Assembly (NCBI RefSeq): GCF_940670685.1 | Contig: NZ_OW711693.1 | Span: 124,001 to 188,000, forward strand | DNA length: 64,000 nucleotides | Direction: 5' to 3' | Origin: Anaeropeptidivorans aminofermentans | GTDB lineage: Bacteria; Bacillota; Clostridia; Lachnospirales; UBA5962 | Part shown: positions 1 to 64,000 of the stretch, in pieces | How positions within the stretch are numbered: the first letter of the stretch is position 1 | How the letters are laid out: every line of letters begins with the position of its first letter | Program-made: the position numbers and the translations under genes | Notes under the pieces: model-generated | The model's input: only the letters and a program-made list of their open reading frames with translations | Databases searched by the model: none | Told to the model about the DNA's origin: nothing

Positions 1-807
1 TTCTATTTCTTCAATATCGCCTAAATCAGCGGAGAAAGCAGTGCTTTCATTCATATGGCGTAATTGGAGATACAAATCTTTGGTATGGTCTCCGTTGGTG
101 AAATAAGCATAAGCATAATCACTGTCTTTTACAGGAGTTCCGCTTTCGTCATTAAAAAGCATCATTTGATAAAAGCGATACCCTTCAGGCATATAGGAAG
201 GGAGGGAAAAATCAAAATTAAGATATTCTCTGGCTTTTTCAGGGTCTGAAAATGAGGTCATATTCATTTCCCTTTGGGCAGCCTTTTCCTCTGCTGTAAG
301 AGCTTCGATTTCTTCTATGGTGTTGCCGTTTTCATCGGTATATATCTTTACCGAAAGGGTAAGCTCCTGGCCTTTATTGTCATATATTCTTGTGTTTTCC
401 TTCAAGGCCTCAAGAACATTGCCTTCATCATCGTACAATTTCCCTTCAAGGCTTTCAGGAATCGTATAATCTCTGTCTTCCGGTTTTTCAGTGCTGTTTA
501 TTTCCGATACAGAGTAATGAGCGTATTTGCCTACAAAGATTTCTTTAATTGTGGTATACAGCTCTTCTCCGTAAGAGGTCATAGAAAAGCCGAAAAACAA
601 CAGGGCCATTGCCCCTAAAGCCACCGCAGGTTTAAAAAGCTTTTTTCTAAACTTTAATTTATTCATAAAATACTGATCTCCTTCCGCTTCTTCATGGGTA
701 TTATTAATTTTTAATATAAGCCGATGCAATAGTTCTTCTTTGGAATTGCTTTCGGAGCTGAAATCTGTCCGCAGCAATTGTTCAATATCTATATTTTTTT
801 TATCCAT
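1..807 (-). CDS. Anti-sigma-like membrane protein with DUF4367-type domain (partial)
   Basis: From an ATG at 807 the minus-strand frame stays open for 269 codons to the window edge, so the C-terminus is missing. Residues 1-55 are hydrophilic and probably cytoplasmic, residues about 60-78 form one membrane segment, and the rest should lie outside. A stretch near residue 205 reading LPSYMPEGYRF resembles the DUF4367 signature common in Firmicute anti-sigma factors. The start overlaps the stop of the sigma gene in ATGGATAA (807-800), which implies translational coupling. I infer that it holds the neighbouring sigma factor in check. No zinc-binding anti-sigma motif (HxxxCxxC) is visible, so the sigma-binding part is unassigned. 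Confidence 0.8.
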   Translation of the reverse strand, partial: MDKKNIDIEQLLRTDFSSESNSKEELLHRLILKINNTHEEAEGDQYFMNKLKFRKKLFKPAVALGAMALLFFGFSMTSYGEELYTTIKEIFVGKYAHYSVSEINSTEKPEDRDYTIPESLEGKLYDDEGNVLEALKENTRIYDNKGQELTLSVKIYTDENGNTIEEIEALTAEEKAAQREMNMTSFSDPEKAREYLNFDFSLPSYMPEGYRFYQMMLFNDESGTPVKDSDYAYAYFTNGDHTKDLYLQLRHMNESTAFSADLGDIEEIE

Positions 808-1375
808 TGCTACTGTCCCCCTTTTCCAATTCCTTTCTAAGTTTTTTCATGCTTCTGAATAGAATGACCCCTATATTGGAGGCTGACATGCCGGATATTT
901 TGGCAATATCGGTATTTTTAAGATCCGATGAAAATTTTAAGCTGATGATTTCCCTTTCTTTTCTGCTTAATTTTGAAAGGGCCTTTATAAGCTTTGCGTT
1001 GCTTTCTTTCACGACGAGGATTTCCTCCGGCTCTTTGCCCAAAGATATAAAATTAGCTAAATATTCAAGAGAAACAAAGGTACGCCTTTGCTTTTTTCGG
1101 TAATAATCATTTACGGTATTTTTAGCGATGCCCATGAGCCATGCTTCCAAATTTCCCCGGTCGGGGCGATAGGAGGGGTATTTTTCTATTAATTTTTCAA
1201 ATACCTGGCTTACAAGGTCGCCTGTGTCCCAATGATTATTGATTCTCAGGCTTATATAATTATATATCTGCTTATAGTGGGCCTCATATAATTGTTTAAA
1301 TCTGCCGGCGTCAATGGCAATCTTTTCATTTTTACTCTCGGTTTTTTTGCCGGACATAGATATGGAAGATTCCAT
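800..1375 (-). CDS. RNA polymerase sigma factor, ECF-like sigma-70 family
   Basis: The 191-residue product has the two-domain layout of an ECF sigma factor. Region 2 covers about residues 27-105 (FKQLYEAHYKQIYNYI through DYYRKKQRR) and binds core polymerase and the -10 element. Region 4 covers about residues 130-187 and carries a helix-turn-helix (LKNTDIAKISGMSASNIGVI). An AAAGGAGG site lies 5 bases before the ATG. The gene overlaps the next gene, an anti-sigma-like membrane protein, by 8 bases, the usual sigma/anti-sigma arrangement. Its stimulus and target promoters cannot be read here. The upstream 400 bases hold a repeat element and no further gene. Confidence 0.88.
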   Translation of the reverse strand: MESSISMSGKKTESKNEKIAIDAGRFKQLYEAHYKQIYNYISLRINNHWDTGDLVSQVFEKLIEKYPSYRPDRGNLEAWLMGIAKNTVNDYYRKKQRRTFVSLEYLANFISLGKEPEEILVVKESNAKLIKALSKLSRKEREIISLKFSSDLKNTDIAKISGMSASNIGVILFRSMKKLRKELEKGDSSNG

Positions 1376-1588
1376 AGATGCCTCCTTTCACAGGTGAATT
1401 CAATTATTGCGCAATATTTTTTATTCACATATATTAATACGTAAATTCATGAATTCCATTACAGCCTTTATGATAAGTTGCAGGAAAGTATATAAAACTG
1501 AAAAGCAAAAAGACTATTTTCAAATTTCATGGATATGAATATCATAAAAGAGATGTCGGGAGAATGAAAGCAAGATATTTCTGTAGCC

Positions 1589-1712
1589 TATAGTAAATTT
1601 CAAATGTAATAAAAATCGTATGTTTTAAATGGATTAAATATAGCGGCTCTATATGTTTAAGCCGTTTATGAAAAATGGATTTTTATTGCATCCTTCTGTG
1701 AAATTTACTATA
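1589..1712. repeat. MITE-like element, short A type
   Basis: The 124-bp block begins TATAGTAAATTTC and ends with its exact complement GAAATTTACTATA. Inside, AAAATCGTATGTTTTAAATG pairs with a distal TGAAAAATGGATTTTTATT arm, and a central hairpin is formed around ATTAAATATAG and GTTTAAGCCG. It accounts for the middle of the 400-base gap before the HD gene and has no ORF. Confidence 0.85.
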
Positions 1713-1775
1713 AAACAGCAGTTATGGTATACTGTAGGATAAAAGCAAAAACATTCTGATAAAAGAGGTGGCTCT

Positions 1776-2246
1776 ATGGAAAACCGAATTGATATACTGA
1801 GAGATTATATTGATGAAATTCTTTTAAATATGTCCGACCCCTTTGAGCGCAGGTGCGCCTATCTGCATCTTTACGGCGTTTCGCAGTGCTGTGCCTTCAT
1901 TGCCCTGAAACGGGGCGAAAATGCAGAATTAGCGACAATGGCAGGTATGCTTCACGACCTTTATACCTATAAATATTCGGACTCCAAAAATCACGCAAAA
2001 AAAGGGGCAGTATTGGCAAGAGATATTTTAGAGGAACTGCAATTAACTACAGCTTCTGAAACGGAGCTGATTTGCTCCGCCATTCATAATCACAGTTCAA
2101 AAGGCGGAAGCTTTTCCGGTTTCGATGAAGTTTTAATTGATGCAGACGTAATGCAGCACGCTCTTCACGATATTACAAAGCCTGTGATAGAGAAGGAGAA
2201 AGCAAGATTTGGAAAATTAGTCAAGGAATTTGGATTGAAAGCGTGA
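1776..2246 (+). CDS. HD-domain protein (putative metal-dependent phosphohydrolase)
   Basis: The 156-residue protein carries an HD-superfamily pattern: His31, the doublet His60-Asp61 (GMLHDLYTY), further histidines at 104 and 106 (AIHNHS), and an aspartate in LIDADVMQH near residue 124. These are the expected metal ligands of HD phosphohydrolases. The substrate is unknown; the family includes nucleotidases and cyclic-dinucleotide enzymes. An AAGAGGTGG ribosome site precedes the ATG. It stands alone, downstream of a repeat element and followed by a 240-base gap with a GC-rich hairpin. Confidence 0.82.
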   Translation: MENRIDILRDYIDEILLNMSDPFERRCAYLHLYGVSQCCAFIALKRGENAELATMAGMLHDLYTYKYSDSKNHAKKGAVLARDILEELQLTTASETELICSAIHNHSSKGGSFSGFDEVLIDADVMQHALHDITKPVIEKEKARFGKLVKEFGLKA

Positions 2247-2363
2247 GATAAGTTCAGTAATTTTTGATGGCTTTAATTTATAAAAAGACAATTTAAACAG
2301 GGGGTTAATTTTTATACACTTAGAAAAATATCCCCTATAGGGCTATAATCATATCATTTAAGT

Positions 2364-2396
2364 AAGGGGAATGCCCGTCTGACGGACATCCCCCTT
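2364..2396. other. GC-rich hairpin without T-run
   Basis: AAGGGGAATG pairs with CATCCCCCTT around an inner CCGT/ACGG stem. It lies downstream of the small XRE gene at 2489-2695 and could end its transcript, but no run of T follows on either strand, so a classical terminator is not supported. Confidence 0.4.
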
Positions 2397-2488
2397 GCCT
2401 TTGGAAAATACTGATATTGCTGAAAATCTTCCCTTTTAAGAACTTTTTTACACCCTGCACAGGGTATATTTTTAAAATTAGGCTTTGC

Positions 2489-2695
2489 TTAATCTTTATT
2501 CTTTACATATATGGCAACGTCTGAAAGCTCGCAATCCAGAAGCCTGCATAGGTCGTCCAAGGTATTGGTAGATACGGACATGTTTTTCCTTAGGCGCTGA
2601 ACGGTGCCATTACTCATACCGTGCTTAACCCTCAAGGTATATGTGGTAAATCCTTTTTTCTTCATTGTTTCCCATAAAGGATCGTAAATTATCAT
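2489..2695 (-). CDS. Small XRE-family helix-turn-helix regulator
   Basis: The 68-residue protein is one Cro/CI-type DNA-binding domain: MKKKGFTTYTLRVKHGMSNGTVQRLRKN supplies the helix-turn-helix, and TLDDLCRLLDCELSDVAIYV is the typical closing helix of the YozG-like subgroup. A perfect AAAGGAGA ribosome site sits 7 bases before the ATG at 2695. A 16-bp perfect inverted repeat lies about 40 bases upstream (2736-2775) and could be an operator, though the same hairpin recurs in the dispersed repeats. The target is unknown. Confidence 0.82.
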   Translation of the reverse strand: MIIYDPLWETMKKKGFTTYTLRVKHGMSNGTVQRLRKNMSVSTNTLDDLCRLLDCELSDVAIYVKNKD

Positions 2696-2735
2696 AATTA
2701 TTCTCCTTTTGTATTGATAAAACTTATTATGGCTG

Positions 2736-2845
2736 TTACCGTTAACAAACTGAAAAGCAAGTTTGTTAACGGTAAAGAGGCGCTCACTTTAAAATCATTA
2801 TAAGTTTAACTTCTATCATTTTCAAGTTCGCTTAATATAATAGAC
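2736..2845. repeat. E-type dispersed repeat with perfect 16-bp inverted repeat
   Basis: The arms TTACCGTTAACAAACT (2736-2751) and AGTTTGTTAACGGTAA (2760-2775) are exact complements around an 8-base loop. They are followed by GCTCACTTTAAAA and by TTTTCAAGTTCGCTTAATATAA, the same order of blocks seen inside the large elements at 3197-3537 and 8832-9161 and near 29.1 and 50.1 kb. Confidence 0.75.
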
Positions 2846-2886
2846 ATATTCTATGGACGAATATTAGCCATAAGGGAGATGTTATT

Positions 2887-3006
2887 ATGACCGACTATAA
2901 AGAGCTTTATCTTGATTTATTTGCAAAAGTATCTGATGCAATTGATTTACTCACAAAAGATAGGGAGAAATTTAAAATAATTCCTTATAAATTAAGATTT
3001 ATATAA
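2887..3006 (+). CDS. Tiny protein of 39 residues, partner-like to the XRE gene
   Basis: An ORF of 39 codons starts at an ATG preceded by AAGGGAGA. Its beginning, MTDYKELYLDLFAKVSDAID, resembles the product at 8093-8257 (MYQEMYLILFNRITNIIEEL), which is also next to an XRE gene. The present copy is shorter and loses the acidic coiled tail after residue 25, so it may be a truncated relative. It is oriented away from the regulator at 2489-2695. Function unknown; the call rests on the ribosome site and the resemblance. Confidence 0.5.
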   Translation: MTDYKELYLDLFAKVSDAIDLLTKDREKFKIIPYKLRFI

Positions 3007-3103
3007 TTGAAAATCGTATCAAGCCAATATTACTAAAGGTATAAATCTTAATTTACTATTCAGCAGGACTGTGAAAATAAAGTTATAGAGAATACAGACA
3101 TTA

Positions 3104-3144
3104 CAAAAAGCCCCTGACTCTTACGAATCAGGGGCTTTTTTAAT
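3104..3144 (+). terminator. Rho-independent terminator
   Basis: AAAGCCCCTGA pairs with TCAGGGGCTTT around CTCTTACGAA and is followed by a T-run. It lies about 100 bases after the tiny gene at 2887. The same hairpin sequence recurs, slightly changed, as the ileS terminator at 4323-4354. Confidence 0.8.
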
Positions 3145-3196
3145 AAGCAAGCTGATAATGCCGCTATTAATTCAAATTCAAGTATAGATGGAATGA

Positions 3197-3537
3197 TATA
3201 GTAAATTTCTTATAAAGAAGGAACAAAAACCTATTTGCTACGGATTCATTGTTACCAAACAAAAAAGGGTTGATAACGATAAGAGAATGCTCACTTAAAA
3301 AAGATTTGCAGGCTTGCGCCTGCATCATTTTCCAAGTTCGCATAGTATAAAAACATGGATTTCCTTTGGAAAGATTACATTTTTGAATCCTCGTACAGTC
3401 AATTTGCTTTTATACCTTTATAATCATTTGACTTTAGGGGACATAAAATAAAAGGAAAGCAAATTGACAATGCTACTATTTCATATCAATTCAAGGCATA
3501 TACGGTTTTGTTCCTGTTTTGCTTGAAATTTACTATA
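3197..3537. repeat. Large composite MITE-like element (B type), 341 bp
   Basis: Bounded by TATAGTAAATTTC and GAAATTTACTATA. It contains, in order, an AGAAGGAACAAAAACC arm, an E-type block (GTTACCAAAC hairpin, GCTCACTTAAAAAAGATT, a GCAGGCTTGCGCCTGC hairpin, CCAAGTTCGCATAGTATAAA), a C-type block (GTCAATTTGC and GCAAATTGAC arms), and a GGTTTTGTTCCTG arm. It matches 8832-9161 read on the opposite strand over its whole length. It fills most of the gap between 3144 and the next XRE gene. Confidence 0.88.
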
Positions 3538-3659
3538 GAAGCTTTAAACCAATAGAAAGAAAATACAGCAGAAACCCCTTCCCTTTTTACTATAGGTTAA
3601 ATCATTTAACCTGAAAGCAATGTCTGGTGATTACACCCTCACATTATTTAAAGAAGAAT

Positions 3660-3872
3660 TCATTTGATATTCTTTACATCTGTTAGCCCAGCTATATAAT
3701 CTAAGCTTACTTTATAATACTGTGCCAGCAAAATAGCAATATTAAATGGAATTTCTCTTTCCCCTGTTTCATATCTTGTGTATGTCGTTTTGTGCATATG
3801 AATTATTTCTGCAAGCTCTCGCTGACTTAAATCTGCCTCTTCTCTTAATTTTCTTATTCTCGGATATACCAT
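3660..3872 (-). CDS. XRE-family helix-turn-helix regulator
   Basis: Seventy residues beginning MVYPRIRKLREEADLSQREL. The helix-turn-helix is LSQRELAEIIHMHKTTYTRY followed by the family hallmark ETGEREIP and the closing LAQYYKVSLDYIAGLTD. I chose the ATG at 3872 because AGGAG stands 8 bases before it; longer in-frame starts upstream run through the operator region. It is divergent from the Cys-rich small gene at 3977, and two near-palindromes lie between them, so it probably controls both. Confidence 0.88.
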   Translation of the reverse strand: MVYPRIRKLREEADLSQRELAEIIHMHKTTYTRYETGEREIPFNIAILLAQYYKVSLDYIAGLTDVKNIK

Positions 3873-3905
3873 AAATTCAACTCCTAATACTATACTTATT
3901 GACAT

Positions 3906-3953
3906 AATACACCAATTGGAGTACAATAAGTTTGTATGAACACCGCTCGGTGT
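3906..3953. promoter_or_regulatory. Candidate operators between divergent XRE and Cys-rich genes
   Basis: Two short palindromes occupy the divergent spacer: TACTCCAATTGGTGTA read on the minus strand near 3906-3921, and ACACCGCTCGGTGT at 3940-3953. Pairs of such sites beside an XRE gene are typical of autoregulation. Binding is inferred from position only. Confidence 0.5.
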
Positions 3954-3976
3954 ACAAAAAGAAAGAAGAAGATTTT

Positions 3977-4162
3977 ATGGATAATAAAAGGTGCATAAAT
4001 TGTAAATACTTTCGGCTGCATTACATAAAATATGCACGAGGCAATTACAGTGCATTGTCTTATGGGCACTGTGTTAAACCACGTTTAAAAAAGAGATATA
4101 CAGATGACAAAGCATGTATAGTAAAACAATTAGATTACAGTAACAAAAGCCGTATATTTTGA
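3977..4162 (+). CDS. Small Cys-rich protein whose C-terminus is encoded by a repeat element
   Basis: Sixty-one residues starting MDNKRCINCKYF at an ATG preceded by a purine-rich AAGAAGAAG. Four cysteines (6, 9, 32 and 47) suggest one zinc site. Immediately after Cys47 the frame enters a MITE-like element (from 4117), so the last 14 residues and the stop codon come from the repeat. The original protein end may have been different. It is divergent from an XRE regulator across two palindromes, suggesting joint control. Function unknown. Confidence 0.65.
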   Translation: MDNKRCINCKYFRLHYIKYARGNYSALSYGHCVKPRLKKRYTDDKACIVKQLDYSNKSRIF

Positions 4163-4246
4163 ATGGCTTAATAGAAGGGGTTCTATTATATTAAGCCGTT
4201 TATGAAAAATAGGCTTTTGTTACTACTTTAAAGTTGTTTTACGATA
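4117..4246. repeat. MITE-like element, class-2 termini (A-prime type)
   Basis: Starts TATAGTAAAACAATTAGATT and ends GTTGTTTTACGATA. The inner arms are AACAAAAGCCGTATATTTTG and AAAAATAGGCTTTTGTTAC around TTAATAGAAGGGGTTCTATTA. It overlaps the 3-prime end of the preceding gene. Confidence 0.82.
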
Positions 4247-4322
4247 TATATTGGGAGGAAAAACCAAGCAATAAGGCTTAATACACAAAAACACTGCTTT
4301 GCAGTTCAATAAAATTATATTA

Positions 4323-4354
4323 AAGCCCCTGATTCCTATGAATCAGGGGCTTTC
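4323..4354 (-). terminator. ileS terminator
   Basis: AAAGCCCCTGATTC pairs with GAATCAGGGGCTTT around CTAT. It begins about 12 bases downstream of the ileS stop codon and is nearly identical to the terminator at 3104-3144. Confidence 0.8.
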
Positions 4355-4366
4355 AATAGTATCCTG

Positions 4367-7300
4367 CTATTTCTTGCTTACGCCTAAAATTACGTCTTCG
4401 CCGTTGATGCTCCAAGGTTTTGTATAGCTTCCGCCTTCTTCATTTGAGATGGCGTCTGCCAAGACGTCGGCCTTGATGTTTTCGGCATTTCGTAAAAAGA
4501 TGCCGGCAATGGTTTCGTTGCCAGAATGGAATACCTCGATTCTGTCTGTTACTTCGAAGCCCGCTTCCTTTCTCATGGTCTGTATTTTTGAAATCAGCTC
4601 TCTTACGAAGCCTTCTTCAATCAGCTCCGGTGTCAGATTGGTATCGAGAACGATGGTTACATAGCCGTCGCTTTCGGATACGAAGCCCTCTTTTTGGGCA
4701 GTTTCAAATAATACGTCGTCTAAGGTAAGCTCAACTTCTGTATCGGCGATGGTGGCTTTTACACCGCCTGCGTTTAATTCGTCCATCAGCTTGTTGCCGT
4801 CGGCATTTGCTAAGAATTCACTTATTTTCGGAAGGATTTTTCCGTATTTGGGGCCTAAGGTCCTAAGCTGGGGTTTAAATTTATAGGTTGTGAGCTTTTC
4901 TACTTCTTCAGAGAAGGTCACATTTTTAATATTCAGCTCATCTGCGATGATTTCCTCATACATTTTCGGAAGCTCTGAGGCGGCCTTATAGAACATGTCG
5001 CCGATAGGCTGGCGGTTTTTAATGTTGGCATTGTTTCTGCCGGCGCGGCCTGCAACAACGATTTTAAGCACTAAATCCATGTTCTTTTCAAGGTCTTTAT
5101 CCACAAACTTTTCCTCAAACACGGGGAAGTCCGTTAAATGCACACTCATGGGCGCGTTTTTATCCACAGAAAGCACAAGGTTTTTGTAGATGGATTCCGC
5201 CATAAAGGGGGTGAAAGGCGCCGTTAATTTTGTCACCGTTTCAAGAACCGTATAAAGGGTCATATAGGCGTTTATTTTGTCCTGTTCCATGCCGCTTGCC
5301 CAGAAGCGCTCCCGGCTTCTTCTTACATACCAGTTGCTTAATTCGTCTACGAAATCGCTTAAAGCTCTTGCCGGCTCGAATATTCTGTAGCTTTCAAGGT
5401 TTTCGTCTACAAAGTTGATTAAAGTGTTGAGCTTTGAAAGAATCCATTTGTCAATTGGCGGAAGCTTATCATGCTCTAATTGATATTGGGTCGGGTCAAA
5501 TTTATCGATATTTGCGTAAAGGATATAGAAAGCATAAGTGTTCCAAAGGGTACCCATGTATTTTCTCTGGCTGTCGTTTACCGCTTCGTCGTAGAACCTG
5601 CTTGGAAGCCATGGGGAAGAGTTGGTATAGAAATACCAGCGTATAGCGTCGGCCCCCTGTTTATCCAGAACGTCCCACGGGTTTACAACGTTTCCTAAAT
5701 GCTTTGACATTTTACGGCCGTCTTTATCCTGAACGTGGCCTAAAACGATGCAGTTTTCATAGCTTGACTTTTCAAAAATCAAAGTTGAAATCGCAAGCAA
5801 GGTATAGAACCAGCCTCTCGTCTGGTCAACGGCCTCGGAAATAAAATTTGCAGGGAAGTTCTCCTCGAATATTTCCTTGTTTTCAAAAGGATAATGCCAC
5901 TGGGCGAAAGGCATGGAGCCGGAATCAAACCAGCAGTCGATTACCTCGGAAACCCTGTGCATTTTCTTTCCGCATTTCGGGCAGTCCAGTTCTACCTTAT
6001 CGATATAAGGCTTATGAAGCTCTATATCGTCTGAAACGCCGCCGCCCATATCCTGAAGCTCTTTGATGCTGCCTACGGCGTGCTGATAGCCGCATTCACA
6101 CTGCCAGATAGGAAGAGGTGTTCCCCAGTAACGCTCACGGCTTAATCCCCAGTCAATCACGTTTTCAAGGAATTTACCGAAGCGGCCTGTTTTGATATTT
6201 TCGGGAAGCCAGTTGATGGTATTGTTATTTTTAACAAGCTGGTCTCGTACCTCTGTCATTCTGATGAACCAGGTATCTCTTGCATAATACAAAAGCGGTG
6301 TATCACAGCGCCAGCAGAAAGGATAATTATGGGTATAATCCTCTTTTTTATAAAGGCTGCCGTCTGCTATAAGCTGTTCTACAATAAGGGGGTCGGCATC
6401 TTTTACAAACATTCCGGCCCATTTCACAGGCTCTATAAATTTACCCTGCTCATTTACAAGCTGAACGAAAGGAAGGTCATAAGCCTTTCCTACGGAATAG
6501 TCGTCCTCACCGAAGGCAGGAGCCGTATGAACGATTCCTGTACCGTCGGTTAAGGTTACGTAATCGGCGCAGGCGACATAATAGCCTTTTTTATCAAGAT
6601 TCAGGCCAAAGTCAAAAATAGGCTCATATTCCGTATATTCAAGGTCCTTGCCTGTGCAGGTATCAATAATTTCGTAAGGCTCCAAAAGCACCTTATCTAA
6701 AAGGGCTTCTGCCATGGTGTAAATTCTGCCGCCTGTTTTTACCTTAGCGTATTTTTCAACAGGATTTACAACAAGAGCAATATTGGAAGGAAGGGTCCAC
6801 GGGGTTGTGGTCCAAGCAAGGAAATACTCGTTATCCCGATTCTTTATTTTAAAGCTTACGTATACGGAAGGCTCTGTTACTTCTTTATAGCCCTGAGCAA
6901 CCTCATGGCTTGAAAGGCTTGTTCCGCATCGCGGGCAATAGGGCACGACCTTGTGGCCCTTATATAGAAGGCCTTTATCCCATATTTTCTTGAGAGCCCA
7001 CCATTCGGACTCAATATATTTATTATGATAAGTTACATAAGGGTCGTCCATGTCCGCCCAGAAACCAACCCGGTCGCTCATGGTACGCCATTCGTTTTCG
7101 TATTTCCATACGCTTTCCTTGCATTTTTTGATGAAAGGCTCTACGCCGTATTCTTCTATCTGGGGCTTTCCGCTGATGCCAAGCTGCTTTTCAACTTCAA
7201 GCTCTACAGGAAGGCCGTGGGTATCCCAGCCGGCTTTTCTAAGAACATTATAGCCCTTCATAGTGCGGTATCTTGGAATAAGGTCCTTTACCGCTCTTGT

Positions 7301-7480
7301 AAGCACATGGCCGATATGGGGCTTGCCGTTTGCAGTAGGGGGGCCGTCATAAAAGGTGAAAACCGGCGCCCCTTTCCGAAGCTCTCTGGAGCTTTCAAAT
7401 ACCTTGTTATCTTTCCAGAATTTCTGGATTTCAAGTTCTCTTTCGACAAAATCAAGGTTTGTCGAGACCTTTTGATACAT
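4367..7480 (-). CDS. ileS: Isoleucyl-tRNA synthetase
   Basis: The 1037-residue cytoplasmic enzyme charges tRNA-Ile with isoleucine. The class I signatures are HIGH at residues 55-58 (GKPHIGHVL) and KMSKH near residue 600. The connecting editing domain lies between, and the anticodon-binding domain follows. Cysteine pairs occur in PYCPRCG and in CECGYQH/CPKCGKKM. At about 1037 residues, and with the form PPTANGKPHIGH, it fits the longer type 2 (eukaryote-like) IleRS rather than the roughly 920-residue type 1; that assignment is from length and motif memory only. Type 2 enzymes are often naturally tolerant of mupirocin. A T-box leader, carrying an inserted repeat, precedes it and a terminator follows. 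Confidence 0.97.
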   Translation of the reverse strand: MYQKVSTNLDFVERELEIQKFWKDNKVFESSRELRKGAPVFTFYDGPPTANGKPHIGHVLTRAVKDLIPRYRTMKGYNVLRKAGWDTHGLPVELEVEKQLGISGKPQIEEYGVEPFIKKCKESVWKYENEWRTMSDRVGFWADMDDPYVTYHNKYIESEWWALKKIWDKGLLYKGHKVVPYCPRCGTSLSSHEVAQGYKEVTEPSVYVSFKIKNRDNEYFLAWTTTPWTLPSNIALVVNPVEKYAKVKTGGRIYTMAEALLDKVLLEPYEIIDTCTGKDLEYTEYEPIFDFGLNLDKKGYYVACADYVTLTDGTGIVHTAPAFGEDDYSVGKAYDLPFVQLVNEQGKFIEPVKWAGMFVKDADPLIVEQLIADGSLYKKEDYTHNYPFCWRCDTPLLYYARDTWFIRMTEVRDQLVKNNNTINWLPENIKTGRFGKFLENVIDWGLSRERYWGTPLPIWQCECGYQHAVGSIKELQDMGGGVSDDIELHKPYIDKVELDCPKCGKKMHRVSEVIDCWFDSGSMPFAQWHYPFENKEIFEENFPANFISEAVDQTRGWFYTLLAISTLIFEKSSYENCIVLGHVQDKDGRKMSKHLGNVVNPWDVLDKQGADAIRWYFYTNSSPWLPSRFYDEAVNDSQRKYMGTLWNTYAFYILYANIDKFDPTQYQLEHDKLPPIDKWILSKLNTLINFVDENLESYRIFEPARALSDFVDELSNWYVRRSRERFWASGMEQDKINAYMTLYTVLETVTKLTAPFTPFMAESIYKNLVLSVDKNAPMSVHLTDFPVFEEKFVDKDLEKNMDLVLKIVVAGRAGRNNANIKNRQPIGDMFYKAASELPKMYEEIIADELNIKNVTFSEEVEKLTTYKFKPQLRTLGPKYGKILPKISEFLANADGNKLMDELNAGGVKATIADTEVELTLDDVLFETAQKEGFVSESDGYVTIVLDTNLTPELIEEGFVRELISKIQTMRKEAGFEVTDRIEVFHSGNETIAGIFLRNAENIKADVLADAISNEEGGSYTKPWSINGEDVILGVSKK

Positions 7481-7573
7481 AAAATTACCTCCTATAAATA
7501 ATACAATTCGTTAATTTACAATAGCGTCAATAAAAACGGATTCAGCTTTTAAAATACGCGCCTTTCAAAGGCA

Positions 7574-8022
7574 ATAAAAAAACCCCTCGCTACAGGGCGA
7601 AGGGTTATATCCGCGGTACCACCTGATTTGGCATAAAAATGCCCGCTCATGCATTTATCGTAAATTTCAAAAAAGACAGGAATAAAAGTCGTATATTTTG
7701 AATGGCCTAATCATAGAGCTTTATATATTGAAGCCGTTTATGAAAAATAGACTTTTATTACATCCTTGAGTAAAATTTACTTTAAACTGGATTCAAAAGG
7801 AACCCATTTATATAAATGCCTTTCGTAACGGGAAAGCGCCGTCCCCTCTTAATCATTTTCATTTTCGGAGGGGCCGCTGATGGTGATAAAAACCTGCGGC
7901 CTGAAACCGGGCTTTCAGCCATATATATAATTAAGTTTTCTAAGTATATATAAGACCCGGTTCTCTTTATAAAGGCTTGTGCCTGCTTCTTTGTCCATTT
8001 CGCTGCGTTTTAAATATAAGTG
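7574..8022 (-). promoter_or_regulatory. T-box riboswitch leader of ileS, interrupted by a repeat element
   Basis: On the minus strand the leader runs from a likely start near 8022 through stem I, with AAAGAGAACCGGG and GGCTGAAAGCCCGG arms and an ATC triplet at 7887-7885 in the specifier position, which fits isoleucine. It ends with the T-box AGGTGGTACCGCGG (7624-7611) and the terminator AACCCTTCGCC/GCGAGGGGTT plus seven T (7602-7576). Between the specifier part and the T-box lies a MITE-like element (7656-7784), making the leader about 450 bases. The leader should allow read-through when uncharged tRNA-Ile accumulates. Confidence 0.9.
7656..7784. repeat. MITE-like element inside the ileS T-box leader (A type)
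   Basis: The ends are TATCGTAAATTTC and AAATTTACTTTA, slightly degraded forms of the family termini. The body has AATAAAAGTCGTATATTTTG, the TGGCCTAATCATAGAGC centre, AAGCCGTTTATGAAAAATAG and ACTTTTATTACATCCTTGAG, as in the element at 1589-1712. It lies just before the antiterminator region in transcript order. Confidence 0.85.
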
Positions 8023-8028
8023 ATAAAT

Positions 8029-8057
8029 ATTATACAATTTTTAATAAGATTTGTAAA
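8029..8057 (-). promoter_or_regulatory. ileS promoter
   Basis: Minus-strand TTTACA (8057-8052), a 17-base spacer, and a perfect TATAAT (8034-8029). Transcription would start near 8022, directly ahead of T-box stem I. Confidence 0.75.
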
Positions 8058-8092
8058 GGGTTAACGGCGCTGGGAAAGATTGCTTTCCTTCA

Positions 8093-8257
8093 TTATTGCC
8101 TTAAGCCGGTTTCTTTATAAGCCTCCGCCTTATTTTTAATCCTTTCTCCTTCGGAAGCATTGATATAAAGGGCTTCGGATTCCCTCTGGATTTCTTCAAG
8201 CTCCTCAATAATATTCGTAATCCTGTTAAATAAAATGAGATACATCTCCTGATACAT
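8093..8257 (-). CDS. Small protein divergent from an XRE regulator
   Basis: Fifty-four residues starting MYQEMYLILFNRITNIIEEL at an ATG (8257) preceded by AAAGGAGG. The acidic, Leu/Ile-rich segment to about residue 30 should be helical, possibly a coiled coil. It resembles the 39-residue product at 2887-3006. Longer in-frame starts reach into the divergent operator region and lack a ribosome site. It is transcribed away from the regulator at 8345 across a spacer of repeated TGGTACC-type palindromes. Function unknown. Confidence 0.7.
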   Translation of the reverse strand: MYQEMYLILFNRITNIIEELEEIQRESEALYINASEGERIKNKAEAYKETGLRQ

Positions 8258-8269
8258 GGATAAACCTCC

Positions 8270-8330
8270 TTTTGTGGTACCATATGATACCAAATTTATC
8301 GTTATTATATTACCATTTGGTACCATAATC
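8270..8330. promoter_or_regulatory. Candidate operator repeats (TGGTACCAT-type)
   Basis: The spacer between the divergent genes holds TGGTACCATATGATACCA (near-perfect palindrome, about 8274-8291) and CCATTTGGTACCATAA further on. They are suitable operators for the adjacent XRE protein; binding is inferred. Confidence 0.55.
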
Positions 8331-8344
8331 AAGAGGTGATATGC

Positions 8345-8566
8345 ATGTATTTTAAAAGGATTGCCGATTTGCGCATAGATAACGATATGACCCAGCAACA
8401 AATAGCCGATATTTTAGGCTGTAATAGGCAGGTTTATGCAAGATATGAAAGGGGACTTAGAGAAATTCCCATATCTATGCTTATAAAGCTTGCGAAGCAC
8501 TATAATGTAAGCATAGATTATATTTTAGGTATCACGGATATAAAAGAGCCCCGTATCAAAAAATAG
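8345..8566 (+). CDS. XRE-family helix-turn-helix regulator
   Basis: Seventy-three residues beginning MYFKRIADLRIDNDMTQQQI. The helix-turn-helix is MTQQQIADILGCNRQVYARY, followed by ERGLREIPISMLIKLAKHY and VSIDYILGITD, the same architecture as the regulator at 3660-3872. AGAGGTG lies 8 bases before the ATG at 8345; an in-frame GTG at 8336 would overlap that ribosome site. It probably represses itself and the divergent small gene. Confidence 0.88.
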   Translation: MYFKRIADLRIDNDMTQQQIADILGCNRQVYARYERGLREIPISMLIKLAKHYNVSIDYILGITDIKEPRIKK

Positions 8567-8644
8567 GGTTTGAAACCACTTGCTATGCAGGCAATTTCAT
8601 TTTAAACAGGAAGCAGGCTTATACTCGAATTAAAGTAAAACCAT

Positions 8645-8726
8645 AGTGTCGTCAATTTGCTTTTCCTTGATTTTATGCCTTCTTTACGCCCGTTACCTAG
8701 AGGTAAGAAAAGCAAATTTACTATAT
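8645..8726. repeat. C-type dispersed repeat
   Basis: Contains GTCAATTTGCTTTTCCTTGA, TTTTATGCC, and the distal arm AAAGCAAATTTACTATATGG. The long arms around AATTTGCTTTT and AAAAGCAAATT give one hairpin. No coding content. Confidence 0.65.
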
Positions 8727-8831
8727 GGTTAAATCAGATAAAATGAAATCATCTTACTGCTGTTAGAGGTGAAATCCCTATGCAGCCAGATTGCTTTTAC
8801 TTCGCAGCATGTATTTGGCTCTAAGAAGGCA

Positions 8832-9161
8832 TATAGTAAATTTCAAGTTAAACAGTAACAAAACCGTATATTTCTTGAATTCAAATGAAATAGCAGCGAT
8901 GTCAATTTGCTTTTCCTTTATTTTATATTCCCTAAAGCCAAATATTAAAAGCAAATTGACTGTACGAGGATTCAAAAATGTACTGTTTCCAAAGGAAATC
9001 CGTGTTTTTATACTACGCGAACTTGGAAAAGGATGCAGGCGCAAGCCTGCAAATCTTTTTTAGTGAGCGTTTTCTTATCGTTATCAAACTTGTTTTTGTT
9101 TGGTAACGATGAATCCGTAGTGAATCGGTTTTTGTTACTTCTTTATATGAAATTTACTATA
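8832..9161. repeat. Large composite MITE-like element (B type), inverted copy
   Basis: A 330-bp block with termini TATAGTAAATTTC and GAAATTTACTATA. It carries the same modules as 3197-3537 in reverse order and orientation, including the GCAGGCGCAAGCCTGC hairpin and TTGTTTGGTAACGATGAATC. Its right end abuts the IS200-type element. Confidence 0.88.
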
Positions 9162-9169
9162 GATGCCTA

Positions 9170-9940
9170 TTTGGCGTAAATCCAAATCATGACCACCCGT
9201 CAAACGGGTGGTTTGCTCGCCCCTATAAGGGGCTGTTACCGGCCAGCGCCTAAAGACGCTGGCTTTCACTTTCGTTCAAGCCTTTATTGCCCTTGACTCG
9301 TCGCCACCCCTAAAAGGGTGTCCGTAATACTGGCTACCCCTTGAAGGGGTCCTCATACTCTTTCACACTCAGTTTATCCATCGCTATATCATAGTTTTCT
9401 TGTTCCTGAATGTATTTCTTTATGGTTGCCTCATTCAGTCCTACTGTGCTCACGTAATAACCTTCTGCCCAAAAGTGTCTATTCCCGAACTTATACTTTA
9501 AGTTTGCGTGCTGGTCAAAAATTATGAGTGCACTTTTCCCTTTTAAATATCCCATAAACTGAGAAACACTCAGCTTCGGTGGTATGCTGACCAGCATGTG
9601 TACATGGTCGCGCATGAGATGCCCTTCGATAATCTCTACTCCTTTGTATCTGCAAAGTTGTTTTAAAATATCTCTGACACTTTCTTTGTATTGATTATAA
9701 ATAATTTTTCTCCTATACTTAGGAGTGAACACTATGTGGTACTTACACATCCACTTGGTGTGGGCTAAACTATTTGCCTTGTTGGCCATGAAAATCACCT
9801 TTCCTTTCGTTATAATCTGGCTTGAACAACCTTATTATAACGGAAAGGTGATTTTTTTGTATAACAAACACCGCGCACCCGCATAGCGGGTGGTTATTAT
9901 TTCGCACGCTTTGCGTGCTCAACTGGGTCACGACCCATAA
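9170..9940 (-). mobile_element. IS200/IS605-group insertion sequence (tnpA only)
   Basis: A single Y1 transposase gene is flanked by subterminal hairpins: ACCACCC/GGGTGGT at 9192-9212 on the left and CACCCGC/GCGGGTG at 9876-9892 on the right. There are no terminal inverted repeats, as expected of this group. Further GC-rich hairpins (9215-9330) follow the transposase gene. Exact ends are uncertain by about 20 bases. No tnpB or omega-RNA is present. Confidence 0.8.
9334..9789 (-). CDS. tnpA: IS200-type Y1 (HUH) transposase
   Basis: The 151-residue protein has the HUH motif His62-Val-His64 (RDHVHMLVSIP) and the catalytic Tyr126 in KKYIQEQENY. Its length matches intact IS200 transposases, which move single-stranded DNA by a tyrosine-DNA intermediate. 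I chose the ATG at 9789 because AAAGGTG stands 6 bases before it; an in-frame ATG three codons upstream overlaps that site. No frameshift is seen, so the element may be active. Confidence 0.93.
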   Translation of the reverse strand: MANKANSLAHTKWMCKYHIVFTPKYRRKIIYNQYKESVRDILKQLCRYKGVEIIEGHLMRDHVHMLVSIPPKLSVSQFMGYLKGKSALIIFDQHANLKYKFGNRHFWAEGYYVSTVGLNEATIKKYIQEQENYDIAMDKLSVKEYEDPFKG

Positions 9941-9942
9941 TA

Positions 9943-9975
9943 AAAAAGCACCCCTAAGGGTGCTTTCCGGTATTC
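9943..9975 (-). terminator. csp terminator
   Basis: Minus-strand AAAGCACCC/GGGTGCTTT hairpin with TTAG loop followed by TTTTATT, located about 35 bases after the cold-shock gene stop and immediately beside the IS element. Confidence 0.8.
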
Positions 9976-10007
9976 TTATTATGAAAGCGCTGTGCCTGTG
10001 TGAAAGC

Positions 10008-10214
10008 CTAAGCTACACAAACGTTAGCTGCCTTTAATTTACCGTTCTGACGGTCACGCTCTAAGTCGTAAGACACTTTTTGGCCTTCTTGAAGGGTTTT
10101 AAAACCATCTGAAACAATAGCTGAGAAATGTACGAAAACATCATCGCCATTATCGTTAGAGATAAAACCAAAGCCCTTAGATTCGTTAAACCATTTTACT
10201 GTACCTATATTCAT
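10008..10214 (-). CDS. csp: Cold-shock protein (CspA family)
   Basis: Sixty-eight residues forming one cold-shock domain that binds single-stranded RNA and DNA. Both nucleic-acid motifs are intact: KGFGFI (RNP1) and VFVHFSAI (RNP2). The start [17 protein letters not shown] is preceded by TAGGAGG; longer in-frame starts upstream have no ribosome site. A promoter at 10353-10381 gives a leader of about 130 bases, a length typical of cold-regulated csp mRNAs. A terminator follows. Confidence 0.95.
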
Positions 10215-10352
10215 ATAAGTACCTCCTAATATTTTATTCATATTCACAATAGTACAAAAAAATCACATACTTTTACAAATCGTTAAATATACAAACAATC
10301 AACGACTTACAAAAATATGTGAATCAATCGAAAAATTTTGAATACTGTAGGT

Positions 10353-10381
10353 AGTTTAGCATACCTTTATACATTTGTCAA
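10353..10381 (-). promoter_or_regulatory. csp promoter
   Basis: Minus-strand TTGACA (10381-10376), 17-base spacer, TAAACT (10358-10353). The predicted start near 10346 leaves an untranslated leader of about 130 bases before the csp ATG. Confidence 0.75.
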
Positions 10382-10409
10382 GGGGAAAATAAATTTAAAT
10401 ATTTCCATT

Positions 10410-10547
10410 TATGGTAAATTTAAATGAAACAGCAGTGGAACCGTTTATTCACATTGAATCAAAAATGTACTGCTTCCGAAGGAAATCCATGTTTTTAAGG
10501 CTTTGGTGCATAGGATTTTACTGCTTCCTTACAAGAAATTTACTATA
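10410..10547. repeat. MITE-like element, D type
   Basis: Starts TATGGTAAATTTAAATGAAA and ends AAGAAATTTACTATA. The interior has GAATCAAAAATGTACTGCTT and CCGAAGGAAATCCATGTTTT, the D-type core also seen at 40659, 47704 and 52083. Confidence 0.82.
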
Positions 10548-10757
10548 GTACCAATGCCAATTGCAGTAAATAAACTTAAAAATAAATATATATTTCTTAG
10601 AGCGTGAAGTCCAAATAAAAGTCCATTACACTATAAAAACGCGGCCTCATCGCCGAAAATACGAAAATTTTTGTTTTTTTCCAAAGGGTACTTTTACAGC
10701 CTTGCTGAAAAGTATATTCTTGTTGGTTTGAATATTTTCAGGCACTGCCGGGCATAT

Positions 10758-10789
10758 AAAAAGCCCTATCTTTTAAGACAGGGCTTTTA
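10758..10789 (-). terminator. Terminator of the AhpF-like reductase gene
   Basis: AAAAGCCCTATCTT pairs with AAGACAGGGCTTTT. It lies about 200 bases after the reductase stop; T-runs on both sides would let it work in either direction. Confidence 0.65.
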
Positions 10790-10913
10790 GTAAAATGGCG
10801 CTAAGCTAGTAACAAAAGCCTATTTTTCATAAACGGCTTAATATAATAGAAGCGCTTTATTAAGCCATTCAAATATATGGTTTTTGTTACTGTAATCAAA
10901 TTATTTTATTATA
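10786..10913. repeat. MITE-like element, class-2 termini, inverted
   Basis: Carries AGTAACAAAAGCCTATTTTT, CATAAACGGCTTAATATAAT, AAGCCATTCAAATATATGG and TTTTTGTTACTGTAATC with the end TTATTTTATTATA. It abuts the terminator at 10758-10789 and lies between that and the reductase stop. Confidence 0.8.
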
Positions 10914-10989
10914 AATGGGAGGAGAAAGGATTATGGTAAAACAAAAGCAAAGCAGCTGCAATCAAATTAGTTGTTTTATAGTTTAAATT

Positions 10990-12612
10990 TTATTTATTTA
11001 ACAAGCCGATTAATTCGTCAACAGGCTTTTTGCCGAAATGAACTTCCTCGTCATTTATAATGATACAGGGAACGCTCATAATATTATACTTGTCCTTAAA
11101 TTCAGGGAAGTAGGAAACGTCAATCATTTCCGCCTCTACGTTTTTATTTTTAGCGGCGATAAGCTGGGTTCCCATAACCACCTCCGGACACATGGTACAG
11201 GTAAGAGACACTCCAACCTTTACATTGACCTTTTTGTCGATGGAATTTATTTTGTTAAGGGTTTCGTTTGATATTTCCTGGCCAGGGCCTGCGGTATTAT
11301 AAAGAGCGATGACGAAGGAGTTAAATTCATGGCCGCTGGGGATTCCGTGATATTTTATCCCCATGTAATGATCCTCATGGTCGTAAAGGGCAAATACAGG
11401 AATCATCTGGGCGTTTATTTCTTTTTCAACTGTTGGATTTACCCCTTCTTTATAATAGTCCACAGTAACCTTCTCTCCAATTGCCTTAAAATCATCAAGG
11501 AAGGATTTTAAATCGGAGGAAAGCTTGGAATCGTCGATTAAAACCTTAATCTGTACTTTATTAAGGAATTTATCAAGAACAGGCTTAAGCGAGTTTTTCA
11601 AATCCTCGTCAAAGAAGCTTTCGCCGTGGGCGGCTTCTTCTTTCTTTTCTTCCTGTTCGATTACAAGACCCAGCTCTTCCTTTTTATGCTCAATGTACTT
11701 TTCTATATTTGTTGCGGCAATAGCCCCGTCGGATACGGCCGTTACAAGCTGGCGAAGCTTCTTCGGACGAATGTCTCCGGCGGCATACACGCCGTCAATA
11801 TTTGTTTTCATATCATCGTCTGTAAGGATATACTTTCTTTCGTCAAGGGTTATGACAGTTTCAAAAAGAGATGAAAGAGGTTCATAGCCTGCAAATACGA
11901 AGGTTCCGAAAGTTTTTCCCGAAGGGGCCTCATAGACCCATTCCTCATTTGTTTCCTTATTGAAAAGAACGGCCTTGTTTGGTACGTTCCCTCCGGAAAT
12001 TTCTTTGATAACGGTGTTGAATTTTACTTCTATTTTATCGTTGGCCATTACCTTGTCGGCGATGGTCTTTGAACAGGAGAAGGAATCTCCTCTTACTAAT
12101 ACGTAAACTTTCTTTGCATATCTGGTGAGGAAGATAGCTTCTTCCGCTGCGGCAAAGCCTCCGCCTACAACAAATATATCAAGGCCTGTAAAAAACTGCC
12201 CGTCGCAGGTTGCACAGTATCCAACGCCCCGGCCTCTGAACTCGTCCTCGCCTTTAAATCCGGCTGTTCTTGGCCTTGCCCCTGTGGATATGATGATGCC
12301 TACCGATTCATATTCCCCATTTTTCGTCTTTACCTTTTTGATATCCCCTGAAAAATCGACGCTTTCAACCGTATCCATAAGATATTCCACGCCGAAATTA
12401 ATAACCTGTTTTTTCATATTTGCCATGAAATCAGCACCGGATATGTTTTCTATTCCCGGATAATTCACAATTTCACTGGTAATGCCGATTTGGCCCCCTA
12501 AGCCGTCCTTTTCGATAATCAGCGTTTTAAGCTTTGCCCTGCCTGCATAAATACCGGCAGAAAATCCCGAAGGGCCGCCGCCTATGATGATTAAATCATA
12601 AATATTACTCAA
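10990..12612 (-). CDS. FAD/NAD(P)H disulfide reductase with C-terminal AhpF-type thioredoxin folds
   Basis: The 540-residue protein joins an N-terminal thioredoxin-reductase domain (residues 1-310) to two C-terminal thioredoxin-like folds (about 345-540). FAD binding is at GGGPSGFSAG, the redox pair is Cys133-Cys136 (CATC), the NAD(P)H motif is VVGGGFAAAEEA near 148-159, and a second redox pair is Cys472-Cys475 (CTMC). AhpF of enteric bacteria has the same parts in the opposite order. It probably passes electrons to the AhpC encoded just upstream. The start is TTG, with AAAGG about 12 bases before it. The usual separate thioredoxin step would be bypassed. Confidence 0.88.
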   Translation of the reverse strand: MSNIYDLIIIGGGPSGFSAGIYAGRAKLKTLIIEKDGLGGQIGITSEIVNYPGIENISGADFMANMKKQVINFGVEYLMDTVESVDFSGDIKKVKTKNGEYESVGIIISTGARPRTAGFKGEDEFRGRGVGYCATCDGQFFTGLDIFVVGGGFAAAEEAIFLTRYAKKVYVLVRGDSFSCSKTIADKVMANDKIEVKFNTVIKEISGGNVPNKAVLFNKETNEEWVYEAPSGKTFGTFVFAGYEPLSSLFETVITLDERKYILTDDDMKTNIDGVYAAGDIRPKKLRQLVTAVSDGAIAATNIEKYIEHKKEELGLVIEQEEKKEEAAHGESFFDEDLKNSLKPVLDKFLNKVQIKVLIDDSKLSSDLKSFLDDFKAIGEKVTVDYYKEGVNPTVEKEINAQMIPVFALYDHEDHYMGIKYHGIPSGHEFNSFVIALYNTAGPGQEISNETLNKINSIDKKVNVKVGVSLTCTMCPEVVMGTQLIAAKNKNVEAEMIDVSYFPEFKDKYNIMSVPCIIINDEEVHFGKKPVDELIGLLNK

Positions 12613-12930
12613 AATCCCACAACCTTTCTACTGATTCGGATATATAAGATGAAGTTGATAAACATGCTGTAAGTTTTATTAAAATAATGCCTAAAAGAAG
12701 ATTTCTTCCATATGGTTCTCTAATAGAACTATATTTATAGTATACCATAATATAATTTCTATAAATATATTTATAGAGCTAAATTTCAATGCTGTATCAG
12801 GGATTTCCCTTATAGAAAGCGGCTCCCCTAGGCGTAGAACCGCGCCGCTCCATAAATAAAATGAAGAAAACCCTGCATAGAATTCCATTCGTAGTATTTC
12901 TTATTTCCCCAATATTCAAACCCCAAGAAA
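12613..12930. other. Upstream region of the reductase gene
   Basis: AT-rich DNA with no gene. On the minus strand TGGTATACT near 12740 resembles an extended -10 element and could be the reductase promoter, but no good -35 accompanies it. ATAGAAATTATATTATGG overlaps it. Confidence 0.35.
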
Positions 12931-13330
12931 CGAAATTTGTATTGTGACCAATCCAAAGCGTCCCTCCTTAAGCTCACAAGGCATCTTTGAAGCACATTTG
13001 TTCTTTCTCTAAGGTCGTGCCTTTTCGTATGAACGAAATTTGTATTGTGACCAATCCAAAGCGTCCCTCCCTAAGCTCACAGGACATTTTTGAAGCACAT
13101 CTGTCCTGTTGTCTAAGGTTGTGCCTTTTCGTATGAACAAAATTTGTATTGCGGCCAATCCAAACCGTCACCCCCTAAGCTCACAGGACATTTTTGAAGC
13201 ACATCTGTCCTGTTGTCTAAGGTCGTGCCTTTTCGTATGAACGAAATTTGTATTGTGACCAATCCAAAGCGTCCCTCCCTAAGCTCACAGGGCATCTTTG
13301 AAGCATATCTGTCCTGTTTTCTAAGGTCAA
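12931..13330. repeat. Tandem array, four copies of a 104-bp unit
   Basis: Copies start at CGAAATTTGTATTG, at 12931, 13034, 13138 and 13242 (spacing 103-104); the last is cut short. Each unit contains ACAGGACA and TGTCCTGT arms separated by about 16 bases, and ends GTGCCTTTTCGTATGAA. Copies differ at a few positions, including CCAATCCAAACCGTCACC in the third. The open frames across it follow the repeat and are not genes. Confidence 0.92.
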
Positions 13331-13340
13331 GTCGTATAAT

Positions 13341-13373
13341 TAAAAACAGGCAGCAGGCCTGCCGCCTGCTGCC
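13341..13373 (-). terminator. ahpC terminator
   Basis: Minus-strand GGCAGCAGG/CCTGCTGCC stem of nine pairs with loop CGGCAGG, then TGTTTTTAATT. It lies about 210 bases beyond the ahpC stop and directly before the tandem array. Confidence 0.75.
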
Positions 13374-13584
13374 AAAAGCCTGCCGTAAACACAGCAATTT
13401 GTTTAAATAAGACAAATATCAAGTTGCCGCTTATCTCTAGGCGTGTAGGCTTAATTAAATAAATCTCAGAACAAATTCTTGCATTAATTAAGCTGCTATA
13501 AATTATAGTTTATAACACATTCCTTTTTACATAAAGGAAATGCAGCATTCTTTTAAATTAACAAAAAATCAGCCGTTTAGAAAA

Positions 13585-14148
13585 TTAAATCTTTCCTACT
13601 AAGTCAAAGCTTGGTTTTAAGGTCTCTGCACCTGGCTTCCAGTTTGCAGGGCAAACCTGATCGCCGTGTTCAGCTACGAACTGAGCTGCCTGAACCTTTC
13701 TTAAAAGCTCGTCTGCGTTTCTTCCGATGGCGTTGGAGTTAATTTCATAAGCTACGATTTCACCCTGAGGATTTACGATAAATGTTCCTCTTAAAGCCAT
13801 GCCGTCTGCTTCGATTAAAACGTCAAAATCTCTTGTGATAACGTGAGTTGGGTCTGCTATCATAGGATATGTGATTTTCTTTATTGTATCGGAAGCGTCC
13901 GCCCATGCCTTATGAACAAAGTGGCTGTCTGTAGATACGGAATAAACCTCACAGCCGATTTTCTTGAACTCTTCATACTTATCTGCTAAATCTCCAAGCT
14001 CTGTAGGGCAAACAAACGTAAAATCAGCAGGGTAAAATACAACAACAGACCATTTTCCCTCTAAATCTTTGTTTGTTACATCAATAAATTCACCCTTCCG
14101 AAACGCCTTTGCGCTAAATTCTCCGACCTTCTTACCTATTAATGACAT
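13585..14148 (-). CDS. ahpC: Peroxiredoxin AhpC (2-Cys)
   Basis: The 187-residue protein reduces hydrogen peroxide, organic hydroperoxides and peroxynitrite. The peroxidatic Cys47 lies in FTFVCPTE and the resolving Cys166 in QVCPANW, the typical AhpC spacing, with full family length. An AAGGAGG site precedes the ATG. The next gene on the same strand is an AhpF-like reductase, though a terminator and the 104-bp array come between, so they are probably separate transcripts. A promoter with a PerR/Fur-like box lies about 300 bases upstream. Confidence 0.96.
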
Positions 14149-14436
14149 CGTTTTTCCTCCTTGTTTTTTAAAATTTTATTTTAAGTTCATTAAAGAAATA
14201 TGATAATAAATGTAAGCCTTTTAATTATGAACATATACTATGTAAATAAAACACCGGCTTTATTAACTTAAAAGCCTATCATAATTATTGAAAGGCAAAA
14301 TTAACTTATAAATTAGCTATATTATGCTCATACATTTCTTAAAGAGAAATGTAAAATAAATATATAATTTGTTACTGTAATTAATTTATTTCAATATATC
14401 TGCGAATTAAATCAAGCAAAACCTAACTTGATTCAT

Positions 14437-14486
14437 ATTATATCATATACGAAATAAAAGTCAATACTAAATAATAATAATTATCA
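14437..14486 (-). promoter_or_regulatory. ahpC promoter with PerR/Fur-like box
   Basis: Minus-strand TTGACT (14464-14459), 16-base spacer, TATAAT (14442-14437). Eight bases upstream of the -35 is TGATAATTATTATTA (14486-14472), which matches the PerR consensus TTATAATNATTATAA at all but two positions. PerR control of ahpC is well known in Firmicutes; here it is inferred. Confidence 0.6.
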
Positions 14487-14503
14487 ATTGAATTTTCTTA
14501 AAA

Positions 14504-14535
14504 TTAAAAGCCCGCTGGAAAAACGAGCTTTTAAG
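14504..14535 (-). terminator. Hairpin terminator after the 105-residue membrane protein gene
   Basis: TTAAAAGC pairs with GAGCTTTTAA around CCGCTGGAAAAAC, some 55 bases beyond the stop of the gene at 14589-14906. On the minus strand the stem is followed by a short T/A tract. Confidence 0.5.
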
Positions 14536-14588
14536 GGGACATTTCCAGCAATAAAATCTTTTAAGAGTTTAAAGATGAAAACAAATTC

Positions 14589-14906
14589 CTAATAGTAAAA
14601 TCCTGGGTAGGCCTGCATTATAATAGAGCTGATTGCAGATGATAAAATAAAGCTTAAAATGATTCCTATAACCATTAAAATAAGCTGTGCCTTGGCGTAA
14701 TTGCTCTTATTGGGGTTTTCATTGGCGGAAAAAGCCCATATTAAAAGCATTATAATATTTACGCAGGGGATTGCGGACAGAAGAAGAATGATTAACCAGT
14801 CTTTCAGGCTAAGATCCTCGCGGTAAGGGGCCGAAGGGGGCACTGTATACTGGGGCCTGCTGTCATACTGCCCTTGATTGTCGTTAAAGTTATTGTTTTC
14901 ATCCAT
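14589..14906 (-). CDS. Hypothetical membrane protein, 105 residues
   Basis: Residues 1-32 are polar and rich in Asn, Gln and Pro (MDENNNFNDNQGQYDSRPQY). Two membrane segments follow at about 36-58 and 72-95, joined by a loop NENPNKSNYAKAQ. The layout resembles small interaction-prone membrane proteins of Clostridia with unknown role. AGATGGAGG precedes the ATG. I do not recognise a functional motif. Confidence 0.75.
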   Translation of the reverse strand: MDENNNFNDNQGQYDSRPQYTVPPSAPYREDLSLKDWLIILLLSAIPCVNIIMLLIWAFSANENPNKSNYAKAQLILMVIGIILSFILSSAISSIIMQAYPGFYY

Positions 14907-15103
14907 TTCTATAAACCTCCATCTTCTTTATAGGAATTACCTTTTATTAAATTTTTTAATATATTTACTTTAGGAAATGTAATTTTTAATAAAATCAGGT
15001 TTTAATTGATAGGATTGCTTCGTAAACGAAGTTCCTGCTTATACATTGCCTTTATAAAATATATTAACTAAAATCAAGCTTTGTTTCATTATTCCACAAT
15101 AAT

Positions 15104-15532
15104 CTATTTTTTGTCAATTACATTCCTGTTAAAAATATTCAAAATGTTATGCCGGTTAAATTCCAGCGGCTCCTGCCCCGGGGCATTCAAAAGCCTTACG
15201 GCAAATAGAACGAAAGACAGTAAAATTATAATAAGCGCCGGATAAAAAAGCTTTTTCACCTTTTCCGGTTTTTTAATTTTATAATAAAAATACACTGCCA
15301 GAAGAGGAACAACAAAAAACACCATGGGGTGGTAATAAAAAGCTTTTCTTATATCAAAAGCTAAAAGAGCCATAAAAGCCCTCGACATGCCGCAGGCAGG
15401 GCATGGAAGCCCGAAAATCACCTGTGACGGGCAAAAGTATCCAAAAAATTGATTGCTTAATATATAGTATATAAGAAGCAAAATTAATGATACATGGTAT
15501 TTTTTTATGATATTCATAATATAATTGTACAT
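15104..15532 (-). CDS. DUF2752 membrane protein
   Basis: The 142-residue protein has the DUF2752 signature FGLPCPACGMSRAFMALLAFD at about residues 40-60, placed between hydrophobic segments at 12-35, 70-85 and 95-115. Family members are small membrane proteins of unknown function with a conserved CPxCG pair. The first ATG is used here; an in-frame ATG five codons later (MNIIKKYH) is equally possible because neither has a strong ribosome site. Confidence 0.82.
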   Translation of the reverse strand: MYNYIMNIIKKYHVSLILLLIYYILSNQFFGYFCPSQVIFGLPCPACGMSRAFMALLAFDIRKAFYYHPMVFFVVPLLAVYFYYKIKKPEKVKKLFYPALIIILLSFVLFAVRLLNAPGQEPLEFNRHNILNIFNRNVIDKK

Positions 15533-15856
15533 AGACCTATTTTACCACAGGTTTTTGCCTCTTTCAAATCATAGGCACAAAAAGGGCTTTTTTATGCCTT
15601 TCAGGCAAAAGCTGTTAATTTATATTAAATGACATATGTAAATCTTTTTAAAAGAGTGCCTTTTTATGGTTAATAAACTTGTTAGTCATCAAATTTCTGA
15701 TGTAAAATATAAATAAACTAGTTTATTTTATATTCTTGCCGGTTTGACTATTTTCAGACACTGCCTATTTTAAAGAATAAATTTTAAGCTTATGCTAAAA
15801 ATATAAACGTAAAAGAATACAGATTGTTTATAAGATTAAACTTTATTTATGCCATG

Positions 15857-15885
15857 TTGACTTTGTTTTTTATATACTGTATAAT
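15857..15885 (+). promoter_or_regulatory. Strong promoter ahead of the 89-bp array and proS T-box
   Basis: TTGACT (15857-15862), 17-base spacer, perfect TATAAT (15880-15885). Transcription should start near 15892, the first base of the tandem array, and run into the proS T-box leader. Confidence 0.75.
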
Positions 15886-15891
15886 CTGAAT

Positions 15892-16310
15892 AAAATCAAG
15901 CTAGGCTTGATTTTATTCATGAATATATTTTGCTATGCAAAATGTATGAATGGAATTGTCGCATAAGAAGTATTTCGTATAAAATCAAGCCATGCTTGAT
16001 TTTATACATGAATATATTTTGCTGTGCAAAATGTATGAATGGAATTGTCGTATGAGAAGTATTTCGTATAAAATCAAGCCATGCTTGATTTTATACATGA
16101 ATATATTTTGCTGTGCAAAATGTATGAATGGAATTGTCGTATGAGAAGCATTTCGAATAAAATCAAGCTATGATTGATTTTATACATGAATATATTTTGC
16201 TGTGCAAAATGTATGAATGGAATTGTCGTATGAGAAGCATTTCGTATAAAATCAAGCTATGCTTGATTTTATACATGAATATATTTTGCTATGCAAAATA
16301 TATTCATTCG
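15892..16310. repeat. Tandem array, five copies of an 89-bp palindromic unit
   Basis: Units begin at 15892, 15981, 16070, 16159 and 16248, an exact 89-base period; the fifth is partial. Each starts with the hairpin AAAATCAAG/CTTGATTTT and has a second hairpin, ATTTTGC TGT GCAAAAT. The last copy ends in a variant ATATATTCATTCG. A short open frame at 16170 is made of repeat sequence. Confidence 0.93.
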
Positions 16311-16359
16311 TTTACGGCTATGATACAATATCTTTTAGCTAAAGACTGTGATAAAGGAA

Positions 16360-16573
16360 TAGTAATATTATAACTTTCATGGAATTTTTAATTCCCAGAG
16401 AGGGGGCGGAAGGTGAAAGCTCCCGTTAGTATAATATGAACCCGCCTTTTAGTCCTTTGGGAAAGAACCAAAGCGCAAGCCTGCGTTAAAGGGCATAGAG
16501 ATAGTATTTATACTAATTAGGATGGTACCGTCGGATATGTCCGGCTCCTTTTGGGAGCCGGACTTTTTTTATT
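16360..16573 (+). promoter_or_regulatory. T-box riboswitch leader, probably for proS
   Basis: The AGAGAG and GGTGAAAGC elements of stem I (from about 16390) are followed by GAACCCGCC, where CCC can serve as a proline specifier. The T-box reads ATTAGGATGGTACCGTCGG (16515-16533), a slightly unusual form with GATGG. The terminator GTCCGGCTCC/GGAGCCGGAC with eight T ends at 16570. The next gene on this strand is proS, but 555 bases separate them, including a gene remnant and a MITE-like element. Confidence 0.82.
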
Positions 16574-16577
16574 TTTA

Positions 16578-16700
16578 TTACTGATAATTAAATTCGAAGG
16601 AAACAGTAAGGGTTTTTGCAGGAGGGAAGACTACAGGGCCAATGCTTATAAGGCAAATGCACGTATCGTTTTGTGGATTAGAGAATACGGTTTCATATGT
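16578..16700 (-). pseudogene. Gene remnant cut by a repeat element
   Basis: Minus-strand codons just before a TAA at 16578 encode a protein-like tail of about 40 residues with SNPQNDTCICLISIG and KTLTVSFEFNYQ. Reading upstream, the frame enters the MITE-like element at 16700, and no continuation is apparent beyond 16918. I do not recognise the family; it may be the end of a lost gene. Confidence 0.4.
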
Positions 16701-16918
16701 ATAGTAAAATAATTTGATTACAGCAACAAAAATCATATATTTTAAATTTAGTGAATCTGAAAACATTTACAGGCAAGCTAGGTGAACATTCACTTATAGT
16801 CAACAAAGATTTTTTCGTTTTTGTTGACTATGAATGACTTAATATAAGCGCTTCTATTATATTTAAGCCGTTTATGAAAAATAGGTTTTTGTTCCTGCCT
16901 TAAATCTATTTTACTATA
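16700..16918. repeat. MITE-like element, long A type with class-2 termini
   Basis: A 219-bp block from TATAGTAAAATAATTTGATT to AATCTATTTTACTATA. It contains the extra module TTTAGTGAATCTGAAAACA through GTCAACAAAGAT and GTTGACTATGAATG that distinguishes long from short A elements. It lies between the T-box and proS. Confidence 0.85.
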
Positions 16919-17127
16919 GAGTAAAAAACAAATAAATGCTGTAAAAAACGTATATTCGAAATAATTCAAAAATTATTGTATTTGAAGAAAATGTGTGTTT
17001 TTGAATTATAAAGAACCCTCTTTTATAGCTGCTGGGTTTTTGTTTTATCATATAAAATAGCAAGCATAGAGAGAAATACATTCAACCCAATTAAACTATG
17101 AAGGATAATATAAGGAAGGAGATTATT

Positions 17128-18570
17128 ATGGCAGACAACAAAAATAATAAGAATATTGAAGCCATTACAAACAGAGAAGACGATTTTGCCAGATGGTATA
17201 CGGACGTGGTTAAAAAGGCGGAGCTTGCGGATTATTCCTCCGTAAGAGGCTGTATCATTTTTAAGCCCTACGGCTATGCCATATGGGAGCTTATGCAAAG
17301 AGAGCTTGACGACAGGTTCAAAGAAACTGGTCATGAAAACGTATATATGCCCATGTTTATACCCGAAGGGCTTTTACAGAAAGAAAAGGACCACGTGGAG
17401 GGCTTTGCGCCGGAGGTTGCATGGGTTACCCACGGAGGCAATGAAAAGCTTCAGGAGAGGCTTTGTGTTCGCCCCACATCAGAAACCCTTTTCTGCGAGC
17501 ATTACGCAAATATCATTCAGTCCTACAGAGATTTGCCAAAGCTTTATAACCAGTGGTGCTCCGTTGTAAGATGGGAGAAAACCACTCGTCCTTTTTTAAG
17601 AACCATGGAATTTTTATGGCAGGAAGGCCATACTGCCCACGCAACGGCAGAAGAGGCTCAGGAAGAGACCTTAAGAATGCTTAATGTGTATGCGGAATTC
17701 TTTGAAAACGTTCTTGCTATCCCTGTTATAAAGGGACAGAAAACAGAAAAAGAAAAATTTGCCGGTGCAAAGGCAACTTATACCATAGAAGCCCTTATGC
17801 ATGACGGAAAGGCGCTCCAATCAGGAACCAGCCATAATTTCGGCGATGGCTTTGCGAAAGCCTTCGGCATTCAATATACCGATAAAAACAACGAGCTTAA
17901 ATCTGTTCACCAGACCTCATGGGGCCTTTCTACCCGTATGATCGGCGGCCTTATTATGGTTCATTCCGATAATAACGGCCTTGTGCTTCCGCCGGGGGTT
18001 GCCCCGACTCAGGTGATGATTATTCCTGTTGCCCAGCATAAGGAAGGGGTTCTTGAAAAGGCGGCAGAAATTAAATCAAGGCTTTCCAAGGTATGCCGAA
18101 TTAAGCTTGACGATTCTGATAAATCTCCCGGCTGGAAATTTAGCGAGCATGAAATGAAAGGCGTTCCCATTCGTCTCGAAATAGGGCCGAGAGATATAGA
18201 AAACAACCAATGTGTTCTTGCAAGAAGGGACACAGGAGAAAAGATAACGGTTTCTCTTGATGCTATAGAAGAAGAAATTACAAAGCTTTTGAAGTCAATC
18301 CATGACGGGCTTTATGAAAAAGCTTTAAATTTCAGAGATGAGCATACTTACAAAGCAGAAAATTACGATGAATTTGTAAAGATTATCGAAGAAACCCCCG
18401 GCTTCATAAAAGCTATGTGGTGCGGAGAAACTGAATGCGAAGAAGCAATGAAGGAAAAAACCGGCGCTACCGCAAGATGTATTCCTTTTGAGGAGGAAAC
18501 CGTTTCAGACAAATGCGTATGCTGCGGGAAGCCTGCAAAGCATCTGGTTTATTGGGGCAAAGCTTATTAA
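17128..18570 (+). CDS. proS: Prolyl-tRNA synthetase, short (archaeal/eukaryote-like) type
   Basis: The 480-residue class II enzyme charges tRNA-Pro. Motif 2 and the substrate site are visible in [21 protein letters not shown] and the active-site entry in [13 protein letters not shown]. There is no inserted editing domain between motifs 2 and 3, and the C-terminus has a cysteine-containing zinc-like domain ([16 protein letters not shown]) ending in GKAY, all features of the short ProRS. I chose the ATG at 17128 because GGAAGGAGA precedes it. The separate YbaK at 42623 could supply the missing editing in trans. Likely control is by the T-box at 16360-16573. Confidence 0.96.
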
Positions 18571-18575
18571 AAGAC

Positions 18576-18613
18576 TATAGTAAACAAACAGGTTTTCATT
18601 TTTGCTCACTATA
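18576..18613. repeat. Mini element of 38 bp
   Basis: TATAGTAAACAAACAGG through GCTCACTATA forms little more than the two family-like ends. It lies between the proS stop and its terminator. Confidence 0.45.
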
Positions 18614-18656
18614 AAACAGAGCGGCGGAGGTTCCTTCATTTGCCGCTCTGTTTTAG
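18614..18656 (+). terminator. proS terminator
   Basis: AAAACAGAGCGGC pairs with GCCGCTCTGTTTT around GGAGGTTCCTTCATTT, 45 bases after the proS stop, ending in TTTTAG. Confidence 0.85.
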
Positions 18657-18685
18657 TAGGATGAAATGCATACGCCTGGAGTATG

Positions 18686-18786
18686 CTTGGATTCAATATA
18701 AAATAATATCATTGTCAATTTGCTTTTTCCTTATTTTAAGCCGTATCCATGCATTCACTTCGGCATAAAAACAAATTGATTATATG
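18686..18786. repeat. C-type dispersed repeat
   Basis: Contains TTGGATTCAATATAAAATAA, GTCAATTTGCTTTTTCC, a CGGCATAAAAACAAATTGAT arm and TATATGG. It matches the blocks at 8645 and 44960. Confidence 0.65.
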
Positions 18787-18789
18787 GTG

Positions 18790-19729
18790 GCGCTTGGCTC
18801 AAAAAGGCCCTGTTAAAGCGGTTTGGTTTGCTGTATAACCCCAATTTTATTGGTTTTTGCTGTGAATAAAACAAAAATTAAAGCCATTAAAAAAGATGTC
18901 AAATTTGCAGATATTTGTATAAAAATATAGAAGCTGAAGGGCAACAATGCCCTCTTTCTTAATCACGATAAATCCATAAAAATCTGAACAAGATTTTGGT
19001 TTTAGCAGCTTAGGCTTTTCCTACAGTGTGTAGCCGAAATTTCATTTTGGCCACAGGACAAATGTTTCTGCAGCTTTGTCCTGCTTTCCTTATGCCAAGA
19101 TTTACTCAAATACAGAGATGACCCTTATAAACAATTTTATTTCCGTTACGTATATATGAAAGAATAAAGAAGGTAATATAAGAGCTGCAAATTTATTTTA
19201 AAAAATATTATTAAATTTAACCTTTGAAAATTTGAATTTGCTTTGATGCTTAAGGACATAATAATTAATAGAAGAAAGTGAACGCTTTATTTACTAAAGC
19301 CTGTTATAGCATGTTCTGAAATGCCAAATTTTAGTTTATTTTTCTTGAAAAATAATTTCTTCATCAAAGATATTCGAAATGCATCTTAGCTAGCCAGATG
19401 AATCCTATAGGCTTCATAAAAGCGGTTTTTTTTCCGGAGGGAAAGAAAAAGTTTAAAGAGCATTTTTGTGTTTTATACTTTACGGCCGGATTTCTTGACC
19501 GTTTTGCTTGAACTTCCGATTTTAAGACAAAATCTCCGTTGGTTATCCGGTTTCAAAACTTGCTCTAGCTGCAAGACCCAATATGTACTTTATTTCATGG
19601 AAATAAAACATCAAAGATAAAATTTAAAAAGTGTAAATTTATAAATTTCAATATTCTTTTATTTTGCAAGCTTTTATTAATGAAGATATATTAAAAATAA
19701 TTTTTGCTAAATTTATAGGGGGCTTTCAT
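18790..19729. other. Long AT-rich gap without recognised genes
   Basis: About 940 bases with frequent stops in all frames. I see no RNA gene, terminator or strong promoter. CCACAGGACA and TTTGTCCTGC near 19050-19090 faintly recall the arms of the 104-bp array unit but are too short to call. Confidence 0.5.
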
Positions 19730-20026
19730 ATGGCTATGGTTTCTATACTATTACCAATATTGGCGCTTGCTGTATTAAGTATTTTTGCAGGCTATATTGC
19801 TTTGGTGCTTCTGCTTTTAAGGCAGGGGAAAATTATTCTTGGGTTAATTTTACCTTTCGTTTTTTTGATTCTCGGCTCTTTTATTTTAATTCCTATAATT
19901 ATTTTCGGGCTGCATTTAACAAGGCTTCTTTTTATTATCGGCTTATGTGCAATGATATTTTCCATAGCAGGATTTATCGCCGCTCTTATAGGAAAGCTTA
20001 TTTCTGATGATAATAGAAATCTGTAA
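19730..20026 (+). CDS. Small hydrophobic membrane protein, 98 residues
   Basis: The product is almost entirely hydrophobic, with about three membrane segments (residues 3-28, 35-60, 64-90) and a short polar tail LISDDNRNL. I chose the ATG at 19730 because AGGGGG precedes it; the frame extends upstream without a ribosome site. No family is recognised. The next gene is a PspC protein 150 bases on, so an envelope role is possible but unproven. Confidence 0.7.
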   Translation: MAMVSILLPILALAVLSIFAGYIALVLLLLRQGKIILGLILPFVFLILGSFILIPIIIFGLHLTRLLFIIGLCAMIFSIAGFIAALIGKLISDDNRNL

Positions 20027-20179
20027 GCAAAAAAATTAGCAGCTTTTAGATTATAAAAGTAAATTTGTTTAAAATTTGTAATCAAACTCATCTTTCATTC
20101 AGACTATTAAAAAAGATATTACGTATTATTAAACCATACAGTGAATATTCAGGATTGTGTTTAGTTTAGGAGAATTACT

Positions 20180-20368
20180 ATGGGTAAAAAATTATGCTTG
20201 TCCAGAAATAATAAGATAATTGCCGGTGTATGCGGGGGCGTTGGAGAGTATTTCAATGTTGACCCTACTCTTGTAAGGGTCATAATGGTTCTTTTGCTTT
20301 TTGCCTCAAGGCTGGCTTTTATCGCCGTGTATATAATTTTATGGGCCGTAATGCCCTTATCTGAATAA
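20180..20368 (+). CDS. PspC-domain protein
   Basis: The 62-residue protein is a bare PspC domain: the start KLCLSRNNKIIAGVCGGVGE and the segment NVDPTLVRVIMVLLLF are diagnostic, followed by a membrane helix ending in WAVMPL. PspC proteins act in envelope stress responses, in Gram-negatives with PspB; in Firmicutes the stand-alone form is of uncertain role. TTTAGGAGA precedes the ATG. Confidence 0.93.
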   Translation: MGKKLCLSRNNKIIAGVCGGVGEYFNVDPTLVRVIMVLLLFASRLAFIAVYIILWAVMPLSE

Positions 20369-20423
20369 GGATTTCTATTTCCGGCAGGGTTTCCAAAAGA
20401 AAAAACTCTGCCGGAATGATATT

Positions 20424-20561
20424 TTACAGTAAATTCCTCATAAGAAGGAACAAAAGCCCATTTACTAAAGACTTAAAGACGAGGATTTCAACAAGAAAAG
20501 GATATCTTTAAGCCTATGTAAATATACGGTTTTGTTGCTGGTTCATTTTAAATTTACTATA
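20424..20561. repeat. MITE-like element, D type, inverted
   Basis: From TTACAGTAAATTCC to AAATTTACTATA with the arms AAGGAACAAAAGCCC and ATATACGGTTTTGTTGC. The core is more diverged than other D copies. It accounts for part of the gap between the PspC gene and 20804. Confidence 0.7.
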
Positions 20562-20803
20562 AAGATAAATTTTATTGTCATATAAAAAAACTTTGTTAAA
20601 AGATTTGCAGACAATATTTTGTTTCGTAAATTTTAAAATTTATAATTTATCTCAAGGAAGAAATTACCCCGCGCAATTCCTCTGTAATTTGAAAAATCAT
20701 AGGAGTTACTTGAATTTTCCTCACAGAAAAAATTTATTATTGGGTACATTAATAAGGTAACGGAACTTGTTACAAAGCTTTAAAAAATCACGGAGGGATA
20801 TAG

Positions 20804-21856
20804 ATGAAAAATAAAATCATAGGTGCCGTTGTAGGAGCATTCATTCTTGCAGCGCCCCTTAGCGCATATGCTGCGTCAATTCCTGATGCAGATAACAATA
20901 CCACCGTTACAGATACGGCGGAAAATACTACAAATCAGGAAAACGCTGTAAATCAGGAAACCTCTACCGACAGGACGGATTTAACAGACAATCAGGACGG
21001 ACTGCAGCCTGTGACCCCGGAAGAGCCGCAATCCAGATATGTGGAAAATAGAGGTACTATAAGAGAAATTACCGATGAAGAAGGCAATAGGCAGGTAGTT
21101 CTTTCGAAATCAGACACTGAAGCCGAAGAATTGATCTTATTTAATATTTCCGATGAAACCCTTGTTTATGATATAAGCACTCAGGAAGTCACTGAGTTTT
21201 CCAAGCTGAATAAGGATTCGGAAATAATCGTATTTTCAAGATCGGATGCTCCGGTGGGAACAAGTCTTCCCCCATTAATGAGCTCTTACGCTATTTTTGC
21301 AGTAGGTCCGGAAGAGACAGCTAAATCCGTAGCAGTTGATTTCTTTGATGAAAAAGGATTAAGCGCGGGAAATACTTTAAAGCTTAACGTATCTCAAGCT
21401 ACAAAGATATTTGACCTTGAAGGCAATACCCTTACAGCAGAAGATATAAAGAATAAAAACCTTATCGTTTTTTATGATGCTACAACCAAGAGCCTTCCTC
21501 CCCAGACATCACCTTCAAAAATAATTGTTTTGAACGACGATAAAGTAGAAACACCGGAGGAAAACAATATATCTGAAATAATTTCAGCTCTTGATGAAAA
21601 TGACATTAAAGAAATAGACGGTGTAAAGTATATTGCCCTTGCAAACGTTGCAAGAAAAGCAGGCTTTGATGTAGAGTGGAAAGATGAAAGCAAAACAGTT
21701 TCTATTTTAAAGGATAAAATGACTGTTTATACCATAACCATAGGCAATAAAGAATATGGTTATTACAAGGCTTTAAGAAACCTTGAAAATGCTCCGAGGA
21801 TCATAGAATCAAGAACATTTATAGAATCCTCTTTCTTTGAAAGCTTTAATAAATAA
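20804..21856 (+). CDS. Secreted protein with copper-amine-oxidase-like stalk domain
   Basis: The 350-residue protein begins with a signal peptide (MKNKIIGAVVGAFILAAPLS, cleavage near AYAAS). A Thr/Asn/Asp-rich linker covers residues 25-80. The middle 85-235 is a possible beta-rich domain of unknown family containing the repeated themes ELILFNISDETLVYD and NTLKLNVSQATKIFD. Residues about 265-320 (IDGVKYIALANVARKAGFDV and KTVSILKD) match the copper amine oxidase N-terminal type stalk domain of clostridial surface proteins. That domain does not itself imply oxidase activity. ACGGAGGGA precedes the ATG. Confidence 0.82.
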   Translation: MKNKIIGAVVGAFILAAPLSAYAASIPDADNNTTVTDTAENTTNQENAVNQETSTDRTDLTDNQDGLQPVTPEEPQSRYVENRGTIREITDEEGNRQVVLSKSDTEAEELILFNISDETLVYDISTQEVTEFSKLNKDSEIIVFSRSDAPVGTSLPPLMSSYAIFAVGPEETAKSVAVDFFDEKGLSAGNTLKLNVSQATKIFDLEGNTLTAEDIKNKNLIVFYDATTKSLPPQTSPSKIIVLNDDKVETPEENNISEIISALDENDIKEIDGVKYIALANVARKAGFDVEWKDESKTVSILKDKMTVYTITIGNKEYGYYKALRNLENAPRIIESRTFIESSFFESFNK

Positions 21857-21908
21857 TGAATAGCAGGGGAGTGTTGCAAATAGATTTTGCACGCTCCCTC
21901 TTTTCGTT

Positions 21909-22136
21909 TATAGTAAATTTCAAATGAAACAGGAATAAAAATCGTATATTTTATGCTTAGTGAACCTGGAAACACTTACAGGGAAACTGTTAAAGTGTTT
22001 TCAGGCGAACGCCCCTTATAGCCAACAAAGATATATTAATCTTTGTTGGCTATGAATGGCTTAAACATAGCAATTCTATATATTTAAGCCGTTTATGAAA
22101 ATAGGTTTTCTTACTACCTTAAAACGGGTTTACTTT
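21909..22136. repeat. MITE-like element, long A type
   Basis: From TATAGTAAATTTC to GGGTTTACTTTA. The added module TTAGTGAACCTGGAAACACT through CAACAAAGAT and ATCTTTGTTGGCTATGAATG is complete. It is the near-complement of 47476-47707. It fills the gap after the stalk-domain gene. Confidence 0.85.
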
Positions 22137-22326
22137 AAATTGTATTCCCTGAGGATAAATGTCTATGATTTTAAAGATAATTTTTGTATACATTCGAAAA
22201 GGGCTGCAGAGTCCTTTTCTTGTAATATTTTGTCCTTTAAAAATAAACTTTTAGGCATTTCTTTTCGTATATAAATATAGTAATATAAGGATATATTTAT
22301 TCGCATCGAAATCGGGAGGGCTTAGA

Positions 22327-22869
22327 ATGGAAGATATAAAATCTACTTTTTTTAATTTAAAAAATACCATTACCAAAAACTCCGGCGATTTTGTCAAAAA
22401 TACCAAGCTGAATCTTGACCTTGCCAACGAAGAGGAAAAGCTTAAGCTTATCTATATAGAAATAGGCAAAAAGGTTCATGAAATATATGCTTACGGCGGT
22501 TCTCTGGGAGAATATTTCGACGAGAAATACCGCCAGGTGGTGGAAAGCCAAAGCAATATCAATAGCATAAAAGAAAAAATAGAGGTTTTAAAAGGCGTTA
22601 AAACATGCACTGGCTGCGGGCGGCAAATAGATAAAAAACATATCTACTGCCCTCATTGCGGCGCCTCTATGGCAGGGGCGGAAACCTATAAGCCGGAGGC
22701 TCCACAGGACATAAATAAAATAAATGAGCCTGAAATCATTCCCCCTGAAATCATTGCCCCTGAAAAACCTCAGGAAGCCAAAGAAGAATATAAAGTATGC
22801 GCCTCCTGCGGCGAAAAAAATCCCCCACAGGGAAGATTTTGCTTAGGGTGCGGAAGAATATTGAATTAG
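22327..22869 (+). CDS. Zinc-ribbon protein with helical N-terminus
   Basis: The 180-residue protein has a charged helical region (residues 1-88) followed by two zinc ribbons: CTGCGRQIDKKHIYCPHCG near 96-114 and CASCGEKNPPQGRFCLGCG near the C-terminus, separated by a Pro/Glu-rich linker with repeated PPEIIAPE-like segments. The next gene, 11 bases on, encodes a related protein, so this is a duplicated pair in one operon. GGGAGGG precedes the ATG. No enzymatic motif is visible; the role is unknown. Confidence 0.82.
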   Translation: MEDIKSTFFNLKNTITKNSGDFVKNTKLNLDLANEEEKLKLIYIEIGKKVHEIYAYGGSLGEYFDEKYRQVVESQSNINSIKEKIEVLKGVKTCTGCGRQIDKKHIYCPHCGASMAGAETYKPEAPQDINKINEPEIIPPEIIAPEKPQEAKEEYKVCASCGEKNPPQGRFCLGCGRILN

Positions 22870-22880
22870 CAGGTGATTAA

Positions 22881-23357
22881 ATGGATTTCATTAATGATAT
22901 AAAGTCCGGTATTTCCAAGCTTTCACAAAACACTAAAAAATCATTTGATATTACGAAAATAGAATATAAACTTAAAAGTTATTCCTATGAAGCCGAGGAG
23001 ACGTATAAGGCCATCGGTAAAATTGTTTACGAAGGCAGGGACAATAATATAGATGCAAATTTAATTGAAAGCCTTTTTAAGGATTTAGACAGCATCAACA
23101 ACAGAATAAAAAGCCTTGAACGAAACAAGAATATTATTAAGCATGATCGGCCAAGGACTGAAAAATCCATTATAGAGCAGGGCGGAAGCGCCAATTACGC
23201 GAAGCTTAATAAAAAAAGTGATGACCTTACCATAAAGCGCACAGAAGAGGGAATCAAGATTTTAAGGTTCTGCCCAAAATGCCATACAGAGAATTCCTCC
23301 AGTGCCAAGGAATGTACAAATTGCAAATACGTATTTAAAACTTCTGATGAAAATTAG
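22881..23357 (+). CDS. Zinc-ribbon protein, paralogue of the upstream gene
   Basis: The 158-residue protein repeats the plan of its neighbour: a helical region starting MDFINDIKSGISKLSQNTKK with YKAIGKIVYEG (compare YIEIGKKVHEI upstream), then a C-terminal zinc ribbon FCPKCHTENSSSAKECTNCK. It has one ribbon rather than two. AGGTGATT precedes the ATG and the gap to the upstream gene is only 11 bases. A terminator follows. Confidence 0.8.
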   Translation: MDFINDIKSGISKLSQNTKKSFDITKIEYKLKSYSYEAEETYKAIGKIVYEGRDNNIDANLIESLFKDLDSINNRIKSLERNKNIIKHDRPRTEKSIIEQGGSANYAKLNKKSDDLTIKRTEEGIKILRFCPKCHTENSSSAKECTNCKYVFKTSDEN

Positions 23358-23361
23358 ATAA

Positions 23362-23390
23362 AAAGGCTTGTAAAACAAGCCAAATTTTTT
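23362..23390 (+). terminator. Terminator of the zinc-ribbon pair
   Basis: GGCTTG/CAAGCC stem with TAAAA loop, followed by AAATTTTTT, 5 bases after the stop of the second zinc-ribbon gene. Confidence 0.8.
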
Positions 23391-23398
23391 AAAACACA

Positions 23399-23442
23399 TT
23401 AGCACTCATTGAGCTTGATGGCTAACAAAAATGTGGTATAAT
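23399..23442 (+). promoter_or_regulatory. CIRCE-like operator and promoter of mcsA-mcsB
   Basis: TTAGCACTC (23399-23407), nine bases, then GATGGCTAA (23417-23425). The left half is an exact CIRCE half-site and the right half matches GAGTGCTAA at 7 of 9 bases. It overlaps TTGATG (23415-23420), a 16-base spacer and TATAAT (23437-23442). HrcA control is inferred. I see no CtsR heptad repeat (GGTCAAA) upstream of mcsA. Confidence 0.72.
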
Positions 23443-23760
23443 GGGAGTATACACTCCTTGGAGTGTATACTCCCGAATATAATCCGCGAAGCGGATTGTA
23501 TGAGTATAAAATTACGAATACAATTTACTTTGTAAATTGTATGAGGGGAACCAAGAAAATAAGAAGGAGTGTATATTCCCGAATACAACCCGCGAAGCGG
23601 ATTGTATGAGTATAAAATTACGAATACAATTTACTTTGTAAATTGTGTGAGGGGAACCAAGAAAATAAGAAGGAGTGTATACTCCCGAATATAATCCGCG
23701 AAGCGGATTGTATGAGTATAAAATTACGAATATAATTACCAATATGTTTTGCAAAGCAAA
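23443..23760. repeat. Tandem array, three copies of a 106-bp palindromic unit
   Basis: Units start with GAGTGTATACTCCC (or TATTCCC) at 23461, 23567 and 23673, an exact 106-base period. Each holds the hairpins AATCCGC GAA GCGGATT and ACAATTTAC TTT GTAAATTGT; the third unit is incomplete. The first is preceded by GGGAGTATACACTCC, making a perfect 15-bp inverted repeat (23443-23474) at the predicted transcript start. The short minus-strand frames here follow the repeat. Confidence 0.92.
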
Positions 23761-23909
23761 GTGTGTTTCTAAAAGCCAGCCAATAATGATAAAATCATTA
23801 CTTTACGGATTAAACGTATGACCGACCTATAAATTGAATATCCTAAACCATATCAATAAATATTATTTGATAAATTTTTTAAAGAACCTTTGTAAAGGAG
23901 GGTTTTACT

Positions 23910-24404
23910 ATGATGTGTGAAAAATGCGGAGAGAATGAGGCAACGGTATTAATAGAGCAGAACATAAACGGCAAGCATACGAAATACCATTTATGCCCCA
24001 ACTGCGCTGCAGGGGTTAAGATGGACGATGTTTTCGGAGACTTAAGCAATCTTTTCAGCAATTTATTTTTCATAGGGGAAGAAAAAAAGAATGAGCCTAA
24101 GCTTAAATGCCCTTCCTGCGGAATTGCCTATGAGTCTTTCAAAAAGACGGGAAGGCTTGGCTGTGAAAATTGCTATAAGGCGTTTCATAAGGAGCTGAAA
24201 GGCGTTTTTGAAAGCATACAGTCAGGAACCCACCACAAAGGAAAGCTTCCTAAAAGATCAAAAAGCAAAATACTGAATATCAGGGCCATTGAAGAATATA
24301 AAGCAGAGCTTAAAAGGGCCATTGAATCAGAAGAATATGAAAAAGCCGCCCATTTACGGGATTTGATTAAGGAGCTTGAAAGCACTAAAAAGGAGGGAGC
24401 GTAA
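23910..24404 (+). CDS. mcsA: McsA, activator of the McsB arginine kinase
   Basis: The 164-residue zinc protein has two cysteine clusters, Cys3/6/29/32 and Cys67/70/85/88, and a C-terminal UVR motif (about 125-160, EEYKAELKRAIESEEYEKAA). McsA stimulates McsB and links it to ClpC. AAAGGAGGG precedes the ATG. Its stop overlaps the mcsB start by one base. In Bacillus the operon begins with ctsR; here the gene upstream is instead a zinc-ribbon pair behind a terminator, and the mcsA transcript would have a 5-prime leader of about 460 bases containing the 106-bp array. Confidence 0.94.
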   Translation: MMCEKCGENEATVLIEQNINGKHTKYHLCPNCAAGVKMDDVFGDLSNLFSNLFFIGEEKKNEPKLKCPSCGIAYESFKKTGRLGCENCYKAFHKELKGVFESIQSGTHHKGKLPKRSKSKILNIRAIEEYKAELKRAIESEEYEKAAHLRDLIKELESTKKEGA

Positions 24405-25438
24405 TGGTTCACAAAACAAGGTGGTATGAAGATAGCGCTTCAGACATTTCCCCTATTATATCCAGCAGAGTAAGGCTTGCAAGAAATTTATCCAAATATC
24501 CTTTTTCGGCTAAAATAAATGACGAACAATCAGAAAAGCTTATTAAAGACGTGATTTCCTCCATAAAAAACGATTATATGTCCATAGGAAGCCAATTTGA
24601 ATACGTAGATATTAAAAATGCCGACGGTACAGATAAAAGGGCCCTAATAGAAAAGCATTCCATAAGCCCGGAGCTTTTGAAATATTCAAGGCCCAGAGGC
24701 GTTCTCATTAAAGACGACGAATCTGTCGAAATTATGATTAATGAAGAAGACCATATAAGAATACAATCTGTATACTCCGGCAAGAATATAGATGCCGCAT
24801 GGGATACGGCAGATAAGATCGACGATTTAATGGAAGAAACTCTTGAATATGCCTTTGACAGCGACTTCGGCTATCTTACAAGCTGCCCTACAAATACGGG
24901 AACAGGCTTAAGAGCGTCTTATATGGTGCATATTCCCATGCTTGAAAAAACAGGAAACATTCAAAGCCTTGCCGCCGCTCTTTCAAAGCTTGGTATGACC
25001 ATCAGGGGCATTTACGGAGAAGGAAGCGAATCCTACGGCAGCATTTATCAGGTATCCAATCAGATGACCCTTGGTAAATCCGAAGAGGAAATCATTCAGG
25101 GGCTTAAAACCATCGGTGAGCAGATAGAAGATAATGAATCAAAGGTGTTTAAAAACATTTATTCCGAAAATCCCATTTACGTGGAAGACAATATATACAG
25201 AGCCTATGGGCTTTTGAAAAACGCAAGGAAAATGACTGTGAAGGAAGCCATGAACCTTCTTTCCGCAGTAAGAACAGGCTATATCTTCGGTATATTAAAA
25301 GAGCCTAAGCCGAAAGCGCCTATATATAATATTATGATGAATATTGAACCGGGAAATATTCAGAAAAGAACAGGGGAATCTGATTCTGATAAAAGAGATA
25401 TTGCAAGAGCGTCTTATCTTAGGGAAATATTCAATTAA
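24404..25438 (+). CDS. mcsB: Protein arginine kinase McsB
   Basis: The 344-residue protein phosphorylates arginine residues to mark proteins for ClpC/ClpP. It has the phosphagen-kinase fold: ISSRVRLARNL near residue 20 contacts ATP, YLTSCPTNTGTGLRASYMVH near 162-181 holds the catalytic cysteine region, and RGIYGEGSES is the following loop. The C-terminal RDIARASYLRE is a typical end. The start overlaps the mcsA stop (TAATG). ClpC follows only after 670 bases that hold a hairpin and two repeat elements. Confidence 0.95.
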   Translation: MVHKTRWYEDSASDISPIISSRVRLARNLSKYPFSAKINDEQSEKLIKDVISSIKNDYMSIGSQFEYVDIKNADGTDKRALIEKHSISPELLKYSRPRGVLIKDDESVEIMINEEDHIRIQSVYSGKNIDAAWDTADKIDDLMEETLEYAFDSDFGYLTSCPTNTGTGLRASYMVHIPMLEKTGNIQSLAAALSKLGMTIRGIYGEGSESYGSIYQVSNQMTLGKSEEEIIQGLKTIGEQIEDNESKVFKNIYSENPIYVEDNIYRAYGLLKNARKMTVKEAMNLLSAVRTGYIFGILKEPKPKAPIYNIMMNIEPGNIQKRTGESDSDKRDIARASYLREIFN

Positions 25439-25442
25439 AAGA

Positions 25443-25636
25443 AACAAATTAATAACGATAAAACCGTATATTTTATACTTAGTGAATCTGAAAACACTTA
25501 CAGTGAAGCTAGGTGAACGTTCCTTTATAGGAATAAGGATATCTTCATCTTTGTTGACTTGAATGGCGTAAATATAGTATTTTTATATATCTAAACCATT
25601 TATAAAAATAGATTATTATTACTGCCTTTATCTTTT
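25443..25636. repeat. MITE-like element, long A type, degraded
   Basis: Recognisable by AACGATAAAACCGTATATTT, TACTTAGTGAATCTGAAAAC, the TCTTTGTTGACTTGAATGG block and AATAGATTATTATTACTGCC. Both ends are worn. It begins 5 bases after the mcsB stop. Confidence 0.7.
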
Positions 25637-25769
25637 TTGCCCTAAAGGTAACGCAGGCTTATGTCAAATGAATTTTACTAATTTAATAAGATTTTTAGAC
25701 TTGCAAAAGCTTTTCATAAAATATTACTAATTTAGATCATTTGACTGTAAGAGCCTGTTTCATATATAC

Positions 25770-25809
25770 GAAGCCCCGGCATATGACCGCAAGGTATTTG
25801 CCGGGCTTC
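25770..25809 (+). terminator. Strong hairpin between mcsB and clpC
   Basis: GAAGCCCCGGCATAT pairs with GTATTTGCCGGGCTTC around GACCGCAAG. It is followed by AAAGAATTTT rather than a clean T-run, so termination may be partial. Confidence 0.5.
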
Positions 25810-25856
25810 AAAGAATTTTATATGGAGCTGTAAAAATATTTAACATAGAAATTAAT

Positions 25857-25896
25857 TTATGGTTAATAAAGCGAAAAATTTCTTTATTAACCATAA
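25857..25896. repeat. Perfect 15-bp inverted repeat
   Basis: TTATGGTTAATAAAG and CTTTATTAACCATAA flank a 10-base loop. It lies in the mcsB-clpC gap. The GGTTAATAAA arm recalls the inverted repeats at 32543 and 39089. Confidence 0.75.
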
Positions 25897-25944
25897 GAAA
25901 TATTCACTTTAAAACGCTATAGTTAATCAAGGTTATTGAACTTA

Positions 25945-26055
25945 TAACAAATTTAAAATGAAACAGAAACAAAACTGCAGGTCACTTGAATTCATATAAA
26001 ATAAGAGAAAAGACAAATTGAAAATGCTGCTATTTTATTTGAATCCAAATTTATA
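25945..26055. repeat. Mixed D/C-type dispersed repeat
   Basis: AAATTTAAAATGAAACAGAA opens like a D element. It passes into the C-type block TAAAATAAGAGAAAAGACAA with AATTGAAAATGCTGCTATTT and ends TCCAAATTTATATAG, 55 bases before clpC. Confidence 0.65.
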
Positions 26056-26109
26056 TAGAAATTGAAAGCACTTTGGTAAAATGCGGCATGCCGCAAAGGA
26101 GGTTTTATT

Positions 26110-28548
26110 ATGCAGGGAAAATTTACGCAAAAAGCCCGAGAGGTTATAGAATACGCTCAGCAGGCAGCGGCGGAGCTGGGCCACGGATATGTGGGAACGG
26201 AGCATCTTCTTCTGGCCCTTAGGCATATTGATGAAAGCGTAGCTTCAAAGGCCCTTGAAGGCCAGGGAGTTACAAAGGATGCAATTGTGTCCCGTATCGG
26301 CCAGATGGTAGGGATAAGTGATTCTCTGGGGGTTCCTCAGGATTTTACCCCGAGAACCAAAAGGGTTATCGAGCTTAGCCTTCAGGAAGCCATTAAAATG
26401 GGCACAGGCTATATCGGAACAGAGCATTTGCTTCTTGCCCTTTTAAGGGAAAAAGACAGTGTAGCCGTAAAAATATTGGAAAGCCTTAATGTAAATGTAC
26501 AGAAACTTTCCGAGGAAATATTATCTATGCTTGGAGAATCAGAAAATACTTCTGACGGAATGCCCATCGGAGGGCAGGTAAAGAAGGGAAAAACAAATAC
26601 CCCGACTTTGGACCAATACAGCAGGGATTTTACTCAGCTTGCATCTGAAAATAAATTTGACCCTATTGTGGGAAGAGATAAAGAAATCGAAAGAGTCGTT
26701 CAGATATTATCCAGAAGAACGAAGAATAATCCTGTTTTGGTAGGGGATCCGGGTGTAGGAAAAACGGCCATTATCGAAGGCCTTGCCCAGAAGATAACAG
26801 AGGGGAATATTCCCCAGATTCTGAAAGGGAAAAGAGTAGTCTCCTTAGACCTTTCCGCGATGGTTGCGGGAAGCAAGTACAGGGGAGAGTTTGAGGAAAG
26901 AATAAAGAAAGTGCTTGCAGAGGTAAAGCAGTCTGGAAATATCGTCTTATTCATAGACGAGCTTCATACCATCGTGGGCGCAGGCGCAGCGGAAGGAGCC
27001 ATAGATGCTTCCAATATACTGAAGCCTTCTCTTGCAAGAGGAGAAATTCAGGTTGTGGGTGCAACCACTTTAGATGAATACAGAAAACATATCGAAAAGG
27101 ACGCGGCCCTTGAAAGAAGGTTCCAGCCTGTAACCGTAAACGAGCCTACCCAGGAAGAAGCGATTGAAATGCTCCGGGGCCTTCGGGATAAATATGAGGC
27201 TCACCACAGCGTTAAAATCGTTGACGAGGCTATTACGGCTGCGGTAAAGCTCTCCAGCAGGTATATTTCAGACAGATTCCTTCCCGATAAGGCTATAGAC
27301 CTTATTGACGAGGCTTCTTCAAAGGTTAAGCTCCGTTCTTACACAACCCCTCCGAAAATAAAGGAGCTTGAAGAAAAGCTTGTAGAGCTTGAAAAAGAAA
27401 AAGAATCCGCTATTAAAACAGAAGAATACGAAAAGGCCGGAAAGCTTAAAAAGAAACAGGAAGAAATTAAGGAAAGACTGGAAAAAGAAAATAAAAAATG
27501 GGAAAACAAAAACGATTCTGCAAAGCTTGTAGTAACAGATGAAGATATTGCCCAGGTAGTGGGAAGCTGGACGGGAATCCCTGTTCAAAGGCTCCAGCAG
27601 GAGGAAAGCGAAAGGCTTTTGAATATGGAGGAAATACTCCATAGAAGGGTTATCGGCCAAGATGAGGCCGTAAAAGCCATATCAAAGGCTGTAAGGCGCG
27701 GCAGGGTAGGCCTTAAAGACCCTAAAAGGCCTGTAGGCTCCTTCCTTTTCTTAGGTCCTACAGGAGTAGGTAAAACAGAGCTTTCAAAGGCCCTTGCAGA
27801 GGTCCTTTTCGGCGATGAAAACGCCATTATAAGAATCGACATGAGCGAATATATGGAAAAGCACAGCGTTTCAAAGCTCATAGGTTCCCCGCCGGGGTAT
27901 GTAGGCTTTGAAGACGGCGGCCAGCTAAGCGAAAAAATAAGGAGAAAGCCTTATTCCGTAATCCTTTTTGATGAAATCGAAAAGGCCCATCCTGACGTAT
28001 TTAATATTCTCTTACAGGTTCTCGACGACGGCCATATTACCGACGCCCACGGAAGAAGAGTCGATTTTAAAAACACTGTTATTATTATGACTTCAAACGC
28101 CGGCGCAAGAAACATCATGGCTTCTAAAAGGCTTGGCTTTGTTTCATCAGACGACAGCAAGAGAAATTATGAAGATATGAAAAAAACAGTTATGGACGAA
28201 ATAAAGAAGGTATTCCGTCCCGAATTCTTAAACAGAATAGACGACATCATCGTGTTTAAATCCTTAGACGAAAAAGACATTGAAGAGATTGCCATTCTTA
28301 TGATGAATGAGGTTAAAAAGAGAATTAAGTCTCAGATGAATATTGATATAAGCATAAGCGATACTGCCCTTAAGGAAATTTCAAAGGAAGGCTTCGACCC
28401 TGTATACGGCGCAAGACCTTTAAGAAGAGTAATTCAGGCAAATATCGAAGATATGCTTGCGGAAAAAATACTGGAAGCCAATATCAAAGAAGGAGACACG
28501 GTTGAAATCGGCTACGACGATAAGACGTATACGGTTTCAAAAGCATAA
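26110..28548 (+). CDS. clpC: ATP-dependent Clp protease ATPase subunit ClpC
   Basis: The 812-residue Hsp100 unfoldase has two ClpN repeats (about 1-140), AAA-1 with Walker A GDPGVGKT at 212-219, a UVR/M-domain (about 425-465, TEEYEKAGKLKKKQEE), AAA-2 with Walker A GPTGVGKT near 550, and the D2-small domain. It feeds proteins to ClpP, with McsB-marked substrates likely clients. AAAGGAGG precedes the ATG. It shares direction with mcsA-mcsB but is separated from them by 670 bases of hairpin and repeats, so it may have its own promoter. I see no CIRCE or CtsR site directly before it. The ClpP-contact loop was not checked. Confidence 0.97.
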   Translation: MQGKFTQKAREVIEYAQQAAAELGHGYVGTEHLLLALRHIDESVASKALEGQGVTKDAIVSRIGQMVGISDSLGVPQDFTPRTKRVIELSLQEAIKMGTGYIGTEHLLLALLREKDSVAVKILESLNVNVQKLSEEILSMLGESENTSDGMPIGGQVKKGKTNTPTLDQYSRDFTQLASENKFDPIVGRDKEIERVVQILSRRTKNNPVLVGDPGVGKTAIIEGLAQKITEGNIPQILKGKRVVSLDLSAMVAGSKYRGEFEERIKKVLAEVKQSGNIVLFIDELHTIVGAGAAEGAIDASNILKPSLARGEIQVVGATTLDEYRKHIEKDAALERRFQPVTVNEPTQEEAIEMLRGLRDKYEAHHSVKIVDEAITAAVKLSSRYISDRFLPDKAIDLIDEASSKVKLRSYTTPPKIKELEEKLVELEKEKESAIKTEEYEKAGKLKKKQEEIKERLEKENKKWENKNDSAKLVVTDEDIAQVVGSWTGIPVQRLQQEESERLLNMEEILHRRVIGQDEAVKAISKAVRRGRVGLKDPKRPVGSFLFLGPTGVGKTELSKALAEVLFGDENAIIRIDMSEYMEKHSVSKLIGSPPGYVGFEDGGQLSEKIRRKPYSVILFDEIEKAHPDVFNILLQVLDDGHITDAHGRRVDFKNTVIIMTSNAGARNIMASKRLGFVSSDDSKRNYEDMKKTVMDEIKKVFRPEFLNRIDDIIVFKSLDEKDIEEIAILMMNEVKKRIKSQMNIDISISDTALKEISKEGFDPVYGARPLRRVIQANIEDMLAEKILEANIKEGDTVEIGYDDKTYTVSKA

Positions 28549-28550
28549 AC

Positions 28551-28578
28551 TAAAAGCAGGCCATAGGCCTGCTTTTTT
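28551..28578 (+). terminator. clpC terminator
   Basis: AAAGCAGGCC ATA GGCCTGCTTT followed by TTTA, directly after the clpC stop. Confidence 0.88.
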
Positions 28579-28735
28579 ATGAAGTTCACAAGAATATAAT
28601 GATATCATAGCGAAAAATTGAATGTTATTTTAAAGGCGTTTGGTCTTTTATAGAGCCCTTGGGCTATAGACAAGAGGCCCCTTAGATGCTTATAATAATA
28701 TATAAAATAAAAATAAAGCATCAGGGGGAATTTAA

Positions 28736-29038
28736 ATGGTTCGGCATATTGTTATCTGGAATTATCAGGAGGGATTTTCCCCGGAGGAGAAAGCATTAAA
28801 GGGAAAAGAAGTAAAAGAAAAATTAGAGGCTTTAAAAGAAATTATAAGTGGGGTAATAGCGCTTAACGTTCACATTGACCCTCTTTCTTCAAGCACAAAA
28901 GATGTTATATTAAACAGCCTTTTTGAAAGCGAAGAAGCGCTTTCGGCTTATCAGGTACATCCTGCCCATAAAGAAGTAAGCGCATTTGTAGGCACAGTCA
29001 TGAAAGACAGAGTCTGCATGGACTATTACGAATCATAA
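28736..29038 (+). CDS. Dabb (stress-responsive alpha/beta barrel) domain protein
   Basis: The 100-residue protein is a single Dabb domain: MVRHIVIWNYQEGFSPEEKA at the start, ALNVHIDPL in the middle, and the diagnostic LSAYQVHPAHKEVSAFV near residues 68-84. Members form dimeric ferredoxin-like barrels; roles range from stress proteins to polyketide cyclases, so the biochemical role is open. CAGGGGGAA precedes the ATG. It appears monocistronic. Confidence 0.92.
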   Translation: MVRHIVIWNYQEGFSPEEKALKGKEVKEKLEALKEIISGVIALNVHIDPLSSSTKDVILNSLFESEEALSAYQVHPAHKEVSAFVGTVMKDRVCMDYYES

Positions 29039-29110
29039 AGGTATAAAGTAAATTAACTTGAAAATACACAAGCTAATTTAATGAAAACATATGAAATATT
29101 TCTTTAACTA

Positions 29111-29338
29111 TAGGAGGACGCAAACTTAAAAAAGATTCATAAGCTTATGCTTATATCTTTTTTCGAGTTCGCATGGTATAAAATAAAGGATATTTTAAAG
29201 TTAAAGAAATATAAAGCGGCGTATATAAGCTTATATACGCTGTTTATTTAGCTTAATAGTTTGGTAATTGTAAGGGACACTCACTTAAAAAAGATTTACA
29301 AGCTTACGCTTGTATCACTTTTAAGTTTACTTAGCACA
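29111..29338. repeat. Two E-type dispersed repeats
   Basis: The first (29111-29186) reads CAAACTTAAAAAAGATTCAT, hairpin AAGCTTATGCTT, then CGAGTTCGCATGGTATAAA. The second (about 29250-29338) reads ACTCACTTAAAAAAGATTTA, hairpin CAAGCTTACGCTTG, then AAGTTTACTTAGCACAAA. They account for most of the gap between the Dabb and acetyltransferase genes. Confidence 0.7.
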
Positions 29339-29490
29339 AACAACCGTATAAAACCCGTATAAAACCTGCTTTAAGAGCCTCTTATAAGCAAAATATGCCT
29401 TTGCAATTTATTTGCTTATAGTGTATTATTTATATAATCCATATTATTTTTCAAATATTTCTTTATAGGAATAAAGAGGTGCTTAAAGCA

Positions 29491-30705
29491 ATGGAAGAAA
29501 ATAAAATTCGCCAAAGACTTGAGCTTAAACCAGTGGGGCTCGAATATTTGGACCAGTATAACGAGCTTTTAAGATACGTTTTTCAGGTCACAAATCAGGA
29601 GCTTCAGGAAAGCGGCTACGAGGACGGCGAAATCGTAAGGGCTAAAGTGCCCTTGCTTGAAAGGTCGGATGTTTTCGGATGGTTTGACGGGGATAAGCTG
29701 GTTTCCCAAATTGCCATATATCCCTTTGAGGTCAATATTCACGGAAAGATATTTAAAATGGGCGGTATTACAGGGGTTGGAACTTATCCTGAATATGCAA
29801 ACCTTGGCCTGATGAACGACCTTATAAGAATGTCTCTTAGAAAAATGAGAGAAAATAAACAGTGGATTTCCTATCTCTACCCTTATTCCATACCCTATTA
29901 CAGGCGCAAGGGCTGGGAAATTATGAGTGATTTTATAAGCTTTTCCATGAAGGATACCCAGCTTCCCAAGCATGTAGAGGTGCCGGGCTTTGTAGAGCGC
30001 CACCCTATAGACCATATAGATGTTATTGAAACCTATAACAGATTTGCCAGAAGAAATCACGGGGCCATGCTTCGAGATGAAATAGCGTGGGCAGAATACT
30101 GGAGATGGGAAAACGAGGAAGAGCGCACGGCAGGGGTATATTATAATGGTAAAAACGAACCAACAGGCTATGTTATGTATTGGATAGCAGATGACGTTTT
30201 CCATATTAAAGAAATGATTTATTTGAATCAGGAAGCAAGAAACGGCCTTTGGAATTTTATATCGGCCCATTTTTCCATGGTAGACAATATACAGGGCAAT
30301 ATATTTAAAAATGAGCCTATTGCTTTTTTGCTTGACGACGGGCAGATAAGTGAAACCATAGAGCCTTATTTCATGGCAAGAATCGTCGATGTGGAAGCTT
30401 TTTTAAAGGAATATCCCTTCCTAAAGGGAGGAAAGCCTTTTCATTTTAAGGTAACGGACCCCCTCGCTCCGTGGAATGAAAATATATTCGGCATGGAGTG
30501 GAAAGACAATAAACCTATTGTTACAAATAATGCTGTGGGAAATCCTGCAGAGCTTACCATACAGACCCTTACAAGTCTTTTAATGAGCTATAGAAGCCCC
30601 GTTTATTTTTACGATATTGAAAGGCTTAAAACAGATCCTGATACCCTTCGTATCTTAGAAGAAATCATACCAGATCAAAAACCCTACTTTTCTGATTATT
30701 TTTAA
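29491..30705 (+). CDS. Eis-family GNAT N-acetyltransferase
   Basis: The 404-residue protein has the Eis layout: an N-terminal GNAT domain (about 1-150, with the acetyl-CoA region GGITGVGTYPEYANLGLMNDLIR), a second GNAT-like domain (about 150-290), and a C-terminal SCP2-like domain ending in the free carboxylate DYF, which takes part in catalysis in Eis enzymes. Eis proteins acetylate aminoglycosides and other amines; the natural substrate here is unknown. I chose the ATG at 29491, preceded by AAGAGGTG; the frame could also open at a GTG 12 bases upstream, which lies in that ribosome site. Confidence 0.87.
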   Translation: MEENKIRQRLELKPVGLEYLDQYNELLRYVFQVTNQELQESGYEDGEIVRAKVPLLERSDVFGWFDGDKLVSQIAIYPFEVNIHGKIFKMGGITGVGTYPEYANLGLMNDLIRMSLRKMRENKQWISYLYPYSIPYYRRKGWEIMSDFISFSMKDTQLPKHVEVPGFVERHPIDHIDVIETYNRFARRNHGAMLRDEIAWAEYWRWENEEERTAGVYYNGKNEPTGYVMYWIADDVFHIKEMIYLNQEARNGLWNFISAHFSMVDNIQGNIFKNEPIAFLLDDGQISETIEPYFMARIVDVEAFLKEYPFLKGGKPFHFKVTDPLAPWNENIFGMEWKDNKPIVTNNAVGNPAELTIQTLTSLLMSYRSPVYFYDIERLKTDPDTLRILEEIIPDQKPYFSDYF

Positions 30706-30729
30706 ATGGGTTTTCTCTAAAACCCATTT
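30704..30729 (+). terminator. Hairpin terminator overlapping the stop codon
   Basis: AAATGGGTTTT CTCT AAAACCCATTT, eleven perfect pairs, starting inside the TAA of the acetyltransferase gene. The T-run is within the stem, so efficiency is uncertain. Confidence 0.6.
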
Positions 30730-30807
30730 AAAATCAACTGCCCAGTATGAAATAATCTATTCGCTTTTTCAAAAGGCTCTCGCAATTTATTCTAAGGAGA
30801 ACACATA

Positions 30808-32256
30808 ATGACTTGTGAAAATGTAGGGCCGATTAACGGCCAGCTGGACAATCTTACGCCTACGGAACGGCGTATGGCTACGGAGAATATCCGTTCTTTA
30901 GTATTTAACTATTCCCTTCCTACAGTTATTGGAATGATGGTAAATGCCCTTTATAATATCGTGGGCAGGTTTTGGATAGGTCAGATAGAAGGAGAGGTAG
31001 GCGCTCTTGCTTATACAGGGGTAGGCCTTATGATCCCTATCAGTAACGTTATCCTTGCCTTCGCCCAGCTTGTGGGCATTGGTGCCGCTTCCAATATATC
31101 TATTAAACTGGGGCAAAATGACAAAAAAGGCGCAGAGGAAATACTGAATAACGCCTTTGTCCTTTCCATAGTGCTGTCCCTATTAATTTCAATTTTCGGC
31201 TACATATATGCGCCCCAGATACTTATGCTTTCAGGAGCAAGCGAAAGAACACTGCCTTATGCCCTTTCCTATGGAAGAATCATCATAGGCGGCTGTATAT
31301 TTCAGGTAGTTTCCTTTTCTATGAACCATTGTATCAGGGCCACAGGAAATCCCAAGCGCTTTGCCTCCACCCAGCTTTTAGGCGGCGTAATTAATATTAT
31401 TTTAGTGCCGATTTTTATCTTCAGCCTTGGTTTCGGCCCAGACGGAGCTGCCATAGCTACGGTAATTTCCCAGTTTATATCGGCTGTATGGGTATTTTCT
31501 TATTATTTTGGAAAGAAGGCCCCTCTTAAGTTTTATAGAAAATTTATGAAAATAAATCCTAAAACGGTGATGATTATATTTTCTATCGGCCTTTCACCCT
31601 TTTTAATGCAGGTAAGCAATTCTGTGGTTAATACAATACTGAATAACAGCCTTAAATTTTACGGTGAAATGCAGTTCGGAGACGGTGACCTTGCCGTAGG
31701 GGCCATGACCCTTATTAATACGATGTCCATATTCTTTATTACACCGATTATCGGTATCAATCAGGGGGTTCAGCCTATCGTAGGCTTTAACTACGGAAGA
31801 AAGGACTATAGAAGGGCTAAATCCGCCTTTCTTTGGAGCGTAGTTTATTCTACCGCCCTTTGCGTTTTCGGCTGGACGATGATACAGCTTTTACCGGAGC
31901 AGCTCGCTTTGATATTTAATAAAAATGAGGCCATAAATATGATAGCTTCAAGGGGAATGCGGTTTTTCCTCCTTTGCCTTCCTGTAATCGGCTTCCAGTC
32001 CTGCTCGGCTAATTTTTTCCAGGCTATAGGCAGGGCCCAGCTTTCCATTTTGCTTAATGCCTCAAGGCAGCTTATGATATTGACCCCGTTGGCCCTTATT
32101 CTGCCAAGGTTTTTAGGCATAGACGGCATATGGTATTCAGGGGCCATAGCGGACTTTACAGCATTTTTAATTTCAGCGGTTATTATTATGCGGGAGCTTA
32201 AAATCATAAACAGAAAAATAGAAATAGAAGATAATTTAATTGGGCTTGAAAAATAA
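30808..32256 (+). CDS. MATE-family multidrug/cation exporter
   Basis: The 482-residue integral membrane protein has about twelve membrane segments in two homologous halves. Landmarks are LPTVIGMMVNALYNIVGRFWIG in the first segment, the ALAYTGVGLMIPISNVILAF region, MNHCIRATGNPKRFA after segment 5, and GINQGVQPIVGFNYGRKDYRR at the start of the second half. MATE proteins expel cationic drugs using sodium or proton gradients. AAGGAGA precedes the ATG. It is separate from the acetyltransferase by a hairpin, so co-regulation is not implied. Confidence 0.93.
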   Translation: MTCENVGPINGQLDNLTPTERRMATENIRSLVFNYSLPTVIGMMVNALYNIVGRFWIGQIEGEVGALAYTGVGLMIPISNVILAFAQLVGIGAASNISIKLGQNDKKGAEEILNNAFVLSIVLSLLISIFGYIYAPQILMLSGASERTLPYALSYGRIIIGGCIFQVVSFSMNHCIRATGNPKRFASTQLLGGVINIILVPIFIFSLGFGPDGAAIATVISQFISAVWVFSYYFGKKAPLKFYRKFMKINPKTVMIIFSIGLSPFLMQVSNSVVNTILNNSLKFYGEMQFGDGDLAVGAMTLINTMSIFFITPIIGINQGVQPIVGFNYGRKDYRRAKSAFLWSVVYSTALCVFGWTMIQLLPEQLALIFNKNEAINMIASRGMRFFLLCLPVIGFQSCSANFFQAIGRAQLSILLNASRQLMILTPLALILPRFLGIDGIWYSGAIADFTAFLISAVIIMRELKIINRKIEIEDNLIGLEK

Positions 32257-32353
32257 TATAAAAGCAAGCCGGTTTATTATGAATAAGAAATTTACTTCTG
32301 AATTACTTAGGAAAGTCTTAAACGCTTCATATAACATTTTAATATATAAATAA

Positions 32354-32388
32354 AAAATACCGGAAGAAACGTTCTCCGGTATTTTTGT
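32354..32388 (+). terminator. Terminator after the MATE gene
   Basis: AAATACCGGAAGAA pairs with TTCTCCGGTATTT around ACG, followed by TTTG, about 100 bases after the MATE stop. Confidence 0.8.
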
Positions 32389-32542
32389 AATATATTATAA
32401 ATAAGATTTTAAAGGTCGATCATTTTAATTAAACTTTACTAATTTGAAATATAATGAAACTTAAGCAAAAAATGCAATTATAAACATCATAATCCTACAA
32501 AATTCTGACAAACGATTATTTCTTAGGCATAAAAAATTAAGC

Positions 32543-32606
32543 TTTATAAATGTTGAATTAATGGTAAATTATTCCAAAAATTTACCATTAATTCAACATT
32601 TATAAA
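32543..32606. repeat. Perfect 27-bp inverted repeat
   Basis: The arms 32543-32569 and 32580-32606 are exact complements (starting TTTATAAATGTTGAATTAAT) around a 10-base loop TATTCCAAAA. It is AT-rich, with no T-run to suggest a terminator, and lies alone in a 1-kb gap. Confidence 0.9.
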
Positions 32607-33449
32607 TATATTAAAAACAGAAAAGGACCTGATGAACGCCCCTTTATCAATGCTTTTTAGAAAAAATGTCTGCTTTGAAAAATAGCGATGAAAAGGGTAT
32701 TATGTTGATTATTGTCTTGAAAAAACTCTTGATTTGACCATGCCTTATAGGCTATACTCATTATATCCCATAGGCCTATGAAATAAGGCTTACTTTTAAA
32801 AACGAAATGTAATTTTACAAAAACTTCAATAATGTGCTTAAAAACTACTTTTTATTCAATCAATAGATTTTGTATACTTTATCATGATTAAAATTTAAGA
32901 TATTGTATGTTTTTCTTGAAACCTTTTTATGATATGTTTTTGTAACCATGTTTTCAGCAAAAATATACTGATTATAAAGAGAATGAAATCAACGCCAATC
33001 TGCTTAAAATAAATATGAAAAAGGCCCCAGTTTATTTACTGCAAACGAAAGGAAAACTGATTAAACTTAAAAACAAGAAACTATTTTCAAGTTGAATCAG
33101 TACAATGGTATTTACAGAGAGCAATATTTATAGATGCCAAGCCTGTCAGAAGGTAATAAAGAACAGGCCGGCGAATTTTTAAGCAAAGCGTATTTTATAG
33201 AAAATTTAATTTATAGAAGAATTCACTTTAATCTGAAGACCTATCGCTTAAAACACAAAATATCCTCTGATATTTTGCAGCACTCTATCACTTCGGTTTC
33301 AAGGGAATTCGGCTATAGGCCTTAAAATGAACTTACAATGAAGCTTGACTGCTGTAAGGCCCGTTCCCTGCTCTTAGTTTTGTCCTATTAAGGGTTTGCC
33401 CTTAAAGGGTGGTCCCTTTAAGGGGTGTTGTTCGGAGGAGGATTTCAAA
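32607..33449. other. Gap upstream of the GGDEF-EAL gene
   Basis: About 840 bases without a convincing gene. From about 33035 to 33110 there is a hairpin with GATTAAACTTAAAAACAAG like that at 56310-56385. A short frame at 33134-33325 includes CAAAATATCCTCTGATATTT and TGCAGCACTCT, which recur at 45030-45070, so it is repeat-derived. GCCCTTAAAGGGTGGTCCCTTTAAGGG (two overlapping palindromes) lies near 33400. Confidence 0.5.
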
Positions 33450-35417
33450 ATGGGAGGTAAAGCCCAATATCCAAAAATACTTATTGTCTGCCTTTTATTT
33501 ATATCAATACAGGGTATTATTAGAAATGCCGTTTTCCCTGATTATGATTTAGGCAATATAGGTTTTATTTTTGCTGCTTTTGCCGGTGTACTTATATTTT
33601 TGTATAATAACTTAAGGCAGGGCAGGCATTTATGCCCTGTGAACATGCCGCCGGATATAGAATACGAAGAGGATTTAAAAACAAATTTATTGTTTTTCAC
33701 AACCTTCGGCACCGAAGGAAAAGGTGAGCCTGAAAAAAGCGCCTTATCCGGCAAATATATGGCAAACCTTATAGCCAATATTTCCGAAGCCCTTTTTGTA
33801 ATTGATGAAAATAAGAAAATTGTAATGTTTAACAGTGCCGCAAAGAAGCTTTTAAAATGCAGAGACGAATATCTGGAAGGAAAACCCATAGACGTTCTTT
33901 TTAAAAGCAATTGCTGTAATTTCTTTTTAAGCGATAATTTTAAGCCCACGGTGGAGAAATCTTATGATGCCGATTTAATAACGGAAGCCGGGGAGATTGT
34001 TCCTGTTGCTTTTTCCTGCTCCATAATGGAGATAGACGGAAAAGGCGGATTCCATTACATATGCACAGCAAGGGATATGACCGAAACAAGAAAGGTGCAG
34101 GACGCTCTTTTTAAACAGGCTAATTTCGACAGCCTAACCCAGCTTTACAATAGGTGTTATCTTGAAAGCAAGGCCTCGGAAATCCTTGCAGAAAGAAGGA
34201 TTACCACAAATCATCATTCCTTGCTGATGATTGACCTTGACCATTTTAAAATTGTGAACGATACCTGCGGCCATGAAGCAGGGGACCAGCTTCTTCGGCA
34301 TCTTTCTTATATTATGAAGGAAAGCCTTCGGAATTCAGATATTATAGCAAGAGTAGGCGGCGACGAGTTTGCCGTATTCCTGCCCTGCACCGACGTTAAA
34401 CAGGCCACTATTGTTGCTGAAAAGATTAAAAGCGCCATTACTCAGTATAACTTTACATGGGAAGGCAAAGTATTCAGTGTAGGGGCAAGTATAGGTATTG
34501 CCGAAACAGATGAAAACATCAATGATATACGCCTGATGCATAGGGCTGCCGATATTGCATGCTTTATTGCAAAAGGGAGCGGCGGCAGCGGCGTTATGGT
34601 CTATAATGACGATAAAGAGCCTTCTGAAACCACAGGCGATGAGCTTAACCTGTTCCCCCTTATAATGGAAGCCCTTGAAAGCGACAGTTTCTTTCTTGTT
34701 TATCAGCCTGTTGCAAATATAAACTATACGGGAGGGCCGAAGCTATTTGAAATTTATTTAAGATTAAGGCTTAAAGACGGAACCGTAATTCCGTCATCGG
34801 CATTTATTTCTCAAGCTTATCGATATAATATGATGAGTAAAATTGATCAATGGGTTATCAATACCTTTTTCTCAAGCTTCCATGAACGGATAATGCCTTT
34901 TGTAGGCCCGGAAAGCGCCCTTTTCAGCATCAATATATCAGAAGCCACATTAAGCGCCGAAGGCTCAAAGGAATTTATAGAATTTATAGAGCGAGGGCTG
35001 AACAGGTATAATGTACCGCCGGAAATGATATGCTTTGAAATAAAAGAAAACGCGGCCATATCTAATTTTATAGAAGTAAGCGATTTTGAAGCAGGCCTTA
35101 GAACGCTTGGCTGTAAGTTTGCCCTGGATGATTTTGGCAGCAGCTTTTCTTCATTTTCCTATCTTAAGTTTTTAAACGCCGACTATGTTAAAATAGACGG
35201 AACCCTTATAAATGATATTTCGGAAAGTCCTTTAGGCTGTACGATGGTTTCTTCCATAAATGAAATATCCCATATACTGAATAAAAAGACAATTGCCAAG
35301 CAAGTGGAAGGAAAGGACGTATTTGACGGCCTCAAAAGCATCGGCATAGACTATTGCCAGGGCTATATGATAGCAGAGCCGGATACCATAGAAAATATAA
35401 TGAATAAGATGTATTAA
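33450..35417 (+). CDS. Membrane GGDEF-EAL protein with PAS domain
   Basis: The 655-residue protein would make or break cyclic di-GMP. Two membrane segments (about 8-25 and 32-50) precede a PAS domain (about 108-225). The GGDEF domain (235-400) has the intact active site VGGDEF. In the EAL domain (about 410-650) the signature EAL is replaced by EIY (FEIYLRLRLKDGTVIP), while the asparagine in FSINIS, the DD of ALDDFGSSFSS, the lysine of VKID and a glutamate in KQVEGKD are kept. It may be an active cyclase with a weak or altered phosphodiesterase. I chose the ATG at 33450 because CGGAGGAGG precedes it. Confidence 0.9.
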   Translation: MGGKAQYPKILIVCLLFISIQGIIRNAVFPDYDLGNIGFIFAAFAGVLIFLYNNLRQGRHLCPVNMPPDIEYEEDLKTNLLFFTTFGTEGKGEPEKSALSGKYMANLIANISEALFVIDENKKIVMFNSAAKKLLKCRDEYLEGKPIDVLFKSNCCNFFLSDNFKPTVEKSYDADLITEAGEIVPVAFSCSIMEIDGKGGFHYICTARDMTETRKVQDALFKQANFDSLTQLYNRCYLESKASEILAERRITTNHHSLLMIDLDHFKIVNDTCGHEAGDQLLRHLSYIMKESLRNSDIIARVGGDEFAVFLPCTDVKQATIVAEKIKSAITQYNFTWEGKVFSVGASIGIAETDENINDIRLMHRAADIACFIAKGSGGSGVMVYNDDKEPSETTGDELNLFPLIMEALESDSFFLVYQPVANINYTGGPKLFEIYLRLRLKDGTVIPSSAFISQAYRYNMMSKIDQWVINTFFSSFHERIMPFVGPESALFSINISEATLSAEGSKEFIEFIERGLNRYNVPPEMICFEIKENAAISNFIEVSDFEAGLRTLGCKFALDDFGSSFSSFSYLKFLNADYVKIDGTLINDISESPLGCTMVSSINEISHILNKKTIAKQVEGKDVFDGLKSIGIDYCQGYMIAEPDTIENIMNKMY

Positions 35418-35447
35418 AAAAAGCTCCCTAGGGGAGCTTTTTTCAGC
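35418..35447 (+). terminator. Terminator after the GGDEF-EAL gene
   Basis: AAAAGCTCCC TAGG GGAGCTTTT with a further T-run, directly after the stop. Its sequence is nearly identical to the hairpin at 35919-35948. Confidence 0.85.
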
Positions 35448-35529
35448 CACAAAAGTCCTGACTTTTTGCGGTATTTTATCTGCCTATAGGAATAAATCAA
35501 CTGCAGGCCTTACAATTTAAAAATTGCTT

Positions 35530-35916
35530 TATAGTTTCCAAACTTAAAATAAGTTTTGTAACTATATGAAGATACTCCTTTAGTATAAATATAAGGCTTG
35601 CGGCCCCTGATTTCCCTCGGCAGAGCAAAGTCCTGCCTGTGGATAAAATCCGGGGAACTCTTTGTTCTCCGACCCTTTAGCGTATGGTATAGATTACAGA
35701 GGCCTATACTTATAGAATATGCTGCATATGAAACGCTAAGTTTTGGGCGGCTTTGCTGTGTAAGCAACAAGGTTCTAGCGTCGCAGACTTTAATCTGGAA
35801 GACAGGCTTTGCCTGTCTGAGGGAAATAGAGGGTTTCAAGCTTTTCATAGAAAAGCCCTGGAACCCTCTATTCTTGCCTGCAGATATGAATCTTCGCAAA
35901 ATCCTGATTTTGCGAA
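35530..35916. other. Hairpin-rich block between twin terminators, possible structured RNA
   Basis: This stretch is richer in GC than other gaps and is a chain of stem-loops: CGGGGAAC/GTTCTCCG, AGACAGGC TTT GCCTGTCT, an ATAGAGGGTTTC/GGAACCCTCTAT stem with an inner AAGCTTTTC/GAAAAGC, and TCGCAAAATC/GATTTTGCGA. Frames are open on both strands but have no ribosome sites or family resemblance. The left part, AAACTTAAAATAAGTTTT, resembles E-type repeats. An RNA gene or a composite palindromic repeat are both possible. Confidence 0.45.
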
Positions 35917-35918
35917 AA

Positions 35919-35948
35919 TAAAAAAGCTCCCTAAGGGAGCTTTTTTAT
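35919..35948 (-). terminator. adhE terminator
   Basis: AAAAAGCTCCC TAA GGGAGCTTTTT immediately beyond the adhE stop; symmetrical, so it could also stop plus-strand transcription. Confidence 0.85.
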
Positions 35949-38573
35949 TTATTTACCGTAATAAGCTTTTAAATATATTTCCTTAAGCTCTTTTACAAGA
36001 GGAAGCCTTGGGTTTGCGGTTGTACATTGGTCTTCAAAGGCTCTTTCGGAAAGATAATCCAGTCTTTCAAGGTAAAGCTTTTCATCGATACCGCATTCTT
36101 TTATGGTTTGAGGAACGTTAAGGCTCTTAGAAAGCTTTCTTACGGCGTTTGCAAGGCTCTGAACGCCTTCTTCCGGAGTAGATGCGGGAAGGCCTAAAAG
36201 TTTTGCTATTTCCTGATATTTTTCAGGAGCGATATAAGATTTATATTTTGGCCATGCAGTAAATTTCGTAGGCGTAAGCTCTCCGTTATATTCGATTACC
36301 CATGGGAGAATTATGGCATTGGACCTTCCGTGGGCAATATGGAATTCACCGCCAAGCTTATGGGCAAGAGAGTGGTTGATACCTAAGAAAGCATTTGTAA
36401 ATGCCATACCTGCCATACAGGAAGCGTTATGCATTTTTTCTCTGGCAACTTCGTCTTTCGGGTTTGCATAGGCTCTTGGGAGATATTCAAATACCATTTT
36501 AATTGCCTTTTCTGAAAGGGCGTCTGTATAGTCGGAAGCAAGAATGGAAACGTAAGCTTCAATTGCATGGGTCAATACGTCCATTCCTGTGTCTGCCGTT
36601 ACGGTAGAAGGAACTGTCATAACTAAATCAGGGTCAATGATTGCAATATCAGGGGTTAAAGCATAGTCTGCAAGAGGATATTTAATATTGTTTTCTTTGT
36701 CGGTAATTACGGCAAAGCTTGTTACCTCTGAGCCTGTTCCTGATGTTGTAGGGATTGCGACCATCTGGGCCTTTGCGCCTAAATCAGATATTTTATAGGT
36801 ACGTTTTCTGATGTCTAAGAATTTCTGGCTTAAAGCCTTGAAATCAACCTCCGGCTGTTCGTAGAAGAGCCACATGCCCTTTGCCGCGTCCATGGCGGAA
36901 CCGCCGCCTAATGCGATAATCAGGTCGGGCTTAAACTGATTCATTGCCTCGGTGCCTTTTCTTACGGTATCGAAAGAAGGATCCGGCTCTACTTCGGAGA
37001 ATATTTCAACGGCTATTTTTTCTCTGTTTTTATTGAGGTGGTAAAGAATTTTATCAACATAGCCGAACTTTACCATCTGTGGGTCTGTAACGATGAATGC
37101 TCTTGTGGCGTTCTTGATTTTTTCAAGATACTGTATGGAACCGAATTCAAAAAATATTTTTTTCGGTATTTTAAACCACTGCATGTTGATTCTCCTTTTT
37201 GCAACTCTCTTTATGTTAATAAGATTAACGGCTGAAACATTGCTTGTAGTAGAGTTGTTTCCGTAGGAGCCGCAGCCGAGGGTAAGAGAAGGCATATTGG
37301 TGTTATATAAGTCTCCGATGGCTCCGTGGGAGGAAGGAGAGTTTATGAGGATACGTCCTGTTTTGCAGACAGAAGCAAATTCCTCTATAATTTTTTCGTC
37401 TTTTGAATGGATAACGGAAGAGTGGCCCATTCCGCCCAGTTTAAGCATGGCATCTGAAAGCTTAATGCCCTCTTTGTAGTCTTTTGCCTTTAATACTGCA
37501 AGAACAGGTGAAAGCTTTTCCCTTGAAAGAGGATATTCAGGGCCTACGCCTTCGATTTCACAGCAAAGAATTTTTGTGTCCTCAGGGATTTTTATGCCTG
37601 CGAGAGAAGCTATATAATAAGGTGGTTTGCCTACGATATCAGGATTAACAGCACCCTTTTCAACATTAATTACAACAGATGTAATTTTCTTGGTTTCTTC
37701 TTTTGTTGCAAAATAGCATTTATTATATTTCATATAATCTATAGCTTCTTTATATACAGGCTCTTCTATGATAACTGCCTGTTCGGAAGCACAAATCATA
37801 CCGTTATCAAAGGACTTTGAAAGCACAAGGTCTGTTACTGCTTGTTTAATATCGGCAGTTTTTTCGATGAAGCAAGGAACATTTCCAGGGCCTACGCCAA
37901 GGGCCGGCTTTCCTGTGGAATATGCGCTTCTTACCATTGCGGAACCGCCTGTCGCAAGCACGAGAGAAATATCTTTATGATTCATTAAATAAGTCGTTGC
38001 TTCAAGGCTTGGGGTTTCTACCCATTGAATGCAGTTTTCAGGCGCCCCTGCTTTTATTGCCGCGTCTCTTACGATTTTCGCAGCTTCCGCGGAGCATTTT
38101 TGAGCTGACGGGTGGAATGCAAAGATAATAGGGTTTCTTGTTTTGGCGGCAATAATTGATTTAAACAGTGTTGTGCTTGTAGGATTTGTCACAGGGGTTA
38201 CTCCTGCGATGATACCTACAGGCTCCGCTATCTGCATATAATCGTCTTCGTCGTTTTCTTCAATGATTCCTACGGTTTTTTGGTATTTTATACTATTATA
38301 AATATATTCCGTTGCGAATATATTTTTTGTTATTTTATCTTCATATATGCCCCGGCCTGTCTCCTCAACGGCAAGTTTTGCTAAAACCATTTGAGCGGCG
38401 TGGCCGGCTATTGACATTTGCTTAACAATATTGTCAACAGTCTTCTGGTCAAGCTCCATGTATTTTTCAAGAGCGATTTTACCCTTTGCAGCTAAAGCAT
38501 CAACTTCCTTTATAGCCGCGAGTTTTTTCTCATCAGGATTTTGAATATCTGCCTTAAGTTCAGTCTTAGCCAT
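35949..38573 (-). CDS. adhE: Bifunctional aldehyde-alcohol dehydrogenase
   Basis: The 874-residue enzyme converts acetyl-CoA to acetaldehyde and then ethanol, regenerating two NAD+. The N-terminal aldehyde dehydrogenase (1-450) has the catalytic Cys261 (NGMICASEQA). The C-terminal iron-dependent alcohol dehydrogenase (about 465-874) shows GGGSAMDAAKGMW for NAD and the iron histidines in NHSLAHKLGGEFHIAHG. Length is that of a complete AdhE spirosome protein. A promoter with an exact Rex operator precedes it, so transcription should rise when NADH accumulates. AAGGGGAA precedes the ATG. Confidence 0.97.
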   Translation of the reverse strand: MAKTELKADIQNPDEKKLAAIKEVDALAAKGKIALEKYMELDQKTVDNIVKQMSIAGHAAQMVLAKLAVEETGRGIYEDKITKNIFATEYIYNSIKYQKTVGIIEENDEDDYMQIAEPVGIIAGVTPVTNPTSTTLFKSIIAAKTRNPIIFAFHPSAQKCSAEAAKIVRDAAIKAGAPENCIQWVETPSLEATTYLMNHKDISLVLATGGSAMVRSAYSTGKPALGVGPGNVPCFIEKTADIKQAVTDLVLSKSFDNGMICASEQAVIIEEPVYKEAIDYMKYNKCYFATKEETKKITSVVINVEKGAVNPDIVGKPPYYIASLAGIKIPEDTKILCCEIEGVGPEYPLSREKLSPVLAVLKAKDYKEGIKLSDAMLKLGGMGHSSVIHSKDEKIIEEFASVCKTGRILINSPSSHGAIGDLYNTNMPSLTLGCGSYGNNSTTSNVSAVNLINIKRVAKRRINMQWFKIPKKIFFEFGSIQYLEKIKNATRAFIVTDPQMVKFGYVDKILYHLNKNREKIAVEIFSEVEPDPSFDTVRKGTEAMNQFKPDLIIALGGGSAMDAAKGMWLFYEQPEVDFKALSQKFLDIRKRTYKISDLGAKAQMVAIPTTSGTGSEVTSFAVITDKENNIKYPLADYALTPDIAIIDPDLVMTVPSTVTADTGMDVLTHAIEAYVSILASDYTDALSEKAIKMVFEYLPRAYANPKDEVAREKMHNASCMAGMAFTNAFLGINHSLAHKLGGEFHIAHGRSNAIILPWVIEYNGELTPTKFTAWPKYKSYIAPEKYQEIAKLLGLPASTPEEGVQSLANAVRKLSKSLNVPQTIKECGIDEKLYLERLDYLSERAFEDQCTTANPRLPLVKELKEIYLKAYYGK

Positions 38574-38597
38574 AGTATTCCCCTTCTTAAAAGTATT

Positions 38598-38645
38598 TTG
38601 TTAATTATTTAACAATAGTATACCATATAAAAAATATTTTGGCAA
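38598..38645 (-). promoter_or_regulatory. adhE promoter with Rex operator
   Basis: Minus-strand TTGCCA (38645-38640), 17-base spacer, TATACT (38622-38617). Just downstream, at the expected start of transcription, TTGTTAAATAATTAACAA (38615-38598) matches the Rex consensus TTGTTAANNNNTTAACAA at every fixed base and would block initiation when Rex is bound. Confidence 0.88.
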
Positions 38646-38730
38646 TGAAGTTTTGTGAAAAAAATAACGAATAATTTTGGTAGGATTTGTAGAATTTATC
38701 AATTGAGGTAAATCAGGAAGTAAGAAAAAG

Positions 38731-38806
38731 CAAAAAGCCCATAAGGGAGAAGACCTTATAGGCTTTTTATGAAATATATAGAGCCGTCCGGGGGGAACGG
38801 CTCTTA
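38731..38806. other. Two hairpins upstream of adhE
   Basis: AAAAAGCCCATAAGG/CCTTATAGGCTTTTT (38731-38770) looks like a terminator, with T-runs on both strands. AGAGCCGT/ACGGCTCT follows at 38780-38806, then a run of G. No adjoining gene explains them. Confidence 0.5.
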
Positions 38807-38950
38807 CGGGGGGGGGATATAAATACTGCAATAAGCTTAAGCTTATTGACTTTGATTAAGGCTACAATATAATAATTTCCAAATTTATTATTTTTATACT
38901 ATTCATTTTAAAAATATGTTATTATATAGGCAATTTATTTAAATTTATAT

Positions 38951-39080
38951 TTTTAGTAAGATAATTTGATTACAGCAACAAAAATCGTATATTTGAGCAG
39001 CTTAATATAAGCGTTTCTATTATATTAAGCTGTTTATGAAAAATAGGTTTTTGTTACTGCCTTAAAGTTATTTTACTTTA
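38951..39080. repeat. MITE-like element, class-2 termini
   Basis: TTTAGTAAGATAATTTGATT through GTTATTTTACTTTA with arms AACAAAAATCGTATATTTG and AAAAATAGGTTTTTGTTAC around AAGCGTTTCTATTATATTAA. Confidence 0.82.
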
Positions 39081-39088
39081 AGACCCAT

Positions 39089-39137
39089 AGAGCATGTTTT
39101 CATGGTTAATCTATTGTTAACCATGAAAACATGCTCT
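39089..39137. repeat. Perfect 21-bp inverted repeat upstream of pncB
   Basis: Arms 39089-39109 and 39117-39137 (AGAGCATGTTTTCATGGTTA at the left) are exact complements with loop TCTATTG. It lies 60 bases before the pncB start, so it could fold in the leader or act as an operator. Confidence 0.88.
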
Positions 39138-39196
39138 AAAGATTAATTCGTTAAACAATAGAGAACAATAAAAAATAAACGAAGGAGATAGTTGAA

Positions 39197-40648
39197 GTGT
39201 TTTATAATGATCTTACTCTTCTCACGGATTTCTATGAGCTTACAATGATGCAGGGATATTACCTTGCAGGGACCTCACAGAAAATAGTCGTATTTGACCT
39301 TTTTTACAGAACAAATCCCAGCGGAAACGGCTATTCCATTACGGCGGGGCTTGCTCAGGCCATTGAATATGTGAAAAGCCTTAAATTTTCAGACGATGAT
39401 ATAAGCTATCTTAGGTCTTTGGGAACTTTTAAGGAAGAATTTCTTGAGTATCTGAAAAATTATAAGTTTACGGGGGATATTTATGCTGTTCCCGAAGGCA
39501 CCGTCGTATTTCCCCAAGAGCCTCTTATGAGGATAAAGGGGCCTGTAATCGAGGCCCAGCTTATGGAAAGCGCCCTCTTAAATATCATAAACCATCAAAG
39601 CCTTATTGCAACCAAGGCGGCAAGAGTCTGTGAAGCCGCCGGTGACGACAGGGTTTTGGAATTCGGCTTAAGAAGGGCCCAAGGCCCAGACGCCGGTATA
39701 TATGGAGGAAGGGCGGCTATTATAGGGGGATGCCACGCCACGAGTAATGTCCTTTGCGGAAAAGCGTTTGATGTGCCTGTTTCGGGAACCCATGCCCACA
39801 GCTGGATTATGAGCTTTGAGGACGAGCTTGAGGCTTTTCGGAAATATGCGGAAATATACAGTGAAAACTGTATTCTTCTTGTAGATACCTATGATACCTT
39901 AAAATCAGGGATACCCAATGCCATAAAGGTTTTTCAGGAGCTTCAGGAGCAAGGAAGGCTTAAAATCCATGGTATTCGTCTTGACAGCGGTGACCTTGCT
40001 TATCTTTCCAAAAAGGTAAGGATTATGCTTGACGAGGCAGGCTTTCCCGATGCCATTATAAGCGCTTCCAGTGACCTTGATGAAAACTTGATTTTAAACC
40101 TCAAGCTTCAAGGGGCTAAAATAACTTTATGGGGAGTAGGCACTAATTTAATTACTTCAAAGGATTCCCCGGCCTTCGGCGGTGTGTATAAACTGGTAGG
40201 AGAATTAAATGACAGGGGAGAAATGGTTCCTAAAATAAAGCTTTCGGAAAACCCTGAAAAAATTACAAACCCGGGAGAAAAAACAGTATTTAGAATTTAT
40301 GATAAAAAATCAGGAAAGGTCAAGGCAGACCTTATATCCCTTGTGGGAGAAACAATAGATACCACAAAAGACCTTACCATATTCCACCCTATAAATACAT
40401 GGAAGAAAATGACCTTAAAAGCAAACGAGTACTATGTGGAAGACCTTTTGGTTCCTGTATTTGTCAAGGGGGAATGCGTTTATGAATCGCCTTCCGTTCT
40501 TGAAATCAGGGATTACTGCAAAAAAAGCCTGAATTCCTTCTGGGAGGAATATAAAAGGCTTGTGAATCCGCAGATTCTTCCCGTGGACTTATCGTTGCCG
40601 TTATATACTTTAAAATCAAAGATGATACAGGACATCAGAAGGCAGTAA
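39197..40648 (+). CDS. pncB: Nicotinate phosphoribosyltransferase
   Basis: The 483-residue enzyme makes nicotinate mononucleotide from nicotinate and PRPP, the entry step of NAD salvage. Landmarks are DFYELTMMQGYY at the N-terminus, EFGLRRAQGPDAG near residue 153, the histidine-containing GTHAHSWIMSF near 196-206 (site of autophosphorylation in this family), and GIRLDSGDLAYLSKK near 268. Length fits the long bacterial type. The start is GTG, placed by GAAGGAGA 8 bases before it. It lies beside adhE, an NADH consumer, but on the other strand. Confidence 0.95.
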   Translation: MFYNDLTLLTDFYELTMMQGYYLAGTSQKIVVFDLFYRTNPSGNGYSITAGLAQAIEYVKSLKFSDDDISYLRSLGTFKEEFLEYLKNYKFTGDIYAVPEGTVVFPQEPLMRIKGPVIEAQLMESALLNIINHQSLIATKAARVCEAAGDDRVLEFGLRRAQGPDAGIYGGRAAIIGGCHATSNVLCGKAFDVPVSGTHAHSWIMSFEDELEAFRKYAEIYSENCILLVDTYDTLKSGIPNAIKVFQELQEQGRLKIHGIRLDSGDLAYLSKKVRIMLDEAGFPDAIISASSDLDENLILNLKLQGAKITLWGVGTNLITSKDSPAFGGVYKLVGELNDRGEMVPKIKLSENPEKITNPGEKTVFRIYDKKSGKVKADLISLVGETIDTTKDLTIFHPINTWKKMTLKANEYYVEDLLVPVFVKGECVYESPSVLEIRDYCKKSLNSFWEEYKRLVNPQILPVDLSLPLYTLKSKMIQDIRRQ

Positions 40649-40658
40649 TGCATATTTT

Positions 40659-40796
40659 ATAATAAATCTAAAGTGAAACAGGAACAAAACTATATATTCA
40701 GTTTGAATCCCAATGGGCTGTTTCCAAAGGCGATTCGTGTTTTTGAGCCTTTAGTGAATAGGCATTTGTTACTCCTTTAGAAAAAGTTTACGATAT
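40659..40796. repeat. MITE-like element, D type
   Basis: ATAATAAATCTAAAGTGAAA through AAGTTTACGATA. The D core GGGCTGTTTCCAAAGGCG and TTCGTGTTTTTGAGCC is present. It follows pncB by 10 bases; no separate pncB terminator was found. Confidence 0.75.
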
Positions 40797-41052
40797 ACGG
40801 AAGGAGCATCTCTTTATCGCTAACAAAGAAGTTTCTGTTTTTGAATTACAGGGAAAAAAATAACAAGTATTCCAGTAAAAAACATGAGGATAGCTTTGTA
40901 ATAGAAATCCATAGTTTTTTAATAAAGCAAAATACGAAAAGTTTATTATGTGGTCAATAAAATATTATCCTTTTATTTTCGCGTTTCTTTCACAAAGTTT
41001 ATTTAATTATTTTACTTTTTGTATTATAATTAAGAAAACTACGTGAGGTGAA

Positions 41053-41226
41053 ATGTTGATGACGGATTTATTTAAAAGACTGTTTTGCGCTAATATTTTG
41101 CTTGAAACCCTTTCGGACATTATGGGATATGACGAAGAAGAAATTATCCATCTTCTTGAAAATCCCGGAAAGCTATCAGAAGAAGAAAGAAAGCTTGTAG
41201 AAAGCCTTCTTAACGAAAGTATTTAA
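41053..41226 (+). CDS. Small acidic protein, 57 residues
   Basis: A short frame beginning MLMTDLFKRLFCANILLETL, preceded by GTGAGGTGAA. The segment DIMGYDEEEIIHLLENPGKL and EEERKLVESLL should be helical. The low-complexity acidic helices and good ribosome site suggest a true gene, but I do not recognise a family. The start could be the ATG two codons later. It stands alone between pncB and the permease gene. Confidence 0.6.
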   Translation: MLMTDLFKRLFCANILLETLSDIMGYDEEEIIHLLENPGKLSEEERKLVESLLNESI

Positions 41227-41387
41227 AGCCGGAACAGCATTATCGTTTATTTTATTTTAGGAAGAAAGCAGTAAACCTTCCCTTTGGCCTTAAGGCCTTG
41301 CTCTTTACCGATATAGCGGCCGGTTTTACAAAAATTTAAGGTGTTTTAAAGGCAATGCCTTTAAAGCCGCTAGGGAGCCGTTACTTT

Positions 41388-42149
41388 ATGAGTTATTTAC
41401 AGCAGTTATCAATACTTTGCCCTCTTATTTTTTTATCAGGCTTTGTTGACAGTATTGCCGGCGGAGGCGCCCTCATTTCTCTCCCTGCCTATTACATGGT
41501 GGGGCTTCCGCCCCATACGGCTTTGGGTACCAATAAGCTCAGTGCCCTTTCAGGCTCTGTTACAAGCTCTGTACGCTTTATTAAAAGCAAGTCTTATTAT
41601 TTAAGATCTCTTGCACCGTCTATTATATTTGCCCTTATAGGTTCTTTTTTAGGGGCAAAGCTTGCGGTTCTTTTAGACGAAAGCATTTTAAGAGCAGTTC
41701 TTATTTTTGCCATTCCTGTGCTTGCGGGTTTTATTCTTTTAAAAAAGGACTTTGCTGAGCCCTTAAAAAAGAAGGAAATTTCAGATTTTAAATTAATCAT
41801 TTTATGCGCTGTCATATCTTTTACAATAGGCCTATACGATGGATTTTTCGGCCCCGGTGCGGGAACCTTCCTGATTCTTGCCCATTTAGGCATTGTAGGC
41901 CTTGGTCTTAGAGAAAGCATGGGCAATTCCAGAATAATAAACATGACTACGAATATATCTGCAGTCATTGTATATTTTTTAAACGGAATGGTTGATTTTA
42001 AGCTTGCCATACCGGCTGCCTGCTGCGCCATATTGGGAAATTACATAGGAACAGGCTTTGCCATTAAAAACGGCAAGAAAATCGTAAAGCCCATGATGAT
42101 TTTTGTTTTAACTTTACTTGTTGCAAAGCTTGCAGTCGATGCGTTTTAG
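41388..42149 (+). CDS. TauE/SafE-family membrane permease
   Basis: The 253-residue protein has about eight membrane segments. The signature FLSGFVDSIAGGGALISLPA near residues 13-32 is followed by LGTNKLSALSGS, and a second copy of the fold carries GLYDGFFGPGAGTFLILA near 148-165. Members export sulfite, sulfoacetate or other organosulfur anions; the substrate here is unknown. I chose the ATG at 41388; the frame extends upstream 11 codons with no better ribosome site (GGGAG, 11 bases before). Confidence 0.9.
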   Translation: MSYLQQLSILCPLIFLSGFVDSIAGGGALISLPAYYMVGLPPHTALGTNKLSALSGSVTSSVRFIKSKSYYLRSLAPSIIFALIGSFLGAKLAVLLDESILRAVLIFAIPVLAGFILLKKDFAEPLKKKEISDFKLIILCAVISFTIGLYDGFFGPGAGTFLILAHLGIVGLGLRESMGNSRIINMTTNISAVIVYFLNGMVDFKLAIPAACCAILGNYIGTGFAIKNGKKIVKPMMIFVLTLLVAKLAVDAF

Positions 42150-42320
42150 AAACTGTAATTTTAAATTCAGCGAACTTAAAGATAATATGACCTTAACTTG
42201 CTTATTTAAAGGGGCATCTGCTGAATAGAAAAGGCGTCCTGCTGCCAAAATAAGTTTTGGCAAGAGACGGCAGAAAGATTTACAAAGATAAAAGTAATTT
42301 ACTGTATAGTATTTTTTCAT

Positions 42321-42350
42321 GCGTTTGCCGTGATAGGCAGGCGCTTTTTT
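42321..42350 (+). terminator. Terminator downstream of the permease
   Basis: GCGTTTGCC and GGCAGGCGC pair around GTGATA and are followed by six T. It lies about 170 bases after the permease stop. Confidence 0.7.
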
Positions 42351-42356
42351 GGTGGC

Positions 42357-42622
42357 TTTACAGGTGAAAGGGCTTTATGTACTCTAAAAAAATATGCCGT
42401 TTCCGAAGGAAATTCGCATTTTTAAGTTTATATAAAGGAGATTTTCTTGCCTTCTTAGAGTCTTTTCTATAATTATTTTTAAGATTGCTATATATGTCAA
42501 AATCAAAAAGTGCTATTATATTTATAATAAATAAACTTAAAGAAAATTTATTAAACCTAAAAATCAAAATGAAGTTTTTAGATTTGATAAGTACAGACAG
42601 TATAAATAATACAGGTGATTAT
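42357..42622. other. Gap upstream of ybaK with D-type fragment
   Basis: AAATATGCCGTTTCCGAAGG with AAATTCGCATTTTTAAG near 42390-42426 is a fragment of the D-type core. The rest is AT-rich. No promoter is clear; GTGCTATTATATTTATAAT near 42515 contains a possible -10. Confidence 0.4.
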
Positions 42623-43096
42623 ATGAAAAAAACCAACGCCATGCGTATTTTAGACGGGGAAGGCGTAAGCTATAAGGTATATGAATATGAAGCAAAGGAT
42701 GGCCATATAGACGGGATATCCGTAAGCGAAAAAATCGGAAAGCCAAAGGAAATGGTATATAAAACCCTTATAACAGAAGGGGCAAGCAAAGAAAATTACT
42801 GCTTTATAATTCCATGCCATAAGGAGCTTGACTTAAAGAAGGCCGCAAAGGCCGCAAAGGAAAAGTCCATGGCTATGATAAAGGTTTCCGATATTAATAA
42901 AATCACAGGCTACATCAGGGGAGGGTGTTCTCCCGTGGGCCTTAAAAAGCCCCTTAAGACATTTATCGACCAGGCCGTTTCTGAAATTAGCTTAATTGTA
43001 GTAAGCCCCGGAAAAATAGGGTTGCAGATGGAGCTTTCACCGGGGGAGCTTATCAGAGTGACGGGGGCTATAAAAGAGGATATCGTAGTATCGTAA
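42623..43096 (+). CDS. ybaK: YbaK-type Cys-tRNA(Pro)/aminoacyl-tRNA deacylase
   Basis: The 157-residue protein is a full-length YbaK domain: NAMRILDGEGVSYKVYEY at the start, KPKEMVYKTLITEG near residue 40, the lysine-rich ELDLKKAAKAAKEKS, and the GYIRGGCSPVGLKKPLKTFID signature near 98-118. These enzymes hydrolyse Cys-tRNA-Pro made by ProRS, which suits a genome whose ProRS (17128-18570) lacks the inserted editing domain. CAGGTGAT precedes the ATG at 42623. The peptidase gene follows by 27 bases, so they may be co-transcribed. Confidence 0.92.
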   Translation: MKKTNAMRILDGEGVSYKVYEYEAKDGHIDGISVSEKIGKPKEMVYKTLITEGASKENYCFIIPCHKELDLKKAAKAAKEKSMAMIKVSDINKITGYIRGGCSPVGLKKPLKTFIDQAVSEISLIVVSPGKIGLQMELSPGELIRVTGAIKEDIVVS

Positions 43097-43123
43097 TATA
43101 TAAAAGAACTTGGAGACAGAGCC

Positions 43124-43825
43124 ATGAAAATAAATTTCAATTGTGATTTGGAATCTTTGGAAGGCGTAAAGTTTTATAAAAGAAAGACCATAGGAATCTA
43201 TATAAAAGCCGATGGCACAGTTGAAATACGGGCGCCTTACGGCTGCTCTTTAAAGGCCATAGAGGATTTTGTGAATAAAAGAAAAAGATGGATAGAATTT
43301 CACAGCAGAAAAAGAAAAGCGGAATATGAAGAAGCAACGAATTTTTCCTTCAGCGAGGGAGAAAAAATATCTATTTTGGGAAAGACGTACTATCTTTCAA
43401 AGGGAAGAACCTTTAAGTTTGAAGGCGATACGCTCTTATTTCCCGAAGGCGATATTTTTTATGTTAGAAAGCAGTTTACAAAGTTTCTTAAAAAAGTAAT
43501 GCTTGATGAGCTTACCCCTTTAATAGAGAAGTATTCAGAGATTACAGGCCTTTATCCCCGTGAAGTAAAGGTGTCTTCTGCCAAAAGGAGATGGGCTTCC
43601 TGCTCCGGCAGAAACAGCCTTAATTTTTCTTTATATCTTGCCTTTGGAGACGAATACATCATAGAGTATATTATTGTTCACGAGCTTTGCCATATAAAAG
43701 AAAAAAACCATTCCAGAAGCTTTTGGCATCTGGTGGAAGAATATATGCCGGATTACAATAAAAGAAAAGAAGCCTTAAGGCTTCTTGAAAAAAGGATTTT
43801 TAAAGAGGGAATACACGACCTGTAA
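43124..43825 (+). CDS. YgjP-like zinc metallopeptidase (SprT/M48-type)
   Basis: The 233-residue protein carries HELCH followed by a third histidine (IIVHELCHIKEKNHSRSFW) near residues 186-202, the zinc site of YgjP/DUF45 peptidases. Upstream is the family stretch VSSAKRRWASCSGRNSLNFS, and the N-terminus has the IRAPYGCSLKAIEDFVNKR segment. The substrate is unknown. CTTGGAG precedes the ATG. It follows ybaK closely on the same strand. Confidence 0.92.
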   Translation: MKINFNCDLESLEGVKFYKRKTIGIYIKADGTVEIRAPYGCSLKAIEDFVNKRKRWIEFHSRKRKAEYEEATNFSFSEGEKISILGKTYYLSKGRTFKFEGDTLLFPEGDIFYVRKQFTKFLKKVMLDELTPLIEKYSEITGLYPREVKVSSAKRRWASCSGRNSLNFSLYLAFGDEYIIEYIIVHELCHIKEKNHSRSFWHLVEEYMPDYNKRKEALRLLEKRIFKEGIHDL

Positions 43826-43986
43826 AATACGGGGCAAAATATAGAGTGAAAAGGCAAATTTTTCGCCGCCAAAATACAATTGCGGCAAGATACTGTGGGA
43901 AATCTAAAATATCGGAAAAGGTTTACTGTGCGGTATCTTTTATGGATTCACCGTGGCTGCAGGAGATAAAAGCCCCTATTGCATAT

Positions 43987-44706
43987 TTATATTTTAAGAG
44001 CTTTAAATACCTTATCAATATCGTCATTAATTAAAAGGCCGGCATTTCGGTCCATAGCGGTGCTCTCTTTATTAATCAGGATAAGATTTGTTCCTTTGAA
44101 ATAATTTACAAGAGAAGCCGCCGGATAAACGGAAAGAGAGGTTCCCCCAATAATAAGGGTATGAGCCTCTGAAATATATTTAAGGGCATTATCCAAGGTA
44201 TCTGTGTCAAGCCCCTCCCCGTATAAGACCACATCAGGCTTTACTACCCCGCCGCAGGTGCACAAGGGAACGGGGAGGTTTTCCAATACATAGTCCAAGG
44301 GGTAAAACCCGCGGCATTTTGTGCAGTAATTTCTGTGAATGCTTCCGTGAAGCTCCAGCACATTTATTGAGCCGGCTTCTTGATGAAGGCCGTCGATGTT
44401 TTGGGTAATCACTGCTTTAAGCTTTCCTTTTTTCTCTAATGCAGCAAGGCCGCTATGGGCATGATTGGGCCTGGCATCGGGATAAATCATATTGTTTACA
44501 TAAAAATCGTAAAATTCTTCTTTATGGCCTTTAAAGAAGTCTCTGCTTAGCATGGTTTCTGCCGGATAGGGATATTTTCTTTGAAAAAGGCCGTCGGAGC
44601 TTCTGAAATCAGGGATATTGCTTGCGGTGCTTACGCCTGCTCCGCCGAAAAATACGATGTTTTTGCTTTCGTCTATTATTTTCTGGAGTTTTTCAATATT
44701 TTCCAT
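43987..44706 (-). CDS. cobB: Sir2-family NAD-dependent protein deacylase
   Basis: The 239-residue enzyme removes acyl groups from lysines using NAD+. GGAGVSTASNIPDFRS at 21-36 binds NAD, TQNIDGLH is at 101-108, the catalytic His120 lies in ELHGSIH, and GTSLSVYP is near 197. The zinc cysteines are 128, 131, 149 and 151; the second pair is CxC rather than the usual CxxC. The motif reads GAGVS where GAGIS is more common. An AGCTGTCC-like region gives only a modest ribosome site. It is convergent with the peptidase gene. Confidence 0.94.
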   Translation of the reverse strand: MENIEKLQKIIDESKNIVFFGGAGVSTASNIPDFRSSDGLFQRKYPYPAETMLSRDFFKGHKEEFYDFYVNNMIYPDARPNHAHSGLAALEKKGKLKAVITQNIDGLHQEAGSINVLELHGSIHRNYCTKCRGFYPLDYVLENLPVPLCTCGGVVKPDVVLYGEGLDTDTLDNALKYISEAHTLIIGGTSLSVYPAASLVNYFKGTNLILINKESTAMDRNAGLLINDDIDKVFKALKI

Positions 44707-44867
44707 AGGACAGCTCCTTAAGATATTTTTTGGGAATTATACTGCTTTTAGTATATCATAATTTTAATTTTTACCATACTTGATTCAATACGAAATAGTA
44801 TCTGAATCCATTGGAACAGGAAAAATCCTGGGGCTTGAAGATAGAATCGGAAATACATCCGAACGCA

Positions 44868-44950
44868 TATAAGTAAATTTAAAATGAAACAGTAGCAAAG
44901 CCGTATATTCACACAGGCTTTTGCTGCTTCTTTATATGAAATTTACTATA
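44868..44950. repeat. Minimal MITE-like element, 83 bp
   Basis: TATAAGTAAATTTAAAATGA through ATGAAATTTACTATA; the arms ACAGTAGCAAAGCCGTATAT and AGGCTTTTGCTGCTTC meet with almost no core. It has the same length as 47372-47454. Confidence 0.85.
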
Positions 44951-44959
44951 AAGTGCGGT

Positions 44960-45139
44960 TTTTGCTTTTCTCTTATTTTATAGTAGAATTCATTGCAATC
45001 CGAAGTGCCTGTTGCTTAAAGTCCAAAATATCCTCTGATATTTTGCAGCACTCTGTCCCTTCGGTTTCAAGATAATTTAACGATAAGCCGTTTCAATCCA
45101 GATATTCTCTTCGGCATAAAAACAAATGGATTATATAGT
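44960..45139. repeat. C-type dispersed repeat, long
   Basis: TTTTTGCTTTTCTCTTATTT, the internal CAAAATATCCTCTGATATTT (hairpin AAATATC/GATATTT) with TGCAGCACTCTGTCCCTTCG, and the ending CGGCATAAAAACAAATGGAT. The middle is shared with 33250-33305. It abuts the glpK ribosome site region. Confidence 0.65.
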
Positions 45140-45163
45140 TTGCATTTTACAAAGGAGGCCAAA

Positions 45164-46648
45164 ATGAAAGAAAAATATATTATGGCGCTTGACCAGGGAA
45201 CCACATCCTCAAGATGTATGATATTTAATAGATCCGGCGAAATTGTAAGCCAGAGCCAAAGAGAATTTACTCAAATTTATCCAAGACCCGGCTATGTGGA
45301 GCATGACCCTATGGAAATATGGGGAAGCCAGATTGGGGTTGCCGTAGAGGCCATGAGAAGGGCCTCTATAGATGCAGAAGAAATAAGCTCCATCGGCATT
45401 ACAAACCAAAGGGAAACCACCATATTATGGGATAAAAACACAGGGCTTCCCGTATATAATGCTATTGTATGGCAATGCAGGAGAACAGCCGATTTATGCG
45501 GTAGGCTTAAAGCAGAGGGCTTGGAAGAAACAGTAAATAAAAAAACAGGCCTTGTTTTAGACCCTTATTTCAGCGGAACAAAAATAAAATGGATACTGGA
45601 TCATGTAGACGGCGTAAGGGAAAAGGCCAAAAAAGGCGAAATTCTTTTTGGCACCATCGATACATGGCTCATATGGAATTTAACGGCAGGAAAATCCCAT
45701 TTAACAGATTTTACAAATGCGTCAAGGACCATGGTTTATAATATTTATGAGAAAAAATGGGACAAGGAGCTTTTGAATATCCTCTCCATACCGGAACGCA
45801 TGCTTCCTGAGGTCATGCCCTCCAAGGGCATATTGGCTTATGCCGACCAGTCTATTTTTGGAAGAGAAATCCCCATCAGCGGCGTTGCCGGAGACCAGCA
45901 GGCAGCCCTTTTCGGACAAGGGTGCTTAAGCGCCGGCATGGCAAAGAATACCTACGGCACAGGCTGTTTCCTCCTTATGAACACAGGAGATAAGCCGGTA
46001 CAATCGAAAAACGGCCTGATTACCACATTGGCGGCTTCTCTGGAAAAAGATGTCCAATATGCTTTGGAAGGAAGCGTTTTCACAGGGGGCGCAGTGATTC
46101 AATGGCTTAGAGACGGTCTGGGGCTTATTTCAAAGGCAGATGAAACATTAAAATATGCCTTAATGACGGGGGACACAGGCGGCGTATATATTGTCCCTGC
46201 CTTTACAGGCCTTGGGGCCCCCAGCTGGGACCCTTACGCAAGGGGAATCATAACAGGAATCACAAGAGGAACCGGCAAAGAGCATATTATAAGGGCGGCC
46301 CTTGAGTCCATGGCCTACCAGTCTATGGATATTATCCATGCCATGGAGGAGGATTCCGGTATTGACCTTAAAATACTGAAAGCCGACGGCGGCGCTTCGG
46401 CAAATGACTTTCTCATGGGCTTTCAGGCAGATATTTTAAATAAACCTGTAATCCGCCCTCAAAATGTGGAAACCACTGCTTTGGGTGCGGCGCTTCTTTC
46501 AGGCCTTGGAACAGGATTTATGAATCAAAGCCATATAGAAAAAATATCAGGAGAATCTAAAGAGTTTAAGCCCGATATGAAGGAAGAAAAAAGAAACGTC
46601 TTAATAGAAGGCTGGCAGGAGGCTGTTAAAAAGGCCCTTTGCAGATAG
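45164..46648 (+). CDS. glpK: Glycerol kinase
   Basis: The 494-residue FGGY kinase phosphorylates glycerol to glycerol-3-phosphate. The ATP-binding DQGTTSSR is at residues 10-17, the ITNQRETT motif near 80, and the C-terminal signature has [17 protein letters not shown] near 408. Length fits the family. AAAGGAGG lies 7 bases before the ATG at 45164. No glpF or glpD is nearby in the window, so glycerol uptake genes must be elsewhere. A repeat ends about 25 bases before the start. Confidence 0.97.
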
Positions 46649-46751
46649 GGCGGAATTTATGCTTCATAAAGCTGCAAAAGTGTTTTCAGGCAGACATTTG
46701 CTTAAAGTCGGCAAACTTCTTTTCAAGTTTGTGCCTATATATGGGGTTTAT

Positions 46752-46783
46752 AAAGGGCAATGCTTTTTGCATCGCCTTTTTAA
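46752..46783 (+). terminator. glpK terminator
   Basis: AAAGGGCAATGC TTTTT GCATCGCCTTTTT; one mismatch in the stem, then T-rich DNA, about 105 bases after the glpK stop. Confidence 0.65.
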
Positions 46784-46863
46784 TTTATAATTGTGGAATA
46801 TTTATCTAAGTATTTACAAATTTATTATTATATAACTTTTTAAGATTTACCGAGCATAAATTC

Positions 46864-47052
46864 CTATTCAGGATTTTCAATAGAAATATATAGGCTATCT
46901 ATTTCTTTTTGAGCTGTGATTAAGAGGTTCTGAGAATGGTGTATGGTTTCTAATGCCTTGTTATAAAGCTCAGAAGCATCAGAAATTTTAGCGCTTATAC
47001 TCGAAAGGTGCTGATCAATATTGTTTTCACTGATAAATATTTTGCTTTTCAT
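46864..47052 (-). CDS. Small coiled-coil-like protein, 62 residues
   Basis: Begins MKSKIFISENNIDQHLSSIS at an ATG (47052) preceded by GAGGAGG. Residues 15-55 have heptad-like spacing (LSSISAKISDASELYNKALE) and should form a helix or coiled coil. It is divergent from a ribbon-helix-helix-like gene at 47154, with about 100 bases between them. No family is recognised. The pairing hints at a regulator with a partner or a toxin-antitoxin-like unit, unproven. Confidence 0.65.
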   Translation of the reverse strand: MKSKIFISENNIDQHLSSISAKISDASELYNKALETIHHSQNLLITAQKEIDSLYISIENPE

Positions 47053-47153
47053 AATATCCTCCTCATAATGCAACCAAAATAAAACCGATAATAGGTATAT
47101 CATATTATAACCTTTTTTGGTTAAGATTTCAATACAAGAAAGGTTGTGATTTG

Positions 47154-47327
47154 ATGTTTAAAATTAAGAGTTTATTTCCAAACGCCAATATTGCGCGGAC
47201 CATACGCTTTACGGAGGACCTTTTTAATGAGCTTAATAAAACGGCCGAGGAAAACGGCATTTCATTTAATCTGCTGGTACTGCAATGCTGCCGGTATGCT
47301 TTGGATAATTTAGATAAGGAAAAATAA
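47154..47327 (+). CDS. Small ribbon-helix-helix-like protein, 57 residues
   Basis: The frame reads MFKIKSLFPNANIARTIRFT and continues EDLFNELNKTAEENGISFNL, the pattern of a beta strand (RTIRFT) followed by two helices that defines Arc/MetJ-type DNA-binding proteins. GAAAGG precedes the ATG at some distance. A terminator follows directly. It is divergent from the 62-residue gene and may repress both. Confidence 0.7.
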   Translation: MFKIKSLFPNANIARTIRFTEDLFNELNKTAEENGISFNLLVLQCCRYALDNLDKEK

Positions 47328-47358
47328 AAGCTTGCCTTTTGGCAAGTTTTTTATTTTT
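47322..47358 (+). terminator. Terminator after the ribbon-helix-helix gene
   Basis: AAAGCTTGCC TTTT GGCAAGTTTTTT at the stop codon, a strong hairpin with T-run. Confidence 0.88.
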
Positions 47359-47371
47359 AAATCTGGAATGC

Positions 47372-47454
47372 TATAGTAAATTTATCATGAAGAAGTAGCA
47401 AAAGCCTTCGTGAATATACGGCTTTGCTACTATTTAACTTTAAATTTACTATAA
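47372..47454. repeat. Minimal MITE-like element, 83 bp
   Basis: TATAGTAAATTTATCATGAA through AACTTTAAATTTACTATA. The arms AAGTAGCAAAAGCC and GGCTTTGCTACT close around TTCGTGAATATAC. Confidence 0.88.
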
Positions 47455-47475
47455 AAGCTTCATTCATAGTGAACT

Positions 47476-47707
47476 TAAAGTAAATTTCACAGAAGGATGT
47501 AATAAAAATCTATTTTTCATAAATGGTTTAACCATATAGAATCCCTATGCTTAAGCCATTCATAGCCAACAAAGATTAAAATAGCTTTGTTGGCTATAAG
47601 AGGGCGTTCGCCTGAAAACGCTTTAACAGTTTCCCTGTAAGTGTTTTCAGGTTCACTAAGCATAAAACATACAATTTTTATTACTGTTTCATTTGAAATT
47701 GACTATA
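47476..47707. repeat. MITE-like element, long A type, inverted
   Basis: TAAAGTAAATTTCACAG to TTGAAATTGACTATA. It contains CATTCATAGCCAACAAAGAT, CTTTGTTGGCTATAAG, and GAAAACGCTTTAACAGTTTC, the near-complement of 21909-22136. Confidence 0.87.
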
Positions 47708-47832
47708 AAGTGAAACAGGAGCAAGACCGTATCTTCACGTAGATTTAAGAATCTACAGCGTTTGAAGGAAATCCCTGTTTTTGAGTCTATAGTGATAGAT
47801 TTTTGTTCCTTCCTTATGAGAAATTTATTATA
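47704..47832. repeat. MITE-like element, D type, abutting its neighbour
   Basis: Shares the TATA at 47704-47707 with the previous element and continues AAGTGAAACAGGAGCAAGAC to GAGAAATTTATTATA. The core has AGGAAATCCCTGTTTTTGAG. Confidence 0.82.
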
Positions 47833-47879
47833 TTTACGGGAGGACTTGTTTTTAAGTTAGTACAATAAGAATAAGCGCC

Positions 47880-48716
47880 TTATGGAGAGCAAGAAGATTT
47901 TTCCGATATAAAAGGCGCATACATCATAATGGCGGAATTTGAAAGGATAAATTCTTCATTTATAAATACATCGTCAAGGGTATATGTTCTTCGGTAAAGC
48001 TCGTTATGGCGGCTGTATCCGCCCCAGAACTGGCTTTGCATTTTATGGTGTTTTTCAATAATTTCATATCTGCATAAAGGAGGCGCAGAAGAGCGCCATT
48101 TACCTTCCAGCGTTTCTTTTGTAATATTTATATTCAGCTGAAAATCATCTTTTGTATGGTTTGCAATCATTAAATCCCTATGGGGATAAAAGCAGGTTGC
48201 GCCGCTTCCAAAGGGCAAGGTGCGGTTCGAATCGGGAAATACATCGTATCCGTGGCGGTGGCGTTCAATAATGGTTAAAGGGGTATGCAAAGCTGACCAG
48301 TAGATTAAATTGGAGAGCTGGCAGAGCCCCCCGCCGATACCGGTGCTTATTTTCCCCCCGTCAAGAATCATACCTTCCAAATATCCTTTTTTCTTGGTGG
48401 GCCTTCCTATAAGCTTCCAATAGCTTAATATTTCTCCGGGGCGAATTATAATGCCGTCAATTTTTTGGGTGGCTATTTTCAAATTCGTTATTTTATTATA
48501 CTGATACTGCATGTCAAGGCCCTTTAAATTTCTTAAAAGAGGGGTTTCATGGCTGTAATGGAGATAGGCAAGAGGAGGGCCTACGGTTTTAGCAAAGGAT
48601 TTAGAAAGCCTGAGCCATAAAATATATCTAAGGGCAGCGTAATATAAGATACCTAAGTTTTTTCTAAGGTTTGAACGGCTGATGGGTTCTTTAATTTCTT
48701 CGGTATCTTTTTTCAA
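47880..48716 (-). CDS. VanW-family protein
   Basis: The 278-residue protein is dominated by a VanW domain: QKIDGIIIRPGEILSYWKLIG near residues 83-103, GYLEGMILDGGKISTGIGGGLCQLSNLIYW near 111-140, and ERHRHGYDVFPDSNRTLPFGSGATCFYP near 150-177. The family is named from vancomycin-resistance clusters but is widespread, and its biochemical role is unsettled; no van genes are nearby. The start appears to be TTG at 48716, with GGGGCGGCTAGGA just upstream. Confidence 0.9.
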   Translation of the reverse strand: MKKDTEEIKEPISRSNLRKNLGILYYAALRYILWLRLSKSFAKTVGPPLAYLHYSHETPLLRNLKGLDMQYQYNKITNLKIATQKIDGIIIRPGEILSYWKLIGRPTKKKGYLEGMILDGGKISTGIGGGLCQLSNLIYWSALHTPLTIIERHRHGYDVFPDSNRTLPFGSGATCFYPHRDLMIANHTKDDFQLNINITKETLEGKWRSSAPPLCRYEIIEKHHKMQSQFWGGYSRHNELYRRTYTLDDVFINEEFILSNSAIMMYAPFISEKSSCSP

Positions 48717-48788
48717 TCCTAGCCGCCCCTTTAAAATATATTTTAATGTAAGTTCGGCGGAATTAAAATTCCATCGAACTTATGATAC

Positions 48789-48835
48789 TATAGTAAAATA
48801 GCCTTAAGGCAGTAACAAAAACCTATTTTACTATA
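48789..48835. repeat. Solo class-2 mini element, 47 bp
   Basis: TATAGTAAAATAGCCTTAAG through CCTATTTTACTATA. The right arm is shortened, so the element is one end plus a reconstituted terminus. Confidence 0.75.
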
Positions 48836-48965
48836 TTCGTAGAAATTTACAGAAAAAAATTGTGTACATTTAAATATACTTAAAGTTTTATACCCATACC
48901 GTGAAAATCCTCCGGGCTTTCTCTTGATAAGTCAAGAGGTTCGACTTCATGGAATTCATGTTATT

Positions 48966-49658
48966 TTAATATAAGGATATGAATAAAGGCGCAAATATTG
49001 ATGTCATAAGCCCGGCAACAACGATGGAAAGGCTGCTCATAGCGCCTTCGATTTCTCCCATTTCAAGGGCTTTTACAGTTCCCATGGCATGGGCGGAGGT
49101 TCCGATGGCGAGGCCCTTTGCTATCGGGGATTTAATTTTAAAAAATTTAAAAATAGTATCTGCAAGAATGTTTCCGGCAAGGCCCGTTACCATTATGGCG
49201 GCAACGGTAATCGTTGCAAAGCCGCCAAGCTCGTCTGAGATAACCATACCGATGGCTGTAGTGATGGACTTTGGTATCAAAGTTATGTATTCCGCCTTCG
49301 AAAAGCCGAATAAGAGCGAAAAGCCCAAAACGCTTATGAAGCTTGTAAATACCCCTGAAAATATCCCTATCATAATGGCTGGGAGATTGCTTTTTAAAAG
49401 CTTTATCTGATGATAGAGGGGGATAGAAAGGCTTACGGTAGCCGGCGTAAGAAGATAGCCTAAGTATTTTGCACTGGAATTATAGACCTCATAATCAATT
49501 TTAAAAAATCCAAGAATAGCCATCACTATAATTATAGAAATAAGCAGCGGGTTTGCCAAGGGAAAGCGAAGCCTTTTATTTAGAAACATTCCTATGGCAT
49601 AGGCCAAAATACTAATCACAACGCCGAAGGCTGCGGAAGCCGCTATGATTTCATTCAT
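48966..49658 (-). CDS. lrgB: LrgB-family membrane protein
   Basis: The 230-residue protein has about seven to eight membrane segments and the LrgB hallmarks KYLGYLLTPATVSLSIPLYHQ near residues 63-83 and GLAIGTSAHAMGTVKALEMGE near 183-203. LrgAB-type pairs modulate murein hydrolase export or act as pyruvate/glycolate-type facilitators. The start is the ATG at 49658, preceded by TTGGAGG; it overlaps the end of lrgA by 8 bases, so the two are translationally coupled. Confidence 0.93.
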   Translation of the reverse strand: MNEIIAASAAFGVVISILAYAIGMFLNKRLRFPLANPLLISIIIVMAILGFFKIDYEVYNSSAKYLGYLLTPATVSLSIPLYHQIKLLKSNLPAIMIGIFSGVFTSFISVLGFSLLFGFSKAEYITLIPKSITTAIGMVISDELGGFATITVAAIMVTGLAGNILADTIFKFFKIKSPIAKGLAIGTSAHAMGTVKALEMGEIEGAMSSLSIVVAGLMTSIFAPLFISLY

Positions 49659-50010
49659 CTTTTTTACCTCCAAGGGTTATAATAAAATCCGTAACTTTTC
49701 CCGTGACGGCCATTACAATAAAAGTGCTTATAATTGTTGCAAAAATAATGGGGATTAAATTATCTTTGATTAAATGCCATGAAACAAGAAGCCCAGCGGC
49801 AGAAGGAATGAACATCAGCGGCATGATTTCAACTAAAAAACCGCCGGCTTCTTTTACTCGGTCTATTTTTACTATCTTTGTACATAATAATATAAGCATA
49901 ATAACAAGCCCATAGATACTTGCGGGAATCGGCAGAGGAATAAAATATTTCAAAAGCTCTCCTGCGAAAGTTACGGACATAATAATAAGAAACTGCATCA
50001 TGTATTTCAT
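49651..50010 (-). CDS. lrgA: LrgA/CidA-family holin-like protein
   Basis: The 119-residue protein has four membrane segments and the family motif FIPLPIPASIYGLVIMLILL near residues 23-42, followed by VEIMPLMFIPSAAGLL near 59-74. LrgA/CidA are holin-like partners of LrgB. AAAGGAGTG precedes the ATG, and lrgB overlaps its 3-prime end. A composite repeat lies upstream; no LytSR-type regulator is adjacent. Confidence 0.94.
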   Translation of the reverse strand: MKYMMQFLIIMSVTFAGELLKYFIPLPIPASIYGLVIMLILLCTKIVKIDRVKEAGGFLVEIMPLMFIPSAAGLLVSWHLIKDNLIPIIFATIISTFIVMAVTGKVTDFIITLGGKKDE

Positions 50011-50032
50011 TGTGTCACTCCTTTAATGATTA

Positions 50033-50243
50033 TATCGTTACCAAACTTAAAAATAAGTTTGATAATTATAAGAGACGCTCACTTATAGTGAATTTGCTTT
50101 TATTCCGAAGTAAATATTTGGATTCAGACGACTTAAAATAAGAGAAAAGCAAATTCACAGCATTTTACTTTTATGTTTATTCGAGTATAAAAAAGATTTA
50201 TAAGCTTATGCATGCATCTTTTCCAAGTTTACTTCGTATAAAA
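50033..50243. repeat. E-type repeat with C-type block nested in it
   Basis: ATCGTTACCAAACTTAAAAA and AAGTTTGATAATTATAAGAG begin an E block. It is interrupted after CTCACTTATA by GTGAATTTGCTTTTATTCC through AAGCAAATTCACAGC (C type), and resumes with AAAAAAGATTTATAAGCTTA and CCAAGTTTACTTCGTATAAA. Confidence 0.68.
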
Positions 50244-50370
50244 TCAGCTTAATCAAATTACGATAGTTGAATTTTATAAATAATGCCTTTAACGAAAAAT
50301 TATACAGCGCTTTTTATATTATGTCCATAGGGCATGAGAAAGGCATTCCATGCCGAAAACGAAAAATCCG

Positions 50371-50505
50371 TTATGGCAAAACAAGATTAAGATAGGAACA
50401 AAAACCTATTTTTCATAAACGGCTTAAAATATAGAATCACTATTATAAGCCATTCAAAATATACGATTTTTATTGCGCTTTACGCTAATTCATTGTTTTG
50501 CCATA
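50371..50505. repeat. MITE-like element, A type with altered termini
   Basis: TTATGGCAAAACAAGATTAA and CATTGTTTTGCCATA are mutually complementary but differ from the family TIR, while the core (ACAAAAACCTATTTTTCATA, AAGCCATTCAAAATATACG) is typical A type, inverted. Both ends have changed in matching fashion. Confidence 0.78.
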
Positions 50506-50511
50506 GATATC

Positions 50512-50585
50512 GCAAATTTAAAGTGAAAGGAGAATAAAATCATATACATAGGTTTTTATTCTTTCTTTATGAGAAACTTACTGTA
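50512..50585. repeat. Minimal element, about 74 bp
   Basis: AAATTTAAAGTGAAAGGAGA through ATGAGAAACTTACTGTAA with AATAAAATCATATACATAGG in the middle; worn ends. Confidence 0.6.
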
Positions 50586-50759
50586 ATATTTAAAAAAATA
50601 TATATATTTAATCTTTATCATAGACTAATTGAATAAGCTTACGTATTTATTTAAGGAAGAAGAATTTATAGCAGCTTAATCCTTATGGTATTTAAGCAAA
50701 ATGATAGCTACTATTTCATTTGAATTTAAATATAAAATCATTATTTGTGATAAAATAGA

Positions 50760-50804
50760 TATAGTAAAATAATTTTGTTACAGCTTTAAAGCTATTTTAC
50801 TATA
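50760..50804. repeat. Smallest class-2 element, 45 bp
   Basis: TATAGTAAAATAATTTTGTT and AAAGCTATTTTACTATA with only about ten bases between. It shows the class-2 terminus alone, as a pure hairpin. Confidence 0.85.
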
Positions 50805-50861
50805 TAAAGAATCTGCCTATGATAGATGCAGAAATATGCTATAGGGCCGGGGGGAATTTAT

Positions 50862-51536
50862 ATGATAGAAAAAAGAATAAAATCGGCATTGCCTGTATAC
50901 GGTATAGGGATAGCCTTTCTTATAGGGGGCATTTTTTTTCCGCCCTATAAGCTTGTTAATTTGGCTATATGCGCAATAATATCGGTTGTTTCTTATTTTG
51001 CCTTATCCAAGGTCTTTCCGGGAACGGTAAAATATGAAAGAGCCCCTGCAAAACCTTCCGATACCGGCAACAAAGAGCTTGACCAGATGATTTTACAGGG
51101 CCGGAACAATTTAAACAGGCTTGAGGACCTTGGAGAAGGCCTCAGATCAGACATTATGGGGCAGCAGATAGAAGAACTCTGCCTTTATGGAAGAAAGATT
51201 TTTGATTTTATAGAAAAAAATACCGCTCAGGGAAGAAGCGTAAAATCCTTTATGGATTATTATTTGCCTACGACGGTTTCCCTTGTGGAAAATTATATGG
51301 TTTTAAAAAATCAGGGAATAAAAGGAGAAAATATTACCTCTTCTCTTGAAAAAATAGAAGGTATTATGGAAACCATCGTAAAGGCCTTTAAAACCCAGCT
51401 GGATAATTTATTTCAGGATAAGGCCATGGATATTGCTACCGAGGTAAACGTAATGAAAAGGCTGATTGAAAGCGAGGGCCTTACGGATACCATTAATTTC
51501 GTAGACCCAAAGAAGGCAGGTGGCAAAAATGCTTAA
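50862..51536 (+). CDS. XpaC-like membrane protein (5-bromo-4-chloroindolyl phosphate hydrolysis family)
   Basis: The 224-residue protein begins with two membrane segments (about 8-25 and 30-48) and continues with a long helical cytoplasmic part containing GNKELDQMILQGRNNLNRLEDL and FMDYYLPTTVSLVENYMVLKNQG, typical of XpaC. In Bacillus such proteins occur beside TelA; here a LemA-like gene overlaps the end by 8 bases. I chose the ATG at 50862 because GGGGGGAA precedes it. The name of the family does not define its activity. Confidence 0.85.
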   Translation: MIEKRIKSALPVYGIGIAFLIGGIFFPPYKLVNLAICAIISVVSYFALSKVFPGTVKYERAPAKPSDTGNKELDQMILQGRNNLNRLEDLGEGLRSDIMGQQIEELCLYGRKIFDFIEKNTAQGRSVKSFMDYYLPTTVSLVENYMVLKNQGIKGENITSSLEKIEGIMETIVKAFKTQLDNLFQDKAMDIATEVNVMKRLIESEGLTDTINFVDPKKAGGKNA

Positions 51537-52071
51537 ATCCCGTAATTTTGCATGGCTTGTAAGCGGCATTTTAATATTTTTTACTGTCATTATATTAGGG
51601 GGCAACGCTATGAAGGCCCTTAAAACGGAAGCTTCCAATATATTTGTAAACGGCGGTAAAGACGAAATGACCTCTATTCAAAAAGAGCTTGATAAAATCG
51701 TAGCTTATGGAAATAATCTTATTATAGTTGCTGAAAGGGCGATGCCCGATGAAAGCAAAAAAGCAGAAGAGCTTAAAACTGCCATAAAAGACCTTCAAGA
51801 GGCCAAAACCGTAAGCAAAAAGCATGACGCCGCGGAAAGTGCCGTTCAAAAGGCATCAGAACTATACGGCCTTTCGGAAAAGGCGCAGATGGACGATACA
51901 GACAGAAATTATTTTGTCTCTATCAATTCTGATATTGAAACAAGCAGGTATAAAATAACAAAAAGCATTTATAACGAAGAAGCAAGAAAAATAAATAAGG
52001 AGCTCTCTGGATTTCCCCAGCTTATTATAAGGCTTGTAAGAAATATAAAAACAGTGGAGCTTTATGGATAG
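51529..52071 (+). CDS. LemA-like membrane protein
   Basis: The 180-residue protein has an N-terminal membrane segment (SRNFAWLVSGILIFFTVIIL) and a helical domain. Its C-terminal YNEEARKINKELSGFPQLIIR resembles the LemA ending where a YN...YN...P motif precedes the last helix. AGGTGG lies 5 bases before the ATG at 51529, inside the end of the XpaC-like gene. A TPM-domain gene follows, a common partner of LemA. The LemA assignment is moderate because overall similarity looks weak. Confidence 0.72.
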   Translation: MLKSRNFAWLVSGILIFFTVIILGGNAMKALKTEASNIFVNGGKDEMTSIQKELDKIVAYGNNLIIVAERAMPDESKKAEELKTAIKDLQEAKTVSKKHDAAESAVQKASELYGLSEKAQMDDTDRNYFVSINSDIETSRYKITKSIYNEEARKINKELSGFPQLIIRLVRNIKTVELYG

Positions 52072-52082
52072 AAAACAGTGCA

Positions 52083-52450
52083 TATATAGTAAATTTAAGA
52101 TTAAACAGCAACAAGACCGTATATTCACGAGGATTCAAAAATGCGTTTTAGAGTAAAATATCCTTCAGGAAGTAACAAAAATCTATTTTTCATAAACGGC
52201 TTAATATAATAGAAACGCTTATATTAAGCCATTCAAAATATACGATTTTTATTACTGCAATTAAACTATTTAACTATAGAAGAAATATAATAAACCGCCT
52301 TTGTGAAACTGCCTTTATTTGATTTTATATATTGAAAGCCTTGCGACTTATTGGGGTATAAGGGAATTTCACTATGTTTCCAAAGAAAATCCATGTTTTT
52401 GAAACTGCAGTGCATCGGTTTTGTTACTTCTTTGTAAGAAATTTACTATA
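52083..52450. repeat. D-type MITE-like element split by another element
   Basis: The left half TATAGTAAATTTAAGATT through GAGGATTCAAAAATGCG stops at 52148. The right half TATGTTTCCAAAGAAAATCC through GAAATTTACTATA runs about 52373-52450. Between them lie an inserted class-2 element (52149-52278) and about 95 unassigned bases. Parent and guest lie between the LemA-like and TPM genes. Confidence 0.78.
52149..52278. repeat. Nested class-2 MITE-like element
   Basis: TTAGAGTAAAATATCCTTCA to CTATTTAACTATA with the A-type core GTAACAAAAATCTATTTTT, ATAAACGGCTTAATATAATA, AAGCCATTCAAAATATACG. It sits inside the D-type element. Confidence 0.82.
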
Positions 52451-52472
52451 GATTTATATAAGGGGGGACGGC

Positions 52473-53930
52473 ATGAATAAAAAAAGAATTATCAGCATAT
52501 TTGCCTTGATTTTGGCACTTCTACTGCCTGTAAAGGTAATGGCGGAAGTTCCTCAAAGCTCCGGGGACTTTTATTTCAATGATTTTTCCGGTGATTTAGG
52601 AGACGAGGCTAAAAAGCATATTCTTGAAGTAAACGACGAAATAAGCCATACAGGCGCCCAGATTGTAGTTACGTCGGTAGATTTTACTGACGGTATGGAT
52701 ATACGGGATTATGCCACGGAAATGTTTAACACCTGGGGCATAGGCGATAAAGAAAAGGATAACGGAATATTAATTCTTCTTGTTATCGGCGAAGACGATT
52801 ATTTTGTTTCCGTAGGAAACGGCATAGAAAACTTTATATCCAGCGGAGATGTTCAGTTGATTGTTGACGAATATATGGAGCCGGATTTTGCCGCAAAGGA
52901 TTACGGAAATGCCGCTATAAAAACGGCAGATGCCTTTAAGGATAAAATACTTGCCCATTACGGAACTTCGGGAAGCCAGGCTGAAACAAAGCCTCAAGAG
53001 AGCAGCTCCTCTTATGGAAGCAATGCTTACGTTGCCGATCAGGCAGGGGTTTTAACTCAGGATACCCTTGATTATATTGGCGGAAAAAATAAAGAGCTTT
53101 ACGAGAAAACAAAGGGGAACGTTTCCGTAGTTACCGTAAAATCTACAGGCGGTATTGACATTGGCCAATACGCAAAAAATATATTGCTTGACGAAAATAT
53201 TGGCGACAGTAAATTAAATAACGGCGTACTGATTCTTCTTGCCATTGATGATGACGATTATTACGTGGCAACAGGCTCCGGAATAGCAAATAAGGTTTCA
53301 AATTCCGACATTCAAAAAATAAACGACAATTACCTTGAACCGTATTTTGCCGATAAGGAATATGATAAAGGTGTCAAAACCGTATTCAATGAATATTATG
53401 ACTTAGTAATGAAGCATTATAAGAATGCAGGCGTGAGCGCTGCGGCGCCTCATGCTTCTTCGGGAGGAGGCATTATAAGCAATGCAGTCTCTACGATTTT
53501 TTCGGTTTTTACAGGCATAATCATATGGATAATCATTATATTTGTTCTTTACTCTCTTTTCAGGCCTAGAAGAAGATTTTTCGGTGGCGGATATTACCCC
53601 AGAAGAAGCTTCTGGTGGCCCTCCTATAGAAGGCATTGGCATATGCCGCCACCGCCGCCTTCCCATAGGCATAGAGGCGGCGGCCCTTCCCCTGGAAGCG
53701 GTTCTCCCGGCGGTGCGGGAAGAAACTCCGGCGGCTCTATATTCGGAAGCGGGTCCGGTAATAGCGGCGGCGGTTCCATATTCGGCGGCGGGAAGTCTTC
53801 CGGCGGTGGCGCAGGCAGATCCTTCGGCGGCTCCTCTTTCGGCGGCGGCAAGTCCTTCGGCGGTGGAGGCGGCAGATCCTTCGGCGGAGGCGGTGGCAGG
53901 TCCTCCGGCGGCGGCGCAGGCAGAAGATAA
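52473..53930 (+). CDS. Protein with two TPM domains and Gly-rich tail
   Basis: The 485-residue protein has a signal peptide (about 1-24), a first TPM domain (28-165, with GIGDKEKDNGILILLVIGEDD), a linker, and a second TPM domain (190-318, with NIGDSKLNNGVLILLAIDDDD). A membrane helix follows at about 345-365 and then a low-complexity tail rich in Gly, Ser and Arg. TPM domains were first seen in TLP18.3, Psb32 and MOLO-1. Duplication within one chain is less usual than a single copy. The tail could spread on the inner face or fold with RNA or protein partners. AAGGGGGGA precedes the ATG. Confidence 0.9.
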   Translation: MNKKRIISIFALILALLLPVKVMAEVPQSSGDFYFNDFSGDLGDEAKKHILEVNDEISHTGAQIVVTSVDFTDGMDIRDYATEMFNTWGIGDKEKDNGILILLVIGEDDYFVSVGNGIENFISSGDVQLIVDEYMEPDFAAKDYGNAAIKTADAFKDKILAHYGTSGSQAETKPQESSSSYGSNAYVADQAGVLTQDTLDYIGGKNKELYEKTKGNVSVVTVKSTGGIDIGQYAKNILLDENIGDSKLNNGVLILLAIDDDDYYVATGSGIANKVSNSDIQKINDNYLEPYFADKEYDKGVKTVFNEYYDLVMKHYKNAGVSAAAPHASSGGGIISNAVSTIFSVFTGIIIWIIIIFVLYSLFRPRRRFFGGGYYPRRSFWWPSYRRHWHMPPPPPSHRHRGGGPSPGSGSPGGAGRNSGGSIFGSGSGNSGGGSIFGGGKSSGGGAGRSFGGSSFGGGKSFGGGGGRSFGGGGGRSSGGGAGRR

Positions 53931-53998
53931 AAATTTAATAAACCAAAATATTAATTGTACGTATATTATACTAAGAAATTATTTAAGGAGGCTTTTAT

Positions 53999-54445
53999 AT
54001 GAAAGACAGCTCAAGAAAAGAAGAACGTATGCTCATATTAAACATGGTAGCAGAAGGCAAAATCAGCGTTGATGAATCCTTAAAGCTTTTAGAATCTCTG
54101 AATGCAGGTCAGGCCAAAGAAGACTTTACTTACGACTATAATTACGATTTTGATTTTGAGGAAAAGGTAAGCAAGTTTTCAAAATCTGTAGATGAATTTG
54201 CAAAAGAGATGAAAGATAAGTTTTCAGTAACTTTTAAAGACGTTGAGCCAAAGGTAAAGAAAGCCACAAAAACAGTTGTTCAAAAGACTGTATCTGTACT
54301 TGATGAAATCTCAAGCTCTTTAAACGAAACATTACGCAATTTAGACGAAAACAACGAAGCTGATACTCCCGCAGATAACGGCCCTGTTCCCAATCAGGAA
54401 GAGCCCGTTAAAGATGACGACGATAATAATCCAATACCAAACTAG
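53999..54445 (+). CDS. SHOCT-like (YvlB-type N-terminus) acidic protein
   Basis: The 148-residue protein starts with a short helical-hairpin domain SRKEERMLILNMVAEGKISV through DESLKLLESLN, as at the start of YvlB/DUF4097 proteins. After it come an acidic linker, a helical section, and an Asp/Asn/Pro-rich tail. The beta-helical DUF4097 part is absent, so this is the N-terminal module alone. TTAAGGAGG precedes the ATG. It lies 68 bases after the TPM gene and may be in the same transcript. Confidence 0.78.
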   Translation: MKDSSRKEERMLILNMVAEGKISVDESLKLLESLNAGQAKEDFTYDYNYDFDFEEKVSKFSKSVDEFAKEMKDKFSVTFKDVEPKVKKATKTVVQKTVSVLDEISSSLNETLRNLDENNEADTPADNGPVPNQEEPVKDDDDNNPIPN

Positions 54446-54451
54446 GAACCG

Positions 54452-54484
54452 TAAAGAGCCGCTTTAAGCGGCTCTTTTAATTTT
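54452..54484 (+). terminator. Terminator after the SHOCT-like gene
   Basis: AAAGAGCCGC TTTAA GCGGCTCTTTT followed by AATTTT. Confidence 0.88.
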
Positions 54485-54822
54485 CATAGTAAATTTTGCC
54501 TTGATTCCTAAAGATTCAATAGAATTTATAAAGGCTTACTTTACACTGAATTTAATTTCTATGTATTCTTCCCCCGCTTCTTTAAAATGCCTTTTACTTT
54601 ATTATCTAAAGTGCTGTTAAGATGATAGTGACTGTTAAAATCACCTTTATAGGTGTTTCTATGAAACCCTATAAACAATCCCAAAGGGCATTTTATTTAT
54701 TCTTATAAAAATCATGGGAATAAATAAAAATTAGTTATTTTTTATGTTTTTTATGTTATACTATAGATACTTGAAGGGAATAAAAAACCCGGGACTTTTT
54801 CAAAATTAAGGAGTGTTTATAT
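54485..54822. other. Gap upstream of signal peptidase gene
   Basis: About 340 AT-rich bases. CATAGTAAATTTTGCC at 54486 recalls a family terminus but no complete element follows. TTTTTATGTTATACTATAGA near 54755 contains a possible -10 (TATACT) for the signal peptidase gene. Confidence 0.4.
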
Positions 54823-55350
54823 TTGAGCGAAAATGTCAAAACTGAGATTATAAGCTGGATAAAAACCATCGGTTCGGCGATTATCCTTGCTCTTTTTATA
54901 ACTACATTTATAATCGTAAACGCCAGGGTTCCCTCTGGGAGCATGGAAAATAATATCATGACAAACGATAGAATTATTGCCAACAGGCTGTCTTATTTAT
55001 TTTCGGAACCGAAGCGGTTTGACGTTGTGGTGTTTAAATATCCTGATGATGAAAAGGTCCTTTTCGTAAAGCGTGTAATAGGCATGCCGGGAGAAACAGT
55101 TGAAATTATAGACGGCAGAGTCTATATTAACGGAAGCGACGAGCCTCTTCCGGATGAAATATATCTTAAGGAGAAGGCAGTGGGGGATTTTGGGCCCTTT
55201 GAGGTTCCCGAAGGCCATTATTTTATGATGGGCGACAACAGAAATGAATCCAAGGATTCCAGAAAATGGGAAAACAAATATCTTGCCAAAGATAAGATAT
55301 TAGGCAAGGTGATTTTCAAATATTATAAGGGCTTCGGTCTTATAAAATAG
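54823..55350 (+). CDS. lepB: Signal peptidase I
   Basis: The 175-residue membrane protease removes signal peptides outside the membrane. One N-terminal membrane segment (about 15-33) is followed by the catalytic Ser40 in PSGSMENN and Lys83 in FVKRVIGMPGE, and box E GHYFMMGDNRNESKDSR near 132-148. The length is that of a short Gram-positive SipS type. The start is TTG, with AAGGAGTG about 9 bases before it. The DUF1858 gene follows by 41 bases. Confidence 0.95.
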   Translation: MSENVKTEIISWIKTIGSAIILALFITTFIIVNARVPSGSMENNIMTNDRIIANRLSYLFSEPKRFDVVVFKYPDDEKVLFVKRVIGMPGETVEIIDGRVYINGSDEPLPDEIYLKEKAVGDFGPFEVPEGHYFMMGDNRNESKDSRKWENKYLAKDKILGKVIFKYYKGFGLIK

Positions 55351-55391
55351 TTTATGCCCTATAATAAACAAATCATAAAGGAGGATTTATA

Positions 55392-55592
55392 ATGCAGGTA
55401 ACAAAGGATATGAAAATCAGCGATATTTTAATGATAGATCAAGGCTTAATCCCCATACTTTTAGAGGCGGGCCTTCATTGTTTAGGCTGCCCGGCTTCCC
55501 AGATGGAAACTTTAGAGGAAGCAGGCTTTGTTCACGGCATAGATACGGACAAGCTTATTAACGACCTTAACGCATATCTTGAAAATATGTAA
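55392..55592 (+). CDS. DUF1858 protein
   Basis: Sixty-six residues forming one DUF1858 domain: VTKDMKISDILMIDQGLIPI followed by LLEAGLHCLGCPASQMETLEEA, where the CLGCPAS pair is diagnostic. The family is related to the ScdA/Ric N-terminal domain, linked with redox or iron-sulfur matters, function unproven. AAAGGAGG precedes the ATG. Confidence 0.92.
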   Translation: MQVTKDMKISDILMIDQGLIPILLEAGLHCLGCPASQMETLEEAGFVHGIDTDKLINDLNAYLENM

Positions 55593-55631
55593 TTGAAAAA
55601 TTAAGATATTTTTCCAAAGCTAAAATTTTTA

Positions 55632-55684
55632 ATCAGCACATATATGGCCGGGTTGCTTTTTCGACGCTGTATTTGTGCTGATTT
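55632..55684 (+). terminator. Hairpin downstream of DUF1858
   Basis: AATCAGCACA pairs with TGTGCTGATT around a 30-base loop. The long loop makes termination uncertain. Confidence 0.4.
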
Positions 55685-55788
55685 GGATTTAAGGCAAAGC
55701 TTGTGATAAGCTTAATGGTGATTTTGCAGTAAAAATCCTATGGTCCAAAAGTTTTTCAAAAAACTTGTTTCTTGAGTCCTTTCTTGAG

Positions 55789-55860
55789 TATAGTTAAATT
55801 CAAACGAAACAGCAGCATAGTCAATAGGTATTATTACTTCCTTATAAGAAACTTACTATG
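55789..55860. repeat. Minimal MITE-like element, 72 bp
   Basis: TATAGTTAAATTCAAACGAA through ATAAGAAACTTACTATG. Its last bases include an ATG in frame with the next gene, but the real start is further on. Confidence 0.78.
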
Positions 55861-55878
55861 GTTATAGCGGAGGCTTTT

Positions 55879-56292
55879 ATGGATTATTCAAATATTTTAA
55901 ACCGTATAGAACGGCCCTACATAGCAGTAGATAAGCTTGTTTCCTTGGAGCCGGGAAAAAGAGCGAGAGGTTTAAAGACTGTAAGCGGAAGCGATATTTT
56001 CTTTACAGGAGTGCCTTTTGATAAAAAAGTGCTTCCTGAGGTTATTCTGCTGGAGGCACTCGTTCAGACGGGGCTTTCTGCTATCATAAGTCATGATGGA
56101 TATTATAATAAAGAGGTCCGCTTTTCAGCCGTTGAAAACGCTAAATTTACGGGAAAGGCTGTGCCCGGGGACACAATCCTTTTAGATGCGGAAATTTACA
56201 AGCTGAGGCTTTCAACAGGGGTGTGCAAGGCTTTGGCGTATATAGATGAAAATTGTATATGCGAGGCAATTATCATCTATGGAATAGAGTAA
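55879..56292 (+). CDS. FabZ-like hotdog protein with altered active site
   Basis: The 137-residue protein has the hotdog fold of 3-hydroxyacyl-ACP dehydratase FabZ: FFTGVPFDKKVLPEVILLEA then LVQTGLSAIIS corresponds to the FabZ active-site loop and central helix. The catalytic histidine of the usual HFPGxPIMPGV is replaced here by phenylalanine (IFFTGVPFDKKVLPEV), while the helix glutamate (LLEALVQ) remains. It may bind acyl chains without dehydrating. I chose the ATG at 55879 because GCGGAGG precedes it; an in-frame ATG at 55858 lies in the repeat. Confidence 0.75.
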   Translation: MDYSNILNRIERPYIAVDKLVSLEPGKRARGLKTVSGSDIFFTGVPFDKKVLPEVILLEALVQTGLSAIISHDGYYNKEVRFSAVENAKFTGKAVPGDTILLDAEIYKLRLSTGVCKALAYIDENCICEAIIIYGIE

Positions 56293-56427
56293 AGAAACTT
56301 GAAAAAAGACCAAGTTTATTTACTCTGGACAGAAGGAAATCTTATGAAGCTTAAAAATGAAAACTGTTTTTAAGTTTCATAAGTATAGACAATAAAGAGA
56401 TATTATTTTTTATTAGGGGGAAATTTA

Positions 56428-56745
56428 ATGAGTAAGACACCGCCGCAAAGCTATAAATTTGTTCAGAATAAGGCCTGCGCTTATTTTCCGTGCCATGAAA
56501 ACGCCGACCCTGAAACATTCAACTGCCTTTTTTGCTATTGCCCGCTGTATTTCTTGGGGGAACGATGTAAAGGCAATTTTAAAAAAATAGGTTTAAATGG
56601 CGAAATTAAAGACTGTTCTCACTGCCTTATACCCCATAAGCCGGAGAACTATGAGTACATAGTAAGAACCGTAGGAGAGCATCTTCACAGGAGCTTTCCC
56701 AAGTATCAGGACGAAGATGAAGAAGACAAAGAGAAAGAGGAATAA
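56428..56745 (+). CDS. Cysteine-rich small-domain protein
   Basis: The 105-residue protein carries cysteines 17, 22, 33, 36, 38 and 47 and CSHCLIPH near 63-70, spaced as in the cysteine-rich small domain (PF04071), e.g. NKACAYFPCHENADPETFNC. The family binds zinc and often lies in cobalamin-related clusters, but none is nearby. The C-terminal DEDEEDKEKEE is acidic. AGGGGGAAA precedes the ATG. Confidence 0.87.
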   Translation: MSKTPPQSYKFVQNKACAYFPCHENADPETFNCLFCYCPLYFLGERCKGNFKKIGLNGEIKDCSHCLIPHKPENYEYIVRTVGEHLHRSFPKYQDEDEEDKEKEE

Positions 56746-56894
56746 AAGGTAATTTGTATCCAGGGAAAAGATTGTAAAATATAGCCCATTGGCTTTTGTT
56801 CCCCAAGTATCGGGTAAATAGAGCAAAAACAATTACCGATACGGCTGTTTCATATGATTTAAGTATTATTATAAATATTAAAGGCTGTGTTTTT

Positions 56895-59264
56895 TTGGAT
56901 AATACAGTAAAAATCTCTGTAAGAAATCTTGTGGAATTCGTAAGCAGAAGCGGTGATATCAATACCCTTTATACCTCTATGAATAGGAATAAAGAAGGTA
57001 TCAGGCTCCATAAGCTTGTCCAGTCTATACGGAAGAAGAAGGCAAGGCTTGAAGGAGGCTCCTATGAAAGCGAATATAGCCTTAAGCATAGCTTTGTGTA
57101 TAAAGACTGTTCCTTTACTGTGGAGGGACGGGCTGACGGCATCTATAAAAAGGATGAAAATATTTGGATAGAAGAAATTAAATCCACATTTTCAGACCTT
57201 GACTTCATAGAGTTTGACTCTGGCCATTGGCATATGGCCCAGGCGAAATGCTACGGATATATGTATGCTTTTATGAATGAGCTTAATGGCATAAATATTA
57301 TGCTTACTTACGTCCACGGTGAAACAGAGGAGCTGAAGGTATTTGAACACAGTTTTTCCTTTAAAGAGCTTGAGGATTTTTTTTATGGAATTATAGAGGG
57401 CTATTATCTCTTCGCCCAATTAGATAAAGACAGGATAAACCTTAGGAACGAAACGGCATTCAGTATGGCCTTTCCCTTTGAAAAATACAGAAAAGGCCAG
57501 AGGGAGCTTTCCATCTCTGTATATGCCGCAGCAAAAAACAAGAAAAACCTTTTTGCCGTAGCCCCTACGGGAACGGGGAAAACCATGTCGGTTCTTTACC
57601 CTTCTGTAAAGGCTTTGGAGCAAGGCATTAGTTCCAAGATATTTTATATTACATCGAGAGGAACAAACAGCCTTGCGGCAGTTAACGGCCTTGAGGTTTT
57701 AGAGGAAAAGGGCCTTAAAATGAGGTCTATTTCTTTAACGGCAAAGGAAAAAATATGTTTCATGGAAAAATGCCTTTGCAATCCCAAGGATTGCCCTTAT
57801 GCGAAAGGCCATTTTGACAGAATTAACGACGCTGTTTTAGATATTGTTGAAAACAGCTTTATTATCACTCCGGCAAGGCTTCGTGTTTATGCTGAAAAGC
57901 ATAAGGTATGCCCTTTTGAATATCAGCTGGATGTGTCTCTTTTTACAGATACCATCATAGGAGATTATAATTACGTTTATGACCCTACGGCAAGGCTTAA
58001 GCGGTTTTTTGGCGAAGGCGCTCAAAACGACTATATTGTTTTAGCAGACGAAGCCCATAACCTTCTGGACAGGGGAAGGGAAATGTTTTCGGCGGAGCTT
58101 TTTACGAAAGAGCTTGAAGAAGCGAGAAAATCTGTAAAAATAAGGCGAAGCAGGTTTAAATCCGTAGCGGGAAGGCTGATAGAGGCCCTGAAAGAAAAGG
58201 GCAGCATCTGCGAAACAGACGGCATCGGAATTATTAAGGAATTGGAAAGCGATTTTTATTATCTACTGAAAAGCCTTGTGGCAGAAGGGGATAAGCTTCT
58301 GGCATCGGGAATCGAAGGAGAAGCAAAGGAAAAAATAACGGATTTATATTTTAAATTACTTGATTTTATAAGGGTTCTGGATAATTACAACGATGGCTAT
58401 AGTACTCTTATAATAAAGGAAGGAAAGCATACAGGCATAAAGCTTTTCTGCATAGACCCTTCCTATCAGTTTTCAGCCTTAAATAAAAATGCCGGTGTTG
58501 CTGTTTTTTTCAGTGCTACTTTAATGCCCCTTGATTTTTATAAAGATGTATTAGGAGGGCAGAAGGAAGATTATAATATTATCCTTGAATCTCCTTTTCC
58601 GCCGGAGAATTTTCAAATCATTATAAATGATGCTATTTCCACGAAATATAAGGACAGAGAAAGAACCTATCAAGCTGTTTCCGATGCTTTGGCGGCGGTG
58701 GTTTCTGCAAGAAGAGGTAAATATATGGCCTTCTTTTCCTCTTATGCCTATATGGAAGAGGTTTACGGCATTTTTAAAGAGGACTATCCTTATGTCAATA
58801 CAATTATACAAGTCAGAGGCGAAAAGGGCGAGGAATTCCTAAAGCCTTTTAAAGACCAAGAAGAAGATATCGTAGGCTTTGCTGTATTGGGGGCGGGATA
58901 TTCCGAGGGGATAGACCTTGCCGGGGATATGCTTATAGGGGTAATTGTCGTAGGTGTGGGCCTTCCCCAGCTTTCTCCCGAGAGAAATATTATCAGAGAT
59001 TATTATTCCGTCAAAAACGGCATGGGGTATGAATACGCTTATATGTATCCCGGCATGAATAAGGTTCTTCAGGCGTCGGGAAGGGTAATCAGACAAGAAA
59101 CGGATAAAGGCATTGCCATGCTCATAGACAGCAGGTACGGCGACAGAAGATATCAGGCGCTTTTCCCGAGAAATTACAGAGGATTTAAACGAGCCTTTGG
59201 AAAAGTCCATACGGAAAATATTCTTAATACCTTTTGGAATACGGAAGAATTAGGGAAAAGGTGA
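56895..59264 (+). CDS. DinG/Rad3-type iron-sulfur DNA helicase with N-terminal PD-(D/E)XK nuclease domain
   Basis: The 789-residue protein joins an N-terminal nuclease-like region (about 1-180; VEGRADGIYKKDENIWIEEIK has the D...ExK active-site pattern) to an XPD/DinG-type superfamily 2 helicase. The helicase has Walker A APTGTGKTM near 232-240, four cysteines in CFMEKCLCNPKDCPY that probably hold a 4Fe-4S cluster, DEAH in LADEAHNLL, and a motif VI region QASGRVIRQ. It would unwind 5-prime to 3-prime. I prefer the TTG at 56895 (AAAGG upstream); the frame is open for 33 more codons of lower quality. Its role in repair is inferred. Confidence 0.88.
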   Translation: MDNTVKISVRNLVEFVSRSGDINTLYTSMNRNKEGIRLHKLVQSIRKKKARLEGGSYESEYSLKHSFVYKDCSFTVEGRADGIYKKDENIWIEEIKSTFSDLDFIEFDSGHWHMAQAKCYGYMYAFMNELNGINIMLTYVHGETEELKVFEHSFSFKELEDFFYGIIEGYYLFAQLDKDRINLRNETAFSMAFPFEKYRKGQRELSISVYAAAKNKKNLFAVAPTGTGKTMSVLYPSVKALEQGISSKIFYITSRGTNSLAAVNGLEVLEEKGLKMRSISLTAKEKICFMEKCLCNPKDCPYAKGHFDRINDAVLDIVENSFIITPARLRVYAEKHKVCPFEYQLDVSLFTDTIIGDYNYVYDPTARLKRFFGEGAQNDYIVLADEAHNLLDRGREMFSAELFTKELEEARKSVKIRRSRFKSVAGRLIEALKEKGSICETDGIGIIKELESDFYYLLKSLVAEGDKLLASGIEGEAKEKITDLYFKLLDFIRVLDNYNDGYSTLIIKEGKHTGIKLFCIDPSYQFSALNKNAGVAVFFSATLMPLDFYKDVLGGQKEDYNIILESPFPPENFQIIINDAISTKYKDRERTYQAVSDALAAVVSARRGKYMAFFSSYAYMEEVYGIFKEDYPYVNTIIQVRGEKGEEFLKPFKDQEEDIVGFAVLGAGYSEGIDLAGDMLIGVIVVGVGLPQLSPERNIIRDYYSVKNGMGYEYAYMYPGMNKVLQASGRVIRQETDKGIAMLIDSRYGDRRYQALFPRNYRGFKRAFGKVHTENILNTFWNTEELGKR

Positions 59265-59273
59265 GCTTGCCTT

Positions 59274-59320
59274 TATAGTAAATAAACTTAAAAAGGCTAA
59301 ATTTATTTACTTTAGGCTTA
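59274..59320. repeat. Small hairpin repeat after the helicase
   Basis: AGTAAATAAACTTAAAAAGG and CTAAATTTATTTACT form one stem, with the starting TATAGTAAAT of the MITE-like family. Confidence 0.6.
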
Positions 59321-59343
59321 ATAAGTATAGTAAGAAAGATTCA

Positions 59344-59543
59344 TTACAGTAGGAAAGCTTGTATGTGTATATTTAGTGAACTCTGAAAACACCTATCGTG
59401 AAGGCAGGGAACGCTCCCTTACAGTCAACAAACTTCGTTTCATCTTTGTTAACTATGAATGGCTTAAATATAAGGTTTATATATGTAAGCCGCTTATGAA
59501 GATAGGTTTTTGTTACTGCCTTAATCTTGTTTTGCTCTATATG
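59344..59543. repeat. MITE-like element, long A type, degraded
   Basis: ATTTAGTGAACTCTGAAAAC, AGTCAACAAACTTCGTTTCA, GTTAACTATGAATGGCTTAA and AAGATAGGTTTTTGTTACTG identify it. It ends near TTGTTTTGCTCTATA, 40 bases before the Hpt gene. Confidence 0.75.
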
Positions 59544-59583
59544 CTGCGGGACTTTGTACAAACGGATAAAAGGAGGAATATAT

Positions 59584-59937
59584 ATGAAGAACATGCCCCC
59601 GGACGTAGTAAATTATATAGATATATCCTCTGCCTGTGAAAGGCTTATAAGTGCAAAGGTTTACAAGACAATTCTTAAAAAATTCCTAACAAATAAAGAG
59701 ATTGATAAACTGCTTATGGAATATCACGGCAATAATCTCGAAGAAGCAATAAAAACCATACATGCCATTAAAGGCATGGTGGGGAATCTTTCTCTTACGG
59801 CCCTTTATGAAGGCTCCGTTCATTTGGAAATGAAGCTTAAACAAGGGGAAAGCACCAATCAAGACATGGAAAAATTTAAATGCCTGTGGGAAAAAACAAA
59901 AAAATACGCAGCACTTGTAGTAGAGGCCATAGGTTAG
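59584..59937 (+). CDS. Histidine phosphotransfer (Hpt) protein
   Basis: The 117-residue four-helix protein has the Hpt signature with the phosphorylatable His60 in TIHAIKGMVGNLSLTALYEG. It relays phosphate between receiver domains. AAAGGAGGA precedes the ATG at 59584. It faces, tail to tail, a hybrid histidine kinase with a receiver domain (59980-61797) that lacks its own Hpt domain, and both share a terminator, so the two probably act in one phosphorelay. Confidence 0.9.
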   Translation: MKNMPPDVVNYIDISSACERLISAKVYKTILKKFLTNKEIDKLLMEYHGNNLEEAIKTIHAIKGMVGNLSLTALYEGSVHLEMKLKQGESTNQDMEKFKCLWEKTKKYAALVVEAIG

Positions 59938-59938
59938 A

Positions 59939-59979
59939 ATAAAATAAAAGATGCCGCATTTTATGCGGCATCTTTTATT
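59939..59979. terminator. Bidirectional terminator between Hpt and histidine kinase genes
   Basis: AAAAGATGCCGCAT pairs with ATGCGGCATCTTTT, with A- and T-runs on both sides, so it can stop both convergent transcripts. Confidence 0.92.
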
Positions 59980-61797
59980 TTATTTATTATATTTATGCTT
60001 TCTTCTCGTAAGGGCCTGCTGCATTTTATCCAGCATAATTTTTCTTTCAACAGGCTTTGGGATATGCCCGTCCATGCCTGACTCAAGCGCCATGTCAACA
60101 TCTTCTTTGAAGACGTTTGCAGTCATTGCAAGGATAATGATTTCCTTCGCGTCCTTTCGTGAAAGGGCACGTATTTCCTCAGCGGCTCTGCAGCCGTTCA
60201 TCACAGGCATTTGTATATCCATTAAAATGATGTCGTAATAATCCGCAGGGGCGTTTTTTATTTTTTCCAAGGCTTCAAGGCCGTTTGATGCTTCTTCTGC
60301 TTTTATTCCCGAATCTGCGAGAAGGGCGATGATGATTTCCCTGTTGATTTCCACATCATCGGCAATAAGAAGCCTTATATTGCTAAAATTATAATCACAA
60401 GTCTTTTCATTATTTTCCTGCATATCGCAAGTATTTTTAAGATACATGGAGCAATGGGTAAGCCAAAGATAGAAAAAGAAGCAGCAGCCTTCCCCTGTTT
60501 TGCTTTCTATCTGTATTTTGCTATCCATAAGTTCCATAATATGCTGGCTTATGGAAAGGCCTAAACCTGTTCCGCCGAATTTTTTAGGAACATTGATGAC
60601 GGATTGTTCAAAGGGCCTGAATATTTTTTCCTTTGTAATTTCGTCTATACCCTTTCCCGTATCGGTTACAGAAATTTTCAGAAGGGTTTTATTTTCATCT
60701 CTATCTATTTCTTCGGCAGAAAGGCTTATTCTACCGTTTTCAGGAGTAAATTTTACAGCATTTGAAAGAAGATTGATGATTACTTGGGAAAGGCGCGTAG
60801 TATCTGCGCTGTAATAATATGAGCGTATGCCTATGTAATCTATTTTAAAGTCTATATTTTTATCCTTTACAGCCGGAAATATGCTGGAAGCGCAGGAATT
60901 AAAAAGGGTTTTCAAATCAAAATCTTCTTTGCGGAGAAGGAGCTTTCCTTCCTCTATTTTTGAAAGGTCGAGAATATCATTTATTAAAGAAAGAAGATGC
61001 CGGGAGGATATTTCCATTTGATACGTGCATTCTTTTATTGCATCTATAGTATCATATTGGGCCGCAAGCTGAGACATACCTATTATGGCATTCATAGGGG
61101 TGCGTATTTCATGGCTCATGTTTGCAAGAAAGCTTGTTTTCGTGCGGCTTGCCGTTTTAGCCTTTTCAAGCTCTGAAAGATTGCGGATAATGGCATTCAT
61201 CTGCCGGCAGTATATCAGGAATAATTCTTCCAAATCATAGGAGAAAAAAGGCGGGCAATCCATAATTTCTGATGGAAGCTCCCCTAAAAATATCGTTTTA
61301 AGGCTGTTTCCTTCAAAAAAAGGCATAAAAATAACTGAGCTAAGCTGAAGCTTATCCCAGGGAGGCAGGCTGCCGGTTTCAATAAGGGCTTTTTGTTCGT
61401 TATAATTTACAAGGCTATGACTGCAAAGCCAGCTCTTAGGAAGGCTCAGGACACCATGATGATATTCTGAATGGAAGCTTCCTGTATAGATAAGGGAATT
61501 GCTTAATTCATCGGCCTCAAACAGATATCCTGAATTAAACTTAAATATTTCCTTGATGCCCTTAGCTATTGTATTTTTAAGGCATTTTATTGAAGTACTG
61601 CTTAGGGCCTTCATTGTATATTCGTGTACTTTTGCTGTAATGACCTGGTAGCTTTCACGGCCTGCGGAGATATTTTCAGGCTTATGATTCCAAGGACTAT
61701 GCTTTTTTGGGTCTTCGTCGGATGAAGCAGAGATTCCTTCAGAGGGCTTTTTATCGGAGTATTCATAAAAACCGGCTATATGATTCTCCCCTTTCAA
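59980..61797 (-). CDS. Hybrid sensor histidine kinase with receiver domain
   Basis: The 605-residue protein has no clear membrane segment. A GAF-like sensor (about 50-205) is followed by HisKA with His229 (FLANMSHEIRTP), a HATPase domain (about 330-445; N-box INLLSNAVKF, G-boxes DTGKGI and GGTGLGLSI), and a C-terminal receiver domain (about 472-595) with Asp527 in LMDIQMPVMNG. It lacks an Hpt domain, which the convergent gene at 59584 may supply. The signal is unknown; the cytosolic sensor suggests an internal cue. The ATG at 61797 has AAAGGGGAG nearby. Confidence 0.93.
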   Translation of the reverse strand: MKGENHIAGFYEYSDKKPSEGISASSDEDPKKHSPWNHKPENISAGRESYQVITAKVHEYTMKALSSTSIKCLKNTIAKGIKEIFKFNSGYLFEADELSNSLIYTGSFHSEYHHGVLSLPKSWLCSHSLVNYNEQKALIETGSLPPWDKLQLSSVIFMPFFEGNSLKTIFLGELPSEIMDCPPFFSYDLEELFLIYCRQMNAIIRNLSELEKAKTASRTKTSFLANMSHEIRTPMNAIIGMSQLAAQYDTIDAIKECTYQMEISSRHLLSLINDILDLSKIEEGKLLLRKEDFDLKTLFNSCASSIFPAVKDKNIDFKIDYIGIRSYYYSADTTRLSQVIINLLSNAVKFTPENGRISLSAEEIDRDENKTLLKISVTDTGKGIDEITKEKIFRPFEQSVINVPKKFGGTGLGLSISQHIMELMDSKIQIESKTGEGCCFFFYLWLTHCSMYLKNTCDMQENNEKTCDYNFSNIRLLIADDVEINREIIIALLADSGIKAEEASNGLEALEKIKNAPADYYDIILMDIQMPVMNGCRAAEEIRALSRKDAKEIIILAMTANVFKEDVDMALESGMDGHIPKPVERKIMLDKMQQALTRRKHKYNK

Positions 61798-62251
61798 AAT
61801 ACAAATGATAAAAAGAAAGTTATGCTTTTACGGTAATCCTTAAATAACCTAAATATCAAGCTGCCGGCTATTTTCGTAAATTACTGTAAGGCGGGTAAAC
61901 TTAATCCAATAATGCCAAGTACAAGTTTCCTGTAGTATTGAATTAAATTACCGTATATAAGAGCCTAATCGCCTATCATATATTATCATGTTTAAATTAT
62001 AGTGTAAATAATTCAATGACCGTCATATTTACTAAAATAAAATATAATAGAGTAAAGGACTTGTTTCAAAACGCAGATAAACTTACTCCGCCTAATTAGA
62101 TGCATAGGTATATATGTTATATTAATCAAACTTAAAAAGGACTTGTTTGGTAAACGATAAATACGATATTATAAGGATAGGAGATATAAGTACATTTCCT
62201 CATGGAAATGTGTTCTATCATCATATTCATTAATTTTAGGGAGGGATTTTT
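61798..62251. other. Divergent gap between kinase and DJ-1 genes
   Basis: About 450 AT-rich bases. A small hairpin ACATTTCC TCAT GGAAATGT (62192-62211) and CAAACTTAAAAAGGACTTGT with TTGG, an E-type hairpin fragment, are visible. AAATATCAAGCTGCCGGCTA near 61850 loosely resembles 13415-13440. No gene seen. Confidence 0.45.
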
Positions 62252-62836
62252 CTGGATATTAATATTTTGCTTTTTGACGATTTTGAGACTCTGGATGCTT
62301 TTGGCCCCGCGGAAGTTTTTGGCGGCTTTGAGGCATATGCGCTTAAATACTTTTCTTTAAAAGGCGGTACAATTACATCAAGGCATAATACGGTAATAGA
62401 AACTTTAGCTTTAAACGAAATTAAAAACCATGACGTATTTCTTATCCCCGGCGGATTAGGCACAAGAAGCCTTGTAAATAATGAAACATTCATAGAAAAA
62501 ATAAAAGAAGAAGCACAGAAAAGCAAATACGTATTAACCGTATGCACAGGCTCTGCTCTGCTTGGAAAAACAGGGCTATTAGACGGCATAGAGGCTACAT
62601 CTAATAAAAAAGCCTTTGCGTTTGCCAAGGATTCGGGGCCGAAAGTAAAATGGATTTACGAAGCTCGCTGGGTAAAGGACGGAAAATATTATACCTCCTC
62701 AGGAATTTCTGCCGGCATCGATATGGCCCTTGATTTTGTGGCAGATCATCTTGGTGTAAAATCAGCAGAGGAAAGAGCCTCTCACATGGAATATATTTGG
62801 AATAAAGATAAAAGCTACGACCCCTTTGCACTATAA
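62252..62836 (+). CDS. DJ-1/PfpI-family protein, apparent CTG start
   Basis: The protein of 194 residues has the DJ-1/PfpI fold with the nucleophile Cys98 in LTVCTGSALL and Glu11 in FDDFETLDAFGP, the pattern LLFDDFETLDAFGPAEVFGG being typical of the N-terminus of the AraC-adjacent subgroup. The frame has no ATG or GTG near this N-terminus. The best ribosome site (AGGGAGGG) sits 7 bases before a CTG at 62252 that gives the expected N-terminus LDINILLFDDF. A TTG at 62267 would lose the first strand. Function in the family ranges from proteases to glyoxalase/chaperone activity. Confidence 0.88.
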   Translation: MDINILLFDDFETLDAFGPAEVFGGFEAYALKYFSLKGGTITSRHNTVIETLALNEIKNHDVFLIPGGLGTRSLVNNETFIEKIKEEAQKSKYVLTVCTGSALLGKTGLLDGIEATSNKKAFAFAKDSGPKVKWIYEARWVKDGKYYTSSGISAGIDMALDFVADHLGVKSAEERASHMEYIWNKDKSYDPFAL

Positions 62837-62845
62837 ATGATATAA

Positions 62846-62881
62846 AAAGCCGCAGGGCATATGCCCTGCGGCTTTTTATAA
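62846..62881 (+). terminator. Terminator after the DJ-1 gene
   Basis: AAAAAGCCGCAGGGCA and TGCCCTGCGGCTTTTT pair around TA, a very strong hairpin. Confidence 0.92.
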
Positions 62882-62937
62882 TAAGAAGATACTCTTCTGA
62901 ATTTTAAATACCTAATTCCCTATGCCGGCCCTTTGCA

Positions 62938-63098
62938 GTTGAATTTAAATAAAATAGCAGCATAATCAATTTGCTCTTCTCTTATTTGCTACAGACTTAA
63001 GGAAATCTTATTAAAGTTAAAAATCAAAAATTAATTTTAATTAAGTATACCCGCTAAAGTTAAATGCTTACAGCGATATAAAAGCAAATTGACTATAA
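62938..63098. repeat. C-type dispersed repeat with inner hairpin
   Basis: GAATTTAAATAAAATAGCAG, AATCAATTTGCTCTTCTC, an inner stem AGTTAAAAATCAAAAATTAA/TTAATTTTAAT, then AAAAGCAAATTGACTATAAG. Confidence 0.68.
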
Positions 63099-63267
63099 GT
63101 TCTTGCATCCTCAATGTGTGCATAGAATGAAACCAGAATACTATTTTTAAGTTCGCTGAATAGAGAATATGGTAAATTAACTGAAAGAATAAGCTAATTT
63201 ACCATAAATATAAACGGCTTCAATAAATAAAGCCGCTTTTAAAAGGCCTGCGGCTTGGAGGGATAAG

Positions 63268-64000
63268 ATGAAAAAAATAAAGTTACTTTTAGCCTTTTTG
63301 GCTTTGGCTCTTATAATATGGTCAGGGGTAGAAAAAGGGGTATTTTACAAAACAGGCAGAAAAATCATAAGATATAATATGCTGAATTCCGTTTCTGAGT
63401 ATAGTAAAAAAAGCTTTTACCATTCGGATATTTACTACGGTAAAGGCAGCGAGGATTACATAGGCCTTATAGGCACCAATACGGATTATTTTTTCTCTGT
63501 ATACAAAAAGGAATTCAATATGGAAGATATGGAGAAGGTCAGCATCATACTCTATCCCGATGAATATGCCCTTTCCGATGCCATAGGCATAGATTACAGC
63601 AAAAAGCCCCCCTTAGGCGTTTATTACGCGGGAATCATAAGCTTAATGTCGCCGGAAACGGTTTTTAAAGGAAAGGAGGCCTATATAAAGGACGATTTTC
63701 TTAAAAACGGACCTATCGCCCATGAAATAGCCCATTATTTTCTTGATACTAAAACAGGGGGCAATTATGAAGCATGGTTTAGTGAAGGGGTGGCTTTATA
63801 TTATGAATATAAATATACGGGCTTTGAGTGGCGGAAGGATTTAAAGGGAGCGGCTGAGAATATAGATATAACTAAAATCAATAGGGAATTTAAAGAGATG
63901 GACCAAGCTCTTGCCTATCGATGCGCCTTCGAAATCGTCTTAGATATTACTTATAGGCATGGAGATTCGGCCCTTGGAGAAATATTCGACGGCCTTGAAA
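63268..64000 (+). CDS. Membrane-anchored or secreted zinc metallopeptidase (partial)
   Basis: From ATG at 63268, 244 codons run to the window edge, so the C-terminus is missing. Residues 5-20 (KLLLAFLALALIIWSG) form a signal or anchor segment. The zinc motif HEIAH lies near residue 152 (GPIAHEIAHYF), and a downstream glutamate in AWFSEGVALYYEY fits the gluzincin MA clan pattern HExxH...E. TTGGAGGG precedes the ATG. The substrate is unknown. The N-terminal half (30-140) is of unrecognised fold. Confidence 0.82.
   Translation, partial: MKKIKLLLAFLALALIIWSGVEKGVFYKTGRKIIRYNMLNSVSEYSKKSFYHSDIYYGKGSEDYIGLIGTNTDYFFSVYKKEFNMEDMEKVSIILYPDEYALSDAIGIDYSKKPPLGVYYAGIISLMSPETVFKGKEAYIKDDFLKNGPIAHEIAHYFLDTKTGGNYEAWFSEGVALYYEYKYTGFEWRKDLKGAAENIDITKINREFKEMDQALAYRCAFEIVLDITYRHGDSALGEIFDGLE

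Follow-up and report, generated by a model that had tools for sequence, protein, structure and literature searches.

The single isoleucyl-tRNA synthetase gene of Anaeropeptidivorans aminofermentans is preceded by a T-box leader that carries, in the linker between its decoding and sensing domains, a 125-bp copy of a repeat family dispersed through the same genome. We consider it likely that this leader is a genuine transcriptional T-box for tRNA-Ile, that the element inserted into an accessory hairpin of the linker and folds aside, and that ileS is still induced on isoleucine starvation. According to this explanation, the insertion would have been tolerated because it fell in a length-variable part of the switch.

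The ileS gene and its T-box leader

Within the stretch of 64,000 nucleotides analyzed here (hereafter the window), ileS occupies positions 4367-7480 and encodes a protein of 1037 aa with the Pfam domains tRNA-synt_1 and Anticodon_1; the gene and all leader features described below lie on the minus strand. It is the sole ileS of the 3.76-Mb single-contig genome; none of the remaining matches exceeds 35% identity, and these represent other synthetases. The possibility of a second ileS, which would make the T-box leader less necessary, was considered and rejected, there being none in the genome. The best promoter in the region, TTTACA-17-TATAAT (8057-8029), matches 11 of 12 consensus positions, a consensus match that makes its function putative, and lies upstream of Stem I. 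Transcription starting downstream of the element, which would remove the case for an interrupted riboswitch, finds no support, since the only strong promoter match is this one.

A search of this region with the Rfam T-box model RF00230 matched positions 8012-7590 over the full model length with 54.9 bits and an E value of 3.4e-11. This falls short of the Rfam gathering score (93), and the leader is unreported by Rfam at the default threshold. The CM alignment assigns positions 7876-8012 to Stem I, with an AUC specifier at 7887-7885, and 7826-7842 to the Stem IIA/B pseudoknot region (ACGGCGCUUUCCCGUUA); between the two lies Stem II (7843-7873), whose CCCC/GGGG helix lacks the AGUA of the S-turn. 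A long insert then separates model positions 148 and 149. Beyond it, the purine string GAGCG (7644-7648) fits the RRRxG motif defined for Stem III (PMC7583486) and is followed by Stem III itself (GGCAUUUUUAUGCC, 7630-7643, pair probability 0.98) and an AA, the whole succession running from 7648 to 7628. The antiterminator (7593-7625) consists of helix A1 (CAGG/CCUG), the bulge UGGUACC, and helix A2 (GCGGA/UUCGC). The UGGU at 7621-7618 is complementary to the ACCA end of tRNA, and A1/A2 overlap an intrinsic terminator with its T run (7574-7606), the 10-pair stem of which spans 7606-7581. The GAGCG string, the UGGU bulge, A1/A2 and the terminator are all intact in sequence.

The genome carries two identical genes for tRNA-Ile(GAU) with discriminator A (A73), and both the AUC specifier and the bulge UGGU fit this tRNA. 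The leader thus has the marks of a T-box, namely a specifier upstream of ileS with a matching tRNA and a UGGN bulge in a terminator-overlapping antiterminator, and it resembles other transcriptional ileS T-boxes (RF00230) in its series of Stem I with AUC, Stem II, IIA/B, purine string, antiterminator and terminator. The preliminary description of a mobile element inside an ileS T-box, with promoter, specifier-bearing Stem I, T-box and terminator, was therefore borne out, and the element is where it had been placed.

The inserted element and its family

The element proper is an imperfect palindrome of 125 bp (7658-7782), bordered by TA at 7656-7657 and 7783-7784; the 129 bp first given for it counts both TA copies. 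Because it has matches at about 40 other sites in the genome, nearly all at 83-88% identity (40 of 311 candidates scored), it is no chance sequence. An alignment of 30 copies with their flanks yielded the consensus ends TATAGTAAATTT...AAATTTACTATA, outside which the flanks are unrelated. The family is short, non-coding and multi-copy, with terminal inverted repeats and arms that pair over most of their length, as MITEs are. TA borders the ileS copy and nearly all of the 30 aligned copies, a pattern in which a 2-bp duplication is indistinguishable from terminal sequence without an empty allele. The element resembles MITEs of the Tc1/mariner-IS630 type: it is short and non-coding, has many copies, is bordered by TA and ends in inverted repeats (TAGTAAATTT...). 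It differs from that type in the lack of a DDE_3 transposase in the genome: an IS630 parent was sought through this domain and no match was found, so a Tc1/mariner-IS630 parentage stays putative. The autonomous source may have been lost from the genome. The family was undetected in 38 related genomes, where the leader as query gave, for its element part, a single 22-base match in one genome.

A scan of the leader strand found no terminator-like site in the element. A promoter inside it was also considered and rejected, as none passed the scan on that strand; a transcript from such a promoter would meet the terminator without Stem I.

The window holds other repeats as well. Apparently nested copies of the element, split near one internal point by other sequence, occur at 47476-47707 and 21909-22136, and elsewhere at 6411-6641 of L192 and 5014-5245 of L186; in one split copy in the window, the intervening sequence has inverted arms of the AGCCAACAAAGAT type. 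An IS200-type Y1 transposase gene (9334-9798) lies in a repeat-rich stretch near ileS. Tandem 89-bp units (15801-16334) end directly before a T-box leader at 16339-16552, and two more tandem arrays, at 12902-13327 and 23460-23777, have repeat units of about 104 and 106 bp.

As an event, one insertion into some T-box of this genome is unremarkable, because the density of elements makes it expected. Twenty 20-kb stretches plus the window, 464 kb in all, contained 58 related elements, 57 of which a simple ORF rule classes as non-coding. From these rough numbers, about 1.7 elements would be expected in 16 T-box cores, with a probability of 0.82 for at least one; for near-full-length copies like that of ileS, the expectation is 0.15. 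No element was detected inside the genome's other T-box cores, and a search for orphan T-box motifs that would mark further interrupted T-boxes found none, all eight exact motif matches falling on known T-box hits.

Insertion site and predicted fold

The element sits in the interdomain linker, 3' of Stem I, Stem II and IIA/B and 5' of the purine string and Stem III, so that its earlier placement between the specifier and the T-box is broadly right but imprecise. The linker plus Stem III, taken as the distance between the IIA/B end (CGUUA) and the T-box, is 202 nt long here versus 27-75 nt in 28 comparators, which comprise 17 ileS leaders of relatives and 11 other T-boxes of this genome (four further T-boxes of its own, unmeasurable by the simple rule, were left out). 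Removal of the element and one TA brings this distance to 75 nt, equal to the longest comparator.

Uninterrupted T-boxes precede ileS in 17 relatives. Because these leaders have accessory hairpins of differing sequence at the insertion point, or none, the site is naturally variable. Relatives without a T-box in their element-free leaders would have spoken against the interruption; those found do have T-boxes, so the claim stands. The relatives returned included no other species of the genus and no true empty site, and the closest ileS protein was 75% identical.

Long inserts at this point of the linker also occur naturally elsewhere. The top 150 T-box hits across 56 genomes of the order include a group of 318-368 nt; the seven members that we read (L207-L213), from several genomes, all have CUC specifiers and, at the model position of the ileS insert, extra segments of about 100-150 nt. 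These inserts hold a second T-box-like sequence and a terminator, and the seven are, from their sequence, apparently partially tandem leucine-type T-boxes, in which a single Stem I precedes two T-box/terminator modules. A review of T-boxes describes insertions in every domain and names partially tandem T-boxes as having an unknown mode of action (PMC7583486). The likeness in position would allow the extra ileS segment to be an ordinary domain of a long T-box, for example a partially tandem one, with no insertion at all. We regard this as very improbable: the ileS insert has neither a second T-box nor a terminator but is a MITE, it belongs to a dispersed repeat family with unrelated flanks and TA at both ends, and the 17 related ileS leaders are without it.

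The preliminary description had considered a riboswitch tolerant of a mobile hairpin to be novel. That novelty is weakened by the natural inserts of the order and by the trp operon leader of Streptococcus pneumoniae, in which a BOX repeat lies between two T-boxes and is co-transcribed with the leader, RNA-seq having been taken as a sign of continued function (PMC3049150). The two cases are alike in placing a small interspersed hairpin repeat in a T-box-controlled leader. They differ in that BOX separates two complete T-boxes, whereas the ileS element splits one T-box, separating its decoding domain from its sensing domain. In the literature searched, we found no description of a mobile element inside a single T-box, the BOX repeat being the nearest case.

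The original suggestion was that the element could form a side branch and so hold the T-box halves close together, and structure prediction agrees. In the lowest-energy fold, it forms a hairpin beside a small hairpin, both inside an accessory hairpin of the linker (7651-7819) that is closed by the helix GCAUUUAU (7819-7812)/AUAAAUGC (7658-7651) and is also seen in the pair probabilities. In the whole leader, the pair probability of this linker helix is 0.975 with the element and 0.981 without it. Other predicted helices are likewise unchanged: those of the Stem I apical helix, Stem II, Stem III and the terminator have the same or nearly the same pair probabilities in both versions, the terminator reaching 0.95 with the element present or absent. 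When the 3' domain is folded by itself, the linker helix reaches a probability of 0.88 with the element and 0.97 without it; with 200 shuffled inserts, the median drops to 0.13, and in 75% of cases the value is below 0.5. Since most shuffled inserts disrupt this helix, it matters for a closed linker that the insert is a hairpin. Helix A2 in the same domain is less sensitive (0.72 with the element, 0.76 without, median 0.62 with shuffled inserts), and Stem III outlasts most shuffled inserts. The prediction is thus of a side arm, with the T-box halves still adjacent. These calculations say nothing on switching, because the antiterminator does not form in the whole-leader fold, with or without the element; in this single-strand fold, which leaves aside tRNA, pseudoknots and kinetics, the probability of A1/A2 is near zero in either version.

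Decoding half and probable persistence of regulation

The decoding half of the leader has diverged. The AGUA motifs of Stem I and of Stem II are each present in 16 of the 17 related ileS leaders, and both are missing here; the S-turn signature of AGUA with GAA in Stems I and II, a common motif of T-boxes and not a strict requirement, is here without its AGUA half in both stems. In addition, an extra A+U-rich hairpin (UAUAUAUACUUAGAAAACUUAAUUAUAUAUA) occupies the Stem I apical loop, which normally contacts the tRNA elbow. Extra apical-loop hairpins apparently also occur in two other T-boxes of the genome (L059 and L060). The leader thus differs from usual ileS T-boxes (RF00230) in its missing AGUA motifs and its additional apical hairpin as well as in its IIA/B-to-T-box distance.

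These two features and a CM score below the curated cut-off count against a working switch and favor decay, in which the decoding half binds tRNA-Ile poorly and ileS is expressed through constitutive leakage of the terminator; regulation would have been lost or weak before the insertion, which was tolerated for that reason, or the insertion would itself have begun the decay. In another ileS T-box, a change of the Stem II S-turn adenosine cost more than 1,000-fold in tRNA binding (PMC7583486). We nevertheless find decay unlikely, though a serious rival. The specifier, IIA/B, purine string, UGGU, A1/A2 and 10-pair terminator have all been kept, and the terminator is the part that a decaying attenuator, placed ahead of an essential gene, should lose early on. 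Moreover, three other T-box matches of this genome (L061, L065 and L067) also lack both AGUA motifs, so that the divergence is partly a trait of the genome and may reflect lineage drift.

The preliminary description also raised the possibility that the riboswitch has been retuned by the element. The geometry permits it, since a predicted long hairpin between the decoding domain and the discriminator would lengthen by about 127 nt the stretch transcribed after tRNA binds and before termination is decided, or could serve as a processing site, and selection would then keep it. The element itself gave no sign of pairing constraint: 7 of 11 altered pairs are broken in the ileS copy versus 75 of 97 in the other copies (p 0.46). 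One A-U to G-C pair looked like a compensatory change and was rejected as such, as each single change occurs in another copy and the overall test was negative. The ileS copy is also the most diverged of the 30 aligned, with 18 differences from the consensus versus a mean of 5.9, a rank that is indicative only because the copies were picked by similarity to the ileS copy and the consensus excludes it. With no trace of selection, retuning is quite improbable, and the divergence and unconstrained pairing fit age and drift. It is also doubtful that the T-box of this essential gene both works with a transposable hairpin between its tRNA-binding domains and has had its kinetics altered by the added length, through a longer time for tRNA binding ahead of the antitermination decision.

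A working leader with the element folded aside is favored by the intact sensing parts and by an intact terminator standing ahead of an essential gene that has no second copy. Because the only ileS sits behind a strong terminator, some read-through must occur. We propose that a non-autonomous inverted-repeat element with TA borders entered the accessory hairpin of the interdomain linker and that its self-folding would keep the linker ends adjacent. Uncharged tRNA-Ile could then still base-pair at both sites, through its anticodon with the AUC of Stem I and through its ACCA end with the UGGU of the antiterminator, and isoleucine starvation would still induce ileS. From the predicted fold and the retained parts, we infer that the switch probably still works despite the element.

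The ileS leader is thus a natural insertion experiment on how rigid the spacing between the decoding and sensing domains of a T-box is. If it is still responsive to tRNA, the bound tRNA, and not the length of the linker, would set the geometry.
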